Shown one piece after another: positions 1 to 64,000 of a stretch of DNA of 64,000 bases (positions are counted from its first letter, which is position 1; the number at the start of each line of letters is the position of its first letter). The stretch spans positions 1 through 64,000 of the forward strand of contig CALWVN010000001.1 of NCBI GenBank assembly GCA_944384995.1, written 5' to 3'. The notes beneath the pieces were generated by a model, which searched no databases, was not told the DNA's origin, and was given only the letters and a program-made list of their open reading frames with translations. This stretch comes from an uncultured Clostridia bacterium. Its GTDB lineage: Bacteria > Bacillota > Clostridia > Oscillospirales > Acutalibacteraceae. Made by a program: the position numbers and the translations under genes.

Positions 1-199
1 TAAGAACTACTATTTATAGAAGTATTTAAGACGATTTGAGACTTTTTATTCTGAACAGTAAATCCTGCCGTGGCAGACCAATAGAATTCGATCCATGTAA
101 AGTTCCCGATTCATAGGATGTCTATTCCATTATAAAGTACGATCGCGAAAAAAACAAGCACGGACTGCCTGCCATTGGTTCAGCCGTGCAGATCTCCGC
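1..199. other. Left-edge non-coding stretch with an imperfect hairpin
   Basis: No convincing gene. The first 130 bases are AT-rich. An imperfect inverted repeat pairs 158-167 (GCACGGACTG) with 181-189 (CAGCCGTGC). None of the three forward frames supplies the missing N-terminal part of the DUF5054 protein that follows, so this looks like sequence newly joined to that gene, or an assembly edge. Confidence 0.5.
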
Positions 200-1528
200 G
201 TGTGCCGGAAAAACGCTTTTTCCGGCTTGCAAAATAGTACCCTACGCCCAGCGCGTCCGCCAAAAGCCAACCGATGGGCACTGACCACCAAATGGCTGGC
301 GGACGGTTCCCTGCAAAGGGGCAGCGAAGAGTATGTCGGCCTTGCCGACAACCTTTTGTGTGTGGCAGAGCACACCTGCGGCATGGATGTCAAAATGTAT
401 TTTGCGGATTATGAGCACTATTTGAAGAAGGATTTTCAGCGCGCGCGGGCAAAAGATACGATCGCAGTTCGCAATCCCTTTTCCGGTTTCCCGCAGAACC
501 TGCTGGTCTGGATCAACCGAAAAATCGGCAATTACAAAAAAGCCTCTTACAAATCCTTTGAAAAGAGTTGGGCGGAGCAGCGCGGCTACATTACGGCGGC
601 GCTGGAGGCGCTTTCTCCCGGGCATCGCACAGAAGCCGAAGCCCATCTTGAAGCCCTGCGGCCGAAGTCGCCCGTGCCGTTTACACAAAACAACGGCGCG
701 TTTGAAACCGTGACCTGCGGCAAATGGGCAATGCGATTGAACCAAAACGGCGGGATCGGGGAATTGTACTATGACGGCGACGCGGTGATCCGCAAAAATG
801 ACGCGCCGATTTTGGAATACCGTTCCTTTGCTTACGGTGACTACCAATTCTGGCTCAAGCACTATTCGCGTGACTTAAAACAGAACTTTAGCTGGGCTTA
901 CGGCGACTTTGCGCGTCCGCTGCTGAACAAGGTAAAAAGGAAATATCCGACAGGCCGTTTCCCGTTCACCGTGCAGACCTCAGCCGCCGTGCAGGCGGAA
1001 AACGGCGTACAGCTTTTCGTAAATCTGATCTGTGACCCGAGGCTTTCCGAGGAACTCGGCGCACCGCGATTGGTACAGCTGATTTATACGCTGTGCGAAA
1101 CCGGTCTTACTTTGGATGCCGCTTGGTTCCAAAAAGATGCCAACCGCCTTACGGAAGCCGTGTATCTGCATATGTATCCGGCAGGCGGCAAGGTGACTTT
1201 TGACAAGCTCGGCGATGTCATTGACCCCATGCAAGTGGTCTCCAAAGGCGGGCGGAACCTGCACGCCGTCTGGGCTGCAAATGTGGAAACGGAGAAAGAA
1301 AAGTACAAGATCTATAACCGCCATTCCCCGATTGTTTCACCCGGCAGAGGCAAGATTTTGGAGTTTGACGATCAGCTTGAGCATATCGAGCAGGACGGCA
1401 TGACCTTCGTTTTGTACAACAATGTTTGGGGAACGAATTTTCCGCTTTGGTATGAAGAAAACGCCGCTTTCCGTTTTGAGATCGTCCGTGAACCGCGCCC
1501 TGATGCGCAAAAGCCGACAGAGGTATAA
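200..1528 (+). CDS. DUF5054 glycoside-hydrolase-like protein, N-terminally truncated
   Basis: The readable protein has 442 codons from a GTG. The first 25 or so residues look non-native. From about residue 27 it matches the middle and C-terminus of DUF5054 proteins: a KWLADGSL segment, then [20 protein letters not shown] (family form AEHTWG.DEK....DYEHY) and SWAEQRGYI. Full-length family members are clearly longer and start with a GH38/deacetylase-like barrel, which is absent here, so catalytic function is doubtful. A perfect hairpin (GCCGGAAAAA, 3-base loop, TTTTTCCGGC; 204-226) lies inside the first codons and resembles a terminator more than coding sequence. The stop overlaps the GH95 start (TAATG), so the two were probably one transcript. 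It may be a decayed gene or the product of an assembly join. Confidence 0.7.
204..226. repeat. Perfect 10-bp inverted repeat
   Basis: GCCGGAAAAA pairs exactly with TTTTTCCGGC around CGC. It resembles an intrinsic terminator that has become joined to the truncated DUF5054 reading frame. Confidence 0.5.
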
Positions 1529-3909
1529 TGATGAGGTTGTATTATGATGCACCCGTAAGTCAGCTTTTGCACGCACAAGCGGGAAAACGCATGAGTCGTG
1601 ACGCCTTTTGGGAACAGGCCGTGCTTTCCTTGGGAAACGGCAGCATAGGCCTCAGTGTATACGGGGAGGTCAACCGCGAAAGAATCGTTCTCAACCATAA
1701 GACGCTGTGGACAGGCGGCCCGTCCAAACGCCGGCCGCAGTATTGCGGCGGCAATATCGACAAGCCCGATGCTTTCGGAAAAATGCCGTCAGATTACTTA
1801 AAAGAAGTACAGGCACTGTTTCAGCAGGGCGAGGTCGATAAAGCGGAAGCTCTTTGCAATAAGCTGGTCGGCAAAAAAGCAGGCTACGGTGCGTACCAGT
1901 GCTGGGGTGAGCTGGAGATCACATACCACGGCTTGAAGCCTGCGCCGAACCGTTATTTGCGGGAATTAGATTTGGATACTGCGGTTTGCAGGGTGGAATA
2001 TGAAGCGGCTAACGGACGGAAAACGTGTCACGATGCACGGCAGTATTTTGTGTCCCACGCCGACAGGGTCGCCGTTTTGCATACCGCGCGGCGGGAGGGC
2101 GGTCTTTCCTGCACCATCCGCTTAAAGCCGAGCCGCCTCGGACGCATTCGGGCAACCAAATCCGGGATTCTGCATTACGGCAGGCTGTTGGATAACGGCT
2201 TGCAGTATTGTGCCTGCCTTTTCCTGGATACGGACGGCAAAACCCGTGCTTACGGCTCTCGGGTCGTCATTCGTGAAGCAACGTATTTTACCGCATATTT
2301 GTGCATGGATACGGATTATGCCGACAATTATCCCGTGTATCGCACCGGAGAGCGTTCCGAGCAGCTTCGTGAGCGCGTGACTCGATGTGCGGAAACGGCC
2401 ATGCATTGCGGTGTGCAGACGCTTTACGAGCGGCACCTTGCCGATTACAGGGCGTTATATGGCCGTGTTGCGCTGAATTTGGGGGGCAATACGGACTTGC
2501 CGCCGACCGACCGGCTGGTGCGCACCTATTCAAACCCGGACACGCCGGAGGAACAAAAACGCGGTCTGGAAGCGCTTCTGTACCAGTTCGGCAGATATCT
2601 GACGATCGCCTCTTCGAGAGAAGATGACTTGCTTCCCTCCAATTTGCAGGGCATCTGGAATGTTTCCAATACACCGCCGTGGAACAGCGATTTTCATCTG
2701 AATGTCAATCTGCAAATGAACTACTGGCCGGTGTATGTCTCCAATTTGGCGGAGTGTGCGATGCCGCTTGTGCGGTATATCGACAAGCTCCGTGCGCCCG
2801 GGCGTGTGACTGCGCTTGCATACACGGGAAAAGAAGCCTCGCAGAATGGAAAAGAAGGCTTTTTATTCCACACGCAAAATACGCCGTTCGGCTGGACTTG
2901 TCCCGGATGGTGCTTCAGCTGGGGATGGTCTCCGGCGGCTGTCCCATGGATCTTGCACGATGTGTTCGGTGCTTTTGCATACACACAGGATACGGCGCTG
3001 CTGAAACATACGATTTGCCCGATGCTTAAAGAGACCGCCGGATATTTTTCAAGAATGCTTATCGAGCATAACGGGCGTCTGGTCACGGCACCGTGCTTTT
3101 CACCGGAACACGGGCCGCGCACCATGGGCAATACCTATGAACAGTCTTTGCTCGCACAGCTGTATCTCGATGCGATCGAAGCCGCTGAGACGCTGGGCGT
3201 GGATGCAGACCGCGTAAAGGCATGGAAGGATATCCTTGCCCGTATGCAGCCGATCGAGATCGGCGGAAGCGGACAGATCAAAGAATGGTATCATGAAAAG
3301 GCTTTGGGTGAGATCGGGGAAAAAGGACATCGGCATTTGTCGCACCTGCTGGGGCTTTATCCGTGCAATGTCATAAACAAGCGCAACGATCCGGAATATT
3401 TGCAGGCGGCGATCGTTTCTTTGAATGACCGCGGGGACAAAAGCACGGGGTGGGGTACTTGTATGCGCCTTGCTTTGTGGGCGCGCGTCGGAGACGGCGA
3501 CCGGGCGCATCGGCTGATCCAAAACCTCCTTGCCAACTGTATATACATCAATTTGTTCGACACCCATCCGCCGTTTCAAATCGACGGCAATTTCGGGTAT
3601 ACCGCAGGCGTCAATGAAATGCTTTTGCAAAGCAATTTGGGCGTTGTGGAATTTTTGCCGGCATTGCCCTCCGTTTGGCGGAACGGTTGTGTGCGGGGAC
3701 TTGTTGCAAAAGGGAATTTTACCGTAGACATAATCTGGGAAAACGGTCGGCTTGTAAAAGCAACGGTCGTTTCACGCTGCGGCGGCACATGCGCATTTTG
3801 CTGCCCGCAGGGCAAGCTTTCCTCTATACAACCGCACGCCTACAATACATTTGGCGATCTGGTGATCGAGACCCAACAGGGGGATGTGGTTACGATATGT
3901 CTCCTCTAA
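1528..3909 (+). CDS. GH95 alpha-L-fucosidase/alpha-L-galactosidase family protein
   Basis: This 793-residue protein has the usual GH95 layout. An N-terminal beta-sandwich carries LGNGSIG and the [10 protein letters not shown] motif, followed by the (alpha/alpha)6 barrel with NLQGIWN (about residue 372), [10 protein letters not shown], a SPEH acid segment (about 525), [12 protein letters not shown] (about 601) and [12 protein letters not shown]. Known members hydrolyse terminal alpha-1,2-L-fucose or L-galactose by inversion. No signal peptide is evident, so it is probably cytoplasmic and acts on imported oligosaccharides. The start shares one base with the preceding stop (TAATG), implying translational coupling. 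The exact sugar cannot be told from sequence. Confidence 0.92.
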
Positions 3910-3946
3910 GATATGCAATACATTTTTTGAAAGCAGGTAAAACAGA

Positions 3947-6079
3947 ATGCAAACCGTAAAAAAATCGCTTTGTTTGCTGCTCGCGTTATGGTTGGTTTTT
4001 GCGTTCGCTTCGTGTTCTTCGCAAAACGCAATGGCAGAAAAGCAGGCAACGCCCGTTAACCTTGCCGTGCCGGAACAACGCACAAGGGAGCAAAAGCAAG
4101 GCGATATTTATGTTTCCCCGACCGGCAGCGACGAAAATCCCGGCACAAAAGAGCAGCCCGTGCAAACGCCGCAGCGTGCCGTGGAATTGGCGCGCGCGCT
4201 CGACAAAGCGGAAAAGGTGATTTATTTCGCGGACGGCGAATACCGCATTTCGGCGCTGACCCTGACCGCCGAGGACAGCGGCATCACATTTTTTGCCGAA
4301 AACAGCGCGGTGTTCAACGGCGGGCTGACGCTTGACCCGGCAGATTTTGAGCCGTACAAAGACAATATTCAGGTGTTGGATTTGTCCAAATACGGCGTGA
4401 CAACCGAGCGCATCGGGCAGGTGCGCGCTTTCGGGCAGTACAATCAGGCGGCGAAATACAACGCCGAGGGCAGTCTCTATTGCGAGCTGTTTTGTGACAA
4501 TGTCCGCATGACTTTAGCGCGTTATCCCAATGCAGGGGAATACCTGTATACGGGCAAGATCCTCGATAACGGCGATTCGAAAGAGATCTATACCGACCAA
4601 GGCACCGAAACAAATCCCGATTGGGAAACGATGAAAAACCCGCGCGGCGGCACATTTGAGGCGGACAAAGCCGTGACCGACCGCGTTAAAACCTGGACAA
4701 ACAGCGACGACATCTGGATGTTCGGCTATTTCCAGTATGACTGGGCGGATTCCACCACACCGCTGAAAGAGGTCGGCGACGGCACAGTCACCACCGAATA
4801 CGCAAACGTTTACGGCTTTAAAGAGGGGATGCCCTACTATTTCTTTAACGTGTTTGAAGAGCTGGACGCGGAAAACGAATGGTACATAGACCGGGATAAT
4901 CTCAAGCTGTACTTCATTCCTCCTGCGGACTTCCAAAGCAAATCTCTGGAGATTTCTTTGGAAACCGGCGATCTGGTCACACTGCGAGACGCGCAGAACG
5001 TTGTATTTGACGGTATCACCTTTACCGGCACGCGCGCAAGCGCGATCCGGGGAACGGGCAGCGACATCACGATCCAAAACTGCACCGTCAAAAATGTCGG
5101 GGAAAATGCCATAGAGCTGACAGGCGAGCGCGTCCTCGTTGAGAACAATACGATTACGGCTACCGGCAAGGCGGGCGTGATCCTCACGGGCGGCGACCGC
5201 GAGACGCTCACCTCCGGCGAAAATGTCGTGACCAACAATCTGATCTATGACTGGTCGCAGGTTTACAGGACTTATCAGGCAGCGGTGAGTCTGAATGGTG
5301 TGGGCGCAGTGTGCAGCCATAACGAGATCTACAATTCCCCGCATGAGGCGATCACCTACACGGGCAATAACCACGTTATCGAATATAACGTGATCCATGA
5401 CGTCGTGCTGGAATCCTCGGATGCGGGCGCGATCTATGCGGGGCGCAGTTGGAGCTATTACGGGAACGTCATCCGGTACAACTGTATTTACAACATCGGC
5501 TCCGAAGATTTTACGCCGAGTGGCATTTATTTTGACGATGCGCTTTCCGGGCAGGAAGCCTATGGAAATCTGCTTGTCAATATTCCGGGCTGTGCCCTTC
5601 TGTTAGGCGGCGGCCGCGATTTGAAGATTGAAAACAATTTGGTCGTGAATGCTGCCACGCCGGTTTACTATGACGACCGCGCGATGGTGGACAGCTCCTC
5701 AAGCAGCTGGTTCAAGCATAGCCAAACGCCCGGAGAGGGGCTTTGGGCAACGCTTACGGAGGTGGATGTGCAGTCGGAAGCATGGAAAGCCGCTTTCCCG
5801 GAACTGTCCGCGCTTTCCGACGACTTTGCAAACACCGAAGACCCGCAGTTTGCCGCCAACCCCGCGAACAGCACCGTGAAGCATAATGTTGTTGTAAACG
5901 CCAAAAAGAGCCTCGGCGATATTTCCAAAGGGGCTGAAAAATACAGCGACATATCCGAAAACACGCTGTATAAATTGGGCGATGCACCTTTTGCCGCAGA
6001 CGGCGATTATACGCTGACACAGCTGCCCGAGGGCTTTGAGCAGCTTCCGTTTGATCAAATGGGCAGAACTTATAAATAA
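3947..6079 (+). CDS. Secreted beta-helix lipoprotein, GH141-like architecture
   Basis: The 710-residue product begins with a lipoprotein signal (hydrophobic run, then FAFASC at about residue 23), so it should be lipid-anchored outside the membrane. [13 protein letters not shown] and a DGEY/LTAEDSG segment follow, then a long right-handed beta-helix with repeated IQNCTV, VENNTI and IEYNVIHD rungs. This layout is shared with pectate-lyase-fold carbohydrate enzymes, including the GH141 fucosidase/xylanase family. The resemblance is by pattern, so the substrate is unknown. It lies between GH95 and xylA, 37 bases after GH95, in one orientation. A related protein is encoded at 18048-20240 (both have an FEELD/FEHLD...E.Y.D segment before the helix). 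Confidence 0.75.
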
Positions 6080-6176
6080 AGCCGTACCCCTGTACGGGTC
6101 TGTTTGTGTGAATACACGGCTGCAAGACAATGGTACAATCCAATATCATATTATTTTGAAGACAAGAGGCGCAAAA

Positions 6177-7499
6177 ATGTACGAAAAGATTACCATTCCG
6201 ACCATCCGCTTTGAGGGTGCGGAAAGCCAAAATCCGCTGGCGTTTCATTACTATGACGCCGACCGGGAAATCCTGGGCAAGCCCATGAAAGACCACCTGA
6301 AATTTGCCATGTCCTGGTGGCATACCCTGTGTGCGGGCGGCACAGATATGTTCGGGCGCGCGACCTTCGACAAATCCTTCGGCGCTGTGCCGGATACCAT
6401 GGAACATGCCAAAGCAAAGGTCGATGTCGGCTTTGCCTTCATGGAAAAGCTGGGTATCCCGTATTTCTGCTTCCATGACGTGGATCTGGTACCCGAATCG
6501 GATGACATCAACGAAACCAATGCCCGTCTGGACGAGATCTCGGATTATATTTTGGAAAAAATGCAGAAAACAGGCATCAAGTGCCTTTGGGGCACGGCCA
6601 ATATGTTTTCCAATCCGCGCTACATGAACGGTGCGGGCAGCACCAATTCCGCCGAGGTGTATACCTTTGCCGCGGCACAAATCAAAAAGGCGCTGGATTT
6701 GACCGTAAAATTCGGCGGCGAGGGCTATGTGTTCTGGGGCGGCCGCGAGGGCTATGAAACCCTGCTCAATACGGACGTCAAGTTTGAACAGGAAAACATC
6801 GCGCGCTTGATGCGCATGGCGGTGGAATATGGACGCAGCATCGGCTTTGCAGGCGATTTTTATATCGAGCCGAAGCCGAAAGAGCCCATGAAGCACCAAT
6901 ATGATTTTGACGCGGCGACCGCGATCGGCTTCCTGCGGCAATACGGGCTCGACAAGGATTTCAAGCTGAATATCGAAGCGAACCACGCCACTTTGGCAGG
7001 GCATACGTTCCAGCATGAGCTTCGTATTTCAGCTGTCAACGGGATGCTCGGCAGCATTGACGCCAACCAGGGCGATCTGCTTTTGGGCTGGGATACGGAC
7101 GAATTCCCGTGCAATGTGTATGACGCGACCATGTGCATGTACGAAGTCCTTAAAGCGGGCGGGTTTGTGCACGGCGGGTTAAACTTTGACGCAAAATCCA
7201 GACGCCCGAGCAACACGATGGAGGATCTTATACAAAGCTATATTTTGGGGATGGATACCTTTGCACTTGGGCTTATCAAGGCGGCCGCACTCATCGAGGA
7301 CGGACGGCTTGACCGCTTTGTCGAGGCGCGTTATGCCGGCTTTAAAAACGGTATCGGCGCCAAAATTGTCAGCGGCGAAACGACGCTTCAAGAACTGAGC
7401 GACTATGCCTGCGCCAAGAAGAAACCCGAAGCGCCGTCCTCCGGCAGACAGGAATACCTGCAGGCGGTCGTCAATTCCGTGCTGTTTGGGAAAGGGTAA
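6177..7499 (+). CDS. xylA: Xylose isomerase
   Basis: Interconverts D-xylose and D-xylulose in the cytoplasm. The 440-residue length is typical of the class II enzyme. Catalytic and metal-site motifs are present: FHDVD near residue 99, [19 protein letters not shown], a [16 protein letters not shown] segment and LGWDTDEFP. The ATG at 6177 is chosen because the family N-terminus (family form Y......I.FEG..S.NPLAF..Y) begins there and AGAGG precedes it; the open frame extends 47 codons further upstream without homology. xylB follows 4 bases after the stop, so the two are clearly co-translated. Confidence 0.97.
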
Positions 7500-7503
7500 A
7501 ACG

Positions 7504-9030
7504 ATGCAGTATGTGATTGGTATCGATCTGGGAACATCGGCGACCAAAACCGTTTTGTTTGATATAACGGGCAAAAAAATTGCATCCGCCGCAAAGGAAT
7601 ATCCCCTTTCGCAGCCGCAAAACGGCTGGGCCGAGCAGGATCCGGCGGAGTGGTATGCGGCGGCGATCGAGACCCTGCGCGCCGTTGTGGAAAAAAGCGG
7701 CGTTCCGGCTGCGGATATTGTATCGCTTGGCATTTCCGGGCAGATGCACGGCCTTGTGATGCTCGACGAAGCGGGCAAGGTGCTGCGTCCGGCGATTCTG
7801 TGGTGCGACCAGCGCACGGAAAAGGAATGTGCAGAAATCACGGAACGTGTTGGCTTTGACAGGCTGATTGCAATCACCGCAAATCCCGCGCTGACCGGCT
7901 TCACGGCATCCAAAATTCTGTGGGTCAAAAAGCACGAGCCGGCGATTTATCAAAAATGCCGCCATATTTTACTGCCGAAGGATTATCTTCGCTACAAGCT
8001 GACAGGTGTTTTTGCTACGGAAATGTCGGATGCATCCGGAATGCAGCTTTTGGATGTGCCGCACCGCTGCTGGTCAAAAGAGGTGCTGGCTGCGCTCGAC
8101 ATCGATCCCGCCTTGCTCGGCAGGCTGTATGAGTCCCCCGAGGTGACGGGTACGATCCATAAAGAAGCCGCAGGCCTGACCGGGCTTGCGGTCGGCACGC
8201 CCGTGGTCGGCGGGGCAGGGGATAACGCGGCGGCCGCTGTGGGTACGGGCGTTGTCCGCGACGGCAGAGCGTTTGCCACCATCGGGACTTCCGGCGTTGT
8301 GTACGCGCATACCGACAAGCCGATCATCGACCCAAAAGGGCGCGTGCATACTTTTTGCTGTGCCGTCCCCGGCGCGTGGCACGTTATGGGTGTGACGCAG
8401 GCGGCAGGCTTTTCTTTGCAGTGGTTCAAAAACAATTTCTGTATGCCTGAAATCGAACGTGCAAAGCAGACGGGGAAAGATGTTTACCAAATCACAGACG
8501 AGGAAGCGTCGAAGATCCCGATCGGCGCAGACAGGCTTTTGTATCTGCCGTATTTGATGGGCGAGCGCACGCCGCACCTCGACGCGAACTGCCGCGGCGT
8601 TTTCTTCGGCCTTTCCGCCATACATACACGCGCACACTTGATCCGCGCGGTGATGGAGGGCGTCGGCTATTCGCTTTTGGACTGCATGCAGGTGTTAAAA
8701 GAAATGAATATAGCGCCTGCGGAAATGCTGGTTACGGGCGGCGGGGGAAAGAGCATCCTTTGGCGGCAGATGATTTGCGATATGTTTGAAATACCGGTCT
8801 GTACGACCGCCTCGCCCGAAGGCCCGGCATTGGGCGTCGCGATCCTGGCGGCTGTCGGTGCAGGGATCTACAAAAGCGTGGAGGCGGCGTGCGACGTCAT
8901 GGTGCAAAAGAATGATGATGCGCTGCTGCCCGTCCGGGAAAACACGGCGATCTACCGCCAATACCATGCTTTGTATAAAAACCTGTATGCGTCTTTAAAA
9001 GATGACTTCCAAGCGCTCGCCGCCCTATAA
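7504..9030 (+). CDS. xylB: Xylulokinase
   Basis: FGGY-family kinase of 508 residues that phosphorylates D-xylulose to xylulose 5-phosphate for the pentose phosphate pathway. The N-terminal GIDLGTSATKT loop, the ISGQMHG segment with LWCDQRT, DASGMQLLD, and the C-terminal GGGGKSILWRQM ATP-site motif are all visible. The ATG at 7504 is set by the GGGAAAGGG ribosome site inside the end of xylA and by homology; the longer open frame overlaps xylA. Its pairing with the isomerase makes the substrate assignment strong. Confidence 0.97.
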   Translation: MQYVIGIDLGTSATKTVLFDITGKKIASAAKEYPLSQPQNGWAEQDPAEWYAAAIETLRAVVEKSGVPAADIVSLGISGQMHGLVMLDEAGKVLRPAILWCDQRTEKECAEITERVGFDRLIAITANPALTGFTASKILWVKKHEPAIYQKCRHILLPKDYLRYKLTGVFATEMSDASGMQLLDVPHRCWSKEVLAALDIDPALLGRLYESPEVTGTIHKEAAGLTGLAVGTPVVGGAGDNAAAAVGTGVVRDGRAFATIGTSGVVYAHTDKPIIDPKGRVHTFCCAVPGAWHVMGVTQAAGFSLQWFKNNFCMPEIERAKQTGKDVYQITDEEASKIPIGADRLLYLPYLMGERTPHLDANCRGVFFGLSAIHTRAHLIRAVMEGVGYSLLDCMQVLKEMNIAPAEMLVTGGGGKSILWRQMICDMFEIPVCTTASPEGPALGVAILAAVGAGIYKSVEAACDVMVQKNDDALLPVRENTAIYRQYHALYKNLYASLKDDFQALAAL

Positions 9031-9206
9031 TACAGTCGGAAAATTTGCACCTGATCTGTTCCTGCCGATAAATAAATGCGGCAGTGCGAATCGCACCGCC
9101 GAAAGGCGCGGCAAACGCAGGCGCCTGTGCCACCCCTTACAGGACTGCTATAAATCGGAACATGGACTGCCGTTTTTCGGATTTTTAAGTTTTTTGAAAA
9201 TAAGCC

Positions 9207-9235
9207 TTGATTTTGCGCGCGAAATATATTATAAT
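9207..9235 (+). promoter_or_regulatory. Promoter of tRNA-Pro
   Basis: TTGATT (9207-9212), 17-bp spacer, TATAAT (9230-9235). Transcription should start about 20 bases before the tRNA. Confidence 0.8.
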
Positions 9236-9260
9236 ACCAAAGCACTCGAAAGAGCGCCAT

Positions 9261-9337
9261 CGGGGTGTGGCGAAGTTTGGTATCGCGCTTGGTTCGGGAC
9301 CAAGAGGCCATGGGTTCAAGTCCCGTCACTCCGACCA
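9261..9337 (+). tRNA. tRNA-Pro (anticodon CGG)
   Basis: A 77-base cloverleaf. The acceptor CGGGGTG pairs with CACTCCG, the anticodon stem CTTGG/CCAAG encloses loop TTCGGGA, the T arm contains GTTCAAGTC, and the CCA end is encoded. It reads CCG codons. Confidence 0.96.
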
Positions 9338-9339
9338 TC

Positions 9340-9372
9340 AAAAAGCCTTGTCGCAAGACAGGGCTTTTTGCA
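9340..9372 (+). terminator. Intrinsic terminator after tRNA-Pro
   Basis: AAAAAGCCTTGTC, loop GCAA, GACAGGGCTTTTT: a strong stem ending in a T-run directly after the tRNA. Confidence 0.85.
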
Positions 9373-9405
9373 ATTTAACAGCTTTTGCATATTCAAAGGT
9401 GTACT

Positions 9406-10092
9406 ATGAACTATCTCCAAGTACAAAACATCGCAAAAACCACGATGGCGTACGCACGCCAAAATATAAAGCCCGGCATGCGCCTTACAGAGGTTCGCCG
9501 CCTGTGCGAAGCGAAAATGCGCGCGCTCGGTGCGGATTCCTTTTGGTATTGGAACATCGGCGCGTTGGTGTTCTCGGGGGATGAGACTGCGCAATCGGTG
9601 TCCGGCAGGAAATATAAAACGAGCGACCGCATCATCGAACCGAATGACATCATCACCATTGATCTAAGCCCGCAGGTCGGGAATATCTGGGGCGATTATG
9701 CGCGCACGGTCATCCTCCAAGACGGCGAGGTCGTAAAAACGGAAAATGTCAAAAATTCCGAATGGAAGCAGGGTTTGCAAACAGAGGATTTTCTGCACAA
9801 AGCGCTTTGTGCATTTGCAACGCCGCAGACGACGTTCGAAGAGGTCTATTTCCATATGAATCGCCTGATCGAAGAAAAAGGCTTTGTCAACCTTGACTTC
9901 AAAGGAAATTTGGGACATTCCATCGCGCGGCGCAAACGGGATAGAATTTATATCGAAAAAGGCAATGCCTCCCGCTTGGGCAATACGGCGTATTTCACCT
10001 TTGAGCCGCATATCAGCGTAAAAGGTTCCCCATACGGCTATAAAAAGGAAAACATATATTATTTTGATAACGGAAAAATTACGGAATTGTGA
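9406..10092 (+). CDS. M24-family (methionine/Xaa-Pro aminopeptidase fold) peptidase-like protein
   Basis: A 228-residue pita-bread-fold protein. The five metal ligands of M24 aminopeptidases appear in order: Asp in TIDLSPQVG, Asp in WGDYART, His in GNLGHSIAR, Glu in YFTFEPHIS and Glu in KKENIYYF. It consists of the catalytic domain only, without the creatinase-like N-terminal domain of long Xaa-Pro dipeptidases. The substrate is not predictable. The ATG at 9406 is preferred because AAAGGTG precedes it; the open frame starts 7 codons earlier. It stands alone between two terminators. In-phase conservation of all ligands suggests an active enzyme. Confidence 0.8.
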   Translation: MNYLQVQNIAKTTMAYARQNIKPGMRLTEVRRLCEAKMRALGADSFWYWNIGALVFSGDETAQSVSGRKYKTSDRIIEPNDIITIDLSPQVGNIWGDYARTVILQDGEVVKTENVKNSEWKQGLQTEDFLHKALCAFATPQTTFEEVYFHMNRLIEEKGFVNLDFKGNLGHSIARRKRDRIYIEKGNASRLGNTAYFTFEPHISVKGSPYGYKKENIYYFDNGKITEL

Positions 10093-10100
10093 TAAAACCG

Positions 10101-10140
10101 ACACAGGGCGGATGTGCTTGCACATCCGCCCTGTGTTTGC
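10101..10140. terminator. Long hairpin between convergent genes
   Basis: ACACAGGGCGGATGTGC pairs over 17 bp with GCACATCCGCCCTGTGT (10101-10117 with 10120-10136) around a 2-base loop, followed by TTTGC on the plus strand. It ends the M24 gene and may also serve the minus-strand gene. Confidence 0.75.
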
Positions 10141-10155
10141 ATAAAAGCCTTAAAT

Positions 10156-10452
10156 TTATTGTGCACACAAATAAAGAATTTCTTTGCCCAGAGCTTTTGC
10201 AAAGGCGATTTCGCTTTTAGTCTGTTCGCCTATGTACCCTTCCACATTTACAATGTACACCGCATCAGACAGCTTGATCCTTTCCTTGTGCATCGCACCA
10301 AGCATTTCTTTTTCCGCCTGTGTATAGATTTTTTGCGGAGAAGCGGGATATACAACACTCAGCACACAGTTCCCCTGTAGGGAAAGCGCTTCCGCTGCCC
10401 GCATCATTTCCTGCTGAAACTTTAAGCTCCCGCACACGGTTATGATTTTCAT
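10156..10452 (-). CDS. Nucleoside 2-deoxyribosyltransferase-like small protein
   Basis: 98 residues starting MKIITVCGSLKF, a Rossmann-type first strand and loop seen in the nucleoside 2-deoxyribosyltransferase-like superfamily. Further on are MHKERIKLSDAVYIVNVEGYIGEQT and SEIAFAKALGKEI, which match the family's substrate and dimer region (D.v.v.n..GYIG..T..EI..A...GK.I). Such proteins act on nucleotides or nucleosides, but many are untested. The ATG at 10452 fits the conserved N-terminus; the open frame continues 25 codons upstream without similarity. Confidence 0.7.
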   Translation of the reverse strand: MKIITVCGSLKFQQEMMRAAEALSLQGNCVLSVVYPASPQKIYTQAEKEMLGAMHKERIKLSDAVYIVNVEGYIGEQTKSEIAFAKALGKEILYLCAQ

Positions 10453-10484
10453 TGCTGTCGCACCTCGCTTTGCGTTTCGGCTTA

Positions 10485-10513
10485 AATGTATCATATGTCC
10501 GTATTGCGTGCAA
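10485..10513 (-). promoter_or_regulatory. Promoter of the deoxyribosyltransferase-like gene
   Basis: On the minus strand: TTGCAC (10513-10508), 17-bp spacer, TACATT (10490-10485). It lies downstream of the ldh terminator, so the gene appears to be separately transcribed. Confidence 0.55.
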
Positions 10514-10524
10514 CCTTGTTCCGT

Positions 10525-10562
10525 CAAAAAGGGCGGCGCCGATCATAAGTACGGCGCCGCCC
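10525..10562 (-). terminator. Intrinsic terminator of ldh
   Basis: A perfect 11-bp stem GGGCGGCGCCG/CGGCGCCGCCC (10531-10541 with 10552-10562), followed on the minus strand by TTTTTG. Confidence 0.85.
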
Positions 10563-10583
10563 GCAATTTCATTCACTTTTTGC

Positions 10584-11546
10584 TCACTTCTCCGCAAACG
10601 AATCCTTCCAAATGCCATCCAGCAAATTGCACGACGCCCGGAATTTGGTGAGTTCTTCTTTCTCAAGTTCCAGCGTCAGCACCTCGCGCACGCCTTCGCG
10701 CCCGAGAATGCACGGCACGCCCGCGAACACATCGTGCACGCCGTATTCCCCGTCGAGCCGCACCGAAACGGTTAAAATGCTGTTCTCCCCGCCGAAGATC
10801 GCCTTGACGATGCGCACGAGCGCAAGCCCGATACCGTAATACGTCGCGCTTTTCGCCTGAATGATCTTATAGGCGGCTTTGGTGACGTTTTCGGCGATCT
10901 CGTCGAGCGCGGCGGCGGTGTATTTTTCGGGCTGCCCTGCGAGGATCTCCCGAATCGGCTTTGTGCCGACGAGGGCTTGCGACCACGGTGTCATTTCGCT
11001 GTCGCCGTGCTCCCCGATGACATAGGCGTGCACATTCTTTGGATCGACCGTGAAATATTCGCCCAAAAGGTAGCGAAGCCGCGCGGTGTCGAGCGTCGTA
11101 CCCGAGCCGATGACCTTGCGGCTCGGAAAGCCCGAAAGGCGGTGCACCACGCGCGTCATGATGTCCACGGGGTTGGTCGCCACAAGGAAGATCCCGTCAA
11201 AGCCTGATTCGAGCACGGGCGCGACGATGCTTTCAAATACCGCACGGTTGCGCTGCAAAAGCGAGATGCGGTCTTCGCCCGGCTTTTGCGAAACGCCTGC
11301 GCAGATTACCACGATGTCTGCGTCTGCGCAGTCGCCGTAGTCTCCGGCCGCGATCTTCATGTTTGTCTTGGCAAAGGCAAGCCCGTGGTTTAAGTCCATG
11401 GCTTCGCCCAAAGCCTTTTCGCGGTTGATGTCAATGAGCACCATCTCGTCGCACGCCCCGTCGCATAAAAGCGCGTACGCAAAGCTCATGCCGACAAAGC
11501 CCGTGCCCACAATGGCGACCTTTTTTGTAAATCCGTTATCTTTCAT
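10584..11546 (-). CDS. ldh: L-lactate dehydrogenase
   Basis: 320 residues, the usual LDH length. Reduces pyruvate to L-lactate with NADH, regenerating NAD during fermentation. Visible motifs are the Rossmann loop VAIVGTGFVGMSFAYAL, the NAD-binding Asp in LIDINREKA, ATNPVDIMT, the substrate segment SGTTLDTARLRYLL and the active-site His in GEHGDSE. The ATG at 11546 is chosen because GGAGG lies 5 bases upstream; an ATG 5 codons earlier has no ribosome site. It follows asnB on the same strand with 56 bases between, which hold a hairpin reaching the ribosome site. Confidence 0.96.
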   Translation of the reverse strand: MKDNGFTKKVAIVGTGFVGMSFAYALLCDGACDEMVLIDINREKALGEAMDLNHGLAFAKTNMKIAAGDYGDCADADIVVICAGVSQKPGEDRISLLQRNRAVFESIVAPVLESGFDGIFLVATNPVDIMTRVVHRLSGFPSRKVIGSGTTLDTARLRYLLGEYFTVDPKNVHAYVIGEHGDSEMTPWSQALVGTKPIREILAGQPEKYTAAALDEIAENVTKAAYKIIQAKSATYYGIGLALVRIVKAIFGGENSILTVSVRLDGEYGVHDVFAGVPCILGREGVREVLTLELEKEELTKFRASCNLLDGIWKDSFAEK

Positions 11547-11555
11547 GTGTTCCTC

Positions 11556-11591
11556 CGGCAAGACTAAACTTTTATACCGTTAGTCTTGCCG
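11556..11591 (-). promoter_or_regulatory. 12-bp inverted repeat abutting the ldh ribosome site
   Basis: CGGCAAGACTAA (11556-11567) pairs perfectly with TTAGTCTTGCCG (11580-11591) around a 12-base loop. In ldh mRNA the 3' arm runs into the GGAGG at 11552-11556. No T-run follows on the minus strand, so it is not an asnB terminator. It could be an mRNA element or a DNA operator. It does not match the Rex consensus (TTGTGA-N6-TCACAA). Confidence 0.55.
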
Positions 11592-11602
11592 AAAAACGGC
11601 GG

Positions 11603-13438
11603 TTAAATCCAAATTTCGGGCCGGTATTTTTCGAGCCAATAGTTGACCTGCACAAAATAAGCGATGGTCTGCGGTGTGGTCATCAGCTGCCCGTACCACG
11701 GCTGCTGAACATCCTGTGTCATCAGATCCTGAAGCGCCGATTTCTTGACAATTTGGAACAACGGCGCCCGGGTGTTGTCAAGCACCTTTTGCAGCTCCCG
11801 CCGCACCGCCGCAAGGTACGCGGGGTTGTGCGTTTTCGGATACGGGCTTTTCTTGCGCCACAAAATTTCCTCGGGCAAAAGACCTTTGACCGCCTCGCGC
11901 AAAAGCCCTTTTTCATAGTGCTTGTAGTCCTTGAATTCCCACGGAACGGTATACAGGTATTCCGCAATGCGGTAGTCGCAGAACGGCACGCGCACCTCCA
12001 GCGCGTTATACATGCTCATGCGGTCCTTGCGGTCGAGCAGCGTCTGCATGAACCAGTCTAAATTGAGCTTCATCATCTCTTTCATGCGCGCTTCGGTGGC
12101 GGAAAGCCCCGCGCATTTGTCGGCGGCGGCGACTGTGTCGGCATATTTTTGGTAGACGAACTCCTCCGCGTGCAGCTTGCGTGCCAAATCGTCCTGCAAA
12201 AAGCTCTTGCGGTAGGAGGTGGACTGCGCCCACGGGAAGCCCTCGCGCAGGCGGATGGTCTCATCGCGGTACCATGGGTACCCGCCGAAGATCTCATCCG
12301 CGCATTCGCCTGAAAGTGCCACCGTGCCGTATTTTTTGATCTCCTTGCAGAACAGCAACAGCGAACTGTCCACATCTGCCATGCCGGGCAGATCACGTGC
12401 ATCCACCGCCAGATACAGCGCCGCGACCAGATCCTCGGTGTCAAGCGTGATGAGGTGGTTCTGCGCATGCAGATAGTCGTTCATCAGACCCACGAACTGC
12501 GAATCGCTGTTGGGCTGGAATTTGCTTTTCTTAAAATAAAGATCGTTATCCTTGTAGGTGACGGTGAAGGTGTGCAGCTGCTCGCCGCGTGCGGTAAATT
12601 CGCGGTCGGCAACAGAGGAAATGATGCTCGAATCGAGTCCCCCCGAAAGGAAGGTACACACGGGTACGTCGGAGACAAGCTGGCGCTGCACCGCATCCGT
12701 GACAAGGTAGCGCACCTTTTCCACGGTTTGCTCGAAGGTGTCGGTAAACGGGCGGTCACAAAGTGCCCAATAGCGGGAAACGTGCAGACCGTCTCTGTCC
12801 AAATAGGCGCAGTGCGCGGGCGGCAGCTCGCAGACATCCTGGAACACGCCGCAGCCGGGCGTTCGCCCGGGACCTAAGAGCATGACCTCCGCCACCGAAT
12901 TCAAGTCGAGCCGCGCGGACAGCTTCCCGCTTGCGAACAACGCTTTAATTTCGGAGGCGAACAGGAAATGCGTGTCTGTGCGCGCATAAAACAGGGGCTT
13001 CACCCCAATGCGGTCGCGCGCCAAAAACAGCCGTCGGTTTTGTTCGTCCCAAACGACAAAGGCGAAAATGCCGTTGAAGTGCTCCACACAGTGTTCTTTC
13101 CATTCTAAAAACGCTTTGAGCACGACCTCCGTGTCTCCGTGCGAACGAAAGGTGTGCCCGGCGCTTTGCAGCTCGCCGCGAAGCTCCGCCGTGTTGTAAA
13201 GCTCGCCGTTGTAGATAAGCGTGTACGTGTTTTCATTGTATGTCTGCGTCATCGGCTGCCGGCCGTTTTCGCGGTCAAGCACCACAAGGCGCGTGTGCAA
13301 AAGCGCGCAGTTGTCATCAAAATAGGCCCCGTCCTGATCGGGCCCGCGTGGCGTTAGCACCTTCTGCATGCGCAAAAACGCGTTCTTTTCGTCTTGTATG
13401 TTGCAAATATAGGACACCGCACCCGCAATGCCGCACAT
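11603..13438 (-). CDS. asnB: Asparagine synthetase, glutamine-hydrolysing
   Basis: 611 residues with two domains. The N-terminal class II glutaminase begins MCGIAGAV, so Cys2 becomes the nucleophile after Met removal, and its RLVVLD and YNGELYN motifs follow. The C-terminal synthetase domain carries the ATP pyrophosphatase motif FLSGGLDSSII and SGECADEIFGGYPWY. It converts aspartate, glutamine and ATP to asparagine. AGGGG precedes the ATG. The length and both active sites are intact. It could belong to an asnB-like subgroup making another amide, but the neighbours give no hint of that. Confidence 0.93.
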   Translation of the reverse strand: MCGIAGAVSYICNIQDEKNAFLRMQKVLTPRGPDQDGAYFDDNCALLHTRLVVLDRENGRQPMTQTYNENTYTLIYNGELYNTAELRGELQSAGHTFRSHGDTEVVLKAFLEWKEHCVEHFNGIFAFVVWDEQNRRLFLARDRIGVKPLFYARTDTHFLFASEIKALFASGKLSARLDLNSVAEVMLLGPGRTPGCGVFQDVCELPPAHCAYLDRDGLHVSRYWALCDRPFTDTFEQTVEKVRYLVTDAVQRQLVSDVPVCTFLSGGLDSSIISSVADREFTARGEQLHTFTVTYKDNDLYFKKSKFQPNSDSQFVGLMNDYLHAQNHLITLDTEDLVAALYLAVDARDLPGMADVDSSLLLFCKEIKKYGTVALSGECADEIFGGYPWYRDETIRLREGFPWAQSTSYRKSFLQDDLARKLHAEEFVYQKYADTVAAADKCAGLSATEARMKEMMKLNLDWFMQTLLDRKDRMSMYNALEVRVPFCDYRIAEYLYTVPWEFKDYKHYEKGLLREAVKGLLPEEILWRKKSPYPKTHNPAYLAAVRRELQKVLDNTRAPLFQIVKKSALQDLMTQDVQQPWYGQLMTTPQTIAYFVQVNYWLEKYRPEIWI

Positions 13439-13532
13439 AAAACCACCCCTGTTGCTTTTTATTCCATTCTATGACGCGGCAGAGGGGCGTTGTGCAATTT
13501 TTCATATACGTGCGGATGAAAACCCGCCTCTA

Positions 13533-13561
13533 TTGACAAAATAGTAAAAAAAGCGTAAAAT
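13533..13561 (+). promoter_or_regulatory. Promoter of the sugar-phosphate transferase gene
   Basis: TTGACA (13533-13538), 17-bp spacer, TAAAAT (13556-13561). It gives a leader of about 140 bases in which no clear structure was seen. Confidence 0.7.
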
Positions 13562-13709
13562 AATCTCAAATTTTCCACAATCTTACCGCACTGCGGATTT
13601 ACCGGGCAGCGTTTTGCGCCGTTCGAAACACAAAAGAATGGGCGATTTTTCTGTGCCGATGCGCGCAGAAACACGCCATCCAAGAAGCAGGGGGATCGTC
13701 TGCAACGAT

Positions 13710-15200
13710 ATGAAAATATTAAAAAAATTTCAGAAAACCATAGTACTGCTTTTAAAGCTGCTGTTGTTTTTCTGCCTGTTCTGTATTTTTTTCCTGATCT
13801 TCGGCAATGAAAACGAGTGGTTGCTGCGTCCGTCGCGGACGGCGGCGATCACGATGCTGACCTTTGCCGTTTTGGGCATCGCGCTTATGTCCGTTTACGG
13901 CGGCTATAAGATCGGTATTTTAAAAAGCAAACCGATCATCCACTCCATGACGCTTGCCACCTTTTTTACGGACATCATCACCCATTTGCAGCTTTGCATC
14001 ATGAACACAAACGCCGCGAACAATCAGACCTTCCGGTATGAGGATGTGCATCTTCTGCTGCTGGTCATGCTGTTGCAATTCGTGGTGATTGTGTTTTTTG
14101 CTTATTTCGGCAACTATGTGTTTTTCACGATCAATTCGCCCGAAAAGTGCTGCGTGGTGACGTCGTCGAAATACGCGCTCAATAACATCGTGCCCAAGAT
14201 CCGCAAATATAAAAAGCAGTATCGCATTACGGATATGGTGCTGTATACGGACGAGCATCTGTTTGACATCATCAACCGCAGCGACACGGTGTTTCTTTAC
14301 GATGTGCCCATGCCGACGCGCACGATGCTGATCGAATACTGCTACGCCAACAACAAGAATATCTATTATAATTTTGAGATGTGCGATGTCGTTTCCTTGC
14401 GCGGGCGCACATCCATTCTTGATGACAAGCCCTTGGTTGCCGCGCAGGTCGGGGGCTTGACCGCCGAGCAGACGATCCTCAAGCGCGCGATGGATCTGAT
14501 CATTTCCGCGCTCGCGCTGGTGGTAACGAGTCCTATCATGCTCGCCTGCGCCATTGCCATTAAGGCGGAGGACGGCGGTAAGGTCTTTTTCAGGCAGAAG
14601 CGCGCCACGCTCGGCGGCAAGATCTTTGAAGTGTATAAATTCCGCACCATGCGTGAGGCGGGCTCGGTCAACCGTTCTGTTACGGAGGATGACGACCGCA
14701 TCACCCGCGTCGGCAGGGTTTTGCGCAAATTCCGCATTGACGAACTGCCGCAGATTATCAATATATTCAAAGGCGAAATGAGCGTCGTCGGCCCGCGCCC
14801 CGAAATGATCGAAAATGTGGATGAATATACAAAGGAGCTGCCCGAATTCAGCTACCGTTTGCGGGTCAAAGCCGGCCTTACGGGCTACGCGCAGATCATG
14901 GGCAAATACAATACCTCTCCAAAAGATAAGCTCGTGATGGATCTTATGTATATCGAGCATTACAGCATTTGGGGCGACATCAAGCTGATTTTGCAGACGT
15001 TCACCGTATTCCTCAAGGCATCTGACAGTACTGAGGCGTTTAAGCACGGTGAGGATTTTGACTTCTTTACCTCATGCGAAGCGCAGACGAACGAGCAAGA
15101 TGGAGAAGGTGAAGAAACGACTGCACCTGCACAAGAGGAGCTGCCTGAAGCGCAGCCCCCGGAAGGAACCATAGAGGAAACGAATACCCCCGAAGCGTAA
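13710..15200 (+). CDS. Polyprenyl-phosphate sugar-1-phosphate transferase (WbaP/EpsL type)
   Basis: 496 residues. N-terminal hydrophobic segments (about residues 8-30, 45-65 and 110-135) are followed by a central nucleotide-binding-like region. The conserved C-terminal bacterial sugar transferase domain begins LKRAMDLIISALALVVTSPI, then GGKVFFRQKRATLGGKIFEVYKFRTM, the DELPQ motif, VVGPRPEM and RLRVKAGLTGYAQ. These enzymes load the first sugar phosphate onto undecaprenyl phosphate to start exopolysaccharide or capsule units. No other glycosyltransferase lies nearby, so it is an orphan initiator. A roughly 40-residue Glu/Pro/Thr-rich acidic tail after the domain is unusual. The start at 13710 is favoured over an upstream one because the membrane segment begins there, but its ribosome site is distant. 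Confidence 0.88.
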   Translation: MKILKKFQKTIVLLLKLLLFFCLFCIFFLIFGNENEWLLRPSRTAAITMLTFAVLGIALMSVYGGYKIGILKSKPIIHSMTLATFFTDIITHLQLCIMNTNAANNQTFRYEDVHLLLLVMLLQFVVIVFFAYFGNYVFFTINSPEKCCVVTSSKYALNNIVPKIRKYKKQYRITDMVLYTDEHLFDIINRSDTVFLYDVPMPTRTMLIEYCYANNKNIYYNFEMCDVVSLRGRTSILDDKPLVAAQVGGLTAEQTILKRAMDLIISALALVVTSPIMLACAIAIKAEDGGKVFFRQKRATLGGKIFEVYKFRTMREAGSVNRSVTEDDDRITRVGRVLRKFRIDELPQIINIFKGEMSVVGPRPEMIENVDEYTKELPEFSYRLRVKAGLTGYAQIMGKYNTSPKDKLVMDLMYIEHYSIWGDIKLILQTFTVFLKASDSTEAFKHGEDFDFFTSCEAQTNEQDGEGEETTAPAQEELPEAQPPEGTIEETNTPEA

Positions 15201-15236
15201 ACATGCACTTAAAAATCTGAAAAAGTGCAAGCAAAA

Positions 15237-15285
15237 CCCGCCGCCGTGCCAGCAGCACGGCGGCGGGTTGATTTGATTTTTGTAT
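15237..15285. terminator. Bidirectional terminator between convergent genes
   Basis: A 13-bp perfect stem CCCGCCGCCGTGC/GCACGGCGGCGGG (15237-15249 with 15255-15267), with T-rich sequence downstream on the plus strand and TTTTGC on the minus strand. Confidence 0.85.
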
Positions 15286-15289
15286 TCTA

Positions 15290-16405
15290 TCAGCCGATCG
15301 TAAAGGTGACGACATCGCGTATGGAGGTTTCCAGAGATACCGAAGTCGAAGTGGTGCCGAGAATAGAGGACGTTGTCACGGACAGGTCGTTTGTCAGCGT
15401 ATAGGGCATGGAGAACACCGCGGAGATGAGCATGTCGGTATCGGCATCCACCACGCATGTCAGCGTGCAGTCCGCATAATTGCAGTTGACGGCGGTGATG
15501 TAGCCTGCATATTGCGCATAATCCGAGGACAGCAGCATGGAACGGTACTGCGATTCGGTCGTAAGCATCGGGAACACCTTGCCGAGCGGTGTGAGCGCTG
15601 CGCTTTTCGGCAGTGCGAACGACGCACCCGGGCAGGTCAGCGTAAGCGTATACGTGCTGTCGCCAAGCTGCATGGCGGCAGCGGAAACATCACTTGCGGT
15701 AATATCCCCGCGAAGCTCCCCGTAGCTCGGATATACATCCGTCAAATCCGTCCCGGCAGCGTATACCACATCGGCTTGTGCATCGGCATATTCGGTGCTG
15801 TCGTTTTTCAATGCGTTGAGATCGGCGTTGTTATTAAAGCTTTGGTAATCGGAACGCTGGGTTAAGCGATTAAACGGGTTTTCCACCCCGCCCGAAAACC
15901 GTGTGAAATACGTGCGGCTCATCGTAAGCCCCGGTTCGGAAACCTTCAGATTGGCACAGACGAAGTTATAGTATTGCAGGATCTTCGCTGTGTCGGTGGG
16001 TACGGCGGAATCGGTGATGCCGAACGCAGCTTCTTTAATGCTGCAAAGCTGCGCCGCACCGCGCAGGATGATGCGCACCTCGCGCAGCGAGACTGCGTCA
16101 TCGCAGTCAAAGTCCGCGGCGGCAAGCTGCCGTTCGGAAAAGCCGCGCAGCCCCGCGACGCCCTGCAAGGCGATGCGTGCATCCAGCGCATTCATTTGAC
16201 CGTCCTCGTTCACATCGCCGAGCACAAGCCCGCCGGAGGTTTGCGTATAGGTCTGCACGGCGGTGGACAGCTTTTCCTCAATATAGGCGTTTGCGCTGCG
16301 GGACAACAGGTGCTCTGACACAGCGTTTGTGCCAAGCGGCACCGCGAGCAGGACTGCGCACGCCGCGCAGGCAGCTCCAAACAGCCGTTTGGTATGTTTT
16401 TTCAA
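15290..16405 (-). CDS. Secreted protein with an N-terminal dockerin-like domain
   Basis: 371 residues from a TTG at 16405, chosen because GGAGG lies 8 bases upstream; the ATG 14 codons earlier has no ribosome site. A signal peptide (KKHTKRLFG, then a hydrophobic run ending near residue 29) is followed at about 62-118 by a dockerin-like pair of calcium loops: DVNEDGQMNALDA and DFDCDDAVSLREV. The rest, about 250 residues, contains alternating strands typical of a beta-rich fold and is not recognised. Dockerins normally sit at an enzyme's C-terminus and bind a cohesin; here the domain is N-terminal and no cohesin is visible. The function is unknown. It is divergent from the PTS gene. Confidence 0.7.
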   Translation of the reverse strand: MKKHTKRLFGAACAACAVLLAVPLGTNAVSEHLLSRSANAYIEEKLSTAVQTYTQTSGGLVLGDVNEDGQMNALDARIALQGVAGLRGFSERQLAAADFDCDDAVSLREVRIILRGAAQLCSIKEAAFGITDSAVPTDTAKILQYYNFVCANLKVSEPGLTMSRTYFTRFSGGVENPFNRLTQRSDYQSFNNNADLNALKNDSTEYADAQADVVYAAGTDLTDVYPSYGELRGDITASDVSAAAMQLGDSTYTLTLTCPGASFALPKSAALTPLGKVFPMLTTESQYRSMLLSSDYAQYAGYITAVNCNYADCTLTCVVDADTDMLISAVFSMPYTLTNDLSVTTSSILGTTSTSVSLETSIRDVVTFTIG

Positions 16406-16499
16406 GGCGACCGCCTCCAAAATCTGTATTCGCAACCATAATACCATACCGAAACGAAAAACTCAAGCTTTCATGCCAAAATATGGCTTGCGCGTAAGG

Positions 16500-16528
16500 T
16501 TGCAAAATATTGGAAAGCATGCTATGAT
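16500..16528 (+). promoter_or_regulatory. Promoter of the PTS/beta-helix operon
   Basis: TTGCAA (16500-16505), 17-bp spacer, TATGAT (16523-16528), 30 bases before the start codon. GGAGG at 16547-16551 is the ribosome site. Confidence 0.75.
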
Positions 16529-16557
16529 AGAAACATCTTTTTCTACGGAGGCATACG

Positions 16558-18051
16558 ATGCTGAAAAACGAGATCATCGGGTACCGCAAAAATATCCATC
16601 GCGCCACGGCGATCCTGTTTATCGTGCAGCTCTTTGGGGCGCTCGGCGCAGGGTTTTTCTTTGTGGTGCAGAATATCTTAGGCGTAGAGCATATCTTAGG
16701 TGCGACCGAACCGCAGAATGAGAATATTCTGTGGTTCATTTTGTTTTGGGGAACGGATTTCTTCTTTGTCGCGCTGGCGGTCGTGCTCTCCTACCTGATC
16801 GCGGGGCTGCCCGCTGTCGCGCCGGCTATGGCGCTCGGCATTTATTTCGCGCATTTTGCGGGCACGCCCGTCGCGGCGGTGAATATGTATACTTCGTATT
16901 TTGCGACGCCGCTCAACCACGGCGGCGGCGTCAACATCGGTTATATGGGGTATTTGATTTTAGCCGTGTTTCTGTCTTATTGCATCAAATACCTGTTTAT
17001 CGCATGGAACAACTGCAAAGAGTCGCTCGGTGCAAAAATGGATCGCTCTTTTGCAAAACGGCGTGAAGCGGGTAAGAAAATGCCCGAGGGTTTAACGGGT
17101 GTCGGCATTTTAGAACAGGTGGATCTCATTGTTTTAGTGCTCATCATGCCCGTAGTCGCTGCGGCTCTGACATTTTTGCTGGTGCATTACGGCATTGAAG
17201 TTCCCTTTAACGCACTCGGCGAGGCGCTGCAGGCGCCGCTCACAGAGCTTTCGGGCGTTTCCGTCGTGCTGTGCGCGGCTTGTATGGGGCTGATGATCGG
17301 TTTTGATCTGATCGGGCCGATCTCCATGTCCGCGTTCGCGGTCGCCGTCGCGGCCTTCTTCGACGGGAACGCACAGCTGATGACCATTTACGGTGCGTGC
17401 TTTATCACCATCGGCTGGATCCCGCTGATGACCGTCCTGCTGCAAAAGATCACGAAAAAAGGCGGCAAGGCGGATACGGACGACTTCAACCTCGCGGCCA
17501 GTGGCCCGATCAACGCCTTTTTTGAGAATGTGAAGCTCACCGTGGCGTTTTCCATGCCGTATGCGTATAGAAGCCCTCTGACCGTCATTCCCGGCTATAT
17601 GCTCGGCGCGGCGGCAACGGGTGTTCTGACTGCCGCATTCGGTATCGTCAACACCGCGTATCTTACGGAGCTACCGAAATACGGCAACGGCGAGACCTTT
17701 GCCGAAATGTTTTCACGTGAGGAGATCTACATATCCTTCACGCTGCCGCTTCGCTCGGGCGATTGGCTGACCTGCCGCATCCCGCTGTTTTTCATCATCC
17801 TGTTCGGCGCGCTCGTCGGCGGCGCGTGCATGCTGCTGTTTAAGGAACTTGCCTACCGCGCGCAGAAAAAGCGCGGCACGTATGTGGAGACCGATGGGGA
17901 TATGGTGCTCGAATTCCGCCGCTATGCGCAGAAGCTTTGGGTGCCGTTTAAGCAAAGCCGCGGCAAGCTGCCGGAAAATTACGCGGGCAGGGAAGAAAGT
18001 ACAGATAAGATTTCATCGGGGACGGTTTCAAAAGGCGGGGGAAAGAGATGA
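16558..18051 (+). CDS. Orphan fructose-type PTS IIC membrane component
   Basis: 497 residues, roughly ten hydrophobic segments. Family signs are the GLMIGFDLIGPISMSAF segment (like GAMMAFDMGGPVNKAA of FruA) and FSMPYAYRSPLTVIPGYMLG (like PF...DPLRVIP), both part of the EIIC sugar-binding region. It would be the membrane channel for a sugar phosphorylated by the PTS, but no IIA or IIB domain is fused or encoded nearby, and the last 80 residues are a polar cytoplasmic tail without a Cys or His phosphorylation motif. It may borrow IIA/IIB from elsewhere or transport without phosphorylation. The stop overlaps the next start (ATGA), tying it to the beta-helix enzyme. Confidence 0.72.
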   Translation: MLKNEIIGYRKNIHRATAILFIVQLFGALGAGFFFVVQNILGVEHILGATEPQNENILWFILFWGTDFFFVALAVVLSYLIAGLPAVAPAMALGIYFAHFAGTPVAAVNMYTSYFATPLNHGGGVNIGYMGYLILAVFLSYCIKYLFIAWNNCKESLGAKMDRSFAKRREAGKKMPEGLTGVGILEQVDLIVLVLIMPVVAAALTFLLVHYGIEVPFNALGEALQAPLTELSGVSVVLCAACMGLMIGFDLIGPISMSAFAVAVAAFFDGNAQLMTIYGACFITIGWIPLMTVLLQKITKKGGKADTDDFNLAASGPINAFFENVKLTVAFSMPYAYRSPLTVIPGYMLGAAATGVLTAAFGIVNTAYLTELPKYGNGETFAEMFSREEIYISFTLPLRSGDWLTCRIPLFFIILFGALVGGACMLLFKELAYRAQKKRGTYVETDGDMVLEFRRYAQKLWVPFKQSRGKLPENYAGREESTDKISSGTVSKGGGKR

Positions 18052-20240
18052 AGAAAGCGATTGCCTGCCTGCTTAGCATATGGATGATTTTTACATTGTC
18101 GGAATTTCCGGTATTTGCCAAGGAGTCGCAAGAAATGCAAACAGCTGCATACATTCTGACTGTGGATCCGAACCGTGTTCCGGACGGGAAAACGGTGTTT
18201 TCCAGTATTGAAGCGGCAAAGGCATATGTCCGCACGCTCGACAAAACGCATGGCGATATCATCGTGGAGATCATGGATGGCGTATATGAATTGGAAAACA
18301 CACTGGTGTTTGACGAGACGGACAGCGGTACCCCCGAAGGGCGTGTGCGTTATGTCGCTGCCGAAGGTGCGCACCCCGTTCTCAGCGGAGGCAGAACCAT
18401 TTCGGGCGAATGGCGTGACGAGGGAAACGGTATATTCAGCATCCCGCTTGCAAGAGATAAAAAGCTTCGCACGTTGTATGTGAACGGCACACGCGCCTTT
18501 ATGACCTCAAAGGTCGTCAAAGGAAAAGGGTCGGCCGGTGAATATGCTGTTGAAGAAAATGCCGCCGACTGGGCGTGGACGGGCGGCACGGTGCATGACG
18601 GCGTGCTGCTGCCGCGAGATGCGATCCCGGTCGATACACGGAATCCTGAGGATATTGAACTGATGACACAGACGCGGTGGAATACAACCATAGTCTGTGT
18701 GGATTCGCTCAAAATGCGAGGATTTCGCTTGCTTGCAAGTCTGCAAATGCCTTATGCGGGGATCGCACAGACCTTAGGGTGGGGCAATGCTTACCAATTT
18801 AAGGAAAATAACATGATCTATAACGTGTTTGAGCATTTAGACGAACCGGGCGAATTCTACTTTGATAAGGCGGGCAGCAGGCTTTACTATTGCCCGCGTG
18901 AAGGCGAGGATCTTTCCGATGCGCAGGTCGTCGTCCCAACGCTGGAAACGCTTGTGCGTGTCGAAGGAAAAGGTCTTACAGCCCGCGTGCATGATATTTC
19001 GTTTGAAGGGCTGACCTTTGCATTTACGGATTGGAATCTGCACGAGGTGGCGGGTTCGCACGGCCGTGCGACGAATCAAGGCGCGGCGGCGCTGACAGCC
19101 TTCGCTGAAGAGGATTGGCACGGCTACATCTACCGCGCTTACGACGTCGGTCCTGCAGCGGTTATGCTCAGCAGCGCGGCACAGATCACATTTACGGGGA
19201 ATTCAGTCTGCCACACCGGGAACGACGGGCTTTCGCTGGTCAACGATGTCACCGATACCATGGTTACGGCAAATGCAATCTATGATACGGCGGGCGCGGC
19301 GCTTTTGATTGGGCATCCTCAGCATATGTATATCGGTGATAAAGGTTCTGATAAAGGCCGCCATTCGGAAAAGGAAAAATATGATGCGTCCACGGAGGGT
19401 GCGTGTAAGAACCTTTCTGTTGAAAACAACCTGTTCAAAAATACAAGCCGTTTGTTTTGGGGCGTAGCAGGCGTGCTTGTTTATGCTGCCGAGGGTTTGC
19501 GCTTTGAGCATAACAACATAGAAAACACGACCTATTCGGGGTTAAGCCTTGGGTGGGGCTGGTGGAACATGAACGGCGACAGTGACTCGGTTGTACCGGG
19601 CGAACCCTCTTCGACCATGCGGGACAATATCATTCGGTACAATAAGTTTGTCAATACGATTACGACACTGAGTGATGCAGGCGCTATCTATACCATCGGC
19701 GATATGCCGGGCACGGTCATCAGCGAGAATTTCATTGACACCATCGGCTCGGCGTTCTCCAATAAAGCCTATCATATTCGCGGTATCCATATTGATGAAG
19801 GCACGCAGCATGTTTACGGGGAAAAGAATGTAATTCAGATCGATCCTGACTATGCCTGTATTGACTGCGGAGACTGGGGCAAGAAGGGGAACAACACATG
19901 GGACAACAATTATTCCACCGCACAAAGCTACACGACGACCGAGACATATGAACCGGGAACTGTTATCACAAACGCACACTATGTTCCGGATGCGAAATGG
20001 GACGCAGCTGCACAGGCGGTGATTGACAATGCCGGGATCGCACCTGCCGTATATGAAACGTTTTCAGAAGAAGCACGCGAAAGCGAGATGTCGGTCATGC
20101 GGGCAATCCCGGAATATAAGCCGAATATCCCGTTGATCGTCGGCGCGTCTATAGCAGGTGCGGCAGTTCTGGTTTCTGCAGTCCTTTTCTTAATTCGAAG
20201 ATCACGAATTAACGCAGCCCGCGCGGGAAGCATCCGCTGA
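18048..20240 (+). CDS. Membrane-anchored beta-helix carbohydrate-active protein, GH141-like
   Basis: 730 residues. A signal peptide (KKAIACLLSIWMIFTLSEFPVFA) leads to DGVYELENTLVFDETDSGT and LSGGRTISG, the entry to a right-handed beta-helix of the GH141/pectate-lyase type, with rungs such as VENNLFKNTS, FEHNNIENTTYSG and DNIIRYNKFVNT. A single C-terminal membrane span (IPLIVGASIAGAAVLVSAVL) followed by arginines anchors it outside the cell. It overlaps the PTS IIC gene by 4 bases, so sugar release and uptake are probably linked. Its last eight residues and stop are encoded by a 60-bp sequence that recurs exactly, inverted, at 28923-28982. The substrate is unknown. Confidence 0.75.
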   Translation: MKKAIACLLSIWMIFTLSEFPVFAKESQEMQTAAYILTVDPNRVPDGKTVFSSIEAAKAYVRTLDKTHGDIIVEIMDGVYELENTLVFDETDSGTPEGRVRYVAAEGAHPVLSGGRTISGEWRDEGNGIFSIPLARDKKLRTLYVNGTRAFMTSKVVKGKGSAGEYAVEENAADWAWTGGTVHDGVLLPRDAIPVDTRNPEDIELMTQTRWNTTIVCVDSLKMRGFRLLASLQMPYAGIAQTLGWGNAYQFKENNMIYNVFEHLDEPGEFYFDKAGSRLYYCPREGEDLSDAQVVVPTLETLVRVEGKGLTARVHDISFEGLTFAFTDWNLHEVAGSHGRATNQGAAALTAFAEEDWHGYIYRAYDVGPAAVMLSSAAQITFTGNSVCHTGNDGLSLVNDVTDTMVTANAIYDTAGAALLIGHPQHMYIGDKGSDKGRHSEKEKYDASTEGACKNLSVENNLFKNTSRLFWGVAGVLVYAAEGLRFEHNNIENTTYSGLSLGWGWWNMNGDSDSVVPGEPSSTMRDNIIRYNKFVNTITTLSDAGAIYTIGDMPGTVISENFIDTIGSAFSNKAYHIRGIHIDEGTQHVYGEKNVIQIDPDYACIDCGDWGKKGNNTWDNNYSTAQSYTTTETYEPGTVITNAHYVPDAKWDAAAQAVIDNAGIAPAVYETFSEEARESEMSVMRAIPEYKPNIPLIVGASIAGAAVLVSAVLFLIRRSRINAARAGSIR

Positions 20241-20272
20241 AAACCATATTGTGTTCGATTCTCGGCAGCTTA
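20213..20272. repeat. 60-bp repeat, exact inverted copy of 28923-28982
   Basis: Identical at all 60 positions to the reverse complement of 28923-28982. It spans the last eight codons and stop of the beta-helix gene plus 32 bases beyond, and ends at TCGGCAGCTTA, which in the other copy is the outer tip of a terminal inverted repeat. Confidence 0.95.
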
Positions 20273-20324
20273 TGGCAGACGAGCAGCGGGGAACGCACGG
20301 TTCTCCGCTGCATTTTGATTTTGC

Positions 20325-20353
20325 TTGCAACGTGTGGCGGAATCCTGTATAAT
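20325..20353 (+). promoter_or_regulatory. Promoter of ychF
   Basis: TTGCAA (20325-20330), 17-bp spacer, TATAAT (20348-20353). Confidence 0.8.
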
Positions 20354-20409
20354 ACCTTAAGAAAATCATGCGGTCGGAGCACCGCTTTGGAATCGAGGAT
20401 ACTGTATTT

Positions 20410-21504
20410 ATGAAACTTGGAATCGTCGGACTGCCGAATGTCGGTAAAAGCACGCTGTTCAATGCCATCACCAACGCGGGCGCACAGGCGGCGAACTATG
20501 CGTTCTGCACTATCGAGCCGAATGTTGGCGTAGTCGCCGTGCCGGACGCGCGGCTGGATCGCTTAGCCGAGATGTATCATCCGCAAAAGGTCACGCCCGC
20601 CACAGTCGAATTTGTAGACATTGCGGGGCTGGTGCGCGGGGCGTCCAAGGGTGAGGGGTTGGGCAACAAATTCCTGTCGCACATCCGCGAGGTGGACGCG
20701 ATCATCCACGTGGTGCGCTGCTTTGACGACGACGACATCGTGCATGTCGAGGGCAGTATTGACCCGCGCCGCGATATTGAGACGATCAACTTGGAATTGA
20801 TCCTTTCCGATTTGGAACTGCTTGACCGCCGCATTGACCGCGATAAAAAGGCGATGAAGGGCGACAAAAGCCTGCAAGGCGAGCTTGCTTTTTTTGAACG
20901 TCTGCGCGGTGAACTCACGAATGGTGTGAGCGCCCGCGCGGTCGAGATGAGTGACGACGAAAGAGAATGGCTTTCCACGGTGGCGCTACTTTCCTCCAAG
21001 CCTGTTATTTATGCGTGCAACATGAGCGAAGGGGACTTTGCGGGCGCCTTGGACGATAATACGTATTATCATGCCGTTTGTGAGATCGCCGAGGCGGAAG
21101 GTGCGGAGGTCCTGCCCATCTGCGCGCGGCTGGAGGAGGAGATCGCATCGCTTGACCGGGAAGAAAAGCTGCTGTTCCTTTCCGATCTCGGTATGGACGA
21201 GGGCGGGCTTGACCGCCTGATCCGCCATTCCTATCATCTGTTGGGCTTGATCTCGTATCTTACGGCAGGTGAGCCGGAGGTGCGCGCGTGGACAATCAAG
21301 CGCGGTACCAAAGCGCCGCAGGCGGCGGGGAAGATCCACTCCGATTTCGAGCGCGGCTTTATCCGCGCCGAGGTCATTTCGTTCGATGAGCTGATGGCGT
21401 GCGGCAGCATGCAGACGGCAAAGGAGAAGGGAAAGGTGCGCTCCGAGGGCAAGGACTATGTCATGCAGGACGGCGACATCGTATTGTTCCGCTTTAACGT
21501 CTGA
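20410..21504 (+). CDS. ychF: YchF/OLA1 family ribosome-associated ATPase
   Basis: 364 residues, the standard YchF length. The P-loop GLPNVGKSTLFNAIT near the N-terminus, the switch segment DIAGLVRGASKGEGLGNKFL and the NMSE element in place of NKxD (which gives ATP preference) are visible, followed by the C-terminal TGS-like region (LTAGEPEVRAWTIKRGTKAP). It is a cytosolic translation- and stress-associated NTPase. The ATG at 20410 fits the family start; the frame is open 14 codons upstream. It is monocistronic with its own promoter. Confidence 0.96.
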   Translation: MKLGIVGLPNVGKSTLFNAITNAGAQAANYAFCTIEPNVGVVAVPDARLDRLAEMYHPQKVTPATVEFVDIAGLVRGASKGEGLGNKFLSHIREVDAIIHVVRCFDDDDIVHVEGSIDPRRDIETINLELILSDLELLDRRIDRDKKAMKGDKSLQGELAFFERLRGELTNGVSARAVEMSDDEREWLSTVALLSSKPVIYACNMSEGDFAGALDDNTYYHAVCEIAEAEGAEVLPICARLEEEIASLDREEKLLFLSDLGMDEGGLDRLIRHSYHLLGLISYLTAGEPEVRAWTIKRGTKAPQAAGKIHSDFERGFIRAEVISFDELMACGSMQTAKEKGKVRSEGKDYVMQDGDIVLFRFNV

Positions 21505-21543
21505 TAATCGAAGCGGATTTTGTGGAAACGTCGCAAATTTTCC

Positions 21544-21572
21544 TTGACCTTTTTCCCGGAAAGATATACAAT
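21544..21572 (+). promoter_or_regulatory. Promoter of tRNA-Arg
   Basis: TTGACC (21544-21549), 17-bp spacer, TACAAT (21567-21572). Confidence 0.8.
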
Positions 21573-21601
21573 ATCGGTGCGCGTTCTGCGCGCCGAAATA
21601 T

Positions 21602-21678
21602 GCGCTTGTAGCTCAGCTGGATAGAGCGTCAGACTCCGACTCTGAAGGCCGCTGGTTCGAATCCAGTCAAGCGCGCCA
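21602..21678 (+). tRNA. tRNA-Arg (anticodon CCG)
   Basis: A 77-base cloverleaf. The acceptor GCGCTTG pairs with CAAGCGC, the anticodon stem TCAGA/TCTGA encloses loop CTCCGAC, the T arm contains GTTCGAATC, and CCA is encoded. It reads CGG codons. Confidence 0.96.
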
Positions 21679-21683
21679 CCGGG

Positions 21684-21728
21684 CTGAGCCCGGACGCAGT
21701 TCGCGTTCCGGGCTCAGTCTTTATTTTG
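21684..21728 (+). terminator. Terminator of tRNA-Arg
   Basis: CTGAGCCCGGACGC pairs with GCGTTCCGGGCTCAG with one bulged base, followed by TCTTTATTTT. Confidence 0.85.
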
Positions 21729-21783
21729 CCTTTTCACTCGCGTTTTCAGTGGGTATCTATTTTGTCAACGTTTTCCAGCCAAG

Positions 21784-21820
21784 AGCCCCGACGCGCAGGT
21801 CGCGTTCGGGGCTTTTTCTT
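21784..21820 (+). terminator. Second, related terminator hairpin
   Basis: AGCCCCGACGCG pairs with CGCGTTCGGGGCT, again with one bulged base in the same place, then TTTTTC. It has the same design as the hairpin 100 bases upstream with no gene between them, as if a tRNA or its terminator had been duplicated and the gene lost. Confidence 0.7.
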
Positions 21821-22005
21821 TTGCTTATATGGAGATGCCGCACTCGGAGCAGGCATCTTTTTTTATCTTACTTTACACGATAATTATATAAACTTGTGTT
21901 GATATTTTAGCATTGGTATGTTTTATATCCTTGAAAATTCATATGGTCATGTTTATAATGTTGATATGATTTTTCATTTATTATATTTAGAAATGTGGCT
22001 CAAAA
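21821..22005. other. AT-rich intergenic region before the 166-aa membrane protein
   Basis: Markedly richer in A and T than the surroundings. A possible promoter is TTGATA (21899-21904) followed 17 bases later by TTTATA, but it is weak. No gene, integrase or repeat was seen. Confidence 0.4.
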
Positions 22006-22506
22006 ATGCGCTTGAAAGAAATGAAAAGTATAAATTTGATTTCCATATTTTCCGGAATGATTTTTGCATTGTTGACTTACGGGATTGTTAAATATTTTGG
22101 CATTGACGAGACCTTGAAACTTTCAGTTTTTGCTGGCGCTTTGTTTACTGTAATTTTATATCTTGCGTTACTGCTATATAAGCGTAATATAAACCGAAAG
22201 TATCTTAATTTCGAAAAGGTGATTACCTCGCCTGTTTTTTACAAAACAAACGGAAATTTCAGCCTTGGAACAAAAGTCAGAAATGGAAATATTTATTTTT
22301 GTGATGATGAAATTGTATGTGTTTCTTTGGACCAAAAGCCGTATATAGTGGAAAGCATAATTCGAAATGATATATTATATTTTCAATATGACGATATTCA
22401 CTTGCATATTACGACAAAGGAAGATCGTCTTTTTTGCATCACCTTGCCTGATGTGGCACAGGTTTTGGAAATATTAAAAGAACACGACTGGATAGATGAC
22501 GGGTAA
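22006..22506 (+). CDS. Two-span membrane protein with a cytoplasmic PH-like domain, unknown function
   Basis: 166 residues, not recognised with certainty. Two hydrophobic segments (about residues 9-29 and 38-57) are followed by a basic hinge (KRNINRK) and a roughly 100-residue soluble domain with alternating strands and the pattern YKTNGNF...GNIYFCDDEIVCVSLDQKP, ending in a helix (VAQVLEILKEHDWI). This layout resembles bacterial PH/GRAM-type domains but is inferred only from pattern. The start is uncertain: ATG 22006 or ATG 22021, and neither has a good ribosome site. Codon use is much more AT-rich than in neighbours, which suggests transfer into the locus beside the tRNA. Confidence 0.55.
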   Translation: MRLKEMKSINLISIFSGMIFALLTYGIVKYFGIDETLKLSVFAGALFTVILYLALLLYKRNINRKYLNFEKVITSPVFYKTNGNFSLGTKVRNGNIYFCDDEIVCVSLDQKPYIVESIIRNDILYFQYDDIHLHITTKEDRLFCITLPDVAQVLEILKEHDWIDDG

Positions 22507-22560
22507 CCTTAACTGTAGGGAATATCGGTAGTTCACTTTTGGAAGATCCGTGAAAAAGGA

Positions 22561-22589
22561 TTGACAATTTGGTTCCCCCATGCTACAAT
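22561..22589 (+). promoter_or_regulatory. Consensus promoter of the GAP/CcdA-like gene
   Basis: TTGACA (22561-22566), 17-bp spacer, TACAAT (22584-22589). It produces a leader of about 125 bases that contains the hairpins below. Confidence 0.85.
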
Positions 22590-22614
22590 TCCTCTACAAT
22601 CCAATACGAACGAA

Positions 22615-22687
22615 ACTGTCACCGGACAGCAAAGCGTTAAAATCATGCCGTAGGTCTTAGTGGTATGATTTTGGCGCTTGTTTTTTG
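22615..22687 (+). promoter_or_regulatory. Leader RNA with terminator-like hairpin (possible attenuator)
   Basis: Between promoter and gene, a small hairpin (CTGTC, ACCG, GACAG) is followed by an 18-bp stem with G-U pairs (22632-22649 with 22662-22679; AAGCG..AAAATCAT..CC against GGTATGATTTTGGCGCTT) and then GTTTTTT. This is an intrinsic terminator placed inside the transcript's own leader, as in attenuators and riboswitches. It matched no riboswitch class I could recall. Confidence 0.6.
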
Positions 22688-22718
22688 TGCCGGAGGAAAT
22701 TTTCGGGAGGAATTCTTT

Positions 22719-23393
22719 ATGTGGCTCCTTTTGGGCACGACGCTTTCCACAAGCTTTATCGATTGTTTGAACCCGACCGCTATTGCACAGCAGATGCTTT
22801 TGCAGGCAATGGTAAAGCGTAAACGGCATGCTTTATTTTTCATTTTCGGCATCGGGCTTGCCAATTATCTTTTGGGGCTTGCTGTATACTACGGCGTTTT
22901 ATCCTGGGTCACGCAGCTCGTTCAAGACGCAGCGGCACGCTTCCCGGCTTACACCTACGGGGTGGAGACTACGGCGGGACTTGTGTGTGCCGTGATCGGA
23001 ATTTTTCTGATCCAAAGAACCCGCCGCAGCAGCGCGGAGGACGGAGATGAGACGAAAACACCTGCTTCGCTCAACCCACTGTCTTTATTTCTCATGGGCA
23101 TCGTGTTCTGTGGCTTGGAAATGACCAGCGCTCTGCCGTATTTCGGCTTTTTAGCCGTACTCGCAGGGTATGGGCTCGGGTTCCCGTACGTCGCCGCGTT
23201 CCTGCTTTTATATGATTTTGTTTATATCCTGCCGCTGCTTCTGGTGTATTGGGGGTATAATCGGCTGCGCGGCACGGCGTTTATCACGCGGCTTGAACAC
23301 GTGCTCGCGCGTGTCGCCGCTTATGTCGTGCCGGTCGTCCTGACGGCAGCCGGCGTCTTTCTGCTCGTCCACGGCGTGTGGTCGTTGTTGTAA
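22719..23393 (+). CDS. GAP/CcdA-like six-span membrane protein
   Basis: 224 residues, about six hydrophobic spans. The first carries DCLNPTAIAQQML, close to the DxxNP(T/C) motif that opens GAP-family and LysE/CcdA-superfamily transporters, and FCGLEMTSALPYFGFLAVLAGYG opens the second half. It lacks the paired cysteines of CcdA, so it is more likely a small-molecule exporter than a disulfide reductant carrier. The ATG at 22719 is set by GGGAGG 8 bases upstream; an earlier ATG lies inside the leader hairpin. The attenuator-like leader suggests ligand-controlled expression. Confidence 0.65.
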   Translation: MWLLLGTTLSTSFIDCLNPTAIAQQMLLQAMVKRKRHALFFIFGIGLANYLLGLAVYYGVLSWVTQLVQDAAARFPAYTYGVETTAGLVCAVIGIFLIQRTRRSSAEDGDETKTPASLNPLSLFLMGIVFCGLEMTSALPYFGFLAVLAGYGLGFPYVAAFLLLYDFVYILPLLLVYWGYNRLRGTAFITRLEHVLARVAAYVVPVVLTAAGVFLLVHGVWSLL

Positions 23394-23396
23394 CGG

Positions 23397-23425
23397 TTGG
23401 CAGCTTTTCCGTTTTGTGTTACAAT
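23397..23425 (+). promoter_or_regulatory. Promoter of the DinB-fold gene
   Basis: TTGGCA (23397-23402), 17-bp spacer, TACAAT (23420-23425). Confidence 0.7.
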
Positions 23426-23464
23426 GCAAGAAAACGCACACGATGATGAATACCGGGAGGCACT

Positions 23465-23968
23465 ATGAAAACGGAATTGATACAAGCGGTAAGGCTGAAC
23501 ACGGAAAACCTTTTCCAAAATGCAAGCATTTGCCTGCAAACCTGTGATATGGATTTCATTCTTTGTGGAATGCCGATCTGGAAGCATGCCTACCATATGC
23601 TGCATTCCTGTGATCAATGGTTTATCAATCCGAATGAATACAAGGAGCCGCCTTTTCATGTGCCAAACCTCAATTCTCTGGATGTTCCCGGTGAAAAAGC
23701 TCTGTCGCGGGAAGAGCTTTTGCTGTATCTTGAAAGCATCCGAACCGAAATTTTTGGCTATCTGGATGGTTTAACGGATGAAATGCTGTATGAGATCCCA
23801 ACTGGCTGCACGCACAACCGTCTGGCAATGATCCTTTCGCAGTTCCGGCATTTTTATGCACATTTAGGCAATATCAACGCAACAACGATCCTTGCTACAA
23901 ATCGTTGGCCGCGTGTGGTGAACCTCAGCGGCAAAAGCGGGAAATCAGCAGAGGGTTTGTTCGAATAG
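23465..23968 (+). CDS. DinB/YfiT-fold putative metal-dependent protein
   Basis: 167 residues forming a likely four-helix bundle. The three-histidine metal site of the DinB/YfiT superfamily appears as a His in WKHAYHMLHSCDQW and two in FRHFYAHLGNIN (H-x3-H). Family members include thiol transferases such as BstA and many uncharacterised proteins; it is unrelated to DNA polymerase IV. GGGAGG precedes the ATG. It has its own promoter and no co-transcribed partner, so the substrate is open. Confidence 0.7.
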   Translation: MKTELIQAVRLNTENLFQNASICLQTCDMDFILCGMPIWKHAYHMLHSCDQWFINPNEYKEPPFHVPNLNSLDVPGEKALSREELLLYLESIRTEIFGYLDGLTDEMLYEIPTGCTHNRLAMILSQFRHFYAHLGNINATTILATNRWPRVVNLSGKSGKSAEGLFE

Positions 23969-23994
23969 CGATCCTGTTGCCGAGAATGCTTATA

Positions 23995-24027
23995 TAAAAA
24001 TCCGAAGAAGGTTTTCCTTCTTCGGAT
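23995..24027 (-). terminator. Terminator of the 54-aa ORF
   Basis: A perfect 12-bp stem ATCCGAAGAAGG/CCTTCTTCGGAT (24000-24011 with 24016-24027). The T-run is on the minus strand (GGATTTTTATA), so it mainly ends the minus-strand gene, though it could also slow plus-strand transcripts. Confidence 0.8.
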
Positions 24028-24052
24028 CTCCGTGAAGCTGCCCGCCTGCCGC

Positions 24053-24217
24053 CTATACGGACGGCGGCGTAGTTGATGTGTTCTCCCGGGCGGCGGGCTG
24101 TATTTTGGCTGCCTGCTTATGTACTTCGTCTAAGATCCGCCGCTTGTCCGTTTCGGAACAAAGACGGTACTGTGCAAGCATGACCCGTTCTTCCTCAGAC
24201 AGATTCTGAAGCGTCAT
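24053..24217 (-). CDS. Small helical protein, 54 residues, unknown function
   Basis: Starts MTLQNLSEEERVML with AAGGAGG 5 bases before the ATG, an unusually good ribosome site, and ends just before a strong terminator, so it is probably a real gene. The sequence reads as two short charged helices (SEEERVMLAQYRLCS and ETDKRRILDEVHKQAAK) with a Thr/Pro-rich end and no membrane span. The second helix looks like the last part of some phage-type repressors, but there is no recognisable DNA-binding motif. No function can be assigned. Confidence 0.55.
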   Translation of the reverse strand: MTLQNLSEEERVMLAQYRLCSETDKRRILDEVHKQAAKIQPAARENTSTTPPSV

Positions 24218-24343
24218 AAATCCTCCTTGTCTTACCTGAAGCTGCAATGCATTGTATATATTTCTGTAGTGATAGTATAACACAAAGTGTCAAACAATCA
24301 CGACAAATGACGGAATCAACCAAAAAAATGAACAAAATAACGA

Positions 24344-24383
24344 AAAAGCCGAAGCTCTCACGTAAGAGCTTCGGCTTTTCGTT
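24344..24383. terminator. Terminator of the LtaS/MdoB-like gene
   Basis: A perfect 15-bp stem AAAAGCCGAAGCTCT/AGAGCTTCGGCTTTT (24344-24358 with 24365-24379), with T-runs on both strands. Confidence 0.85.
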
Positions 24384-24393
24384 TGCCTATTGT

Positions 24394-26220
24394 CTACCCA
24401 AGCAGGATATTGTTATTATAAAAATTGCTGCGTTGTCGAAGGATCTCGTTGACTTCAGCCGTGCCGTCTTCTTCAAAGCGCGTAGGGGTGCCGGAAAACA
24501 GGTCTGTGCCAAGTCCGAGTCGATCCCCCTCGATTTCCACGCCGATGGAAGAAAGCAGCGTCGGGAACATATCAAAATTCGCCCATTGCCGATTGTGAAG
24601 CCGTTCTTCAGGAATATCGCGCACATTGGGGGCGGGATTTAAAATCAAATTGAAGGTCGTTCGCCGAAAATTCGGATCCAAATCCTTAAAAAAGTTTTGG
24701 TCCATACTTAAATGGTCGCCGATCAGTACGATCGTCGTATTCTCATAAAACGGCTGCTGCTGGATCCAGCGGACGAATTGCTCGGTTTGATAGGAGCTGT
24801 AAGCGATCACATTTGCATATTGGCTTTCATACGGGGTAGGAGCGTCGGGCTCTAAATAGCCATCCGGGAAATGCGTATTCGCCGTTTCCATGACAAAGTG
24901 GAACGGTTTGCCCGTCTCGGAAAGCGCGGTCAGTTCCTCCTTTGCAAATTCAAACAGCTTGGAGTCCTCATATCCCCACCAGACATAGTAGTCCTCGGGA
25001 ATCTTGCCAAGCTCTTTCATTTTGTTATAATCCAGAATTTCAAAATTGCCGTGCGAAGCGAAATAATAACTCAGCCCGCCGAAATTTGCATCCGCGCCGA
25101 ACATGACCGTCTGCTCGTAGCCCTGCTCCTGTAAAATGTCTCCGATGGCGACCGCACCCGGCAGGAAGTTGTTCGGCGAGCCGTAGGAGTTGCCGTCTAC
25201 AGGGACTTTCATCGGCAGCCCCGTGCCCATATTGACCATGGAAGCGACCGACCAGTGCCCGCCTGTTGTCCAAGGCGGACCCCCGAAGCCTTCGGCGCGG
25301 TCAGAAAAGCTGTAGCCTTCTTTTGCCAATTCCGAAAGCTCCGGCATCAGGTTTTCGTCCATCAGACCGCCGAGCTCTTTGGAGAAATATGTGTTTTCTA
25401 CGGATTCGAGATAAATATGGATCAGATTGCGCTTTTGTTCCGGAAAGGTCATCTGCACTTCGCGCGGATCGGCAAAATGCTCTTCGATGTAAGGGGATTC
25501 ATCCATGTAGGCCGTGTATAAATCTCCCAGCTGCAATTCCCGAACGCCGAACGCAATACCACCGCCGAGAACTGCCAGAGCAAGCAACAGACTTACGATT
25601 TTGCGTGCGAGTGCGGGGAACAGAACCGTGGTTTTGTTTTCCGTCCTATGATAGAGTAAGATGCGATCGGAAAAGGCAAATAAACAGAACACCGCCGTTA
25701 AGAAGACCGTCTGGAACACCGGCCCGAAAAACAAGGTGTTCATCACATCTGAGGCGGTCCCCTCCACGGGGGAAATCAAGTTGATAAGCATCTGATCGGG
25801 GGTCAGTTCACCAAACGTGTTCTGGCTCCAAATCGTCCCCGTGAACGCTGCCGTGCCGAGCGCAAACAGGAATACACATACAATGCGAAGCACCCATGTG
25901 CGCGCGCGGCGTTTGGGCGCAGCGCTTGTGTAGCTGAGCACGCCGTCCGCAACGCCCTTGCAAAAGAGCAGGAGGATGCCCGTACCGAGCGCAAGCGCAA
26001 AGTATTTCAGCGGGTACCACGGTCCGTGCAGCCCCGGGAGGAAGACATTTTCAATACGCAGAACGAATTGCGCGAGAAACAGTGCAGTGAGATTGGAGAC
26101 GATCATGTCGCGAAACAGCGCGTGTATCACCGAGCCGGCGGTTCTTTTTTTCAGCAGCAGCCCTGTGTCGGCAGCAAAGACGAGCAGTCCGGCGGCGGCA
26201 GCTGCAAGCAGCATCCACAT
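24394..26220 (-). CDS. LtaS/MdoB-family sulfatase-fold phosphoglycerol transferase
   Basis: 608 residues: about five N-terminal membrane spans (to about residue 240), then an extracellular alkaline-phosphatase/sulfatase-fold domain. Family features are LIHIYLESVEN, the nucleophile segment GPPWTTGGHWSVASM (its Thr would carry the phosphoglycerol, as in MdoB and LtaS), MFGADANFGGL, and metal-site residues in VMETANTHFP and VLIGDHLSM. These enzymes move glycerol phosphate from phosphatidylglycerol to lipoteichoic acid or periplasmic-type glycans. The WTTGG context is nearer MdoB-like members than classical LtaS, so the acceptor is uncertain. The start is supported by GAGGG 8 bases upstream. Confidence 0.82.
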   Translation of the reverse strand: MWMLLAAAAAGLLVFAADTGLLLKKRTAGSVIHALFRDMIVSNLTALFLAQFVLRIENVFLPGLHGPWYPLKYFALALGTGILLLFCKGVADGVLSYTSAAPKRRARTWVLRIVCVFLFALGTAAFTGTIWSQNTFGELTPDQMLINLISPVEGTASDVMNTLFFGPVFQTVFLTAVFCLFAFSDRILLYHRTENKTTVLFPALARKIVSLLLALAVLGGGIAFGVRELQLGDLYTAYMDESPYIEEHFADPREVQMTFPEQKRNLIHIYLESVENTYFSKELGGLMDENLMPELSELAKEGYSFSDRAEGFGGPPWTTGGHWSVASMVNMGTGLPMKVPVDGNSYGSPNNFLPGAVAIGDILQEQGYEQTVMFGADANFGGLSYYFASHGNFEILDYNKMKELGKIPEDYYVWWGYEDSKLFEFAKEELTALSETGKPFHFVMETANTHFPDGYLEPDAPTPYESQYANVIAYSSYQTEQFVRWIQQQPFYENTTIVLIGDHLSMDQNFFKDLDPNFRRTTFNLILNPAPNVRDIPEERLHNRQWANFDMFPTLLSSIGVEIEGDRLGLGTDLFSGTPTRFEEDGTAEVNEILRQRSNFYNNNILLG

Positions 26221-26346
26221 ATAAAACCCTCATTTCTCCTGAAGTGTCCGATAACCATTGGCAACCCGTGTAGTGCATCTCTAAAGCCCTGCTTTTTGAT
26301 AGTGGGAAGTTGCCTCGCCGTTGCACAGCGGTTATTGGTATTTAGT

Positions 26347-26375
26347 AGTGTATCACATTTTCCCGGCTTTGACAA
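26347..26375 (-). promoter_or_regulatory. Promoter of the LtaS/MdoB-like gene
   Basis: On the minus strand: TTGTCA (26375-26370), 17-bp spacer, TACACT (26352-26347). Confidence 0.7.
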
Positions 26376-26463
26376 TATCTGCCGATAAGGTTCGCTGCCT
26401 ACAAATTCTAAATTCTGAATCTGAGGAATTTCCGAATTTATCCCAAAAAAGCCGCCAAAACCC

Positions 26464-26492
26464 TTGCGGCGCCGCTAAAAAAATGGTAAACT
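26464..26492 (+). promoter_or_regulatory. Promoter of the arabinofuranosidase gene
   Basis: TTGCGG (26464-26469), 17-bp spacer, TAAACT (26487-26492). GGAGG ahead of the start is the ribosome site. Confidence 0.55.
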
Positions 26493-26542
26493 AAAACATA
26501 CGATTCAAAAGGCTTCATACATATAGACAGGAGGGATCTCTC

Positions 26543-28900
26543 ATGTTCAAAAGAATCCTCGCACTACTGCTCTGCGTACTGCTTTTGGGGCTTCCCGCCG
26601 CAACAACGGCATCTGCCGAGGGCGCACCGTTTACGGTGGAGATCTCTGCGGACGATCTGTCGCATGAAATCAGCGACACGATGTATGGCATTTTTATCGA
26701 GGATATCAACAACGGCGTGGAGGGCGGTCTGAACGCCAATTTGGTGCGCAACAATTCTTTCGAATATCTGCATAACGGCGAAACGCTTTCGGGATGGGAA
26801 TTTGACGGCGAATATACGCGTGCGACCGAGGGCAATATCCACGAGAACAATCCGTTTTATATCGTTCTGCCCGCCGAAGGTGCGCGCACGGTCAAAAATT
26901 ACGGGTTCTGCGAATATTACGACTATAAGACCTATGACGTGAATGAAGACAGCATCTCGTCCGGCGACATGGGCATTAAGGCAGGGGAGAAATACGCCTT
27001 TTCCGCGTGGTTCAAAAATACGCAGACCACGATGACTGTATACCTTGAAAACAAACGCGGGGAAAAATTGACCGATACGCTGAAGGTTACGTTGGATGCG
27101 GGCGATGCTTGGCAGAAGTTTTCCGTGGATCTTTCTGCGGCCAAGACCGATGACGGCATTCTCGTTATGGAATTTGAAGAGGGCAGCGCCGTTACGCTGG
27201 ATTTTGTGTGCCTGTATCCCGAAAACAGCTACGGCTACGGCGTCGACACTTGGAAATACACCGCCCTGCGACAGGATCTCTATGACGCGCTTGCAGACCT
27301 CCACCCGTCGTTCATCCGTTTCCCGGGCGGCTGCGTGGCGGAAGGGGACAGCCTCGAAAACCTTTTTAATTGGAAAGACACCATCGGCGCGCCCGAAACG
27401 CGCAAGCAGAATTATAACATCTGGCAAAACGATGTGATCGATTATAACAACAGCTATATGGTCGGTTATCATGAATATTTCCAGCTCTGCAGCGACCTCG
27501 GCGCAGAGCCCGTGCCGATCCTCAATGTCGGGCTGATCTGCCAGGCGCGCTGCGGCTACGACGACCACGTGCTGGCGCTTGAGAAAAACGAAATGACCGA
27601 CGAAGAATGGGAAACCTATTTAACGGAAGTGCGCGAACTCGACCCGGAAGACATCGAAGCGCGTGAGGAATTTACCGCCTATATTGAGGGTTTGGGTATG
27701 GACACCCGCGAGGACTTTGAGGCGTATCTCGACACCATTGCGCTTCGTCCAGGCACAGCCGAATGGGACGCGTATGTGCAGGATATCCTTGACCTGATCG
27801 AATACGCCAACGGCGACACGACCACCGAATGGGGCGCGCTGCGCGCGCAGAACGGGCATCCCGCTTCGTTTGGCCTCGAATACATCGGGCTTGGAAACGA
27901 AAATTGGGGCGAGGTGTATTTTCGCAATTTGGAGGCGCTCAAGGCCGAGATCAATGCAGTCTACCCGGAAATTACGATCATTTCCTCTTCGGGACCCGTC
28001 AGCTCCGGAGAACAATTTGACGAATCCTGGGCACAGCTGGAGACTTCGTACAGCGACACGATCGTGGATGAGCACTATTATCAGGAAGATAATTGGTATC
28101 TTGCCAACACCGAACGTTATGACAGCTATGACCGCGACGGCGCGAAGGTGTTCCTCGGGGAATATGCGGCGACCTCCAAGGGCGTGGGGACTATCCAAAC
28201 GAAGTCCAACCTGAAAGCCGCCATGTCTGAAGCCGCATATATGACAGGGCTTGAGCGTAACGGCGACGTGGTGGTTATGGCGTCTTATGCACCGATCTTT
28301 GCAAAGATCAATGCGCAGGAATGGACGATCAATATGATCTGGTTCGATTCGCATGATACGGTGCTCACACCGAGCTATTACACCCAAATGCTGTTTATGA
28401 ACAACACAGGCAGCCGCTATGTGGATACCGAACTCCCCGAGGGGACGGACGGCATGTATCAATCGGTCACCGTAGATGAGGAGAATGAGATCCTCTATAT
28501 CAAGCTGGTCAACACGACCGGAGAATCGCGCGAGGTTACCTATAATCCCCAGGGCTTCGGTGTGGTGCGGTATTCCGATATGCTGTCGCTTTCCGACCGT
28601 TCGTCTGCGGCGTGCAATGAGGTCGGCAAGACCTGTATCGTCCCCAAAACGGTGAAAACGACCGGGGACGAAGGCGTCACTGTAAGGGTGGACGGATATT
28701 CGGTCAATGTCATCCGCATCACCTACGGCGAGAATCGCACGCAGAAAGGGCTGTACGATCTGCCGCGTATGCCGGAGACCCGTCGCTTCTATACGGGGCT
28801 TGAGACTGCGCTGATCTGGGGCGTGCCGACCGTTGCGGTAGTGATCACTGTCGGCACGATCGCCGTTGTGCGGCTGGTGCGCAAAAAACGAAATAAATAA
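26543..28900 (+). CDS. Membrane-anchored GH51 alpha-L-arabinofuranosidase with binding module
   Basis: 785 residues. A signal peptide (FKRILALLLCVLLLGLPAATTASA) is followed by the GH51 entry segment MYGIFIEDINNGVEGGLNANLVRN. A CBM4/9-like jelly-roll lies at about residues 90-230 (GEKYAFSAWFKN ... WQKFSVDL). The TIM barrel has the acid/base Glu in GNENWG (about residue 453) and nucleophile Glu in FLGEYAAT (about 540). A C-terminal span (IWGVPTVAVVITVGTIAVV) with RLVRKKRNK anchors it to the membrane. It should remove arabinofuranose from arabinan or arabinoxylan at the cell surface. The same anchoring style is used by the beta-helix protein at 18048. Confidence 0.9.
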   Translation: MFKRILALLLCVLLLGLPAATTASAEGAPFTVEISADDLSHEISDTMYGIFIEDINNGVEGGLNANLVRNNSFEYLHNGETLSGWEFDGEYTRATEGNIHENNPFYIVLPAEGARTVKNYGFCEYYDYKTYDVNEDSISSGDMGIKAGEKYAFSAWFKNTQTTMTVYLENKRGEKLTDTLKVTLDAGDAWQKFSVDLSAAKTDDGILVMEFEEGSAVTLDFVCLYPENSYGYGVDTWKYTALRQDLYDALADLHPSFIRFPGGCVAEGDSLENLFNWKDTIGAPETRKQNYNIWQNDVIDYNNSYMVGYHEYFQLCSDLGAEPVPILNVGLICQARCGYDDHVLALEKNEMTDEEWETYLTEVRELDPEDIEAREEFTAYIEGLGMDTREDFEAYLDTIALRPGTAEWDAYVQDILDLIEYANGDTTTEWGALRAQNGHPASFGLEYIGLGNENWGEVYFRNLEALKAEINAVYPEITIISSSGPVSSGEQFDESWAQLETSYSDTIVDEHYYQEDNWYLANTERYDSYDRDGAKVFLGEYAATSKGVGTIQTKSNLKAAMSEAAYMTGLERNGDVVVMASYAPIFAKINAQEWTINMIWFDSHDTVLTPSYYTQMLFMNNTGSRYVDTELPEGTDGMYQSVTVDEENEILYIKLVNTTGESREVTYNPQGFGVVRYSDMLSLSDRSSAACNEVGKTCIVPKTVKTTGDEGVTVRVDGYSVNVIRITYGENRTQKGLYDLPRMPETRRFYTGLETALIWGVPTVAVVITVGTIAVVRLVRKKRNK

Positions 28901-28922
28901 ACGGCAGCGCCAAACCGAACGG

Positions 28923-29200
28923 TAAGCTGCCGAGAATCGAACACAATATGGTTTTCAGCGGATGCTTCCCGCGCGGGCTGCGCGAAAGGGCTTGAAATAC
29001 GGCAAGATCCTTACGCTTTTGTGCCTTGCCCGCACAAAAATCCTCACGCTGAAAACTGCTGCGCACCGAAAACGATGTCGGCGGGGATGGGATTTTCGTT
29101 TTGAGCACGCAGGCAGGCTGCCGCCTGCCAAGGGTGAAAAAGGGAAAGACCGCCGTGCCGGCGCGTTTTCGGCATATCGGGTTCGACGCTCGGCAGCTTA
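28923..29200. mobile_element. MITE-like element with terminal inverted repeats
   Basis: 278 bases bounded by imperfect 28-bp inverted repeats. The left end starts TAAGCTGCCGAGAATCGAAC, and the right end read inward is TAAGCTGCCGAGCGTCGAAC; both continue to ATATG, with 24 of 28 positions matching. No transposase is inside. Internal hairpins include TTTTGTGC/GCACAAAA. Its left 60 bases recur exactly, inverted, at 20213-20272. No clean target duplication is visible (flanks AACGG and GACGG). Confidence 0.6.
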
Positions 29201-29202
29201 GA

Positions 29203-29241
29203 CGGCACAGCCTGACTGTATGTTAGGCTGTGCCGCTGTTT
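29203..29241 (+). terminator. Terminator-like hairpin upstream of the symporter
   Basis: A perfect 11-bp stem CGGCACAGCCT/AGGCTGTGCCG (29203-29213 with 29225-29235), then CTGTTTTG. It could end GH51 transcripts or act in the symporter leader. Confidence 0.55.
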
Positions 29242-29273
29242 TGTGCGCTGCAAAAAAGTCATCGGAGGAGAAC

Positions 29274-30722
29274 ATGGAAAATCTGATCCAACTCATTGAA
29301 CGCGCCAATGCGGCGGTCAACAATGTGGTGTGGGGTATCCCGATGCTGGTGCTTTTGCTCGCGACGGGTGTGTATTTGACTGTCGGCACGCGCTTTTTTC
29401 AGGTGCGGCGGTTCGGCTACGTCATAAAAAATACGCTCGGTTCGCTGTTCCGCAACAAAAGCACGCGCAAATCCGACGAACACGGTGCAATCTCGCAGTT
29501 CCAGGCGCTGGCTACCGCGCTTGCGGCTACCGTCGGTACAGGCAATATCGTCGGCGTCGTGACCGCCATCGCAGCGGGTGGCCCGGGCGCGGTGTTCTGG
29601 ATGTGGGTATCCGCCTTTTTCGGGATGATGACCAAATACGCCGAGATCGTTTTGGGCATATACTTCCGCCATAAGGATGACAAGGGCGAGTGGGTCGGCG
29701 GCCCGATGTATTATATTGAAAAAGGCCTGCGGCAAAAATGGCTGGCGGTGGCGTTTGCGATCTTCTGCCTGTTCGCCTCGTTCGGCATCGGCTCCATCGC
29801 ACAGGTCAACGGTATCGCGGGCGCCATGACCAATTCTTTCCACATTCCGAATTACATAACCGGCATCGTCGTCTGCGCCTTGACCGCCGTCATTGTCTTT
29901 GGCGGCATGAAGCGCATGGTCGCCGTGACCGAGAAATTCGTGCCGTTTATGGCGATCCTCTATATTGGCGGGGCGCTGGTCGTCATCCTCGCAAATGCCG
30001 ACAACCTCGGTTCTGCATTCCGTTCCATCTTCGAGGGCGCGTTCCAGCTTCGCGCCGTCGGCAGCGGCGCCGCAGGCTATGCGATCGCCCGCGCCATGCG
30101 TTACGGCTTTGCACGCGGCGTGTTCTCCAATGAGGCAGGGCTTGGCTCTTCCGTCATGGTACATAGCTGCTCAGACGCCAAGGAACCCGTGCAGCAGGCG
30201 CTTTGGGGGATATTCGAAGTGTTCTTCGACACCATCATCATCTGCTCGCTGACCGCGCTGACGGTGCTTTGCACGGGCGCATATGCCGTTGAGGGGCTGG
30301 AGGGCATAGATGTCACGATCTACGCCTTTGAAAGCGTGCTGGGGCGTTTTGGCGGCTATCTTGTATCCGTTGGGCTTGTGCTGTTTGCGTTTTCCACGCT
30401 GCTGGGCTGGACGGTTTACGGCGGGCGCGCCGCAGGGTATCTCGGCGGCAGACGCTTTATGCGCGTGTACCAGATTATATTTCTTGGGGCAGTATTTCTC
30501 GGATCGGTCTCATCCGTACAGCTTGTGTGGGATCTTTCTGACACCTTCAACGGGCTTATGGCGCTGCCGAACCTTGTCGGCGTGTTGCTGCTTTCGCCTT
30601 TGGTGTTCCGCATCACTAAAAATTATGTGCGCCGCGTATTCAAGGGCGAGCAGATCTCCCCATTGCTTTCCTACACGCAAATACCCGAACCCGCCGTGCG
30701 AAAAAGCAAAGCAAAAAAATAA
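29274..30722 (+). CDS. Alanine/glycine:cation symporter (AGCS family)
   Basis: 482 residues, about eleven membrane spans. Family signatures are present: TVGTRFFQVRRF, the FQALATALAATVGTGNIVGV segment of the ion/substrate site, GPGAVFWMWVSAFFGMMTKYAE, GGPMYYIEKGL and GVFSNEAGLGSS. It imports alanine or glycine with sodium or protons. The ATG at 29274 is set by GGAGGAG just upstream; the frame is open 18 codons earlier. It is followed by a strong terminator, so it is monocistronic. Confidence 0.95.
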   Translation: MENLIQLIERANAAVNNVVWGIPMLVLLLATGVYLTVGTRFFQVRRFGYVIKNTLGSLFRNKSTRKSDEHGAISQFQALATALAATVGTGNIVGVVTAIAAGGPGAVFWMWVSAFFGMMTKYAEIVLGIYFRHKDDKGEWVGGPMYYIEKGLRQKWLAVAFAIFCLFASFGIGSIAQVNGIAGAMTNSFHIPNYITGIVVCALTAVIVFGGMKRMVAVTEKFVPFMAILYIGGALVVILANADNLGSAFRSIFEGAFQLRAVGSGAAGYAIARAMRYGFARGVFSNEAGLGSSVMVHSCSDAKEPVQQALWGIFEVFFDTIIICSLTALTVLCTGAYAVEGLEGIDVTIYAFESVLGRFGGYLVSVGLVLFAFSTLLGWTVYGGRAAGYLGGRRFMRVYQIIFLGAVFLGSVSSVQLVWDLSDTFNGLMALPNLVGVLLLSPLVFRITKNYVRRVFKGEQISPLLSYTQIPEPAVRKSKAKK

Positions 30723-30731
30723 GGCTTTCCC

Positions 30732-30759
30732 GCCCGCCGCGCGAACGGCGGGCATTTTT
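30732..30759 (+). terminator. Terminator of the AGCS symporter
   Basis: GCCCGCCG, loop CGCGAA, CGGCGGGC, then ATTTTTG. Confidence 0.85.
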
Positions 30760-30802
30760 GCGCCTGTTTTTCAATAGTATTAAAACAGAAGGGGGCGGCA
30801 AG

Positions 30803-30925
30803 ATGGTGATCCGGTTAAAAAAACTGCTTTGTATCGTACTCGGTATTGTTTTGGTGATTTTGGGGCTGTTGTTTTTGTTGTATGCATTCACAAACCCACA
30901 CGCCGCTTCAATGGGGATGTTTTAG
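30803..30925 (+). CDS. 40-residue single-span membrane protein
   Basis: Short frame MVIRLKKLL..., in which a basic N-terminus leads into one long hydrophobic helix (about residues 9-29: LCIVLGIVLVILGLLFLLYA) and a short outside tail ending MGMF. The start is backed by a GGGGG ribosome site 6-10 bases upstream. It could modulate a neighbouring transporter, as small single-span proteins often do, but that is only positional inference. It lies between a terminator and the promoter of the amino acid ABC transporter; no promoter of its own was clear. Confidence 0.5.
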   Translation: MVIRLKKLLCIVLGIVLVILGLLFLLYAFTNPHAASMGMF

Positions 30926-30953
30926 CCGAATTTAAAGTATTTCGGCAGAAAAG

Positions 30954-30982
30954 TTGACAAATCCGATTTTGTGCGGTATTAT
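30954..30982 (+). promoter_or_regulatory. Promoter of the amino acid ABC transporter
   Basis: TTGACA (30954-30959), 17-bp spacer, TATTAT (30977-30982). The -10 box lies inside the palindrome 30973-30990. Confidence 0.8.
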
Positions 30983-30990
30983 AATACCGC
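30973..30990. promoter_or_regulatory. Perfect 18-bp palindrome over the -10 box (operator candidate)
   Basis: GCGGTATTATAATACCGC reads the same on both strands and overlaps the -10 box, the position expected for repressor binding. The regulator is not identifiable from this window. Confidence 0.55.
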
Positions 30991-31026
30991 ATTATCGCTT
31001 TACTAAGCTAAATCGGAGGAAGAAGT

Positions 31027-31815
31027 ATGAAAAAAGTTTTATGCCTGCTTATGGCAGTCGTCCTGATGGTCTGCGGTCTTGCCGCGTGCGGCTCAGGGGG
31101 GGATGCAGACAATACGTCCGACCTTGCTTACATACAGAACAAGGGTACGCTGATTGTCGGCGTTACCGTGTATGAGCCGATGAACTATCAGACTGCGGAC
31201 GGAAAGTGGACGGGCTTTGATACCGAATACGCTGAAGCCGTCGCTGAAAAGCTGGGCGTGGAAGCGCAGTTTATCATCATTGATTGGGACAATAAGTATA
31301 CAGAGCTTGATGCAAGATCGATCGACTGTATCTGGAACGGCATGACCATCACGGAAGAGGGCAGGCTGAACGCCTCCATTACCGATCCTTATGTGGAAAA
31401 TGCGCAGGTCGTCGTCATGGCGAATGACCGGCTTGCCGATTACCCGGATGCTGCGAGCATGCAGGATCTGACCTTCGCCGTTGAAACAGGTTCGGCAGGG
31501 GAAAAGGAAGCAACAAATGCCGGCTTCAAAAACGTTACGGCGGTTGCCGACCAGTCCAGTGCATTGCTGGAGGTCGCCAGCGGTTCTGCGGATGCATGCA
31601 TCATCGACATCACCATGGCGAACGCCATGACGGGTGAGGGCACGAGCTACGCGAACTACGGATATTCCGTAAAGCTGTCCTCCGAGGAATACGGCATCGC
31701 GTTCCGTCAGGATTCCGATATGGTTGCAAAAGTCAACGAGATTACGGACGAGCTTCTCGCCGACGGTACGCTTGACGCGCTTGCCGAAGAATACGGCTTG
31801 ACGCTGATCAAATAA
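31027..31815 (+). CDS. Amino acid ABC transporter substrate-binding lipoprotein
   Basis: 262 residues. The lipoprotein signal ends at the lipobox GLAAC (about residue 21), so it is tethered outside the membrane. It then shows the family-3 solute-binding (SBP_bac_3) pattern: TLIVGVTVYEPMNYQTADGKWTGFDTEYAEAVAEKLG, then DCIWNGMTIT and LTFAVETGSAGE. Such proteins bind polar amino acids or cystine. It is first in a three-gene operon with permease and ATPase. A hairpin after its stop probably stabilises its mRNA over the downstream genes. Confidence 0.94.
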   Translation: MKKVLCLLMAVVLMVCGLAACGSGGDADNTSDLAYIQNKGTLIVGVTVYEPMNYQTADGKWTGFDTEYAEAVAEKLGVEAQFIIIDWDNKYTELDARSIDCIWNGMTITEEGRLNASITDPYVENAQVVVMANDRLADYPDAASMQDLTFAVETGSAGEKEATNAGFKNVTAVADQSSALLEVASGSADACIIDITMANAMTGEGTSYANYGYSVKLSSEEYGIAFRQDSDMVAKVNEITDELLADGTLDALAEEYGLTLIK

Positions 31816-31834
31816 GTTTACAAAATCAAATTGC

Positions 31835-31864
31835 AGTCGGCAGAGGGTCCGCTTTCTGCCGACT
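31835..31864 (+). promoter_or_regulatory. Intercistronic hairpin in the ABC operon
   Basis: A perfect 10-bp stem AGTCGGCAGA/TCTGCCGACT without a T-run, between the binding-protein and permease genes. It is suited to protecting the upstream mRNA or partly terminating, giving more binding protein than membrane parts. Confidence 0.6.
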
Positions 31865-31890
31865 TGCGCTGTCTGTAAGGATTGCTGTTT

Positions 31891-32586
31891 ATGTTTTGGA
31901 CGGTCACGCAAAGCCTGCTGGAGGGCTTTGGAACAACAGTTGAAATTTTCGGGCTGACGCTGCTTTTGGCGCTGCCGTTGGGGCTTTTGCTGAGCTTCGG
32001 CTCCATGTCGCGCTTTCGAGTGCTGAAATGGCTCGTGAAAACCTTCATCTGGATCATTCGCGGTACGCCGCTGATGCTCCAGCTGATCATTATTTATTAC
32101 GGACCCGGGCTTGTAGGCACCTGGGCGCAGGGCTTGGAGCAAAGCAATTTCCTCGTGGATTGGCTTGCCTCTTGGTCCGTATTTGATCGGTTTGTCGCGG
32201 TGATCGTGGCATTTGTCATCAACTATTCCTGCTATTTTTCCGAGATCTACCGCGGCGGCATCGAAAGTATCTCCCGCGGGCAGTATGAGGCGGGGCAGGT
32301 GCTGGGCATGACGCGCACGCAGGTGTTCTTCAAGGTTGTGCTCCTGCAGGTCGTCAAGCGCATCGTGCCGCCCATGAGCAACGAGATCATCACGCTTGTG
32401 AAGGATACGTCGCTTGCGCGTATCATCGCGGTTTATGAGATCATCTGGGCGGGACAGTCGTTCATCAAGTCCGCAGGGCTTTTGTGGCCGCTGTTCTATA
32501 CGGGCGTGTTCTATCTCGCCTTCAACGGCCTTTTGACAGTCCTGTTCGGACGTATCGAAAAGAAACTCAATTATTTCAGAGGGTAA
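31891..32586 (+). CDS. Amino acid ABC transporter permease
   Basis: 231 residues, about five spans, in the HisM/GlnP family. Family features are the FGTTVEIFGLTLLLALPLGL opening, RGTPLMLQL and the EAA loop (EAGQVLGMTRTQVFFKVVLLQ) that docks the ATPase. The ATG at 31891 is chosen over the TTG at 31882 because AAGGA lies 9 bases before it. The ATPase gene starts 3 bases after the stop. Confidence 0.93.
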   Translation: MFWTVTQSLLEGFGTTVEIFGLTLLLALPLGLLLSFGSMSRFRVLKWLVKTFIWIIRGTPLMLQLIIIYYGPGLVGTWAQGLEQSNFLVDWLASWSVFDRFVAVIVAFVINYSCYFSEIYRGGIESISRGQYEAGQVLGMTRTQVFFKVVLLQVVKRIVPPMSNEIITLVKDTSLARIIAVYEIIWAGQSFIKSAGLLWPLFYTGVFYLAFNGLLTVLFGRIEKKLNYFRG

Positions 32587-32589
32587 GCT

Positions 32590-33387
32590 ATGGCGATTTT
32601 GGAAGTCAACAACATCTGCAAGCGGTTTCAGGATAACGAAGTGCTTAAGGGTATCAGCTTTTCTCTTGAAGAGGGGCAGGTGCTCTCGATTATCGGCTCG
32701 TCGGGCAGCGGCAAAACTACGCTGCTGCGCTGTATTACGGGCTTGGAGACCGCCGACAGCGGCAGTATTTGTGTCGGCGGGCGCATGACCTTTGACAGTG
32801 AACGCCGTGAAAAGCTGTCCAAAGCAGAGAAACGCGAAAACCAGCTTTGCACGGGGCTTGTGTTCCAGTCCTTCAACCTGTTCCCGCAGTATACGGTGCT
32901 GCGCAACGTGACGCTTGCAAAAGAACTGTTGGTCAAAGAGACGTGCCGCGCGGAAAAATGCGATAAAAAAGAGAAAAAAGCGCGGCTTGCCGCCATCGAG
33001 GACGAGGCAAAGCGTGTGATCGAAAGCGTCGGGCTGTCCGACAAGCTTGAAAGCTACCCCTGTGAACTTTCGGGCGGGCAGCAGCAGCGCGTAGCGATTG
33101 CGCGTGCACTCATGCTCTCCCCGAAGGTGCTGTGTTTTGACGAGCCGACCTCAGCGCTCGACCCCGAAATCACGGGCGAGGTGCTTGCCGTCATCCGCAA
33201 GCTCGCCGAAGAGGGCCGCACGATGCTTATCGTGACGCATGAGATGGGTTTTGCGCGCGAGGTGTCCAACGAAGTGATCTTCATGCACGACGGTGTGATC
33301 GGGGAGCAGGGCTCGCCCGAAGAGATCTTTGACCGTCCGCAAAGCACGCGGCTGAAGGAATTTTTAAGCGCGGCGTTGCACGCGTGA
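32590..33387 (+). CDS. Amino acid ABC transporter ATP-binding protein
   Basis: 265 residues. Walker A is GSSGSGKTT, the signature LSGGQQQR, Walker [13 protein letters not shown], and the switch His is in [12 protein letters not shown]. It belongs to the GlnQ/HisP group. It has a roughly 15-residue lysine/glutamate-rich insertion ([20 protein letters not shown]) between the Q-loop region and the signature that most relatives lack. It completes the transporter encoded from 31027. Confidence 0.95.
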
Positions 33388-33402
33388 CGTTCCTTGCAAA
33401 TC

Positions 33403-33438
33403 AAAAAGGGCGTGTCTTTCTTAGGACACGCCCTTTTT
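33403..33438. terminator. Bidirectional terminator, ABC operon and ackA
   Basis: A perfect 14-bp stem AAAAAGGGCGTGTC/GACACGCCCTTTTT with T-runs on both strands. Confidence 0.9.
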
Positions 33439-33459
33439 ATGTTGGAAGTATAAAACAGA

Positions 33460-34683
33460 TCACAGGGAATTGACAATGTCGCGCGTGTCGCGCGCAATGA
33501 GCAGTTCTTCGTTCGTAGGCAGAACGAACACACGCACCTTGGAGTTCTCAGTGGAGATCTCACCCTCCGCACCTTTTACCAGCGTCGAATTGTAGGGTTT
33601 GTCGATCTCGATGCCGAGGTAAGAAAGCCCATCGCACACTGTCGCGCGCATATCCTCGGCGTTCTCGCCGATGCCGCCCGTAAAGACGATCGCGTCGATG
33701 CCGTCCATAGCGGCGGTATATGCACCGATGAATTTTTTGATCTCATAAATTTGGATGCCACGGGCAAGTTTGGCACGCTCGTTGCCTTCGGCAGCCGCCT
33801 TCTTCACATCGCGGTCGTCCGAAGAAAGCCCGGAGATGCCCAAAATACCGGATTTTTTGTTGAGCAGCTCTTCCATTTCGGTAACGCTTTTGTTTTCTTT
33901 CTTCATGACATACAGCACTGCGGAAGCGTCGATCGCACCCGTGCGCGTTCCCATGATCTCGCCGTCCAAAGGTGTAAGACCCATGGAGGTGTCTATGACC
34001 TTTCCGTTTTTCACGGCGGTGATGGATGACCCGTTGCCGAGGTGGCAGGTGACGATTTTCAGTTCTTCAATAGGCCTTCCCATGACTTCAGCACAGCGCG
34101 CGCTCACAAAGCGGTGGGAAGTACCGTGAAAGCCGTATTTGCGAATGCCGTATTTTTCGTAGTATTCATAGGGCAGCCCGTACATGTACGCCTCGGGCGG
34201 CATGGTGGAGTGGAATGCGTTGTCGAACACGGCGACCTGTAGTACATCGGGCCCAAACAGCGCAATACTCGCACGAATACCCTCCAAGTGCGCGGGATTG
34301 TGCAGGGGCGCAAGATCGCAAAGGCTCTCGATGCCGTCGATGACCGACTGGTCGATCAGCACGCTTTTGTTGAACAGCGCCCCGCCCTGCACCACACGGT
34401 GGCCGACAGCGGTGATCTCGGAAATGTCGTCGATAACCTTGGTTTCCCCCGTGGTCAGTACATGCTTAACCTCATGAAACGCAGCGGTGTGGTTTTCCAT
34501 AGGGACAGGCACGTCCTTTGCGGCGACCTTGCCGTTTGCGGTGTAGTGCGTGTAGGAAATACAGCTTTTTGTCACGTCCTTTACACGCTCGCAAATGCCC
34601 TTCGCGATGAGCTGTTCGTTTTCCATGTCGATCAGCTGATATTTCAGCGATGAGCTCCCCGCGTTGATAACCAAAACCTTCAA
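33460..34683 (-). CDS. ackA: Acetate kinase
   Basis: 407 residues. Makes ATP from acetyl phosphate at the end of fermentation. Motifs are VLVINAGSSSLKYQL at the N-terminus, VVQGGALF, the catalytic segment with FDNAFHSTMP, the KYGFHGTSHRFV signature, HLGNGSSITAV and GGIGENAE. The start is a TTG (34683-34681), 4 bases after GGAGGAGA and at the exact family N-terminus. No pta lies nearby. It is divergent from tmcAL, whose product consumes acetate. Confidence 0.97.
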   Translation of the reverse strand: MKVLVINAGSSSLKYQLIDMENEQLIAKGICERVKDVTKSCISYTHYTANGKVAAKDVPVPMENHTAAFHEVKHVLTTGETKVIDDISEITAVGHRVVQGGALFNKSVLIDQSVIDGIESLCDLAPLHNPAHLEGIRASIALFGPDVLQVAVFDNAFHSTMPPEAYMYGLPYEYYEKYGIRKYGFHGTSHRFVSARCAEVMGRPIEELKIVTCHLGNGSSITAVKNGKVIDTSMGLTPLDGEIMGTRTGAIDASAVLYVMKKENKSVTEMEELLNKKSGILGISGLSSDDRDVKKAAAEGNERAKLARGIQIYEIKKFIGAYTAAMDGIDAIVFTGGIGENAEDMRATVCDGLSYLGIEIDKPYNSTLVKGAEGEISTENSKVRVFVLPTNEELLIARDTRDIVNSL

Positions 34684-34710
34684 AAAATCTCCTCCGTATC
34701 CATTTTAAAC

Positions 34711-34739
34711 TTGCAAGAAACCTGGAACCATATTATTAT
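34711..34739 (+). promoter_or_regulatory. Promoter of tmcAL
   Basis: TTGCAA (34711-34716), 17-bp spacer, TATTAT (34734-34739). It shares bases with the minus-strand ackA promoter. Confidence 0.65.
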
Positions 34740-34763
34740 ATACATACTTGAAAAGAAAAGCAA
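34735..34763 (-). promoter_or_regulatory. Promoter of ackA
   Basis: On the minus strand: TTGCTT (34763-34758), 17-bp spacer, TATAAT (34740-34735). Its -10 overlaps the -10 of tmcAL on the other strand, so the promoters face each other. Confidence 0.65.
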
Positions 34764-34784
34764 GTCCGAAAGGGGAAAAAAGCC

Positions 34785-35975
34785 ATGTCGTGCGCCGGTA
34801 TCATCGCCGAATACGATCCGTTTCACAACGGGCATCTGCTGCATCTGCGCGCAACGGCGCAGCGCGCGTCCGACGGCGTGGTCGTCGTGCTCGGCGGGAA
34901 TTTCACCCAGCGCGGTGGGGCAGCTCTCCTCGGCAAACGGTACCGTACAGAGGCAGCGCTGTGCGGCGGGGCGGATCTGGTGCTCGAACTGCCGCTGCCC
35001 TTTGCGCTCTCCGGCGCGCAGACCTTTGCACGCGGCGGCGTGGAGGTGCTGCACGCACTGGGCTGTGTGGATATACTCTCTTTTGGCAGCGAGTGCGGGA
35101 ATGTCGAGCTTCTCCGGCAGGCGGCGCAAGCCGTCGACGACGAAAGCACGCAAGCCTACATACGCCGCGAGCTGGAAACGGGAAAACCGTATGCCGCTGC
35201 GCGTGAAGCGGCGGTACGCAGCTTATACGGCGACGCCGTCGCTGATGTTCTGCATGCACCGAACAACATTTTGGGCGTAGAATATATCCGTGCCTGCCGC
35301 AACCTTGCTCCCGAAATGCAGCTTATAACCGTTGCGCGCCGGGGCGTCGCGCACGATGCGCAAAGTCCCGCAGGGACATTCGCGTCCGCATCCTTTTTGC
35401 GCGAGCAGATCCAAAAAGGGGAGACGGTCTCGTCATTCCTGCCGCCGTTTTCCGAAGCAATTTTGCAGCGCGCCTTGCAGAACGGCGACGCGCCTGCATT
35501 GCTTATAAACCTTGAAACGGCACTGCTGGCCTTTTTGCGCAAATGCACGCCGCAGGATTTTCAAAATACGCCCGATATTTCCGAAGGGCTTGAAAACCGT
35601 ATTTTAAAAGCGGCACGCACGGCGCGGACACTTTCGGAGCTGTTCCAAGCGACAAAGACCAAACGTTATTCCCATGCGCGCATCCGCCGCGCGGTGCTTT
35701 CCGCCTTTCTAGGCGTTGAAAATCGCCATTTGCAGGGCGGCGTGCCGTATCTCCGGGTGCTCGGGCTTTCCGAACGCGGTAAGCAGATCCTGCATTCCGC
35801 AAGAAAAACGGCGCGCCTGCCGATCGTGCTGCGTGCTTCTGATATCGGTAAGCTTTCTGAATCTGCGCAGCGGCTTTTTGCGCTGGAGTGCGCGGCTACG
35901 GATGTGTATGCGCTTTGCAAGCCGCGCACAGGCGTTTGCGGCAGCGAGATGACGGATAATGTGGTGCGGATCTGA
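34785..35975 (+). CDS. tmcAL: tRNA(Met) cytidine acetate ligase
   Basis: 396 residues. The N-terminal nucleotidyltransferase domain opens GIIAEYDPFHNGHLLHL, with the HxGH-type ATP site, then GGNFTQRGGAALLGKRYRTEAAL and DLVLELPLPFA, all diagnostic. The C-terminal helical part (KRYSHARIRRAVLSAFLG) binds tRNA. The Bacillus enzyme activates acetate with ATP to form N4-acetylcytidine at the wobble base of elongator tRNA-Met. Its placement beside ackA is meaningful because both use acetate. It is intact and of family length. Confidence 0.95.
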   Translation: MSCAGIIAEYDPFHNGHLLHLRATAQRASDGVVVVLGGNFTQRGGAALLGKRYRTEAALCGGADLVLELPLPFALSGAQTFARGGVEVLHALGCVDILSFGSECGNVELLRQAAQAVDDESTQAYIRRELETGKPYAAAREAAVRSLYGDAVADVLHAPNNILGVEYIRACRNLAPEMQLITVARRGVAHDAQSPAGTFASASFLREQIQKGETVSSFLPPFSEAILQRALQNGDAPALLINLETALLAFLRKCTPQDFQNTPDISEGLENRILKAARTARTLSELFQATKTKRYSHARIRRAVLSAFLGVENRHLQGGVPYLRVLGLSERGKQILHSARKTARLPIVLRASDIGKLSESAQRLFALECAATDVYALCKPRTGVCGSEMTDNVVRI

Positions 35976-35999
35976 TTTTGCATTTTTGTACGGTGAAAC

Positions 36000-36027
36000 T
36001 TGCATTTTTTTCGGAAATGGGTATAAT
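36000..36027 (+). promoter_or_regulatory. Promoter of the RpiR regulator
   Basis: TTGCAT (36000-36005), about 16-17-bp spacer, TATAAT (36022-36027). Confidence 0.75.
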
Positions 36028-36082
36028 GAAAGACGAATCCGCCGCGCGCGGCAAAATCTCGGTTTGAGGTCGTGATGGATCG

Positions 36083-36967
36083 ATGAACAGTTCTCTGCTT
36101 ACTGTCTTAGAGCATAATTACCGCCGTTTTTCCAAAGGACAAAAGAAAATCGCAGCATATATTACGGAAAACTATGATAAAGCAGCGTTTATGACTGCAG
36201 CCGCACTCGGGCGCAAGGTCGGCGTAAGTGAATCAACGGTCGTGCGTTTTGCCACGGAGCTTGGCTTTAAAGGTTATCCGCAGCTGCAAAAGGAATTGCA
36301 GCAGATGATCAAATCCAAGCTGACCGCTGTGCAGCGCATGGAGGTCTCTCAGGCACTCATCGGCGACAGCGATATCATCGACAGTGTTCTCACCGGCGAC
36401 ATCGAGTTGATCCGTTCCACGGCCGAGCAGACCTCGCGGGAGGCATTCTCGGCGGCAATCGCCGAGATCAACCGCGCGCGGCGCATCTACATTCTCGGTG
36501 TGCGCTCGTCTGCGGCGCTTGCGTCTTTTTTAGCGTTTTATTTCAATCTTGTCTTTGAATCTGTTGTGCTGGTGGATACCTCCAGCGCGTCCGAGATGTT
36601 CGAGCAGATGTTCCGTATCGGGAAAGAGGATATTTGCATCGCGATCAGCTTCCCACGGTATTCTAAGCAGACGGTCAACGCCCTGCGTTTTATCGCAGAC
36701 AGGGGCGCAAAGATCATAGCGCTTACCGACACGGAAAAATCACCGATCGCATCGTTTGCCACGCATCTTCTGGTCGCGCGCAGCGATATGGCGTCGGTGG
36801 TCGATTCCCTGACAGCGCCCTTGAGTCTCATTAACGCGCTGATCGTCGGTGTGACGCTTACCCGCCGCGATGAGGTGTATCAGAATTTTAACGCGCTTGA
36901 AAATATCTGGGACGAGTACCAGGTCTACGAAAAAGCAGAGGATTTTGCGGATCATGCAGAAAGCTGA
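36083..36967 (+). CDS. MurR/RpiR-family transcriptional regulator
   Basis: 294 residues. The N-terminal helix-turn-helix (to about residue 75) contains KIAAYITENYDKAAFMTAAALGRKVGVSESTVVRFATELGFKGYPQLQ, a textbook RpiR pattern (quoted as DNA-binding helix pair only). A SIS sugar-phosphate domain follows (about 110-250; IYILGVRSSAALASF, FPRYSKQTVNALR). Such regulators sense phosphosugars. The downstream flavoprotein gene starts within its last codons, and cmk follows, so no sugar target is obvious nearby. Possible targets are the scattered glycan genes of the window, which is inference. Confidence 0.9.
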   Translation: MNSSLLTVLEHNYRRFSKGQKKIAAYITENYDKAAFMTAAALGRKVGVSESTVVRFATELGFKGYPQLQKELQQMIKSKLTAVQRMEVSQALIGDSDIIDSVLTGDIELIRSTAEQTSREAFSAAIAEINRARRIYILGVRSSAALASFLAFYFNLVFESVVLVDTSSASEMFEQMFRIGKEDICIAISFPRYSKQTVNALRFIADRGAKIIALTDTEKSPIASFATHLLVARSDMASVVDSLTAPLSLINALIVGVTLTRRDEVYQNFNALENIWDEYQVYEKAEDFADHAES

Positions 36968-38201
36968 TGTTTTGGTCGTCGGCGCGGGCGCTGCCGGGTG
37001 TATGGCGGCAGGTACGGCGGCACAGTGCGGTGCCGATGTGCTGGTCATAGAGCGCAACGAGCGCGTTGCGCGCAAGGTATGTATCACGGGCAAGGGACGC
37101 TGTAACGTGACGAACGCTTCGGACGTGCCGGCGCTTGTGCAAAATGTGCCCGGCAACGGGCGGTTTTTATACAGTGCTTTTTCTGCGTTCGCCTCTGAGG
37201 ACACTATGCGTTTTTTTGAAGAACTCGGCGTGCCGCTGAAGGTAGAGCGTGGCAACCGCGTGTTTCCCGAAAGCGACAAGGCAACCGATATTGCAGATGC
37301 GCTTTCGCGCTTCCTTCAGCAAAACGGCGTGCGTCGTGTGCACGCGCGGGTGACTGAATTGCTTTTGGAGGACGGCACGGTGCGCGGCGTGCGTGCGGCT
37401 TCCGGCGAGCCGTTTTATGCCGACCGTGTGATTTTGGCGACCGGCGGGCTTTCCTATCCGGCAACGGGTTCTACGGGTGACGGATACCGTTTGGCAAAGC
37501 AGGCGGGGCACACGATCACGCCTACGCGGCCCTCCCTTTCGGCTTTGCGCTGCCGCGAGGATCTGTGCGCTTCATGCGCGGGACTCTCCCTGCGCAACGT
37601 TGCGCTTACGGTGGAGGACATGAAAAAGCACAAAGAGATCTACTCCGATTTCGGCGAAATGCTGTTTACGCATTTCGGCGTTTCAGGACCGATGGTGCTT
37701 TCTGCAAGTGCGCACCTGCGCGATATGCAGCCTGAACGCTATCGTCTCTATATTGACTTAAAGCCGGCGCTGTCCGAAGAAAAGTTGGACACGAGAATAC
37801 TGCGCGACTTTTCGGAAAACGGCAACAAGACGATATGCAACACCCTCGGACTGTTGCTGCCGCGCTCGCTGATCGCCCCCGTTTTGCACTTGGCGGGAAT
37901 TGATCGTGCCGCAAAAACCAACCAGATCTCCAAAGCACAGCGGATGGCGCTTCTGCAAACGGTCAAAGCCCTGCCGCTTACGGTGACCGGCTTTTTTGAT
38001 ATTGACGCGGCAATCGTGACCGCCGGCGGCGTAAATGTACGGGAGGTAGACCCCAAAACCATGGAAAGCAAGCTCTGCCGGGGGCTTTATTTCGCAGGTG
38101 AGCTGTTGGACTGCGACGCCTATACGGGCGGCTTTAATTTGCAGATCGCGTTTTCCACGGGGCATCTTGCGGGACGTGCGGCCGGCAGGAGCGGAAACTA
38201 A
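36954..38201 (+). CDS. HI0933/YhiN-family flavoprotein
   Basis: 415 residues. The N-terminal FAD-binding motif is VLVVGAGAAGCMAAG, then RKVCITGKGRCNVTN, a signature of this family, LATGGLSYPATGSTGDGY and the C-terminal FAD segment GLYFAGELLDCDAYTGGFNLQ. Members are FAD proteins of unproven reaction. The ATG at 36954 overlaps the regulator's end by 14 bases and matches the family N-terminus; an open frame 28 codons longer is an artefact of the overlap. It is probably co-transcribed with rpiR and cmk. Confidence 0.88.
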   Translation: MQKADVLVVGAGAAGCMAAGTAAQCGADVLVIERNERVARKVCITGKGRCNVTNASDVPALVQNVPGNGRFLYSAFSAFASEDTMRFFEELGVPLKVERGNRVFPESDKATDIADALSRFLQQNGVRRVHARVTELLLEDGTVRGVRAASGEPFYADRVILATGGLSYPATGSTGDGYRLAKQAGHTITPTRPSLSALRCREDLCASCAGLSLRNVALTVEDMKKHKEIYSDFGEMLFTHFGVSGPMVLSASAHLRDMQPERYRLYIDLKPALSEEKLDTRILRDFSENGNKTICNTLGLLLPRSLIAPVLHLAGIDRAAKTNQISKAQRMALLQTVKALPLTVTGFFDIDAAIVTAGGVNVREVDPKTMESKLCRGLYFAGELLDCDAYTGGFNLQIAFSTGHLAGRAAGRSGN

Positions 38202-38237
38202 AACAGACAAAACATTCGGAATATAAAGGAGCAGCAT

Positions 38238-38903
38238 ATGGCATTTAATGTAGCGATCGACGGTCCCGCAGGTGCGGGAAAGAGCAGTATCGCCCGTGCG
38301 GCGGCAAAGGAACTCGGCTTTATTTATGTAGATACCGGCGCGCTGTATCGTGCGGTCGGCGTGTATGGGCTTCGAAACGGTATCGACAATAAAAATGCCG
38401 AAGCCGTGGCGGGAATGCTGCCGCACATTTCCGTGGAACTGAAATTCCGGGACGGCGTGCAGCATGTGTATTTGAACGGTGAGGATGTCTCTGAGGAAAT
38501 CCGCACGCCTCCCGCGTCCATGGCAGCGTCGGATGTGTCCGCCGTGCCTGCCGTGCGGCAGTTCCTGTTTGATCTGCAGCGAGACATCGCAGCAAAAAAC
38601 GACTGCATCATGGATGGCCGCGACATCGGCACGGTCGTGCTCCCCAATGCGCAGGTCAAGATCTTTCTGACCGCTTCACCCGAAGCGCGTGCGATGCGCC
38701 GCTATAAGGAATTGCAGGAAAAAGGCGCCAAGGATACCTATGAGGAAGTGCTCGCCGACCTTTTGCAGCGCGACTACAACGATTCGCACCGCGCCGTGGC
38801 GCCGCTCAAACCTGCCGAAGACAGCATAACGGTCGATAATTCCGGGCTGTCGCTCGAAGATTCGATCGAGCAGGTGCTGTCGGTGATCCGCGCGGCGCTT
38901 TGA
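38238..38903 (+). CDS. cmk: Cytidylate kinase
   Basis: 221 residues. P-loop IDGPAGAGKSSIARA, the YVDTGALYRAV substrate segment, the dCMP-site DGRDIGTVVLPNA and the LID arginines RRYKELQEKG are all present. Converts CMP and dCMP to diphosphates. GGAG precedes the ATG. It heads the conserved cmk-plsC-ispH/S1 order seen in many Clostridia. Confidence 0.97.
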   Translation: MAFNVAIDGPAGAGKSSIARAAAKELGFIYVDTGALYRAVGVYGLRNGIDNKNAEAVAGMLPHISVELKFRDGVQHVYLNGEDVSEEIRTPPASMAASDVSAVPAVRQFLFDLQRDIAAKNDCIMDGRDIGTVVLPNAQVKIFLTASPEARAMRRYKELQEKGAKDTYEEVLADLLQRDYNDSHRAVAPLKPAEDSITVDNSGLSLEDSIEQVLSVIRAAL

Positions 38904-38933
38904 TCGCTGAAATCTTACTTTTGAGGAGAATTT

Positions 38934-39578
38934 ATGGCAGAAATTTATGACTTTTCCGAAGCCCGTGAATATAAGCTTTACAGTGCACTCAAGCCGCTCG
39001 CCCGTGTGGTGTGTAAAACGCTGTATCGCTGTACCTATATTGGAAAAGAGAATATTCCGAAAACCGGCGGATTTATTTTGGCTTGCAACCATCAAAGCGC
39101 GTTTGACCCCATTACTTTAGGCGGCTGCGGTCTGCGTGTGTTCCACTTCATGGCGAAGGAGGAGCTGTTCCGCAATCCGGCGCTTGCCAAGTTCCTGACG
39201 CACCTGAACGCTTTTCCCGTCGTGCGCGGGAAAGGGGATATGGCAGCCGTGCATTATGCTGAGGAAGTCATAAAAAACGGCTGGGTGCTCGGCATCTTTC
39301 CCGAAGGCACGCGAGCGGAGGATTATCGTCCCGGGCGCGGCAAGTCCGGCGCGGCGCTTATCGCCAAGGCTACGGGCGCAGATGTGCTGCCGGTTGCGAT
39401 CTATACGGATCAGCATTACAAATGCGGTTCACATTTGACCGTGCGATTCGGCAAGCTTATCCGTAATGAAGAATTCGGATTTACCGAGGAGGGTAAATCC
39501 CGCGAGCTCAAGGACGCCACGCGCCGTATCATGGGCGACATCACCGCGCTCTGGGAGGAAGGACATTGCAAAAAATAA
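38934..39578 (+). CDS. plsC: 1-acyl-sn-glycerol-3-phosphate acyltransferase
   Basis: 214 residues. The catalytic HX4D motif is NHQSAFDP and the substrate motif FPEGTRA, with LAKFLTHLNAFPVVRG between them. Adds the second acyl chain to make phosphatidic acid at the inner face of the membrane. The next gene starts within its last codons (39566), so the two are translationally coupled. Confidence 0.95.
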   Translation: MAEIYDFSEAREYKLYSALKPLARVVCKTLYRCTYIGKENIPKTGGFILACNHQSAFDPITLGGCGLRVFHFMAKEELFRNPALAKFLTHLNAFPVVRGKGDMAAVHYAEEVIKNGWVLGIFPEGTRAEDYRPGRGKSGAALIAKATGADVLPVAIYTDQHYKCGSHLTVRFGKLIRNEEFGFTEEGKSRELKDATRRIMGDITALWEEGHCKK

Positions 39579-41692
39579 CGCTTGCCAAAACCGCCGGCTT
39601 CTGCTTCGGAGTCAGCCGCGCGGTGCACCTGCTCGAAGGTATGGTCGCACGCGGCGAAAAGGCATGCACCTTAGGACCGATCATCCACAATCCGCAGGTC
39701 ATCTCGTATTTTGAGGCCCACGGGGTGCGCGTGATCGGGGAGCCGACCGAATGTCACAAAAACGAAACGCTTGTTGTGCGCACACACGGCGTACCCAAAG
39801 AAACACTCGAAGCGGTAGGAAAGATGCCGCTGCACGTGCAAAACGCGACCTGCCCGTTTGTCACAAAGATCCATAAGATCGTTCAGGAACACTCATCCCC
39901 CGAAAACGTCACGCTCATTGCAGGGGACAGCACGCACCCGGAGGTCGTGGGCATTCGCAGCTACTGCAACGGGCGCTCCTTTGTATTTAACAGCTTGGAA
40001 GAGCTTGAGAACCTGACGGAAGCACAGCCGGATCTTTCAAAAAACGGCATGATTTTGGTCGCGCAGACTACGTTCAGCACAAAAACCTTCAAAAAATGTG
40101 TAAAAAAAATAAAAATGGTCTATACAAACGCCGTGATTTTTGATACAATATGTAGTGCGACTGAGGAAAGGCAGGAAGAGGCGTTCCGGCTTTCATGCGA
40201 AAATGACGCGATGCTCATCATCGGCGGCAGGCAAAGCTCCAACACCGCCAAGCTGAAAGCCGTCTGCGAATCGAACTGCCCGACCTTTCTGATCGAGACT
40301 GCCCGGGAATTGGACGAGATCGACCTGTCCGGGTACCGATCGGTCGGCGTTACTGCGGGTGCATCCACGCCCGACAGTATAATTAAGGAGGTACTGAAAA
40401 CCATGTCTGAGAATCTTACGCAAGGCCAGGCAGAAATCGTTGAAAAGGAGGAAACCGCAGCGTCTCCCGAAGCCGCCAGCTTTGCCGACATGCTTGAGGA
40501 ATATATTGATTCGAGTTCCGATCAAACCGTTGTTGGCCGCGTTGTGGCAGTCACCCCGACCGAGATTGAGGTCGAGATTGCCGGCAGAAAGCATACGGGC
40601 TATGTAACCGCTGCGGAGTACAGCAACGATCCGTCCGTCGATATTACCAAGGACGTACATATCGGCGACGAAATGCATCTTATCGTGATGAAGACCAACG
40701 ACTCCGAGGGCACCATGGCGCTCTCCAAGCGCCGGTACGACGCCATGAAGGCGTGGGATGAACTCACTGAGGACAATGAAGCTACCGTAGAGGGCAAGGT
40801 CACGGGCGTTGTCGGCGACGGCAAGGGTCTGTTCGTGCAGTACAACGGCATTCGCGTATTCGTGCCCGCATCGCTTGCCAAGCTCAACCGCAGCGATTCG
40901 CTGGAGGAAATGGTCGGCAAGACCGTGCAGTTCAAGATCATCGAAGTGGATCGCCGTCGCCGCAGAGTGGTCGGCTCTGTCCGCGCGGCATACCGTGAGG
41001 CGCGTGCCGCCGCTTCCGAGGCGTTTTGGGCGCAGGCTGAGGAAGGCCAGACCTATACGGGCGTTGTCCGCTCGCTGACGAGCTACGGCGCGTTCGTGGA
41101 CATCGGCGGTGTGGACGGCATGATCCACATTTCCGAACTCTCCTGGAATCGTATCAAGCACCCGTCCGATGTCGTTTCTGTCGGCGATACGGTAGAAGTG
41201 TATATCAAGGCGCTTGACCGCGAAAAGAAAAAGATCTCGCTGGGCTACAAAAAGGCGGAGGACAATCCGTGGGAGATCCTGCGCCGCGACTATCCCAACG
41301 GCTCTGTGATGAAGGCGAAGATCGTCGGACTCACGTCTTTCGGCGCGTTTGCCAACATCCTGCCCGGCATCGATGGGCTTATCCACATTTCCGAGATCTC
41401 GCATAAGCACATTGCCAACCCTGCCGACGTGCTGAAAATGGGTGACGAGGTGCAGGTGCAGCTTCTGGATGTAGACTTTGACAAAAAGCGCGTCAGCCTT
41501 TCCATGAAAGCGCTGGAGGATGCGCCGGCAGCGGAGGAGACCGCCGAGGAAGCGGCTCCTGTCTCCATTGACGAGCTTGCCGAGCAGATGCAGGCGAAGG
41601 AAGCGGATGAAGCACCCGCCGAAGAAGCTGCACCTGCCGAAGAAGCAGCTCCCGCAGAAGAGGCGGCGCCTGCCGAAGACGCAGCGGAATAA
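39566..41692 (+). CDS. ispH: IspH fused to ribosomal protein S1 (four S1 domains)
   Basis: 708 residues. Residues 1 to about 280 are 4-hydroxy-3-methylbut-2-enyl diphosphate reductase, the last MEP-pathway step. The [4Fe-4S] cysteines are Cys13 (GFCFG), about 96 (NATCPFV) and about 195 (ICSATEE). From about 315 to 648 are four S1 RNA-binding domains; the third and fourth are canonical ([20 protein letters not shown] and [20 protein letters not shown]). The tail repeats AP.EEA. This fusion is known in Clostridia. The start is a TTG at 39566 after GGGAGGAAGG. AAGGAGG and an ATG at 40403 sit at the domain boundary and could also yield a separate 429-residue S1. Confidence 0.95.
40385..40405 (+). 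promoter_or_regulatory. Internal ribosome site and ATG at the IspH/S1 boundary
   Basis: AAGGAGG (40385-40391), 11 bases, then ATG (40403-40405) in the same frame as the fusion. Translation would start [12 protein letters not shown] and give the S1 part alone. Confidence 0.6.
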
Positions 41693-41721
41693 ACCGGACT
41701 ATCGCACACAATAGCTTCCCC

Positions 41722-41768
41722 AAAGCAGGAGGCGGGTTTTGCAGCCTGCCGCCTGCTTTTTGATTTTT
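41722..41768 (+). terminator. Terminator of the cmk-plsC-ispH/S1 operon
   Basis: AAAGCAGGAGGC pairs with GCCGCCTGCTTT (one mismatch), followed by TTGATTTTTT. Confidence 0.75.
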
Positions 41769-41790
41769 TGGAGAAACAGGAGGTCACAGC

Positions 41791-43509
41791 ATGAACGGTA
41801 AAATCTTATCGGCAGCGGTTTTGGCAGCGGGCGCAGCGGTAACGGCTGCTGCGGCAACGCTGAAAAAGAAGGACATCTGCCCTGTCTGCGAAGTCAAAAA
41901 GGCAGCGGCGCGCGCCAATGTCCATATCCGCGCCAAGTCCGAATATGCAAACGGCGTTGCGCTCACTCCGCCTATGGGCTGGTCGAGTTGGAACGCGTTC
42001 CGCAACAAGATCAATGAGAAACTGATCCTGGAAGTAGCGGATGCGGTTAAAGCTTCCGGCCTGCAGGATGCAGGGTATCAATACATCAATCTCGACGACT
42101 GCTGGCAAAGCTCTCTGCGCGATGAAAACGGCCGCCTTCAGGGCGACTTGACGACCTTCCCGAGTGGCATCCCGGCGCTCGTTCGTGCGCTCAACGAAAA
42201 GGGCTTTAAAGCCGGCATTTACTCCTCCAACGGCACGCTGACCTGTGAGGATCTTCCCGCATCGCTCGGGCACGAGCGCATGGATGCCGAGACCTTCGCT
42301 TCCTGGGGCATTGAATATTTCAAATACGATTTCTGCCACAATATCAAGATCCCGACTAAAGCGCCGAATATCGCCTATCTTCTGATCGGCGGCGGTGCGC
42401 TGCCGGAAGAGATCCGGCTCTATGCGTCGGACGCGGAGCTGGATGGGTCCGCCAAGGTGAATTGGGACAAAAAAGGCAGTTATGTGAACCGGCTCGACAG
42501 CAATTTGGGATCCATCAAGTTCAGCTTTGTGAACGTTCCCAAAGCGGGCGAGTATGTGTTGACCATCGTGGTGCGCAAGGCGCTCAACGAGGAAAAATTT
42601 GTGACCGTGACCGTCAACGGGAAAGACACGTACCCCGTCAGCTTCCCGCCGACCAAGGCGTGGAGCAACGAGGGCCGCGTGCAAGTGAAAATTCAGCTGC
42701 AGGAGGGGGACAATACGCTGGAGATCCGCAACCCGATTGCGTCAAGAATGGACAGCGCCGCCCTGCAATACATAACGATGGGCAAAGAGCTCAAACGTGC
42801 CACCGCGCGCTATGCCGAACAAAACGGCGTGCCCGAAAAGCCAATCGTCTTTTCCATCTGCGAATGGGGCTGGAATCATCCGTGGCAGTGGGGCAGGGAA
42901 GCCGGCAACCTCTGGCGCACTACACCTGATATTATGGCGAATTGGGCTTCCGTGGTCGGCATTTACGAGCGCAACGTTCGCCTGTATAAATATGCGTGTG
43001 TCGGCGGCTACAATGACCCCGATATGCTCGAGGTCGGCAACGGCAGTCTGACGCTCGAAGAAAACCGTTCACATTTCACGCTCTGGTGCATGATGGCGTC
43101 TCCTCTGATCCTTGGCAACGATATCCGCCTGTTTATTAAGCCGGACGGCACTGCGGACAAAACCAACGAGGTGCTCAAGATCTTGACCAATCGGGAGCTT
43201 ATCGCGGTCGACCAGGATCCCAAATGCATGCCCTGCCGCCGCGTCAAGACGAACGGGCTTACGGACGTGCTGGTCAAACCCTTGGAAAACGGCGAGATCG
43301 CGCTGTGCCTGTTCAATAAGGCGCCCAAAGAGATGACCGTTACCGCGTCGCTGCGCTCGATCGCAAATCAGACCTTCGCGGGGCTGCACGTTGCATCACA
43401 ATATGTCTGCCGCGACCTGTGGGATAAAAACGAGGTCACCACGAACGATCTCCTTACCCCCGCTGTTCCTGCCCACGGTGTCAAGGTCTATCGCGTGCGC
43501 GCGGTTTGA
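41791..43509 (+). CDS. GH27 alpha-galactosidase with an inserted carbohydrate-binding module
   Basis: 572 residues. After a short hydrophobic N-terminus (about residues 5-22, an uncleaved anchor or signal) comes the GH27 start LTPPMGWSSWNAF and NLDDCWQ, the nucleophile Asp in YFKYDFC (about residue 181) and acid/base Asp in YNDPDMLEVGN (about 411). Between about 205 and 330 the barrel is interrupted by a beta-sandwich resembling CBM35/CBM6 (AGEYVLTIVVRKAL ... NTLEIRNPIASRMDSAALQYI), after which the barrel resumes at IVFSICEWGWNHPW. GH27 removes terminal alpha-galactose (some members act on N-acetylgalactosamine or arabinopyranose). GGAGG precedes the ATG. Confidence 0.9.
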   Translation: MNGKILSAAVLAAGAAVTAAAATLKKKDICPVCEVKKAAARANVHIRAKSEYANGVALTPPMGWSSWNAFRNKINEKLILEVADAVKASGLQDAGYQYINLDDCWQSSLRDENGRLQGDLTTFPSGIPALVRALNEKGFKAGIYSSNGTLTCEDLPASLGHERMDAETFASWGIEYFKYDFCHNIKIPTKAPNIAYLLIGGGALPEEIRLYASDAELDGSAKVNWDKKGSYVNRLDSNLGSIKFSFVNVPKAGEYVLTIVVRKALNEEKFVTVTVNGKDTYPVSFPPTKAWSNEGRVQVKIQLQEGDNTLEIRNPIASRMDSAALQYITMGKELKRATARYAEQNGVPEKPIVFSICEWGWNHPWQWGREAGNLWRTTPDIMANWASVVGIYERNVRLYKYACVGGYNDPDMLEVGNGSLTLEENRSHFTLWCMMASPLILGNDIRLFIKPDGTADKTNEVLKILTNRELIAVDQDPKCMPCRRVKTNGLTDVLVKPLENGEIALCLFNKAPKEMTVTASLRSIANQTFAGLHVASQYVCRDLWDKNEVTTNDLLTPAVPAHGVKVYRVRAV

Positions 43510-43538
43510 TAAAACGTAAAAAGCTTTAGGAGGTTTAT

Positions 43539-44216
43539 ATGCAGTATAAAATTGTCGGCGAGCCCATGCCTGCCGTGATCTGCGAATTGCAGAACGGAGA
43601 ATCCATGATTACCGAACGCGGCTCTATGAGCTGGATGTCCCCGAATATGGAGATGAAAACCAATGCGGGCGGTGTCGGCAAGGCGCTGGGCAGGCTTTTT
43701 TCCGGTGAATCCATTTTCCAAAATACCTATACCGCAAACGGTGCGGGGATGATCGCGTTCGCATCGAGCTTCCCCGGTGCGATTCGGGTGGTACAGGTCA
43801 CGCCCGACCGCCCCGTTGTTGCGCAGAAGGGCAGCTTTTTGGCGGCGGAATCCGGCGTTGAGCTTTCCGTGTTCTTCCAGAAGAAGCTGGGCGCGGGATT
43901 CCTTGGCGGCGAAGGCTTTGTCATGCAGAAGCTGTCAGGCAACGGGCTTGCGTTTTTGGAGATCGACGGCTCGGCGGTGGAATATGAGCTGCAGCCCGGT
44001 CAAAGCATGATCGTGGACAGCGGCAACCTTGCCATGATGGACGCGACCTGCTCTATGGATATCGTAACCGTCAAGGGTGTTAAAAACGCGCTGTTCGGCG
44101 GCGAAGGGCTCTTTAACACCGTTGTGACCGGGCCGGGGAAGATCGTGGTGCAGACGATGCCCGTCAGCGGTGTCGCGGCTGCGATCCTTCCGTATCTTCC
44201 GGCAGACCGAAAATAA
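43539..44216 (+). CDS. AIM24/TIGR00266-family protein
   Basis: 225 residues, no signal or span. Beta-rich fold with the family pattern: a GESMITERGSMSWMSPNM opening, GGVGKALGRLFSGES, IVDSGNLAMMDATCSMDIVTVKGVKNALFGGEG and a glycine-rich end. Bacterial members have no established function; the name comes from a yeast mitochondrial protein. RBS AGGAGG. It follows the alpha-galactosidase by 29 bases and is likely co-transcribed, but a functional tie is not evident. Confidence 0.88.
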   Translation: MQYKIVGEPMPAVICELQNGESMITERGSMSWMSPNMEMKTNAGGVGKALGRLFSGESIFQNTYTANGAGMIAFASSFPGAIRVVQVTPDRPVVAQKGSFLAAESGVELSVFFQKKLGAGFLGGEGFVMQKLSGNGLAFLEIDGSAVEYELQPGQSMIVDSGNLAMMDATCSMDIVTVKGVKNALFGGEGLFNTVVTGPGKIVVQTMPVSGVAAAILPYLPADRK

Positions 44217-44241
44217 AAAACATAAGCACCATAGAATCAGA

Positions 44242-44284
44242 GACGGCTCTGTGTCTTAGAAAAAGATACAGAGCCGTCCCTTTA
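44242..44284. repeat. REP-like palindrome, also a terminator
   Basis: GACGGCTCTGTGTCTT pairs with AAGATACAGAGCCGTC (44242-44257 with 44263-44278) around AGAAA, followed by CCTTTATTG. The core GACGGYTCTGTGTCT recurs at 45729-45765. It closes the AIM24 gene and lies just after the end of the convergent membrane-protein gene. Confidence 0.8.
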
Positions 44285-44294
44285 TTGCATTCCA

Positions 44295-45005
44295 TTAAAA
44301 AACAGTCGATTCATAATTCACGGTATGAAATGGTGCTTTCGGTTTTGTTCTTGCATCCTGAACATTGCCTGTATCCACAAAATACCAGTTATTGAATCTT
44401 TTTTGCATCTTTTCATCGGGGTAGCGGCGGTCGATAAATCGGGCAATGCGGCTTTCCGCCCGCATACCGCGATGCCGTCTGCTCCATCTGTAAAGCACAA
44501 GGCTCGTGAAAACGGTATCTACGGCGACAAACAGTGCGATGCAAAATGCCGTAATTTGCCAAAAGCTGTCCGCGGAGAAAGCAAGGAAGCGGTTGACAGC
44601 GGGCATCAGCAGTTGGAACATGCAGCCGTAAAATCCCCACACAAGCGCCATTTTTAAGTTGACAAACCCCTTGAGGTTCATAAATGTGTCGGAATAATCC
44701 CACGCACGCATACCGAGCCCGTAGTACACAAGTGCCCCGCCTACAAGTTCGACAAGCATGCCGACGGCGCCGAATACGATGAATTTTACGGCGATGGGCT
44801 GTCCCACAAGCAGAAGCGAACCGATATAGCATCCTGCACAGCCGAACCCATAGATCGTGCAGAACGGCGACCAGAGCAGGGTGGTATGCGTTTGCCAAAA
44901 ACCGTAGCGATAGCGCCACCAGATACCTTCAAGGATAACGCCGAGCAGGCTGCCGATCACAAACAGCCATAGGCAGCGGCATAGCATGTTGATCATGTTC
45001 TCCAT
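44295..45005 (-). CDS. Putative ABC-transporter type IV (CmpB-like, PF06541) membrane protein
   Basis: 236 residues, about five or six membrane spans. Family signs are the LLGVILEGIWWRYRYGFWQTHTTL opening, SPFCTIYGFGC and WDYSDTFMNLKGFVNLKMALVWGFYG, which matches the WDYS....L.G.....S..WG pattern of this family. Its tail is charged and cytoplasmic. The family has no proven transport role despite its name. GGAGG lies 6 bases before the ATG. It sits between two copies of a REP-like palindrome and may have moved together with them. Confidence 0.75.
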   Translation of the reverse strand: MENMINMLCRCLWLFVIGSLLGVILEGIWWRYRYGFWQTHTTLLWSPFCTIYGFGCAGCYIGSLLLVGQPIAVKFIVFGAVGMLVELVGGALVYYGLGMRAWDYSDTFMNLKGFVNLKMALVWGFYGCMFQLLMPAVNRFLAFSADSFWQITAFCIALFVAVDTVFTSLVLYRWSRRHRGMRAESRIARFIDRRYPDEKMQKRFNNWYFVDTGNVQDARTKPKAPFHTVNYESTVF

Positions 45006-45728
45006 ATGGATCCTCCTGTAGTTGCTTGTAAACCGGAATTGTATCGGACAAGTATACTATACAGTCTCTATGTTAAGGGATTGTTAATGAATTAACACAG
45101 TATTGTTAAACTTTGTATGCTATTAGATGCAGAAGTTCAATATGGAAGGAGAGCATTGCGCACAAACCCGTAGGACGGGGGATTCTCCTGTTAGGGTAAA
45201 TGTCCGCATAAGCGAAAAAGGAGGCCGCGTTTGGTGAATTCTTGCTCCAGCAGAAGCCAAAAGCACGGCGCGAGCAAGCCCGCGCCCTACATGCTGTAAT
45301 TTCGGCTGTTTGCACTGACAAAAATCTGCACAACCCCGTAGGGGCGGGTTTCCATGCCCGCCCGAGCAAAGTACGGCAGGAAAAAACCGACGGCTGCAAA
45401 GAAAATGGAAATTCTGTACGCATCGTAGGGACAAGCCTTGCGCTTGTCCGTGTGCTTTGCTAACATCTTCTCATGCTTTCGGCGAAGCAATTCAAACAAA
45501 AAATCGTGAATCGCGGACAGCCGCAAGGGCTGTCCCTACGGCATGAAACGTCAAGTTTTCGGTATAGCCGAAGACGCTTTGGGAGTCTATACATTCCTTG
45601 GACGGACGTGGAAGTCCGCCACTACGCGTAGTCGATATTTTGTATGCATAGTCGCGGCTACGCGAAAAACCCTCCCATACCGCGCCTGATTTCTGATTGC
45701 TAACTTCTGACATCTGATATAAGACAGG
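45006..45728. repeat. Gene-free cluster of dispersed palindromes
   Basis: No plausible gene in 723 bases; open frames are short and unlike proteins. At least three hairpins each carry a CGTAGGG tag: GGGCGGG/CCCGCCC at 45342-45363, GGACAAGC/GCTTGTCC at 45429-45449, and GGACAGCC/GGCTGTCC at 45515-45535 (tag on the other side as CCCTACG). A further CGTAGGACGGG lies near 45171 and a 12-bp palindrome ACTACGCGTAGT near 45622. This is typical of REP-type intergenic repeats. Confidence 0.7.
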
Positions 45729-45765
45729 GGACGGTTCTGTGTCTCAAAAAGACACAGAACCGTCC
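45729..45765. repeat. REP-like palindrome, second copy
   Basis: A perfect 16-bp stem GGACGGTTCTGTGTCT/AGACACAGAACCGTCC (45729-45744 with 45750-45765), loop CAAAA. It shares its core with 44242-44278. Confidence 0.9.
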
Positions 45766-45809
45766 TGTGGTCACCTTGTCTGCGCGGTCTGCAAGGAAAA
45801 GATTCCCTC

Positions 45810-45838
45810 TTGACAATCGAACAAATGTTCTATATACT
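45810..45838 (+). promoter_or_regulatory. Promoter of the Y-family polymerase gene
   Basis: TTGACA (45810-45815), 17-bp spacer, TATACT (45833-45838). The spacer is filled by the first LexA box. Confidence 0.9.
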
Positions 45839-45859
45839 AAGAATAGAACATTTGTTCGA
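45817..45859. promoter_or_regulatory. Two LexA (SOS) boxes in inverted arrangement
   Basis: CGAACAAATGTTCT (45818-45831) and AGAACATTTGTTCG (45845-45858) both fit the Gram-positive LexA box CGAAC-N4-GTTCG with one outer mismatch. Together they form a 17-bp inverted repeat covering the promoter spacer and the start region, implying tight SOS repression. Confidence 0.88.
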
Positions 45860-45885
45860 TTAATTTCCGACAAGAGGCGAATGGG

Positions 45886-47124
45886 ATGGAGCGTGTCATT
45901 TTACACAGCGACATCAACAACTGCTATGCGTCTGTGGAATGCCTATATGACGCCTCCCTACGCGGCAAGCCAGTCGCAGTCGGCGGCTCTGTGGAAACGC
46001 GCCACGGCATCGTACTTGCCAAGTCCGAGCAGGCGAAGCGCTGCGGCGTTAAAACGGGCGACGCGCTTTGGCAGGCAAGAGAAAAATGCCATGATCTGGT
46101 GGTCGTGCCGCCGCATTTTGAGCGGTACAAGCGCTATTCTGAGCTTGTGCGCGGCGTTTACCGCCGTTATACCGATCAAATCGAGCCGTTCGGGCTCGAT
46201 GAAGCGTGGCTGGATGTAACCGATTCCCAGCGTCTGTTCGGCGCGGGTGGCTGCATTGCCGACGACATCCGCCGCACCGTACAGCACGAACTCGGGCTGA
46301 CGGTCTCGGTCGGTGTTTCGTTTAACAAGATCTTTGCAAAGCTCGGTTCGGACATGAAAAAACCGAATGCCGTTACCGTGATCGACAAGCAGGATTTCCG
46401 CGAAAAGATCTGGAATCTGCCCGTCGGCGATATGCTCGGCTGCGGGCGTTCAACCGTAAAGAAGCTCAGCACCTACGGCGTTCGCACCATCGGACAGCTT
46501 GCGGCGTGTGATCGTGCATTTTTAAAAGCGCTGTTCGGCAAAATGGGCGATGTGCTTTGGTCTTATGCCAACGGTCTGGACGCTTCGCGCGTACAGCCGG
46601 ACGGTTTCGTGCCCGTATCCAAAAGCATCGGGCACGGCGCGACATGCGTACATGATCTGGAGAGCGAGCACGAGGTCTGGCTCGTGCTGCTGTCACTTGC
46701 CCAAGAGGTCGGACGGCGGCTGCATGAGGAGAGGCTTGCTGCCACGGCCGTGCAGATCGGCGTTAAAAACAGCGCGCTGTTCGTGCAGCAATTTCAAAAG
46801 CCGCTGCCTTTACCGACGCAAAGCGCTATGGAGCTCGCGCGTGCAGCTTTCGGGCTGTTTTGTGAGCAATATCGGTGGACGCTGCACGTGCGCGCGCTTA
46901 CCATCCGTGCCATCCGCCTGCAGCCGGACACTATACCCGTGCAAACTGATCTGTTCACGGATTTCGCACGGCACGAGCGGCAGCAAAAAATTGACGAAAC
47001 CGTGCTCGCCATCCGCCGCCGCTACGGCAAAAACGGAATCTTCAATGCCTGTCTGCTTTCAGAGCACGCCATTCCGCATAATGCACCCGACTTCGCCGTG
47101 CTGCCGGGAATGCCGTATAAATAA
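45886..47124 (+). CDS. dinB: Y-family DNA polymerase (DinB/UmuC type)
   Basis: 412 residues. Palm motifs are LHSDINNCYASVE (first metal Asp about residue 9) and GLDEAWLDVT (Asp-Glu pair). GVSFNKIFAKLGSDMKKP is the finger/thumb segment, followed by a helix-hairpin-helix and a little-finger domain. A clamp-binding QTDLF sits at about 353-357. Performs translesion synthesis. The NNCY in place of DAFF at the first motif places it in a clostridial subgroup. The LexA boxes at the promoter make SOS induction very likely. Confidence 0.93.
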   Translation: MERVILHSDINNCYASVECLYDASLRGKPVAVGGSVETRHGIVLAKSEQAKRCGVKTGDALWQAREKCHDLVVVPPHFERYKRYSELVRGVYRRYTDQIEPFGLDEAWLDVTDSQRLFGAGGCIADDIRRTVQHELGLTVSVGVSFNKIFAKLGSDMKKPNAVTVIDKQDFREKIWNLPVGDMLGCGRSTVKKLSTYGVRTIGQLAACDRAFLKALFGKMGDVLWSYANGLDASRVQPDGFVPVSKSIGHGATCVHDLESEHEVWLVLLSLAQEVGRRLHEERLAATAVQIGVKNSALFVQQFQKPLPLPTQSAMELARAAFGLFCEQYRWTLHVRALTIRAIRLQPDTIPVQTDLFTDFARHERQQKIDETVLAIRRRYGKNGIFNACLLSEHAIPHNAPDFAVLPGMPYK

Positions 47125-47231
47125 AACGGTTCCTTCGGTGAAAAATAGAACAAAAACCGATTGCGCACGGCTAAAAAGCTGTGTATTTGAGAGAATATAA
47201 GGACAATGCAAAAAAACTTGCGCGCACAGCG

Positions 47232-47260
47232 TTGACGTTTGACAAATTTTGGTTTATCCT
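47232..47260 (+). promoter_or_regulatory. Promoter of pyk
   Basis: TTGACG (47232-47237), 17-bp spacer, TATCCT (47255-47260). A second TTGACA at 47239 has a poorer -10. Confidence 0.55.
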
Positions 47261-47318
47261 ATATTTGAGGAAGATTTGTGAATTCTCTTTTTCCTCTCTT
47301 TGAAAGGTGTCTTTACGT

Positions 47319-48737
47319 ATGCGAAAAACCAAAATCATCTGTACTGTAGGTCCTGCGACCGATAAACCCGGCGTCTTGGAAAACATGATGCGTGCAGGCA
47401 TGAATGTGGCGCGCTTTAACTTTTCCCACGGGGATTATGCGATTCATCAGCGCCGTTTTGAGCAGCTTGTGGAACTGCGCGAAAAGGCAGGGCTCCCCGT
47501 TGCCTCTATGCTCGATACCCGCGGCCCCGAGATCCGTCTGGGCACGTTCCGCGATCATAAGCCCGTGGAGATCCACACGGGGGAGGAATACACCCTGACC
47601 ACGCGGGATGTCGAGTGTGACGAAAAAATCGCCTCCGTGACATTTAAGGGCTTGCCGGGCGACGTGCGCGTCGGTACGCGTATCCTCATCAACGATGGCC
47701 TTGTTTCCATGGTCGTCAAAAAAGTGACCGAAACGGATGTCATCTGCGACGTGATCGACGGCGGCGTGCTGTCCGATCACAAAGGCGTCAATGTGCCGGG
47801 CGTGGAGCTTTCCATGCCGTATCTTTCCGAGACCGATATGAACGATCTCGAATTCGGTGCAAAGCTCGGCTTTGATTTTATCGCGGCATCGTTTGTGCGC
47901 TCGGCGGCGGACGTCGCGTACCTGCGCAAGTTCACCAATGCCCTCGGCTGGCGTTCTGTGCGCATCATCGCGAAGATCGAAAATATGGATGGCGTCAATA
48001 ACATCGATGAGATCATCGACGAAGCGGACGGTATCATGGTTGCACGCGGTGACATGGGCGTGGAGATCCCGTTTGAAAAGATTCCGCCCATTCAAAAGCG
48101 CCTCATCAAAAAGGCGTACAGTGCCGGCAAGCAGGTGGTCACTGCCACACAGATGCTCGAATCCATGATCACCAATCCGCGCCCGACGCGCGCCGAGATT
48201 ACCGACGTCGCCAATGCCGTGTATGACGGCACCTCTGCGATCATGCTTTCGGGCGAGACGGCAGCGGGCGCACATCCCGTGGAGGCGGTCGAGACCATGG
48301 CGCTCATTGCCGAAAGTACCGAGTCCCAGATCGACTATGTGACGCATTTCAAGGCGTTCGGCAACGACAGCAATACGACCATCACCAACGCCATTTCGCA
48401 TGCGACCGTGACCACGGCGCACGACCTCGGCGCAAAGGCGATCATTACCGTCACCAAAAGCGGCTCGACGGCGCGCATGATCTCCAAGCACCGCCCGCAG
48501 TCCATGATCATCGGCTGCACTACAAACGATACGGTCTGCCGCCAGATGAGCATGTCATGGGGCGTTGTGCCGCTGATGTGCGATGAAAAGCGCAACACGG
48601 ATGAGCTGTTTTCCCATGCCGTGGACGTCGCCCGCAAAAACGGTTTGGTGGAGAAAGGGGACACCGTGGTGATCACCGCAGGCATCCCGTTAGGCATTTC
48701 GGGTACGACCAACATGCTCAAGGTTGAAACGCTGTAA
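47319..48737 (+). CDS. pyk: Pyruvate kinase
   Basis: 472 residues, the basic length without the extra C-terminal PEP-utiliser domain of Bacillus. TKIICTVGPA opens, then ARFNFSHG, DTRGPEIRLG (ADP/K site) and MVARGDMGVEIP. The signature IIAKIENMDG carries the catalytic Lys, and ATQMLESMI and MLSGETAAG follow. Last step of glycolysis. The ATG at 47319 follows AAAGG by 11 bases; a GTG four codons earlier is less likely. Confidence 0.97.
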   Translation: MRKTKIICTVGPATDKPGVLENMMRAGMNVARFNFSHGDYAIHQRRFEQLVELREKAGLPVASMLDTRGPEIRLGTFRDHKPVEIHTGEEYTLTTRDVECDEKIASVTFKGLPGDVRVGTRILINDGLVSMVVKKVTETDVICDVIDGGVLSDHKGVNVPGVELSMPYLSETDMNDLEFGAKLGFDFIAASFVRSAADVAYLRKFTNALGWRSVRIIAKIENMDGVNNIDEIIDEADGIMVARGDMGVEIPFEKIPPIQKRLIKKAYSAGKQVVTATQMLESMITNPRPTRAEITDVANAVYDGTSAIMLSGETAAGAHPVEAVETMALIAESTESQIDYVTHFKAFGNDSNTTITNAISHATVTTAHDLGAKAIITVTKSGSTARMISKHRPQSMIIGCTTNDTVCRQMSMSWGVVPLMCDEKRNTDELFSHAVDVARKNGLVEKGDTVVITAGIPLGISGTTNMLKVETL

Positions 48738-48770
48738 CCAAAGATAAAGAGTCATAAAAAAAGATATTGG

Positions 48771-48801
48771 AAAAGCCCGTGCAAAATGCACGGGCTTTTC
48801 G
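48771..48801. terminator. Bidirectional terminator, pyk and GPH symporter
   Basis: A perfect 13-bp stem AAAAGCCCGTGCA/TGCACGGGCTTTT with T-runs on both strands. Confidence 0.88.
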
Positions 48802-48815
48802 TATCTCTAAATGGA

Positions 48816-50426
48816 TTATTCCGTATCGTGCGGGGCGGGTGCGGCGCCGCTGCCGTCTGCGGGGGCACTGCCTTCCTGTTGCATCGCCGCGATCTTTTCG
48901 GCACGGCGCTCCTCCAGATCTTGAAGCATCTGCCGTTTAAATTCGCCGCGTACATTGAAGAACAGCAACGAAACGCCGTACATGAACCGCGCGAAAGCGG
49001 GCAGCAGGCAGAACAGGATCCAGAAGCCGTCCAAAACGCCGACGTCGGTTTCCCGCACCACGTTGCCGAATACGTCCGTATGCGCTTCATACCCAACCCA
49101 CGTGATCACGACGCCGGAAAGAAGACCCGTCACAGCGTTGGCAAGCTTCTGGAAGTAGCCGGAGACCGTAGCGATAAGCGCTTCGTTGCGCACGCCGTAT
49201 TTCCATTCGCCGTAATCGTACACATCGCCCTGCAGCACCGCGCCGACTACGTTGATCAGCTGGTTCGGCAGACCGCAGATGGTCAGCATCAAGGTGATGC
49301 AGATCATATTGAGGATAATGTTCCTTGCACTATCCCATTCGCCAAAAGGCTTATAGCCGATCAGCCACAAAACGGTATATGCCACACCGCCGAAAAGGCC
49401 CGCCAGAACGCCGGCGTTGCGCGCACCGATCTTACGGATGATCTTCGGTGCAAGCGGGACGATAAAGTAGTTCGGAATTCCCGTGAACAGACCGGCAATC
49501 GTAGCATAGCTCTGTTTGCCGGCGTTGTGCGTCCAGAAGAAAACCTCGCTTGAAGAACCGACGGACTTGAAGCCGTTGAAGAAGTAGTTGAGCTGCAAGA
49601 CGAGCATCGGACGGTTTTTAAATGCAATCTTAAAGGATTCCCAAATACTGACAGACTTGATTTGCTCTTTGGAAGCTAACGGTACGCGCTCGCGCAGGAC
49701 AAAGAAACCATAAATGGCGGTGCCCGCGGAAATTACGACCATGATAAAGGCAAAGCCCAAATAAACGTCTTCCTGACCGACGCTGTTATTTGTCAGTTTG
49801 GGCAAAAAGTCAATGAAGAAAGGCAAAAAGGAGGGGATCCACGTGCCGAACAGCTCCATGAACTTCTGTGCCGCGATCAGGTTGTTGCGCTCGTTAATGT
49901 TCGGCGTGACGTTGTAAAGCAGGATGTTAAACGTATTGAAGTACGACATGCCGAGGTTGTGCGCAAAGATCGCCACGACCGCCCAAATGACCTTAAAGGT
50001 GGTGGTCGTCAAAAACGCCGGTGTGGAGAACATCATCAAAATGGCAAGACCCCACACGGGCGTGGTGATGATCAGGTACGGCCGCAGCTTGCCCCAGCGG
50101 GTGCGCGTGCGGTCAACGATCAGTCCCGAAAGCGTGTCGTCCAGCGCGTCGTAGATCGACTCGAACATAATGATGGAGCCGTATGCAGAGCCGGACAGCC
50201 CCAAAAAGCTGATCATGAAAAACTGACGATACGCATTGATGAATTGGTTGAGATTCTTTTGCCCGAAAGAGGTGAGCAAAAAGGCGAACATCTCGCGCGG
50301 GCGTAAGTACCGCCGGTTTTGCGCCGAGGCTTTTTTAATTTCCTGTTCTACCTCGTTTTCCATCTGTTCTTCCGCTTGCACGGCGGCGGTTTCCTCTGCC
50401 TGCACGGCGGTTTGCGCTTCAGCCAA
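48816..50426 (-). CDS. GPH-family (glycoside-pentoside-hexuronide) cation symporter
   Basis: 536 residues, about twelve spans, MFS fold. GPH features are the AYGSIIMFESIYDALDDTLSG loop and DRTRTRWGKLRPY between helices 2 and 3, and FNTFNILLYNVTPNINERNNL. It imports a glycoside, pentoside or hexuronide with a cation. The polar N-terminus before the first span (about 45 residues rich in Glu, Ala and Gln) and the Ala/Pro/Gly tail are low-complexity. The start is a TTG at 50426 with AGGA nearby; Met22 is an alternative. It is not next to the sugar-catabolic genes, so its substrate is open, with xylosides or arabinosides as candidates by inference. Confidence 0.88.
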   Translation of the reverse strand: MAEAQTAVQAEETAAVQAEEQMENEVEQEIKKASAQNRRYLRPREMFAFLLTSFGQKNLNQFINAYRQFFMISFLGLSGSAYGSIIMFESIYDALDDTLSGLIVDRTRTRWGKLRPYLIITTPVWGLAILMMFSTPAFLTTTTFKVIWAVVAIFAHNLGMSYFNTFNILLYNVTPNINERNNLIAAQKFMELFGTWIPSFLPFFIDFLPKLTNNSVGQEDVYLGFAFIMVVISAGTAIYGFFVLRERVPLASKEQIKSVSIWESFKIAFKNRPMLVLQLNYFFNGFKSVGSSSEVFFWTHNAGKQSYATIAGLFTGIPNYFIVPLAPKIIRKIGARNAGVLAGLFGGVAYTVLWLIGYKPFGEWDSARNIILNMICITLMLTICGLPNQLINVVGAVLQGDVYDYGEWKYGVRNEALIATVSGYFQKLANAVTGLLSGVVITWVGYEAHTDVFGNVVRETDVGVLDGFWILFCLLPAFARFMYGVSLLFFNVRGEFKRQMLQDLEERRAEKIAAMQQEGSAPADGSGAAPAPHDTE

Positions 50427-50549
50427 AACGTCACATCCTTTTCCCGTAGGGGAGTTGATTCAAAAAAATAAAAGAATACAATACAAATCTTTATAAGTTT
50501 AACATATTTTAAGTCAGTGTTCAATACAGGCGAAGTGTAAAAATTTCAC

Positions 50550-51005
50550 CTATATTTTTGTGTACTTTTGCGTCTCGGCTACGGCAAGCGCGTCGCACCG
50601 TTCGTTTTCGGGGTGTCCTGCGTGCCCTTTGACCCATACGATTTTAACGTCGTGTATCCGGCACAGCTCCAAAAGCTCCCCCCAAAGCTCGGGATTCAAA
50701 GCGGGCTTTCCGTCGCTTTTCTTCCACCCCCGCGCCCGCCAGGAAGCGGCCCAGCCCTTTGTAATGCCGTCCGCAACGTATTTTGAATCGGTGCACAGCG
50801 TGACGCGGCACGGGTATTTAAGCGCTTTTAACCCTTCGATTGCGGCGGTCAGCTCCATTTTGTTGTTCGTAGTCTGTGCACTGCCGCCGGAAAGCTCTTT
50901 TTCGCGTGTACCGCAGCGCAGGATCGCGCCCCAACCGCCCGGCCCCGGATTGCCGGAACACGCGCCGTCCGTAAACAGTTCGACCTCTGTTTGCTTTGCA
51001 ACCAA
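50550..51005 (-). CDS. rnhA: Ribonuclease HI
   Basis: 151 residues. The catalytic acidic residues are present: Asp in [20 protein letters not shown], Glu in NNKMELTA, Asp in [10 protein letters not shown] and a final Asp in NERCDALA, together with [12 protein letters not shown]. Degrades RNA in RNA-DNA hybrids. The start is a TTG (51005-51003) after GGAGGGAATTTT. It follows the HAD gene by 12 bases and is co-transcribed. Confidence 0.95.
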
Positions 51006-51017
51006 AAAATTCCCTCC

Positions 51018-51806
51018 TTACAAGTGCTTTGCCAGCGTTTTGAGCGAAGCCTCCACCGCGCTTGCGCGAATGGGACTTTCACGGTAGGTCTTTTCATCCG
51101 TCACGCCTGTGAGCACTAGCACCGAGGGAATATCATGCTTTTGCCCGATGAGAATATCGGTTTCCAGCCTGTCCCCAATGAAGCAAAGCTCCCGGCTTTC
51201 GCAGCCGAGGGTGTGCGTAAGATAGTCCACCGTATAGTGGTGCGGCTTGCCCATGACCAGCGGTCGCCTGCCCGTAGATGCTTCGATCATCGCCATCATC
51301 GAGCCCGTGTCGGGCATAAAGCCGTCGGCGGTCGGGCAGTTTCGGTCCGGGTGCGTGGCGATGTATTCCGCGCCGTTTGCGAGGAATCGGCACGCGTCCC
51401 AAAGCTTTTGGTAAGTCAGGGTCGTGTCAAATCCGAGCACGACGATGTCGGGATCCTTGTCAACGAGCTTGATGCCCGCTGCCTGAAAATCCGCTGTCAG
51501 CCGTTCGTTGCCGAGCAGATACACCGTTTTGCCCTGCCTTTGTCGATTCAAATAATCCGCCGTCACGTGTGAAGAAATAACGATTTTGTCCTCGGTTACT
51601 TCACAGCCCATTTTGGCGAGCTTTTCGCGGCAAACGGCGACGTTGTTGGACGAGTTGTTCGTAAAAAAGCAGAAATCCTTGCCGCATGCGTGCACGCGAT
51701 CCAAAAAATCGAGTGCGCCGTCTATGAGCGTGCCGTCAAGGTAAAATGTGCCGTCCATGTCGATAATAAAATATTTGACTTTTTCGAATACGGAGTTTAT
51801 GTCCAT
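51018..51806 (-). CDS. HAD-IIA phosphatase (NagD/PNPase-like)
   Basis: 262 residues. HAD motif I is IIDMDGTFYLDGTLI, motif II is FTNNSSN, the C2A cap follows, then the Lys motif MGKPHHYTVDY and motif IV FIGDRLETDILIG. Family members hydrolyse small phosphate esters such as nucleotide or glycerol phosphates. AGGAGA precedes the ATG. It shares an operon with rnhA. Confidence 0.92.
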   Translation of the reverse strand: MDINSVFEKVKYFIIDMDGTFYLDGTLIDGALDFLDRVHACGKDFCFFTNNSSNNVAVCREKLAKMGCEVTEDKIVISSHVTADYLNRQRQGKTVYLLGNERLTADFQAAGIKLVDKDPDIVVLGFDTTLTYQKLWDACRFLANGAEYIATHPDRNCPTADGFMPDTGSMMAMIEASTGRRPLVMGKPHHYTVDYLTHTLGCESRELCFIGDRLETDILIGQKHDIPSVLVLTGVTDEKTYRESPIRASAVEASLKTLAKHL

Positions 51807-51966
51807 GAAACGTCTCCTAACCTAAAGTGCAAATATTGTAGCATACTTGCGGGAAAAAGAAAAGTAAAAAGAATTTAACGAAAATTCGGGGGAAGTGCAT
51901 TTTACAGTGGATTTTCCCGACGCGCCGTGCTACAATAGCCGCAGAGCACTTTTGCGGAGGAACACC

Positions 51967-52725
51967 ATGCTGAAACTGATCTCGTGGAACGTCAACGGGC
52001 TGCGTGCCATCGTCAACAAAAACTTCGAAACCGAATTCCGCGCGCTCGATGCGGACTTTTTCTGCTTGCAGGAGACGAAATTGCAGGCGGGGCAGCTCGA
52101 TCTGCAATTCGACGGTTACGAAGCCTTTTGGAATTACGCCGAGAAAAAAGGCTATTCCGGGACGGCGATCTTTGCCAAGGAAAAGCCGCAAAATGTGTTT
52201 TACGGGCTCGGCGACGCGTATTACGACAGCGAGGGGCGCGTGCTCACGCTCGAATACCCCGAATATTTCGTGGTGACCTGCTACACGCCGAATTCCCAAG
52301 ACGGGCTTCGTCGGCTGGAGTATCGTATGAGCTTTGAAGACCGCTTCCGCACCTATTTACTTGCATTGGACGCGAAAAAGCCTGTCATCTTCTGTGGGGA
52401 TCTGAATGTGGCGCACGAGGAGATCGACCTTAAAAATCCGAAGCCGAACCGCGGCAATCCCGGATTTTCCGATGAGGAGCGCGAGAAATTTTCCGAGCTG
52501 CTCGCGGCGGGCTTTACCGACACGTTTCGGTATTTTTATCCCGACTTGGCGGGCGCGTACTCCTGGTGGTCGTATCGCTTCCATGCCCGCGAAAAGAACG
52601 CGGGATGGCGCATCGACTATTTCTGCGTATCCGACCGCCTACGGGAGAAACTGATCGACGCATCCATCCACAGTGAGATCTTCGGCTCCGACCACTGTCC
52701 CATTGAATTGCAAATTGACCTTTAA
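51967..52725 (+). CDS. xth: Exodeoxyribonuclease III / AP endonuclease
   Basis: 252 residues. LKLISWNVNGLRAI begins the fold, CLQETKLQ holds the metal Glu, FCGDLNVAHEEIDLKNPK has the catalytic Asp and Asn, and the end IFGSDHCPIELQI carries the Asp-His pair. Cuts at abasic sites and removes 3' blocks. The ATG at 51967 has GGAGG 5 bases upstream; the open frame extends 24 codons with no homology. folC follows by 15 bases. Confidence 0.95.
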   Translation: MLKLISWNVNGLRAIVNKNFETEFRALDADFFCLQETKLQAGQLDLQFDGYEAFWNYAEKKGYSGTAIFAKEKPQNVFYGLGDAYYDSEGRVLTLEYPEYFVVTCYTPNSQDGLRRLEYRMSFEDRFRTYLLALDAKKPVIFCGDLNVAHEEIDLKNPKPNRGNPGFSDEEREKFSELLAAGFTDTFRYFYPDLAGAYSWWSYRFHAREKNAGWRIDYFCVSDRLREKLIDASIHSEIFGSDHCPIELQIDL

Positions 52726-52740
52726 AAGGGGATCGCTTTT

Positions 52741-53988
52741 ATGACCTATCGACAAGCGGTGGATTTCTATCATTCCCGGCTGCGCTTCGGTATGCAGCCG
52801 GGTCTTTCGCGTGTCAAGCATCTGCTCCATGCACTCGGCGACCCGCAGGAAAAGCTGCGTTTCGTCCATGTGGCGGGCACGAACGGCAAGGGCACGACCG
52901 CCAATATGCTCAGCCGCATTTTGGTGGAGGCGGGGTGCAAAACCGGATTGTTCACGTCACCTTACGTGTTTTCGTTCTGCGAGCGTATGCAGATCGATCA
53001 TCAAAACATCGGAGAAGCGGAACTCGCACGCATCACGGCGCGTGTAAAGGCGGCGGTTGAAGAAGTGGAAAAAGCGGGGGAGGGCACCACGGAGTTTGAG
53101 ACGATCACTGCGGCGGCAATGCTGTATTTTTATGAGACGCACTGCGACATTGTGGTGCTGGAGGTGGGCCTCGGCGGGCGGCTCGACTCCACCAATATTA
53201 TTTCGTGCCCGCTTGTGAGCGTAATTACTTCCATAGCGCTCGACCACACCGCCGTGCTCGGCGACACGCTCGGGCAGATCGCCGCTGAAAAGGCAGGCAT
53301 TTTAAAAGAAGGCGGGCACTGCGTCACCACGGCGAACCAGCCGCCGGAAGCGATGCGGGTTTTGCGCGCGACCGCCGAAGGACGGCACAACACGTTTACG
53401 GCGGCAGATCCAAAATGCGCTGAAATTTTGTCGGAAAGTTTTGGCGAGACGATGTTTCGCTACGGCGGCGAAACCTATACGATCCCGCTGTGCGGCACGC
53501 ATCAGGTGGAAAATGCCGTTACCGTCATAGAGGCTGCGAAACTTCTGCCCGAAGTTTCGGCAGAGCATGTGCGCGCAGGACTTCAAAAAGCGGTCATGCA
53601 CGGACGCATGGAGCTTATCTCCCGCAATCCCGATGTCCTGCTCGACGGCGGGCACAATCCCGAATGCGGGCAGGCGCTGGCAAGCGTTTTGCAACGCTTT
53701 GCGCCAAAGGCGTTGACGGCGGTCATCGGGATGATGGAGGATAAGGACACAGCGCACTATTTGGCGCAAATTTTACCGTTTTGCCGCCGCGTGATCTTCA
53801 CAAAGCCCGATAATCCGCGCGCTGCAAGTCCTGAAAGTCTTGCCGAAACCGCACAAAGCTTTTCCTGTGAAGTCCGTTGTGTGCCCGATCCGCAAAAAGC
53901 GTATGAACAGGCGCTGGCCGTCACCCCCGAAAACGGCATGGTTCTGGTCTGCGGTTCATTCTATTTGCTTTCGGATATAACCTTTTAA
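52741..53988 (+). CDS. folC: Folylpolyglutamate synthase/dihydrofolate synthase
   Basis: 415 residues. The Mur-ligase-type ATP loop VAGTNGKGTTANML, the substrate segment LFTSPYVFSFCERMQID, LEVGLGGRLDSTNI, LDHTAVLGDTLGQIAAEKAGI and LLDGGHNPECGQAL are all present. Adds glutamate to dihydropteroate or folates. GGGG lies before the ATG. Probably co-transcribed with xth. Confidence 0.95.
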   Translation: MTYRQAVDFYHSRLRFGMQPGLSRVKHLLHALGDPQEKLRFVHVAGTNGKGTTANMLSRILVEAGCKTGLFTSPYVFSFCERMQIDHQNIGEAELARITARVKAAVEEVEKAGEGTTEFETITAAAMLYFYETHCDIVVLEVGLGGRLDSTNIISCPLVSVITSIALDHTAVLGDTLGQIAAEKAGILKEGGHCVTTANQPPEAMRVLRATAEGRHNTFTAADPKCAEILSESFGETMFRYGGETYTIPLCGTHQVENAVTVIEAAKLLPEVSAEHVRAGLQKAVMHGRMELISRNPDVLLDGGHNPECGQALASVLQRFAPKALTAVIGMMEDKDTAHYLAQILPFCRRVIFTKPDNPRAASPESLAETAQSFSCEVRCVPDPQKAYEQALAVTPENGMVLVCGSFYLLSDITF

Positions 53989-53998
53989 GTAAGAAATA

Positions 53999-54044
53999 AA
54001 AAGGCTCCCCGATACACCGTGCAGTGTGTCGGGGAGCCTTTTAT
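53999..54044. terminator. Bidirectional terminator, folC and flavoprotein operon
   Basis: A 19-bp stem with one G-U pair (53999-54017 with 54024-54042; core AAGGCTCCCCGA/TCGGGGAGCCTT), with T-runs on both strands. Confidence 0.9.
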
Positions 54045-54064
54045 GTCCTGTGATACGGCTTCGC

Positions 54065-55816
54065 TCAGCGGTAATCCTCCCGCGTATTTAAGAATTTCTT
54101 TTCCTCCGGCAGCAGGTCAAGACCGATCGTGCCGCCCGGGTTCATCAGGTAATCGGGGTCGAAATAGTTTTTAAGCACCTTGAATACCCCATATTCCTTT
54201 TCGCCGATATACCCCTCCAGCCACGGGGCAAACATCTTGCCGATGCCGTGGTGGTGCGAAATGGCGGCGCCCGATTTTTGGATCGCGTCGAGAATGGTGG
54301 TGTGATACCGCTTAAAAGCGTCCGCGTCATTCATCTTGGTGATGAAGATGAAGTACAGGTTCGCCCCCTGCGGGTAGCAGTGCGACATATGCGTGGTCAC
54401 GACGGTGTTAGGCAGCGCGTGGCAGACCTTGCGCACGTCGCGGTGCACCTGCGCCATATTCGACCAGTTCACGGTGCACTCCAGCGTGTCGGTGATGACG
54501 CTGAAATCCATCAGTGTGTCGCGCAGATACGGGTCGTTGAAGCGGCCCTTTTCCCAGCTCTTTGTAACGTATCCCGTCATCGGCATTGCGCCGTGCTTGA
54601 GTGCGATCTTGGCAATGTTTTTTGCTACGTTCTTGGAAAAGCCCTTTTCGCCGTCGGTAAAGCCTAAGAACATGCAGCGTTCCATGTCCTTAAAGCCGAA
54701 CTTGTCAAGCAGGGGCTCCAGCGGCGTTTCGTCCACATTGTAAAGCTTGAGCATCAGGTGCGTTTCCTCGGGGTCGGAAAGACGGAACACCGAGGAGTAG
54801 CCGCATTCGCACTGCATCATCTCGCGCGCGGCATCCATAGCGATCTCCCAATTCTTAAACATGTAGGAGAACCGCTTGCGGTTTTCGGGCATCCAGCGGA
54901 ACACGCGCAGCGTGACTTCCGTAAGTACGCCGAACGTCCCTTCGGAGCCCATCATGATCTGGTTGAGGTTCGGACCCGTTGCTTCGCGCGGGTAATGGCT
55001 CGTAACGATGCGCCCGATGGGCGTCGCATATTTTTGCGAGAGCACGATGTCTGTGATCGTGCCGTAATAGGTGCTGTTCTGCCCGGCGCCGCGTGTGACC
55101 GTCCAGCCGCCGACGCTGCTGTACTCAAAGGACTGCGGGAAGTGCCCGCAGGTATAAGCGCGCTTTGCGCCGAAGAGCTTCGGCGCGCTTTGCAGCGTTT
55201 CTTCGAGCTTCGGACCGGACATACCCGCCTGCACGGTGATGGTCTGGTCGGTTTCGTTAAAGCTGATGACCTTGTTGAAGCGCTTACGCATGTCAAGCGT
55301 CATCCCGCCTTTAACGGCCTCCATGCCGCGCGTGACGGAGCTGCCGCCGCCGTAGACATACAGCGGAATCTTATTTTCAACGGCGTACGCCACAAGCTGC
55401 TCGACCTGCTCGGTCGTGTCTGGATAGACAACTACATCCGGCAGATTCTCGATCTGCTTGTGCCGCAGACGCAAAAGGTCATAGCCCGTGCAGCCGTAGG
55501 CGACTGCAAGACGGGGGTAGTCTTCAGTCGTTACGAACTCGTCGCCGACGATCTTTTTGAGCGCCTCAACGTGCTTCGGATCGATCTTAGAGGGGTAGTC
55601 GGACAGATCGACCTTGTCAAAGCCGATGTCGTCGGTGTAATCCTTGAAATCGTCGTCGGTCATTTTGAAGGTTTCTTTCATCAGCTTGTAAAGAGATTCC
55701 TTCGGGTACTTGAAGAATTCGGGGTCGCCCCAGCGGAAGATCGAGCGGTAGCTGCCCTCCGGCGCAGGGGTCAGCACCCATTTCGGCTCAAAGCCCTTAT
55801 ACGGTTTGTTGCTCAT
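54065..55816 (-). CDS. Alkylglycerone-phosphate-synthase-like FAD oxidoreductase (VAO/PCMH family)
   Basis: 583 residues. An N-terminal linker (about 1-110) precedes the FAD domain, with VVVYPDTTEQVEQLVAYAVENKIPLYVYGGGSSVTRG, then CGHFPQSFEYSSVGGWTVTRGAGQNSTYYG and IMMGSEGTFGVLTEVTLRV. The C-terminal cap ends with ISHHHGIGKM and NPGGTIGL. In alkylglycerone-phosphate synthase the corresponding GH.P.S.E.S..GGW..TR..G and HHHG.G motifs bind FAD and substrate. Other relatives are D-2-hydroxyacid dehydrogenases. It is last in the operon, overlapping the kinase by 4 bases. No glycerone-phosphate acyltransferase partner lies near, so ether-lipid synthesis is not implied; a dehydrogenase role is as likely. 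Confidence 0.78.
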   Translation of the reverse strand: MSNKPYKGFEPKWVLTPAPEGSYRSIFRWGDPEFFKYPKESLYKLMKETFKMTDDDFKDYTDDIGFDKVDLSDYPSKIDPKHVEALKKIVGDEFVTTEDYPRLAVAYGCTGYDLLRLRHKQIENLPDVVVYPDTTEQVEQLVAYAVENKIPLYVYGGGSSVTRGMEAVKGGMTLDMRKRFNKVISFNETDQTITVQAGMSGPKLEETLQSAPKLFGAKRAYTCGHFPQSFEYSSVGGWTVTRGAGQNSTYYGTITDIVLSQKYATPIGRIVTSHYPREATGPNLNQIMMGSEGTFGVLTEVTLRVFRWMPENRKRFSYMFKNWEIAMDAAREMMQCECGYSSVFRLSDPEETHLMLKLYNVDETPLEPLLDKFGFKDMERCMFLGFTDGEKGFSKNVAKNIAKIALKHGAMPMTGYVTKSWEKGRFNDPYLRDTLMDFSVITDTLECTVNWSNMAQVHRDVRKVCHALPNTVVTTHMSHCYPQGANLYFIFITKMNDADAFKRYHTTILDAIQKSGAAISHHHGIGKMFAPWLEGYIGEKEYGVFKVLKNYFDPDYLMNPGGTIGLDLLPEEKKFLNTREDYR

Positions 55817-57375
55817 TCAATATCTCTCCTTTTTGTGATTTTGATGATTCTGCGGTAAATGGGTTCCAAACGGCGGAAGACCTTGCTGTACGCGCCTGTG
55901 TACAAGTCCATGTAGGTCTCATGCTCCGTCTTGCGGGGCGTGAACACATCGGTCTCATGCACCATATGCGCGATCGCATCGTCATAATCCCGGAAAACGC
56001 CTTTTGCGAGAAACGCGACCATCGCCGAGCCTACGGAGCAGGCTTCGTGCGTCTGGATGCGCTTGACGGGGACCCCGAACACATCTGCGGTGATCTGGCA
56101 GACGATGTCGCTGCGCGCGCCGCCGCCGCCGACGAATACTTCGTCGATATGCAGTTTGGCGCGTTTTTGCAGGATCTCCAGAGAGTGGTACAGCTCAAAG
56201 GCGATGCCCTCAATGATCGCACGGTAAAAATGCAAATGGGTGTGATAGTCGGCAAAGCCGATGACCGCCCCGCGCGAGGTCGGGTTGATAACGCCCGGCG
56301 TCCAGTACGGCTGTAACAGCAGCCCCTCACAGCCCGGCGGAAGCCGCTCAATGTATTTGTCCAAAAGCTGTTCGGGCGCGCAGCCCAGAACGCTTGCCTC
56401 TTCGCGCTCCGCCGCGCCGAATTCTTTCACGAACCAGGACACCAGCCAAAAGCCGCGGTAAATTTCGATTTCCGGGTTGAAAAGATGGTTCGGAACAGCA
56501 GGGTAGGCGGGCATGAACTGCTGCGGTTCCACGTAATCCTCCACGGCGATCTGCACAGTCGCGGTTGTTCCAAAGGAGATCGCTGCGCGGTTTGATTTCA
56601 CGACCGAAAGTCCCAACGTTTCACAACCTTTATCCGATCCCGTTGCGATCAGCGGAAGACCTGCGGGCACGCCGCTGTGTTGGGAGAATTCTTCTGTGAT
56701 ATGCCCGATCACTTCGCCCGATTTTACAAGCGAGCACAGCTTTTCATTTTCTACATAGCAGACGCATTTTGTAAAGCTTGAATCCTTTTTCCAAACACGG
56801 TGCTTGTAGTCAAAGGGAATGTGCCCGATCATGTTCGCCTCGGAATCCGCCAGCACACCTGTCATTTTGTAGTTGAGATAGGTCGGCAGCATCACATAAT
56901 GCGCCGTTTTTTCCCAAAGCTCCGGCTGGTTTTGGCGGATCCAGTTGGAGGCGGAGGCGCGGTAGAGGATTTTGCTTGCCTCCTCCATACCCGCCAAGCG
57001 GAAGATCCATTTTTTCCATAAGGGGAACGGATCGTCGAAATCCGCCTGTCGTTTGTCCAGCCACAAAATGATGTCGCGAAGCGGCTCGTTGTTTTCGTCC
57101 AGACACAGCACCGTATCGCGAATGGTTGTGATCGTCACGGCAATGATGTTTTGCAGCTTATCCTGATTGCGTTCGCAAACAACTTTTCCCGCTTCGCATA
57201 TGCGGTCATAGTAAAAGTCGGGACGCTGCTCTGCCCAGCCGGGATTGCGCGAATAATACGGTTCGCTGTATTTGATCTGGTGAAAATCCGCAAAGCTGCC
57301 GTCGGGGCGAACCAACAGGCAGCGTGCGCTTTGCGTGCCGACGTCAAACGTCAGCACGAGCTGTGTGTCATCCAT
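55813..57375 (-). CDS. FGGY-family sugar/polyol kinase, substrate unknown
   Basis: 520 residues. The N-terminal LVLTFDVGTQSARCLLV phosphate loop, the ITTIRDTVLCLDEN and ILWLDKR segments, and the C-terminal GGGGARSDIVCQITADVFG ATP motif place it in FGGY. The N-terminal loop differs from glycerol kinase, and AISFGTTATVQ and LLLQPYWTPGVINPTSRGAV are atypical of xylulokinase, so the substrate cannot be named. The operon context suggests a polyol or three- to four-carbon sugar whose phosphate the flavoproteins oxidise (inference). It starts 5 bases after the DUF1667 stop. Confidence 0.8.
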   Translation of the reverse strand: MDDTQLVLTFDVGTQSARCLLVRPDGSFADFHQIKYSEPYYSRNPGWAEQRPDFYYDRICEAGKVVCERNQDKLQNIIAVTITTIRDTVLCLDENNEPLRDIILWLDKRQADFDDPFPLWKKWIFRLAGMEEASKILYRASASNWIRQNQPELWEKTAHYVMLPTYLNYKMTGVLADSEANMIGHIPFDYKHRVWKKDSSFTKCVCYVENEKLCSLVKSGEVIGHITEEFSQHSGVPAGLPLIATGSDKGCETLGLSVVKSNRAAISFGTTATVQIAVEDYVEPQQFMPAYPAVPNHLFNPEIEIYRGFWLVSWFVKEFGAAEREEASVLGCAPEQLLDKYIERLPPGCEGLLLQPYWTPGVINPTSRGAVIGFADYHTHLHFYRAIIEGIAFELYHSLEILQKRAKLHIDEVFVGGGGARSDIVCQITADVFGVPVKRIQTHEACSVGSAMVAFLAKGVFRDYDDAIAHMVHETDVFTPRKTEHETYMDLYTGAYSKVFRRLEPIYRRIIKITKRRDIE

Positions 57376-57380
57376 GGCAG

Positions 57381-57749
57381 TTACCTCCCTTCACCCGTGT
57401 ACAGCATATCGGACGTGGCGATAATGTCTACCCCAAGCCCTAAAACATTTTGGATCACCGTATCGCCGCGCCGCACACGCTCTTTGACGACGGTATGGTT
57501 GATCTCCCGCATGACATCAAAAATACGGTCTTTCGGGATGTCTGCCGAAACGCGGACGGGGAGTACCGGCGCTTCCGGAAAATCGGTGCGCACCGTGGAG
57601 CAGATGGTGCGCATAGGCGCCGTCATTTCGGAAACGGCAAACTGTTCGCCGCGCTTGCAACTGTTGCCGGAGACAACATATGTACCGTCTTTTTCTTCAA
57701 TGTGCATGGTACAGCCGCGCGGGCAGACGATGCAGACGAGCTCATCCAT
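57381..57749 (-). CDS. DUF1667 cysteine protein (probable Fe-S subunit)
   Basis: 122 residues with Cys6, Cys9, Cys13 and Cys31 in VCIVCPRGC ... GNSCKRGE, suited to one iron-sulfur cluster or metal. The C-terminal half is a small alpha/beta domain. DUF1667 proteins are typically encoded with a GlpA-like and a pyridine-nucleotide-type flavoprotein, probably as an electron-transfer subunit in place of GlpC. It overlaps the flavoprotein gene upstream by 8 bases and is followed closely by the kinase. Confidence 0.85.
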   Translation of the reverse strand: MDELVCIVCPRGCTMHIEEKDGTYVVSGNSCKRGEQFAVSEMTAPMRTICSTVRTDFPEAPVLPVRVSADIPKDRIFDVMREINHTVVKERVRRGDTVIQNVLGLGVDIIATSDMLYTGEGR

Positions 57750-59004
57750 TTGCTTTCACCTCGATATCGAATTCGATTTCCGAAGACGCGTCCAACGGAT
57801 ATTTCGAAAAATCCACCGTCAGCCGTTCCATTTCCGGCGGACGCAGGAACGGATATTTTTTGGAAAATGCTTCTTCCCCGTTGATCCGCATTTTTAAGGT
57901 GCATCCGTTCAAAATATCGCGGCTGCGGAAATACAGCACGGTTTCATGGTTATCTGCATCCAAATTGAGCCGCTGCGGCACGATATAGGAGAGCATTTTG
58001 GCTGCGTTTATCGGTATTTCCTGCCTCTTTTTACGCACATACAGCGCTGCATTTTTGCCTGCGCATTCGCCGCTTTCGGAAACATAGTCCACAAGGTCGT
58101 TGACGTGTAAAGCGTTCCCGCAGGAAAATACGCCGTCCACCGAGGTCATCAGCTGTCCGTTGCACAGGGGGCCTTTGGTTTTCGGATCGATCTCTACGCC
58201 CAAAGATTCCGCCAGCTCGTTTTCAGGTATCAGCCCCACAGAGAGGATCAGCGCGTCGCATTCTAGGATCTGTTCCGTACCGGCGAGCGGCTGCATTTTA
58301 TCATCTACTTCTGCGATCTCCACGGCGGTCAGGCGGTCGTCGCCGAATACGCGCGTGACCGTATGGGAGAGATACAGCGGAATGTTATAGTCGTGCAGGC
58401 ATTGGTGGATGTTGCGCGTCAACCCCGAGGGCGTGGGCTTTGCTTCGTAAACGCCCAACACCTTGGCACCCTCCAGCGTGAGCCGCCGCGCCATAATAAG
58501 ACCGATGTCGCCGCTGCCCAAAATAACACATCGCTTCGTCGGAAGCTCGCCTAAAAGGTTAGTTAAATGCTGCGCCGTGCCCGCCGTGAATACGCCAGCC
58601 GGGCGTGTGCCATGGATGGAGACTTGCTTGGCGGTGCGTTCGCGGCAGCCGGTGGAAAGCACCAGCGTTTTGGCTTCGACCGTCTCCACACCGTCGCGCG
58701 AGACGAGCGTCACATGAAATCCGCCGTTTTCCTTCGGCGCGATGCGCGTCACAAAGGTCAGCGTCATCGCGGGGATATCCGCTTTGCAAAACGCATCGAT
58801 AAACCGTTCCGCGTATTCGGGACCCGACAGCTTCTCCCCAAATCGCACAAGCCCGAAGCCATCGTGGATGCATTGCTTTAATATCCCGCCGAGCCGTGCT
58901 TCACGCTCGATAAGCAGCGTTTTCGCGCCGTTTTCATGCGCTGCCGTCGCGGCAGCTAAGCCCGCAGGGCCGCCGCCGATAACGACCGTGTCGAATGTAC
59001 GCAT
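57742..59004 (-). CDS. NAD(P)/FAD-dependent oxidoreductase subunit (Pyr_redox_2)
   Basis: 420 residues. The FAD motif is TVVIGGGPAGLAAATAA, the second Rossmann motif CVILGSGDIGLIMARRLT, and the FAD-ribityl segment GVFSCGNALHVNDLVDYV. LSTGCRERT is shared with sarcosine-oxidase- and opine-dehydrogenase-type alpha subunits and with GlpA partners in Firmicutes. It has no own Fe-S motif, so clusters come from the DUF1667 protein and the BFD domain of the next subunit. It probably moves electrons from the GlpA-like subunit to NAD or ferredoxin. Confidence 0.85.
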   Translation of the reverse strand: MRTFDTVVIGGGPAGLAAATAAHENGAKTLLIEREARLGGILKQCIHDGFGLVRFGEKLSGPEYAERFIDAFCKADIPAMTLTFVTRIAPKENGGFHVTLVSRDGVETVEAKTLVLSTGCRERTAKQVSIHGTRPAGVFTAGTAQHLTNLLGELPTKRCVILGSGDIGLIMARRLTLEGAKVLGVYEAKPTPSGLTRNIHQCLHDYNIPLYLSHTVTRVFGDDRLTAVEIAEVDDKMQPLAGTEQILECDALILSVGLIPENELAESLGVEIDPKTKGPLCNGQLMTSVDGVFSCGNALHVNDLVDYVSESGECAGKNAALYVRKKRQEIPINAAKMLSYIVPQRLNLDADNHETVLYFRSRDILNGCTLKMRINGEEAFSKKYPFLRPPEMERLTVDFSKYPLDASSEIEFDIEVKANG

Positions 59005-59016
59005 CCCTTTCCCTCC

Positions 59017-60720
59017 TTATTTTGTTCTGCCGAACGTAATGGTCGATTCCGCAGAGGATTTTTTGACTTCGCTTAAAGGCACGCCTAAAAACTCGGCAAT
59101 GATCTGCATCACGGGCGGGGAACAGAAGCCCCCCTGGCAGCGTCCCATGCCGGGGCGCACACGCTTTTTCACGCCGTCCACGGTCGGTACGCAGATGGGG
59201 GAGCGCAGAGCGTCTAAAATCTCCCCTTTGCTTACTTCTTCACAGCGGCAGACCATGATGCCGTAATCGGGATTTTTGCGGATCATCTCGGCGCGCTGTT
59301 CGTCGCTCATTTCCCGCAGCACAGGCACGCCGTGCCGGATGGGGGAGAAGTCCGTATTCTTTTTCACCGCTTTTTCCTTTTGCAGCATTTCCACCGCCAT
59401 ATCGGCAACGTCAAGCGCTACGGCGGGGGCGGTGGTCAGCCCCGGGGACTGGATGCCCGCACAGTGGATGAGGTTTTTCGTCTTGCGCCCATGCTCGATG
59501 ATAAAATCCTCTTCAAAGGTCGGGGCGCGCACGCCGGTAAAATAGGTGATGATGTCGCGTTCGGAAAGGCGCGGCATGGTTTTTTTCTGCTTCGCGAATA
59601 CATGCTCGATGCTCTCGCGGTGTGTGGCAACGTTTTCTTTTTCATACGTCTCTACCGCATCGGGACCCACGAGCAGATTGTCGTGCACCGTGTGCAGAAT
59701 GCCGCCGCCCTTGGAGTGCGTTTTGCTGCGGGTGATTTCTTTAATGGACGCGATCGAGTGCATGAATGCTCCCGCTTTTTTGTCGAGAATGGAGTTTGTG
59801 CCGCGGCGCGGGTGTATGGAGAAAAAGCGGTCGCCCGCCATTTTTGCAATATCCTCTGAAAACACGCCGGCCGCGTTGATCACAAGATGCGGATAGATCG
59901 TGCCGCGGTTGGTTTCCACACTTTTGATTTTTCCGTTTTCGAGCTGCATGGAAAGTACGGCGGTGTTGAGCGCCACCTCTGCGCCATTTTGTACGGCGTT
60001 TTCGGCGTAGGCGATCGTCAGCCCGTAGGGACACACGCACCCGGAGGAGGGGTTGGAGATCGCAAATTTGAATTCCTCGCCGAAATTCGGCTCGACACGG
60101 TGCAATTCTTCGCCGGAGATCAGCTTGGTGTCGGAAATGCCGTCATGCTGTTTGCGCCATAAGCAATAGAGCGCCACAAGCGGTTTCAGATAACCTTTGT
60201 TAAAGCAGACATATTGCCCCACACGCCGAAACGGTACGTCCAGCTCTTTACAGACCTGTGCATACATCTCGTTGCCTTTGCGTATGTAATGGTGTTTCAG
60301 CGAGCCTTTGGACAGGTCGATGCCCGGGTGCACTTCACCGTCGTTGCGGCCCGAAGCCTGCAGCGCAAGGTCGGGCTCTTTGTCCACGAGCAGAATGTCA
60401 AGTTTCCATCTGGAGAGCTCCCGCGCGATGCTCACACCCGAGATCCCGCCGCCGATCACAAGCACGTCGGGTTCTCTGCCGTCCAGCGCGTTATCGTGAA
60501 GAGACGGCAGACGCATCGGCGTGTCTTTTACCTCGTCACAGACGATGTCGTTGACGACGTGGGTGGTGCTGTATTTGGTCGCAGCAGTTTGGCAGGCATC
60601 CACCACGTCTTTCCATGTGGGCAAATGCCCCTGCAAAACGATGCATCCGTCGCGCAGTATCGCGCGCACCGCGCCGCCGTAGCGGGCGTACAGCTTTTTA
60701 TTGATCCTTACAAGCGACAT
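59017..60720 (-). CDS. GlpA-like FAD dehydrogenase with BFD [2Fe-2S] domain and BON-like N-terminus
   Basis: 567 residues. Residues about 5-75 look like a BON-type domain (KLYARYGGAVRAILRDGCIVLQG ... VVNDIVC). Then follows the DAO fold with VLVIGGGISGVSIARELSR and SGRNDGEVHPGIDL, and the C-terminal cysteine cluster VCRCEEVSKGE ... GRCQGGFC of BFD-type [2Fe-2S] domains. GlpA oxidises glycerol 3-phosphate; here the partner kinase is not a standard glycerol kinase, so the substrate is uncertain. The ATG at 60720 matches the conserved N-terminus; an upstream frame of 15 codons is poorly supported. First gene after the promoter at 60798-60826. Confidence 0.85.
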   Translation of the reverse strand: MSLVRINKKLYARYGGAVRAILRDGCIVLQGHLPTWKDVVDACQTAATKYSTTHVVNDIVCDEVKDTPMRLPSLHDNALDGREPDVLVIGGGISGVSIARELSRWKLDILLVDKEPDLALQASGRNDGEVHPGIDLSKGSLKHHYIRKGNEMYAQVCKELDVPFRRVGQYVCFNKGYLKPLVALYCLWRKQHDGISDTKLISGEELHRVEPNFGEEFKFAISNPSSGCVCPYGLTIAYAENAVQNGAEVALNTAVLSMQLENGKIKSVETNRGTIYPHLVINAAGVFSEDIAKMAGDRFFSIHPRRGTNSILDKKAGAFMHSIASIKEITRSKTHSKGGGILHTVHDNLLVGPDAVETYEKENVATHRESIEHVFAKQKKTMPRLSERDIITYFTGVRAPTFEEDFIIEHGRKTKNLIHCAGIQSPGLTTAPAVALDVADMAVEMLQKEKAVKKNTDFSPIRHGVPVLREMSDEQRAEMIRKNPDYGIMVCRCEEVSKGEILDALRSPICVPTVDGVKKRVRPGMGRCQGGFCSPPVMQIIAEFLGVPLSEVKKSSAESTITFGRTK

Positions 60721-60763
60721 GCGGCATCCGTCCTTTCCGCCTTGGTATTCGCAATTTCGAGCC

Positions 60764-60785
60764 AAGTCGGTTAAACGACCGACTT
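60764..60785. promoter_or_regulatory. Operator candidate for the TetR regulator
   Basis: A perfect inverted repeat AAGTCGGT-N6-ACCGACTT, just downstream of the minus-strand -10 box in the flavoprotein operon's 5' region. Its size and symmetry suit a TetR-family dimer, and the regulator is encoded divergently alongside. Confidence 0.7.
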
Positions 60786-60797
60786 AATTCTTTTAAT

Positions 60798-60826
60798 AGA
60801 ATAGTACACTTTGTCGAATTTGTCAA
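60798..60826 (-). promoter_or_regulatory. Promoter of the flavoprotein/kinase operon
   Basis: On the minus strand: TTGACA (60826-60821), 17-bp spacer, TATTCT (60803-60798). The operator candidate overlies the start of the transcript. Confidence 0.85.
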
Positions 60827-60894
60827 TAGTATATAAAAAAATAGGACAAGCTGTTAAAATATTATCAGATTTTTTGCTTTTTTGCGGAAAAGCG

Positions 60895-60923
60895 TTTACA
60901 TATAGGTTCTTCCGTGTTACAAT
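60895..60923 (+). promoter_or_regulatory. Promoter of the TetR regulator
   Basis: TTTACA (60895-60900), 17-bp spacer, TACAAT (60918-60923). Confidence 0.75.
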
Positions 60924-60955
60924 ATCCGCAACGCAATTCGGAAAGGTGTGTGTGG

Positions 60956-61531
60956 ATGGCGGCGCCCAGAAAAGAAAATGTCAAGGAGATCGTGCTCGAC
61001 GCAACGGCAGCGTTGTTAAAAACAAATACATTTGCCGACCTGTCGCTGGCACAGATCGCAAAGGCGGCGGGCGTTTCCAAGGGGACGCTTTATTACCATT
61101 ACAAAACCAAGGGCGAGATATTCTTTGATTTGACCGACCGCTACTTAAACGAACAGTGGGACGATTTCATCCGCTGGACGGAAAACAAGGAAAAGGACAC
61201 ATCCATCCGCCGCCTGGTCAAATATGTCGTTGAGCGAAACACGGCATCTTCGGAACTGCGTCTGCACCTGTTTTGCGAAGCGCAGACGGGCGACGAGGCG
61301 CTGCGCAAAAAACTCGTCAAACGTTACGGCGAATTTCAAAAGCTTATCAGTGCAAAGATCTCGGAACGAACCGATATTCCCGCGGACTTTCTGACATGGC
61401 TCATCCTGCTTGTTTCCGACGGGATCATCGTGCAGGAGGCGATCGGCAACGCAGATTTCGACGCCGAAAGCTTTATTGCCACCGGCGCAAAGCTTTTGGA
61501 AACACTGCGGCTGCCGAAACCGGATCAATAA
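60956..61531 (+). CDS. TetR-family transcriptional regulator
   Basis: 191 residues. The N-terminal helix-turn-helix reads KENVKEIVLDATAALL ... LAQIAKAAGVSKGTLYYHYKTKGEIF, the canonical TetR pattern. The rest is the helical ligand-binding and dimer domain. The ATG at 60956 follows GGAAAGGTG. It is divergent from the flavoprotein/kinase operon with a 22-bp perfect operator between them, so it is most likely that operon's repressor; the ligand is unknown. Confidence 0.92.
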   Translation: MAAPRKENVKEIVLDATAALLKTNTFADLSLAQIAKAAGVSKGTLYYHYKTKGEIFFDLTDRYLNEQWDDFIRWTENKEKDTSIRRLVKYVVERNTASSELRLHLFCEAQTGDEALRKKLVKRYGEFQKLISAKISERTDIPADFLTWLILLVSDGIIVQEAIGNADFDAESFIATGAKLLETLRLPKPDQ

Positions 61532-61547
61532 AAATCCCTGTCTTTTT

Positions 61548-61580
61548 CAGGCAGCCGTTTGTGCGCGGCTGCCTGTTTTT
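61548..61580 (+). terminator. Terminator of the TetR gene
   Basis: CAGGCAGCCG, loop TTTGTGCG, CGGCTGCCTG, then TTTTT. Confidence 0.88.
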
Positions 61581-61617
61581 AATCCCGAAAAAAATAAATT
61601 TTTTACCACTTTTTCTC

Positions 61618-61646
61618 TTGCGAACAAAGAAAGCCCATGCTACAAT
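61618..61646 (+). promoter_or_regulatory. Promoter of the GH38 gene
   Basis: TTGCGA (61618-61623), 17-bp spacer, TACAAT (61641-61646). Confidence 0.7.
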
Positions 61647-61691
61647 AGCCAAACAAGCAAATACGTCCGACGGCTTCGGGCGTCAAACAGG

Positions 61692-64000
61692 ATGATACGG
61701 AAAGGAGTGGCGCGGCAAAAGCTTTTGCATTTTGTCTCTGCGCCGGCTGACGGTATGCAGACCGATTTTTATGAGGATCGATTAAACGTTTATTTAGAAG
61801 CGCTTTGGGAAGCGTCCATAGCCGAAAAACAGCCCGTGGTCGGTTTTTTATACAAGCCCTGCGGCTATAAATCAGGGAACGCGCTGCCCAAGGCGGACGA
61901 GAGCTTCCGGCCGTTCGGGTGTTTTGAACGCTGGGGCGGCGAAAAGGACGGACATGCGTGGTTTTACAAGCAGTTGGAGATCCCGGAAGCGCTGCGCGGA
62001 AAAAATCTCGAGCTGCGCATAGAAACGCAAATGGATGGCTGGGATGCGGTCAACCCGCAGTTTATCGCCTATTTGGACGGCGAGCTTGTGCAGGGGCTTG
62101 ACACCAACCATCGCGAGATTTTTCTTGACGATGCCAAGGCGTCCTACGAATTGTATGTGTACGCCTATGCCGGCAGCCTGTATGCGCGGCATTTGGAATT
62201 CAACGCGACGCTGTATCTTTACAATGACGAGCTTCGCCGCCTGTATTATAGCATCACCGTGCCGTATGAGATCACGCTGTATCTCGACCCAAACGAAAAG
62301 ACCTATACGGACATTAAAACCATTTTGGAACATGCGCTGACGATGATTGATTTGCGTGCCCCGCGTTCCGATAGCTGTATGGCAAGCGTCCGCGCGGCGC
62401 AAGGCTATTTGGACAAAGCCTTTGCAGGCCTTCGCGGCAGCGAGGTCACGGCGCTTTGCATCGGGCACACGCACATCGACGTGGCGTGGCTGTGGACGCT
62501 TGCGCAAACGCGCGAAAAGGTGCTGCGCTCGTTTTCCACCGTGCTCACGCTCATGAAGCGCTATCCCGAATACAAATTCATGTCAAGCCAGGCGCAGCTG
62601 TATAAGTATTTGAAAGAGGAATCGCCCGAGCTGTACGCCGAGGTCAAGGAAATGGTGCGTCAGGGCCGCTGGGAGGTCGAGGGCGCCATGTGGGTCGAGG
62701 CGGACTGCAACCTGTCCTCGGGCGAGAGTCTTGTGCGCCAGATCCTGTACGGCAAGCGGTTCTTTATGCAGGAATTCGGTGTGGACTGTAAGGTGCTGTG
62801 GCTGCCCGACGTGTTCGGCTATTCCGCCGCACTGCCGCAGATCCTCCAAAAAAGCGGTGTTGATACGTTCGTGACCTCCAAGATCGGCTGGAACGAGACC
62901 AACCAAATGCCCTATGATATGTTTTGGTGGCAGGGCATCGACGGCACCGAGGTTTTCACATTCTTTATGACTGCGCAGGATAAAAACCGCGGTGTAAAGC
63001 CCGCATGCAATGTGACGTATAACGCGAAGCTCAATCCTTCCCAGTTACAGGGCGCATATGACCGCTTTCAGCAAAAGGAATTGAGCGATGAAGTGCTCAT
63101 CACCTTTGGTTACGGTGACGGCGGCGGCGGGCCGACGCGCAAGGATCTGGAATATTATGATGTGCTCAAAAAGGGACTTCCCGGCGTGCCGAAAGCGAAA
63201 ATGGAATTTGCGGGCAGCATGCTTGCCCGCGCACGGCAGCGCGCATTGGAGAATCCCAAGACCCCGCGCTGGCAGGGGGAACTGTACCTTGAATACCACC
63301 GCGGCACCTATACCTCGCAGGCGAAAAACAAACGGTATAACCGCAAAAGTGAATTTTTATATGAAAAGGCGGAAACGCTCGGTGTGCTCGCGAATTTGCT
63401 TTGCGGCAGCGCTTATCCGCGCCGGACTCTGCATGACGGCTGGGAAACGATCCTGTTAAACCAGTTCCATGATATCATCCCCGGGTCGTCTATCCACGAG
63501 GTGTATGAGGTCTCGCACGCACAGTATGAGAAATTGCTCCATGCGGGCAGTGAAATGGTCTCCGCAGCACTTGACGCGATCGCCGGAAGTGTACAGACCG
63601 ACGGCGGGCTTTTGGTGTTCAATCCGAATTCCTTTGCGGCAAGCGGCACGGTGCAGGCAAACGGCGAGACCGTCTATGTGGAGCATATTCCTGCAAAAGG
63701 GTATCGCGTAGTTCCCAAAGGAACCGTTCGCGGCGCGGTGGCGGTCGGCGAGCGGGACATTGAAAATGACTTTTTCCGTTTGGAACTGGATGAAAGCGGC
63801 GCGCTGACACGCATTCTGGACAAGCGCTGTTACCGTGAGGTGCTGCAAAACGGAGAACGCGGCAACGTGATGACCGCTTACACGGATATTCCGCGCGACT
63901 ATGACAACTGGGAGATCAGCAATTACTATCAAGAGCAGCCTTGGGAGCTTGCGGAAAACGCCGAGATCACGCCGATCTTTGACGGCGCGCGCGCGGGGCT
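61692..64000 (+). CDS. GH38 alpha-mannosidase, 3' end outside the window
   Basis: At least 769 codons, still open at the window edge. After an N-terminal beta domain (about 1-250; YKPCGYKSGNALPKAD, FERWGG) comes the GH38 catalytic domain. Its metal-site motif is HTHIDVAWLW, WVEADCNLSSGESLVRQ follows, the nucleophile Asp is in LPDVFGYSAALPQ (about 373), GYGDGGGGPT and NQFHDIIPGSSI lie further on, and a C-terminal beta region begins. Cleaves alpha-mannose from N-glycans or mannans. No signal peptide, so it acts inside the cell. The start is uncertain: ATG 61692 is the earliest plausible codon, with GTG 61707 and ATG 61755 as alternatives, none with an ideal ribosome site. Confidence 0.9.
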   Translation, partial: MIRKGVARQKLLHFVSAPADGMQTDFYEDRLNVYLEALWEASIAEKQPVVGFLYKPCGYKSGNALPKADESFRPFGCFERWGGEKDGHAWFYKQLEIPEALRGKNLELRIETQMDGWDAVNPQFIAYLDGELVQGLDTNHREIFLDDAKASYELYVYAYAGSLYARHLEFNATLYLYNDELRRLYYSITVPYEITLYLDPNEKTYTDIKTILEHALTMIDLRAPRSDSCMASVRAAQGYLDKAFAGLRGSEVTALCIGHTHIDVAWLWTLAQTREKVLRSFSTVLTLMKRYPEYKFMSSQAQLYKYLKEESPELYAEVKEMVRQGRWEVEGAMWVEADCNLSSGESLVRQILYGKRFFMQEFGVDCKVLWLPDVFGYSAALPQILQKSGVDTFVTSKIGWNETNQMPYDMFWWQGIDGTEVFTFFMTAQDKNRGVKPACNVTYNAKLNPSQLQGAYDRFQQKELSDEVLITFGYGDGGGGPTRKDLEYYDVLKKGLPGVPKAKMEFAGSMLARARQRALENPKTPRWQGELYLEYHRGTYTSQAKNKRYNRKSEFLYEKAETLGVLANLLCGSAYPRRTLHDGWETILLNQFHDIIPGSSIHEVYEVSHAQYEKLLHAGSEMVSAALDAIAGSVQTDGGLLVFNPNSFAASGTVQANGETVYVEHIPAKGYRVVPKGTVRGAVAVGERDIENDFFRLELDESGALTRILDKRCYREVLQNGERGNVMTAYTDIPRDYDNWEISNYYQEQPWELAENAEITPIFDGARAG

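Follow-up and report, generated by a model that had tools for sequence, protein, structure and literature searches.

A five-gene operon of an uncultured Clostridia bacterium somewhat probably encodes an inducible, oxygen-independent pathway for the breakdown of glycerol ether lipids (1-O-alkylglycerols and their phosphates). The operon lies within a stretch of 64,000 nucleotides, called the window here, and its gene set is present in many oxygen-avoiding gut bacteria. The reading builds on gene content, gene order, protein families, residues, a BON-like domain, a palindrome and alternative partners, all of which are seen in the sequences or in models. AGPS (alkyl-DHAP synthase) is the enzyme with which animals make the ether bond of ether lipids. 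We know of it in the synthetic direction only, and the window homologue probably works in the reversed direction.

Organization of the operon and the GlpA trio

The five genes are real and intact, tightly packed on the minus strand and flanked by a divergent TetR gene (60956-61531, plus strand), which together with a palindrome at 60764-60785 forms part of the operon unit. The place and tight packing of the five open reading frames given in the original prediction were borne out by the coordinates. The 4-base overlap is that of the FGGY and AGPS genes (55813-55816), the 8-base overlap that of the Pyr_redox and DUF1667 genes (57742-57749), and the families named agree with the Pfam matches (DAO with Fer2_BFD, Pyr_redox_2, DUF1667, FGGY_N/C, and FAD_binding_4 with FAD-oxidase_C). 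The features are:

60956..61531, plus strand: TetR-family regulator, probable repressor of the operon (PF00440, 2.4e-12)
60798..60826, minus strand: promoter-like TTGACA-17-TATTCT (consensus match only)
60764..60785, no strand: palindromic probable TetR operator of 22 bp, AAGTCGGT-N6-ACCGACTT
59017..60720, minus strand: GlpA-like FAD dehydrogenase, 567 aa (PF01266, PF04324; DAO and BFD [2Fe-2S])
60469-60720, minus strand: BON-like N-terminal domain of the GlpA-like protein (PF04972 matches of relatives, fold comparison)
57742..59004, minus strand: Pyr_redox flavoprotein, GlpB-like partner (PF07992, 4.8e-31)
57381..57749, minus strand: DUF1667 cysteine protein, small partner (PF07892, 6.9e-30)
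55813..57375, minus strand: FGGY kinase, proposed alkylglycerol kinase (PF00370/PF02782)
54065..55816, minus strand: AGPS-family flavoenzyme, proposed alkyl-DHAP ether-cleaving enzyme (AGPS structure matches, catalytic residues)

The ATG at 60720 (567 aa) is more likely the start of the GlpA-like protein than the TTG at 60765, because the 19 aligned relatives measure 566-593 aa. As in the GlpABC type, a DAO and BFD subunit, a Pyr_redox protein and a small Cys-rich partner are encoded together in one operon. In an alignment the GlpA-like protein had 44 positions in common with three canonical GlpA proteins, and its score with the GlpA equivalog model was 126 bits (cut-off 553 not reached). It appears to carry an extra N-terminal BON-like domain, BON domains being of a phospholipid-binding type. 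PF04972 was matched at E<=1 by 15 of 33 GlpA-like N-termini (best 8.6e-6) and not by that of the window itself. The predicted model for this region (pLDDT 92) gave DolP and OsmY as top PDB folds with a probability of 0.99-1.00 and weak E-values (0.035-0.049, none at E<=0.001). The host possesses a second trio (L010; G000:C1, ~289-292 kb) that likewise consists of a GlpA with BFD, a Pyr_redox partner and DUF1667, whereas the window copy adds the BON-like domain and is tied to a kinase and AGPS.

A GlpD-type enzyme (PF01266 and PF16901) takes the middle step in the four form-B loci scanned (L077, L080, L086, and L090) and is also found in the form-A locus L075. Judged by domains, the middle step is occupied by a glycerol-3-phosphate-dehydrogenase-type enzyme that is either the GlpA trio, as in form A, or of the GlpD type.

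The AGPS homologue and the FGGY kinase

By sequence, the product of the last gene is a relative of AGPS and not a lactate dehydrogenase. Its best PDB match was the Dictyostelium AGPS 2uuu with 235.6 bits (residues 31-561 of 583), versus 85.3 bits for D-LDH. When the AF2 model of the homologue (pLDDT 87) was searched with Foldseek, PDB matches 1-37 were all AGPS and LDHD came next. The GlcD model reached 133 bits, below its cut-off of 568, and the LctD-like control L049 behaved the opposite way, scoring 434 bits with LctD and 77 with AGPS. Where GlcD and lactate dehydrogenases have SGEHG, the AGPS homologue has SHHHG. An identity as D-lactate/glycolate dehydrogenase (GlcD, LctD, D-LDH) was ruled out by the AGPS best match and the missing GEHG motif; bit scores, motif, folds and the L049 control all agree with the original prediction, which had kept the last gene apart from these enzymes. 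AGPS-like proteins of relatives with ~31-32% identity and a DHHG motif (L041-L048) were set aside as another family; where their surroundings were readable, the genes stood within a sugar/aldolase-looking operon.

We take the His triplet of AGPS to have a catalytic role. The catalytic residues Arg352, Arg447, and Tyr508 are those of Dictyostelium AGPS as named in a passage of PMC3509576. Through an alignment, R345, R432, Y488, and H521-H523 of the window were mapped onto the Dictyostelium residues. R345, R432, Y488, H521, and H523 were invariant in 31/31 aligned sequences, window included, and H522 varied. L169 was excluded from alignment A3. The window homologue shares with AGPS of Dictyostelium (2uuu) and guinea pig (4bby) near full-length homology, the fold, and the equivalents of R352/R447/Y508 and of the three histidines. 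It differs in being bacterial, in belonging to a kinase/dehydrogenase operon, and in having HxPQS for the HxPDS of eukaryotic AGPS, a replacement of the conserved Asp by Gln. Since the non-redox AGPS residues are kept and GEHG is absent, this enzyme more likely cleaves than oxidises, which speaks against the earlier view of two distinct flavoenzymes that both oxidise products of the kinase.

The top NCBIfam match of the FGGY kinase was XylB (225 bits, under the cut-off of 380), and the GlpK model gave 129.7 bits (cut-off 590 not reached). In the tree, the kinase fell into a separate FGGY clade, apart from GlpK and XylB (support 95/98), which takes in the form-B kinases too. The glycerol-contact positions of GlpK are presumably R83, E84, Y135, D245, and Q246. 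The window kinase shares with GlpK the FGGY fold and the equivalents of R83 and D245; in contrast, it has other residues at Y135, Q246 (K here), and F270, and Asp at E84, a position that varies among relatives. Score, changed contact residues and separate clade ruled out a GlpK identity and confirm that the kinase is no canonical glycerol kinase. The absence of such a kinase, as claimed earlier, holds at the operon but not genome-wide, as the host has a GlpK on contig 20, separate from the operon.

From this separate GlpK and the second GlpA trio it follows that the operon does not serve plain glycerol use. A plain glycerol operon was rejected on these grounds and on the changed kinase residues, and its earlier dismissal is further strengthened by the recurrent gene order. 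A redundant glycerol/G3P operon, with the AGPS-like protein as a D-2-hydroxyacid dehydrogenase, is very improbable and already contradicted: GlpA, Pyr_redox, and DUF1667 are indeed glycerol modules and the AGPS-like protein and GlcD belong to one superfamily, but the host's canonical GlpK and other trio, the replaced Y135, Q246, and F270 with E84 as Asp, and the AGPS-type motif in place of GEHG all oppose it.

Distribution, neighbours and regulation

The gene order is not unique to one genome, since all five genes were present in 60 of the 103 AGPS-containing loci gathered, window included. Clustering of GlpA, Pyr_redox, DUF1667, and FGGY genes with AGPS exceeds chance, because these four partners accompany AGPS in that many loci. 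Among 398 genomes searched, 12 were kinase-bearing (E<=1e-70); in 11 of them the FGGY kinase and an AGPS-like gene lay on the same contig within ~2.1 kb, and in the twelfth on different contigs. The FGGY gene was present in 71 loci and missing from 32. Several loci stop at contig ends, four FGGY-less ones among them (L117, L158, L163, and L170), so that genes missing there are no true absences, and no such FGGY kinase was found in 19 of the 26 FGGY-less genomes searched, the assemblies being incomplete. The form-B loci L077, L086, and L090 had the order AGPS, GlpD-type, FGGY; in L080, L088, and L089 no FGGY gene was seen. Distribution of the operon among the genomes searched was patchy. One of its carriers is the isolate Eubacterium callanderi (L140). 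Locus counts are non-independent because of near-copies in the sample (L204/L205, L103/L104 and others; L175/L200 are apparently one species).

A gene for a YegS-type lipid kinase followed AGPS by 0-20 bases in 8 of the 32 FGGY-less loci versus none of the 71 FGGY loci. This is no clean swap of one kinase for the other, since only two groups, the order of G606 and L171, contribute to the link, and of the 8 genomes 3 retain an FGGY kinase elsewhere. A DegV/FakB gene followed AGPS in L173 and the YegS-type kinase in L208-L212. Neighbours were clustered, and in part identified, for 80 named loci, which are biased to close relatives because they are the best 80 of at least 549. Among these 80, no neighbour family occurred in more than 9, so there was no constant lipase or transporter, and the recurring transporter sought beside the operon did not emerge. 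Of the neighbour clusters, that of an ABC ATPase was the most frequent, in 9/80 loci at a median distance of 5 kb. Genes of Fe-ADH type occurred near 4 loci (one of them scanned) and MFS_2 sugar-transporter-type genes near 6 (L096/L097/L099 and L101/L122/L126, one scanned per cluster), too few in either case to be used.

The BON-like domain, the YegS-type kinase, DegV/FakB, a lipase-like gene (see below) and the targets of a Pseudomonas regulator point to a lipid substrate. The first four fit a lipid-type glycerol better than the polyol or short sugar supposed at first. That the pathway degrades a polyol, such as some small glycerol ether of non-lipid type, and that the lipid signs are incidental, is improbable: FGGY kinases act mostly on sugars and polyols, and the MFS_2-type genes neighbour the operon in two small locus clusters, but the lipid associations and the lack of a widely recurring transporter type in the best 80 of at least 549 loci tell against it.

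In 53 of the 103 form-A loci a TetR homologue (>=40 bits) stood no more than 9 kb from AGPS, and in 45 of these it was encoded on the strand opposite. Of 38 intergenic regions between TetR and GlpA, that of the window among them, 32 contained the palindrome, with the consensus AGTCGGTC-N4-GACCGACT, at <=2 mismatches and 36 at <=3, versus 2/760 and 35/760 in controls shuffled in two-base blocks. In the host assembly, 60764-60785 is the sole site at <=2 mismatches. TTGACA-17-TATTCT (60826-60798) stands directly upstream of it, but such promoter-like matches are frequent hereabouts, numbering 10 against a mean of 4.5 in shuffles. TetR is thus a probable repressor of the operon acting through this palindrome.

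Additional operator-like sites are often chance. A search of 19 genomes gave 28 sites versus 27 with a reversed control pattern, another of 24 genomes 27 versus 9, and a regulon was given up because many sites were at the control level. Only one of them looked worthwhile, a near-copy with 1 mismatch that two related genomes have in a shared position: it precedes a lipase/esterase-like gene and, on its other side, also faces a divergent asnA. The starts of the lipase-like genes were our choice. In G604, candidate operator-like sites with 2 mismatches each were seen at a glycyl-radical cluster and at a DUF2804 gene.

Proposed pathway and its precedents

For the breakdown of ether lipids, we infer substrate, direction, electron acceptor, repression and cleavage as follows. 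Phosphorylation of an alkylglycerol at its free primary hydroxyl, giving alkylglycerol-3-phosphate, would fall to the FGGY kinase or, in certain relatives, to the YegS-type lipid kinase. The BON-GlpA/Pyr_redox/DUF1667 complex, docked at the membrane via the BON-like domain, would then oxidise the secondary hydroxyl to give alkyl-DHAP, with electrons leaving via FAD and iron-sulphur centres. Finally, the AGPS homologue would run AGPS chemistry backwards or hydrolytically: Y488 would abstract a proton, a flavin N5-DHAP adduct would form and the long-chain alcohol would be expelled, releasing DHAP if water takes part or acyl-DHAP if a fatty acid does. TetR would repress the operon via the AGTCGGTC-N4-GACCGACT operator.

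The main rival is ether-lipid synthesis or salvage, in which the AGPS homologue would convert acyl-DHAP and a fatty alcohol to alkyl-DHAP, the dehydrogenase would act as the reductase of alkyl-DHAP, and salvaged alkylglycerol would enter membrane lipids by way of the kinases. We regard it as unlikely, though less so than the small-polyol reading. The FAD/iron-sulphur G3P dehydrogenases of both types, which interchange in the middle step, are known to run oxidatively, and among the five operon genes Pfam revealed neither a DHAP acyltransferase nor a fatty-alcohol-forming reductase. The regulator with its conserved palindrome and the patchy distribution also argue against synthesis; together with the separate GlpK and second GlpA trio, and with no acyltransferase in the operon, they are signs of catabolism. 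The earlier statement that no acyltransferase is present holds for the operon and not for its vicinity, as outside the window, ~5 kb past the TetR gene, there is a gene for a PlsY-type G3P acyltransferase (L179 8454-9110). It would suit synthesis but has the look of an independent housekeeping gene. The intact AGPS residues are compatible with synthesis, the YegS-type kinase, DegV/FakB, and FakA neighbours could serve lipid building, and the authors of the Pseudomonas work drew the pathway in that direction in a passage of PMC8151288. The earlier exclusion of ether-lipid synthesis is therefore probably right, but ether lipids are probably still the topic, in the degradative direction. Against breakdown stand the reverse or hydrolytic AGPS reaction, which is our own proposal, the HxPQS motif, the FGGY gene missing from 32/103 loci, the imperfect kinase swap, the chance-level operator-like sites, the lack of a constant neighbour in the 80 loci, and the Pseudomonas deletion described below.

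The nearest precedent is the P. aeruginosa operon PA3026-PA3025-PA3024 with its AraC regulator GliR/PA3027, which has no assigned function in the passages of PMC8151288 that describe it. There, PA3026 is an oxidoreductase proposed for the conversion of acyl-DHAP to alkyl-DHAP, PA3025 a GlpD homologue and PA3024 an FGGY kinase; the YegS-like kinase PA3023 adjoins them. Excess regulator also raised the phospholipase C gene PA3464 and the YegS-like kinase gene, and deletion of the operon gave no phenotype in the tests described (PMC8151288). Compared by these descriptions, the window likewise unites an AGPS-like enzyme, a G3P dehydrogenase and an FGGY kinase, and the form-B loci L077, L086, and L090 resemble the Pseudomonas operon in their gene order. 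The window differs in having the BON-GlpA/Pyr_redox/DUF1667 trio where Pseudomonas has GlpD, and TetR with its own palindrome instead of AraC. Alkylglycerol monooxygenase (AGMO) cleaves alkylglycerols at their glycerol ether bond, as proposed for the window operon, but is a tetrahydrobiopterin-using monooxygenase unrelated to the window enzymes; the abstracts of PMC7911779 and PMC9192799 call it the only known enzyme cleaving this bond. Among the matches listed from the open-licence PMC literature, no paper dealt with an anaerobic AGPS/FGGY operon or with AGPS in ether breakdown.

It is possible, with slightly less confidence than we place in the pathway as such, that this is the first anaerobic ether-lipid breakdown, with AGPS reversed via a flavin-DHAP adduct in gut Firmicutes and a GlpD version in other bacteria. 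If true, it would open anaerobic ether-lipid recycling to testing through a defined set of genes, a mechanism for the enzyme and a regulatory site, and would explain the orphan GliR operon of Pseudomonas. Ether lipids would join the diet- or host-derived compounds that gut Clostridia dismantle, and AGPS chemistry would be employed for breaking ethers instead of making them.

The operon and its kinase

The five genes form one run and overlap by 8 and 4 bases, as had been claimed for them, in a host assembly of 1.9 Mb rated 86% complete. The folC and xth genes are convergent with the operon at its far end, and beyond the TetR gene, at a distance of about 5 kb, there is a PlsY-type gene.

Features of the operon and of the second trio
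60720 to 54065, reverse strand: GlpA-like flavoprotein, Pyr_redox flavoprotein, DUF1667 protein, FGGY kinase and AGPS-like flavoprotein (ORFs and Pfam)
60956-61531, forward strand: TetR gene, oriented away from the five-gene operon
60764-60785: 22-bp palindrome between the TetR gene and the operon
Immediately before the palindrome: TTGACA-17-TATTCT match, the palindrome sitting just downstream of it
Host genome G000, contig C1, about 289110-292160 (locus L010, 9099-12159), reverse strand: second GlpA/Pyr_redox/DUF1667 trio, no BON extension

The host genome encodes GlpK elsewhere (711 bits; NCBIfam cut-off 590) and the second trio, which has no adjoining kinase or AGPS gene and is probably an ordinary glycerol-3-phosphate dehydrogenase. 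The operon FGGY kinase fell under every NCBIfam cut-off (best XylB, 225 bits vs 380). It retains R83 and D245 of E. coli GlpK, whereas Q246 is replaced by Lys, E84 by Asp, and Y135 and F270 are lost; R83, E84, Y135, D245 and Q246 are glycerol-contact positions. In a tree of 31 rows, a branch with support 95/98 set 23 operon-type kinases, drawn from loci of form A (the close AGPS-like type, usually with the GlpA trio) and form B (more distant, in GlpD-type loci), apart from GlpK, XylB and others. Because of the host GlpK, the second trio and the residues and clade of the kinase, plain glycerol use was ruled out for the operon, which bears out the original prediction that this is not a plain glp operon. 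Elsewhere in the window (6036-9030, forward strand), an FGGY kinase exceeding the NCBIfam xylulokinase cut-off directly follows a xylose-isomerase-looking ORF.

The AGPS-like protein

By sequence comparison and predicted fold, the last gene encodes a relative of AGPS (alkyl-DHAP synthase). Its product scored 235.6 bits with Dictyostelium AGPS, 183.3 with guinea-pig AGPS and 85.3 with D-lactate dehydrogenase, whereas the control L049, which is related to the lactate dehydrogenase LctD, scored inversely (434 with LctD, 77 with AGPS). A Foldseek search with its AlphaFold2 model (31 alignment rows, pLDDT 87) ranked AGPS structures as the first 37 matches, followed by lactate dehydrogenases. A lactate dehydrogenase identity was ruled out by these scores, the control and the fold ranking. 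A review singles out R352, R447 and Y508 of Dictyostelium AGPS as important, and describes a mechanism with an N5-flavin-DHAP adduct in which Y508 is proposed to be the base (PMC3509576). Mapped by alignment (chain index +3), these residues correspond to R345, R432 and Y488 in the window protein. All 31 aligned proteins, which include the window's own and five looser relatives, share these three residues and two of the SHHHG motif, H521 and H523, without variation; form B, of the HQH type, has Gln in place of H522. The window protein has HxPQS, in contrast to HxPDS in eukaryotic AGPS.

Other AGPS-like groups were encountered. One with an HHHG motif but no second Arg (L079, L082, L083, L087) is paired with a CCG/Fer4-type protein (family scanned in L079); a YegS-type lipid kinase comes after the pair in L079, and the L082 gene lies near fatty-acid-synthesis-looking ORFs. 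In the host's order, a different recurring operon (L042, L044-L048) combines an AGPS-like protein with a DHHG motif, an iron-sulphur-looking protein and aldolase-looking and sugar-kinase-looking ORFs, several with a distant FGGY kinase; it may encode an uncharacterised pathway for a sugar acid or polyol.

Linkage and a proposed breakdown of alkylglycerols

Among the matches listed, those nearest to the AGPS gene (97-99%) came from Candidatus Fimenecus and gut Clostridia. Form A occurred in 2/197 genomes of the host's order (its own and G146). Of 398 genomes sampled from the phylum, 29 had an AGPS-like match at E <= 1e-40, ten of them form A (own included; identity at least 49%). A GTDB contig scan gave at least 549 AGPS relatives, and the best 80, which were retained, included many gut Clostridia bins, isolates (e.g. 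Clostridium cadaveris, Eubacterium callanderi, Faecalicatena orotica, Faecalicoccus pleomorphus), one Treponema and one Anaerolineaceae bin. Over 103 form-A loci (window, L040, L069-L076, L096-L175, L200-L212), AGPS was accompanied by GlpA in 95, Pyr_redox in 98, DUF1667 in 93, FGGY in 71 and TetR in 53, and by the first four together in 60, several absences being contig ends and some loci near-copies. The operon-type kinase subfamily (E <= 1e-70) was found in 12/398 genomes; in 11 it lay on one contig with an AGPS-like gene, at most about 2.1 kb apart, and in the twelfth (G325) on a separate contig, next to a GlpD-type gene where that contig ends.

The form-B loci L077, L086 and L090 have the order AGPS, GlpD-type dehydrogenase, FGGY; in L080, L088 and L089 no FGGY gene was in view in the locus neighbourhood. 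The dehydrogenases of L077, L086, L090, L080 and the form-A L075 carry DAO and DAO_C. That GlpA trio and GlpD type can replace each other between kinase and AGPS-like enzyme points to oxidation of a glycerol-3-phosphate-like secondary alcohol as the middle step. The form-B order is that of Pseudomonas PA3026-PA3025-PA3024, for which the accessible text reports that the authors proposed alkyl-DHAP formation and saw no phenotype upon deletion (PMC8151288).

In the proposed pathway, an FGGY or YegS-type kinase would phosphorylate an alkylglycerol, and the BON-GlpA complex or the GlpD type would oxidise C2 to give alkyl-DHAP. Reversed AGPS chemistry would then break the C1 ether: Y488 would make a carbanion, an N5-flavin adduct would follow, the alcohol would be lost, and water or a fatty acid would complete the cycle, the whole being oxygen-independent. 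Two observations on the kinase count against this scheme: no FGGY gene was found in 32/103 form-A loci, some of which are cut by contig ends, and no operon-type FGGY kinase was detected in 19 of 26 FGGY-less genomes searched. In such genomes, alkylglycerol phosphates may be the starting compounds, or a different kinase may act. In the G606 order, the AGPS gene was found in 16/245 genomes searched (E <= 1e-120) and is retained in 0.8-1.6 Mb assemblies (L201, L208-L212, others), in several of which YegS-type kinase and DegV/FakB genes adjoin it.

Lipid signs, operator-like sites and the direction of the pathway

The operon GlpA carries an additional N-terminal domain of about 85 residues, unlike canonical GlpA (476 aa in the same genome; 489 aa in L085). 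PF04972 (BON) was matched by 15 of 33 operon-GlpA N-termini at E <= 1 (best 8.6e-6); the one from the window gave no match. For the modelled domain (pLDDT 92), the best PDB folds were DolP, whose entry title reads phospholipid-binding, and OsmY, at weak E (0.035-0.049; nothing at 0.001) and probability 0.99-1.00. The domain thus reads as BON-like.

A YegS-type diacylglycerol-kinase gene followed AGPS by 0-20 bases in 8/32 FGGY-less loci vs 0/71 FGGY loci (Fisher 4e-5, rows non-independent), assigned by Pfam DAGK_cat and YegS_C in L171, L174, L201, L209 and L211 and by phmmer (269-273 bits) in L208, L210 and L212. It is not a clean swap, since three of the eight genomes keep an FGGY kinase elsewhere. 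A DegV/FakB-type gene follows the YegS-type kinase in L208-L212 (Pfam checked in L209 and L211), and in L173 AGPS is followed by DegV/FakB and FakA genes. No lipase was constant beside the operon among the neighbours of the best 80 of at least 549 loci, which counts against the scheme.

The TetR protein presumably represses the operon through the palindrome. The palindrome AGTCGGTC-N4-GACCGACT occurred with at most 2 mismatches in 32/38 TetR-GlpA intergenic regions, compared with 2/760 shuffles, and once in the host assembly. G601 and G602, two related genomes where a search for an operon-type FGGY came back negative, have a second copy (one mismatch) between a divergent asnA and an alpha/beta-hydrolase gene, near the start of the latter (BD-FAE/Abhydrolase_3; nearest NCBIfam hormone-sensitive lipase, 79 bits vs cut-off 350). 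Extra operator-like sites were often at chance level (28 vs 27 for a reversed control pattern in 19 genomes; 27 vs 9 for control in 24 genomes). Two in G604, each with 2 mismatches, may also be chance: one (L235, contig C14, 7451) lies about 70 bases upstream of an ORF that combines parts of a glycyl-radical activase with parts of a glycyl-radical enzyme, a further glycyl radical enzyme being nearby, and one (L236, contig C53, 7608) about 50 bases upstream of a DUF2804 gene whose start was chosen by us.

In Pseudomonas, excess GliR also raised phospholipase C and YegS-like kinase genes, according to the accessible text of PMC8151288. This, the BON-like domain, the YegS-type and DegV/FakB neighbours and the palindrome by the hydrolase gene make a lipid-type glycerol substrate quite likely. 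We also hold the degradative direction to be probable, if a little less so, and lean slightly towards the alkylglycerol-breakdown scheme as a whole. The same operon could instead serve ether-lipid synthesis, as the PlsY-type gene and especially the FakA/FakB and YegS-type neighbours would favour; we consider this unlikely.

The enzyme families of the operon are already known and its three-part logic has the Pseudomonas precedent. Among the matches listed in open-licence literature, we found neither an anaerobic version with BON-GlpA, DUF1667 and TetR/palindrome nor a reading of such an operon as ether-lipid breakdown.
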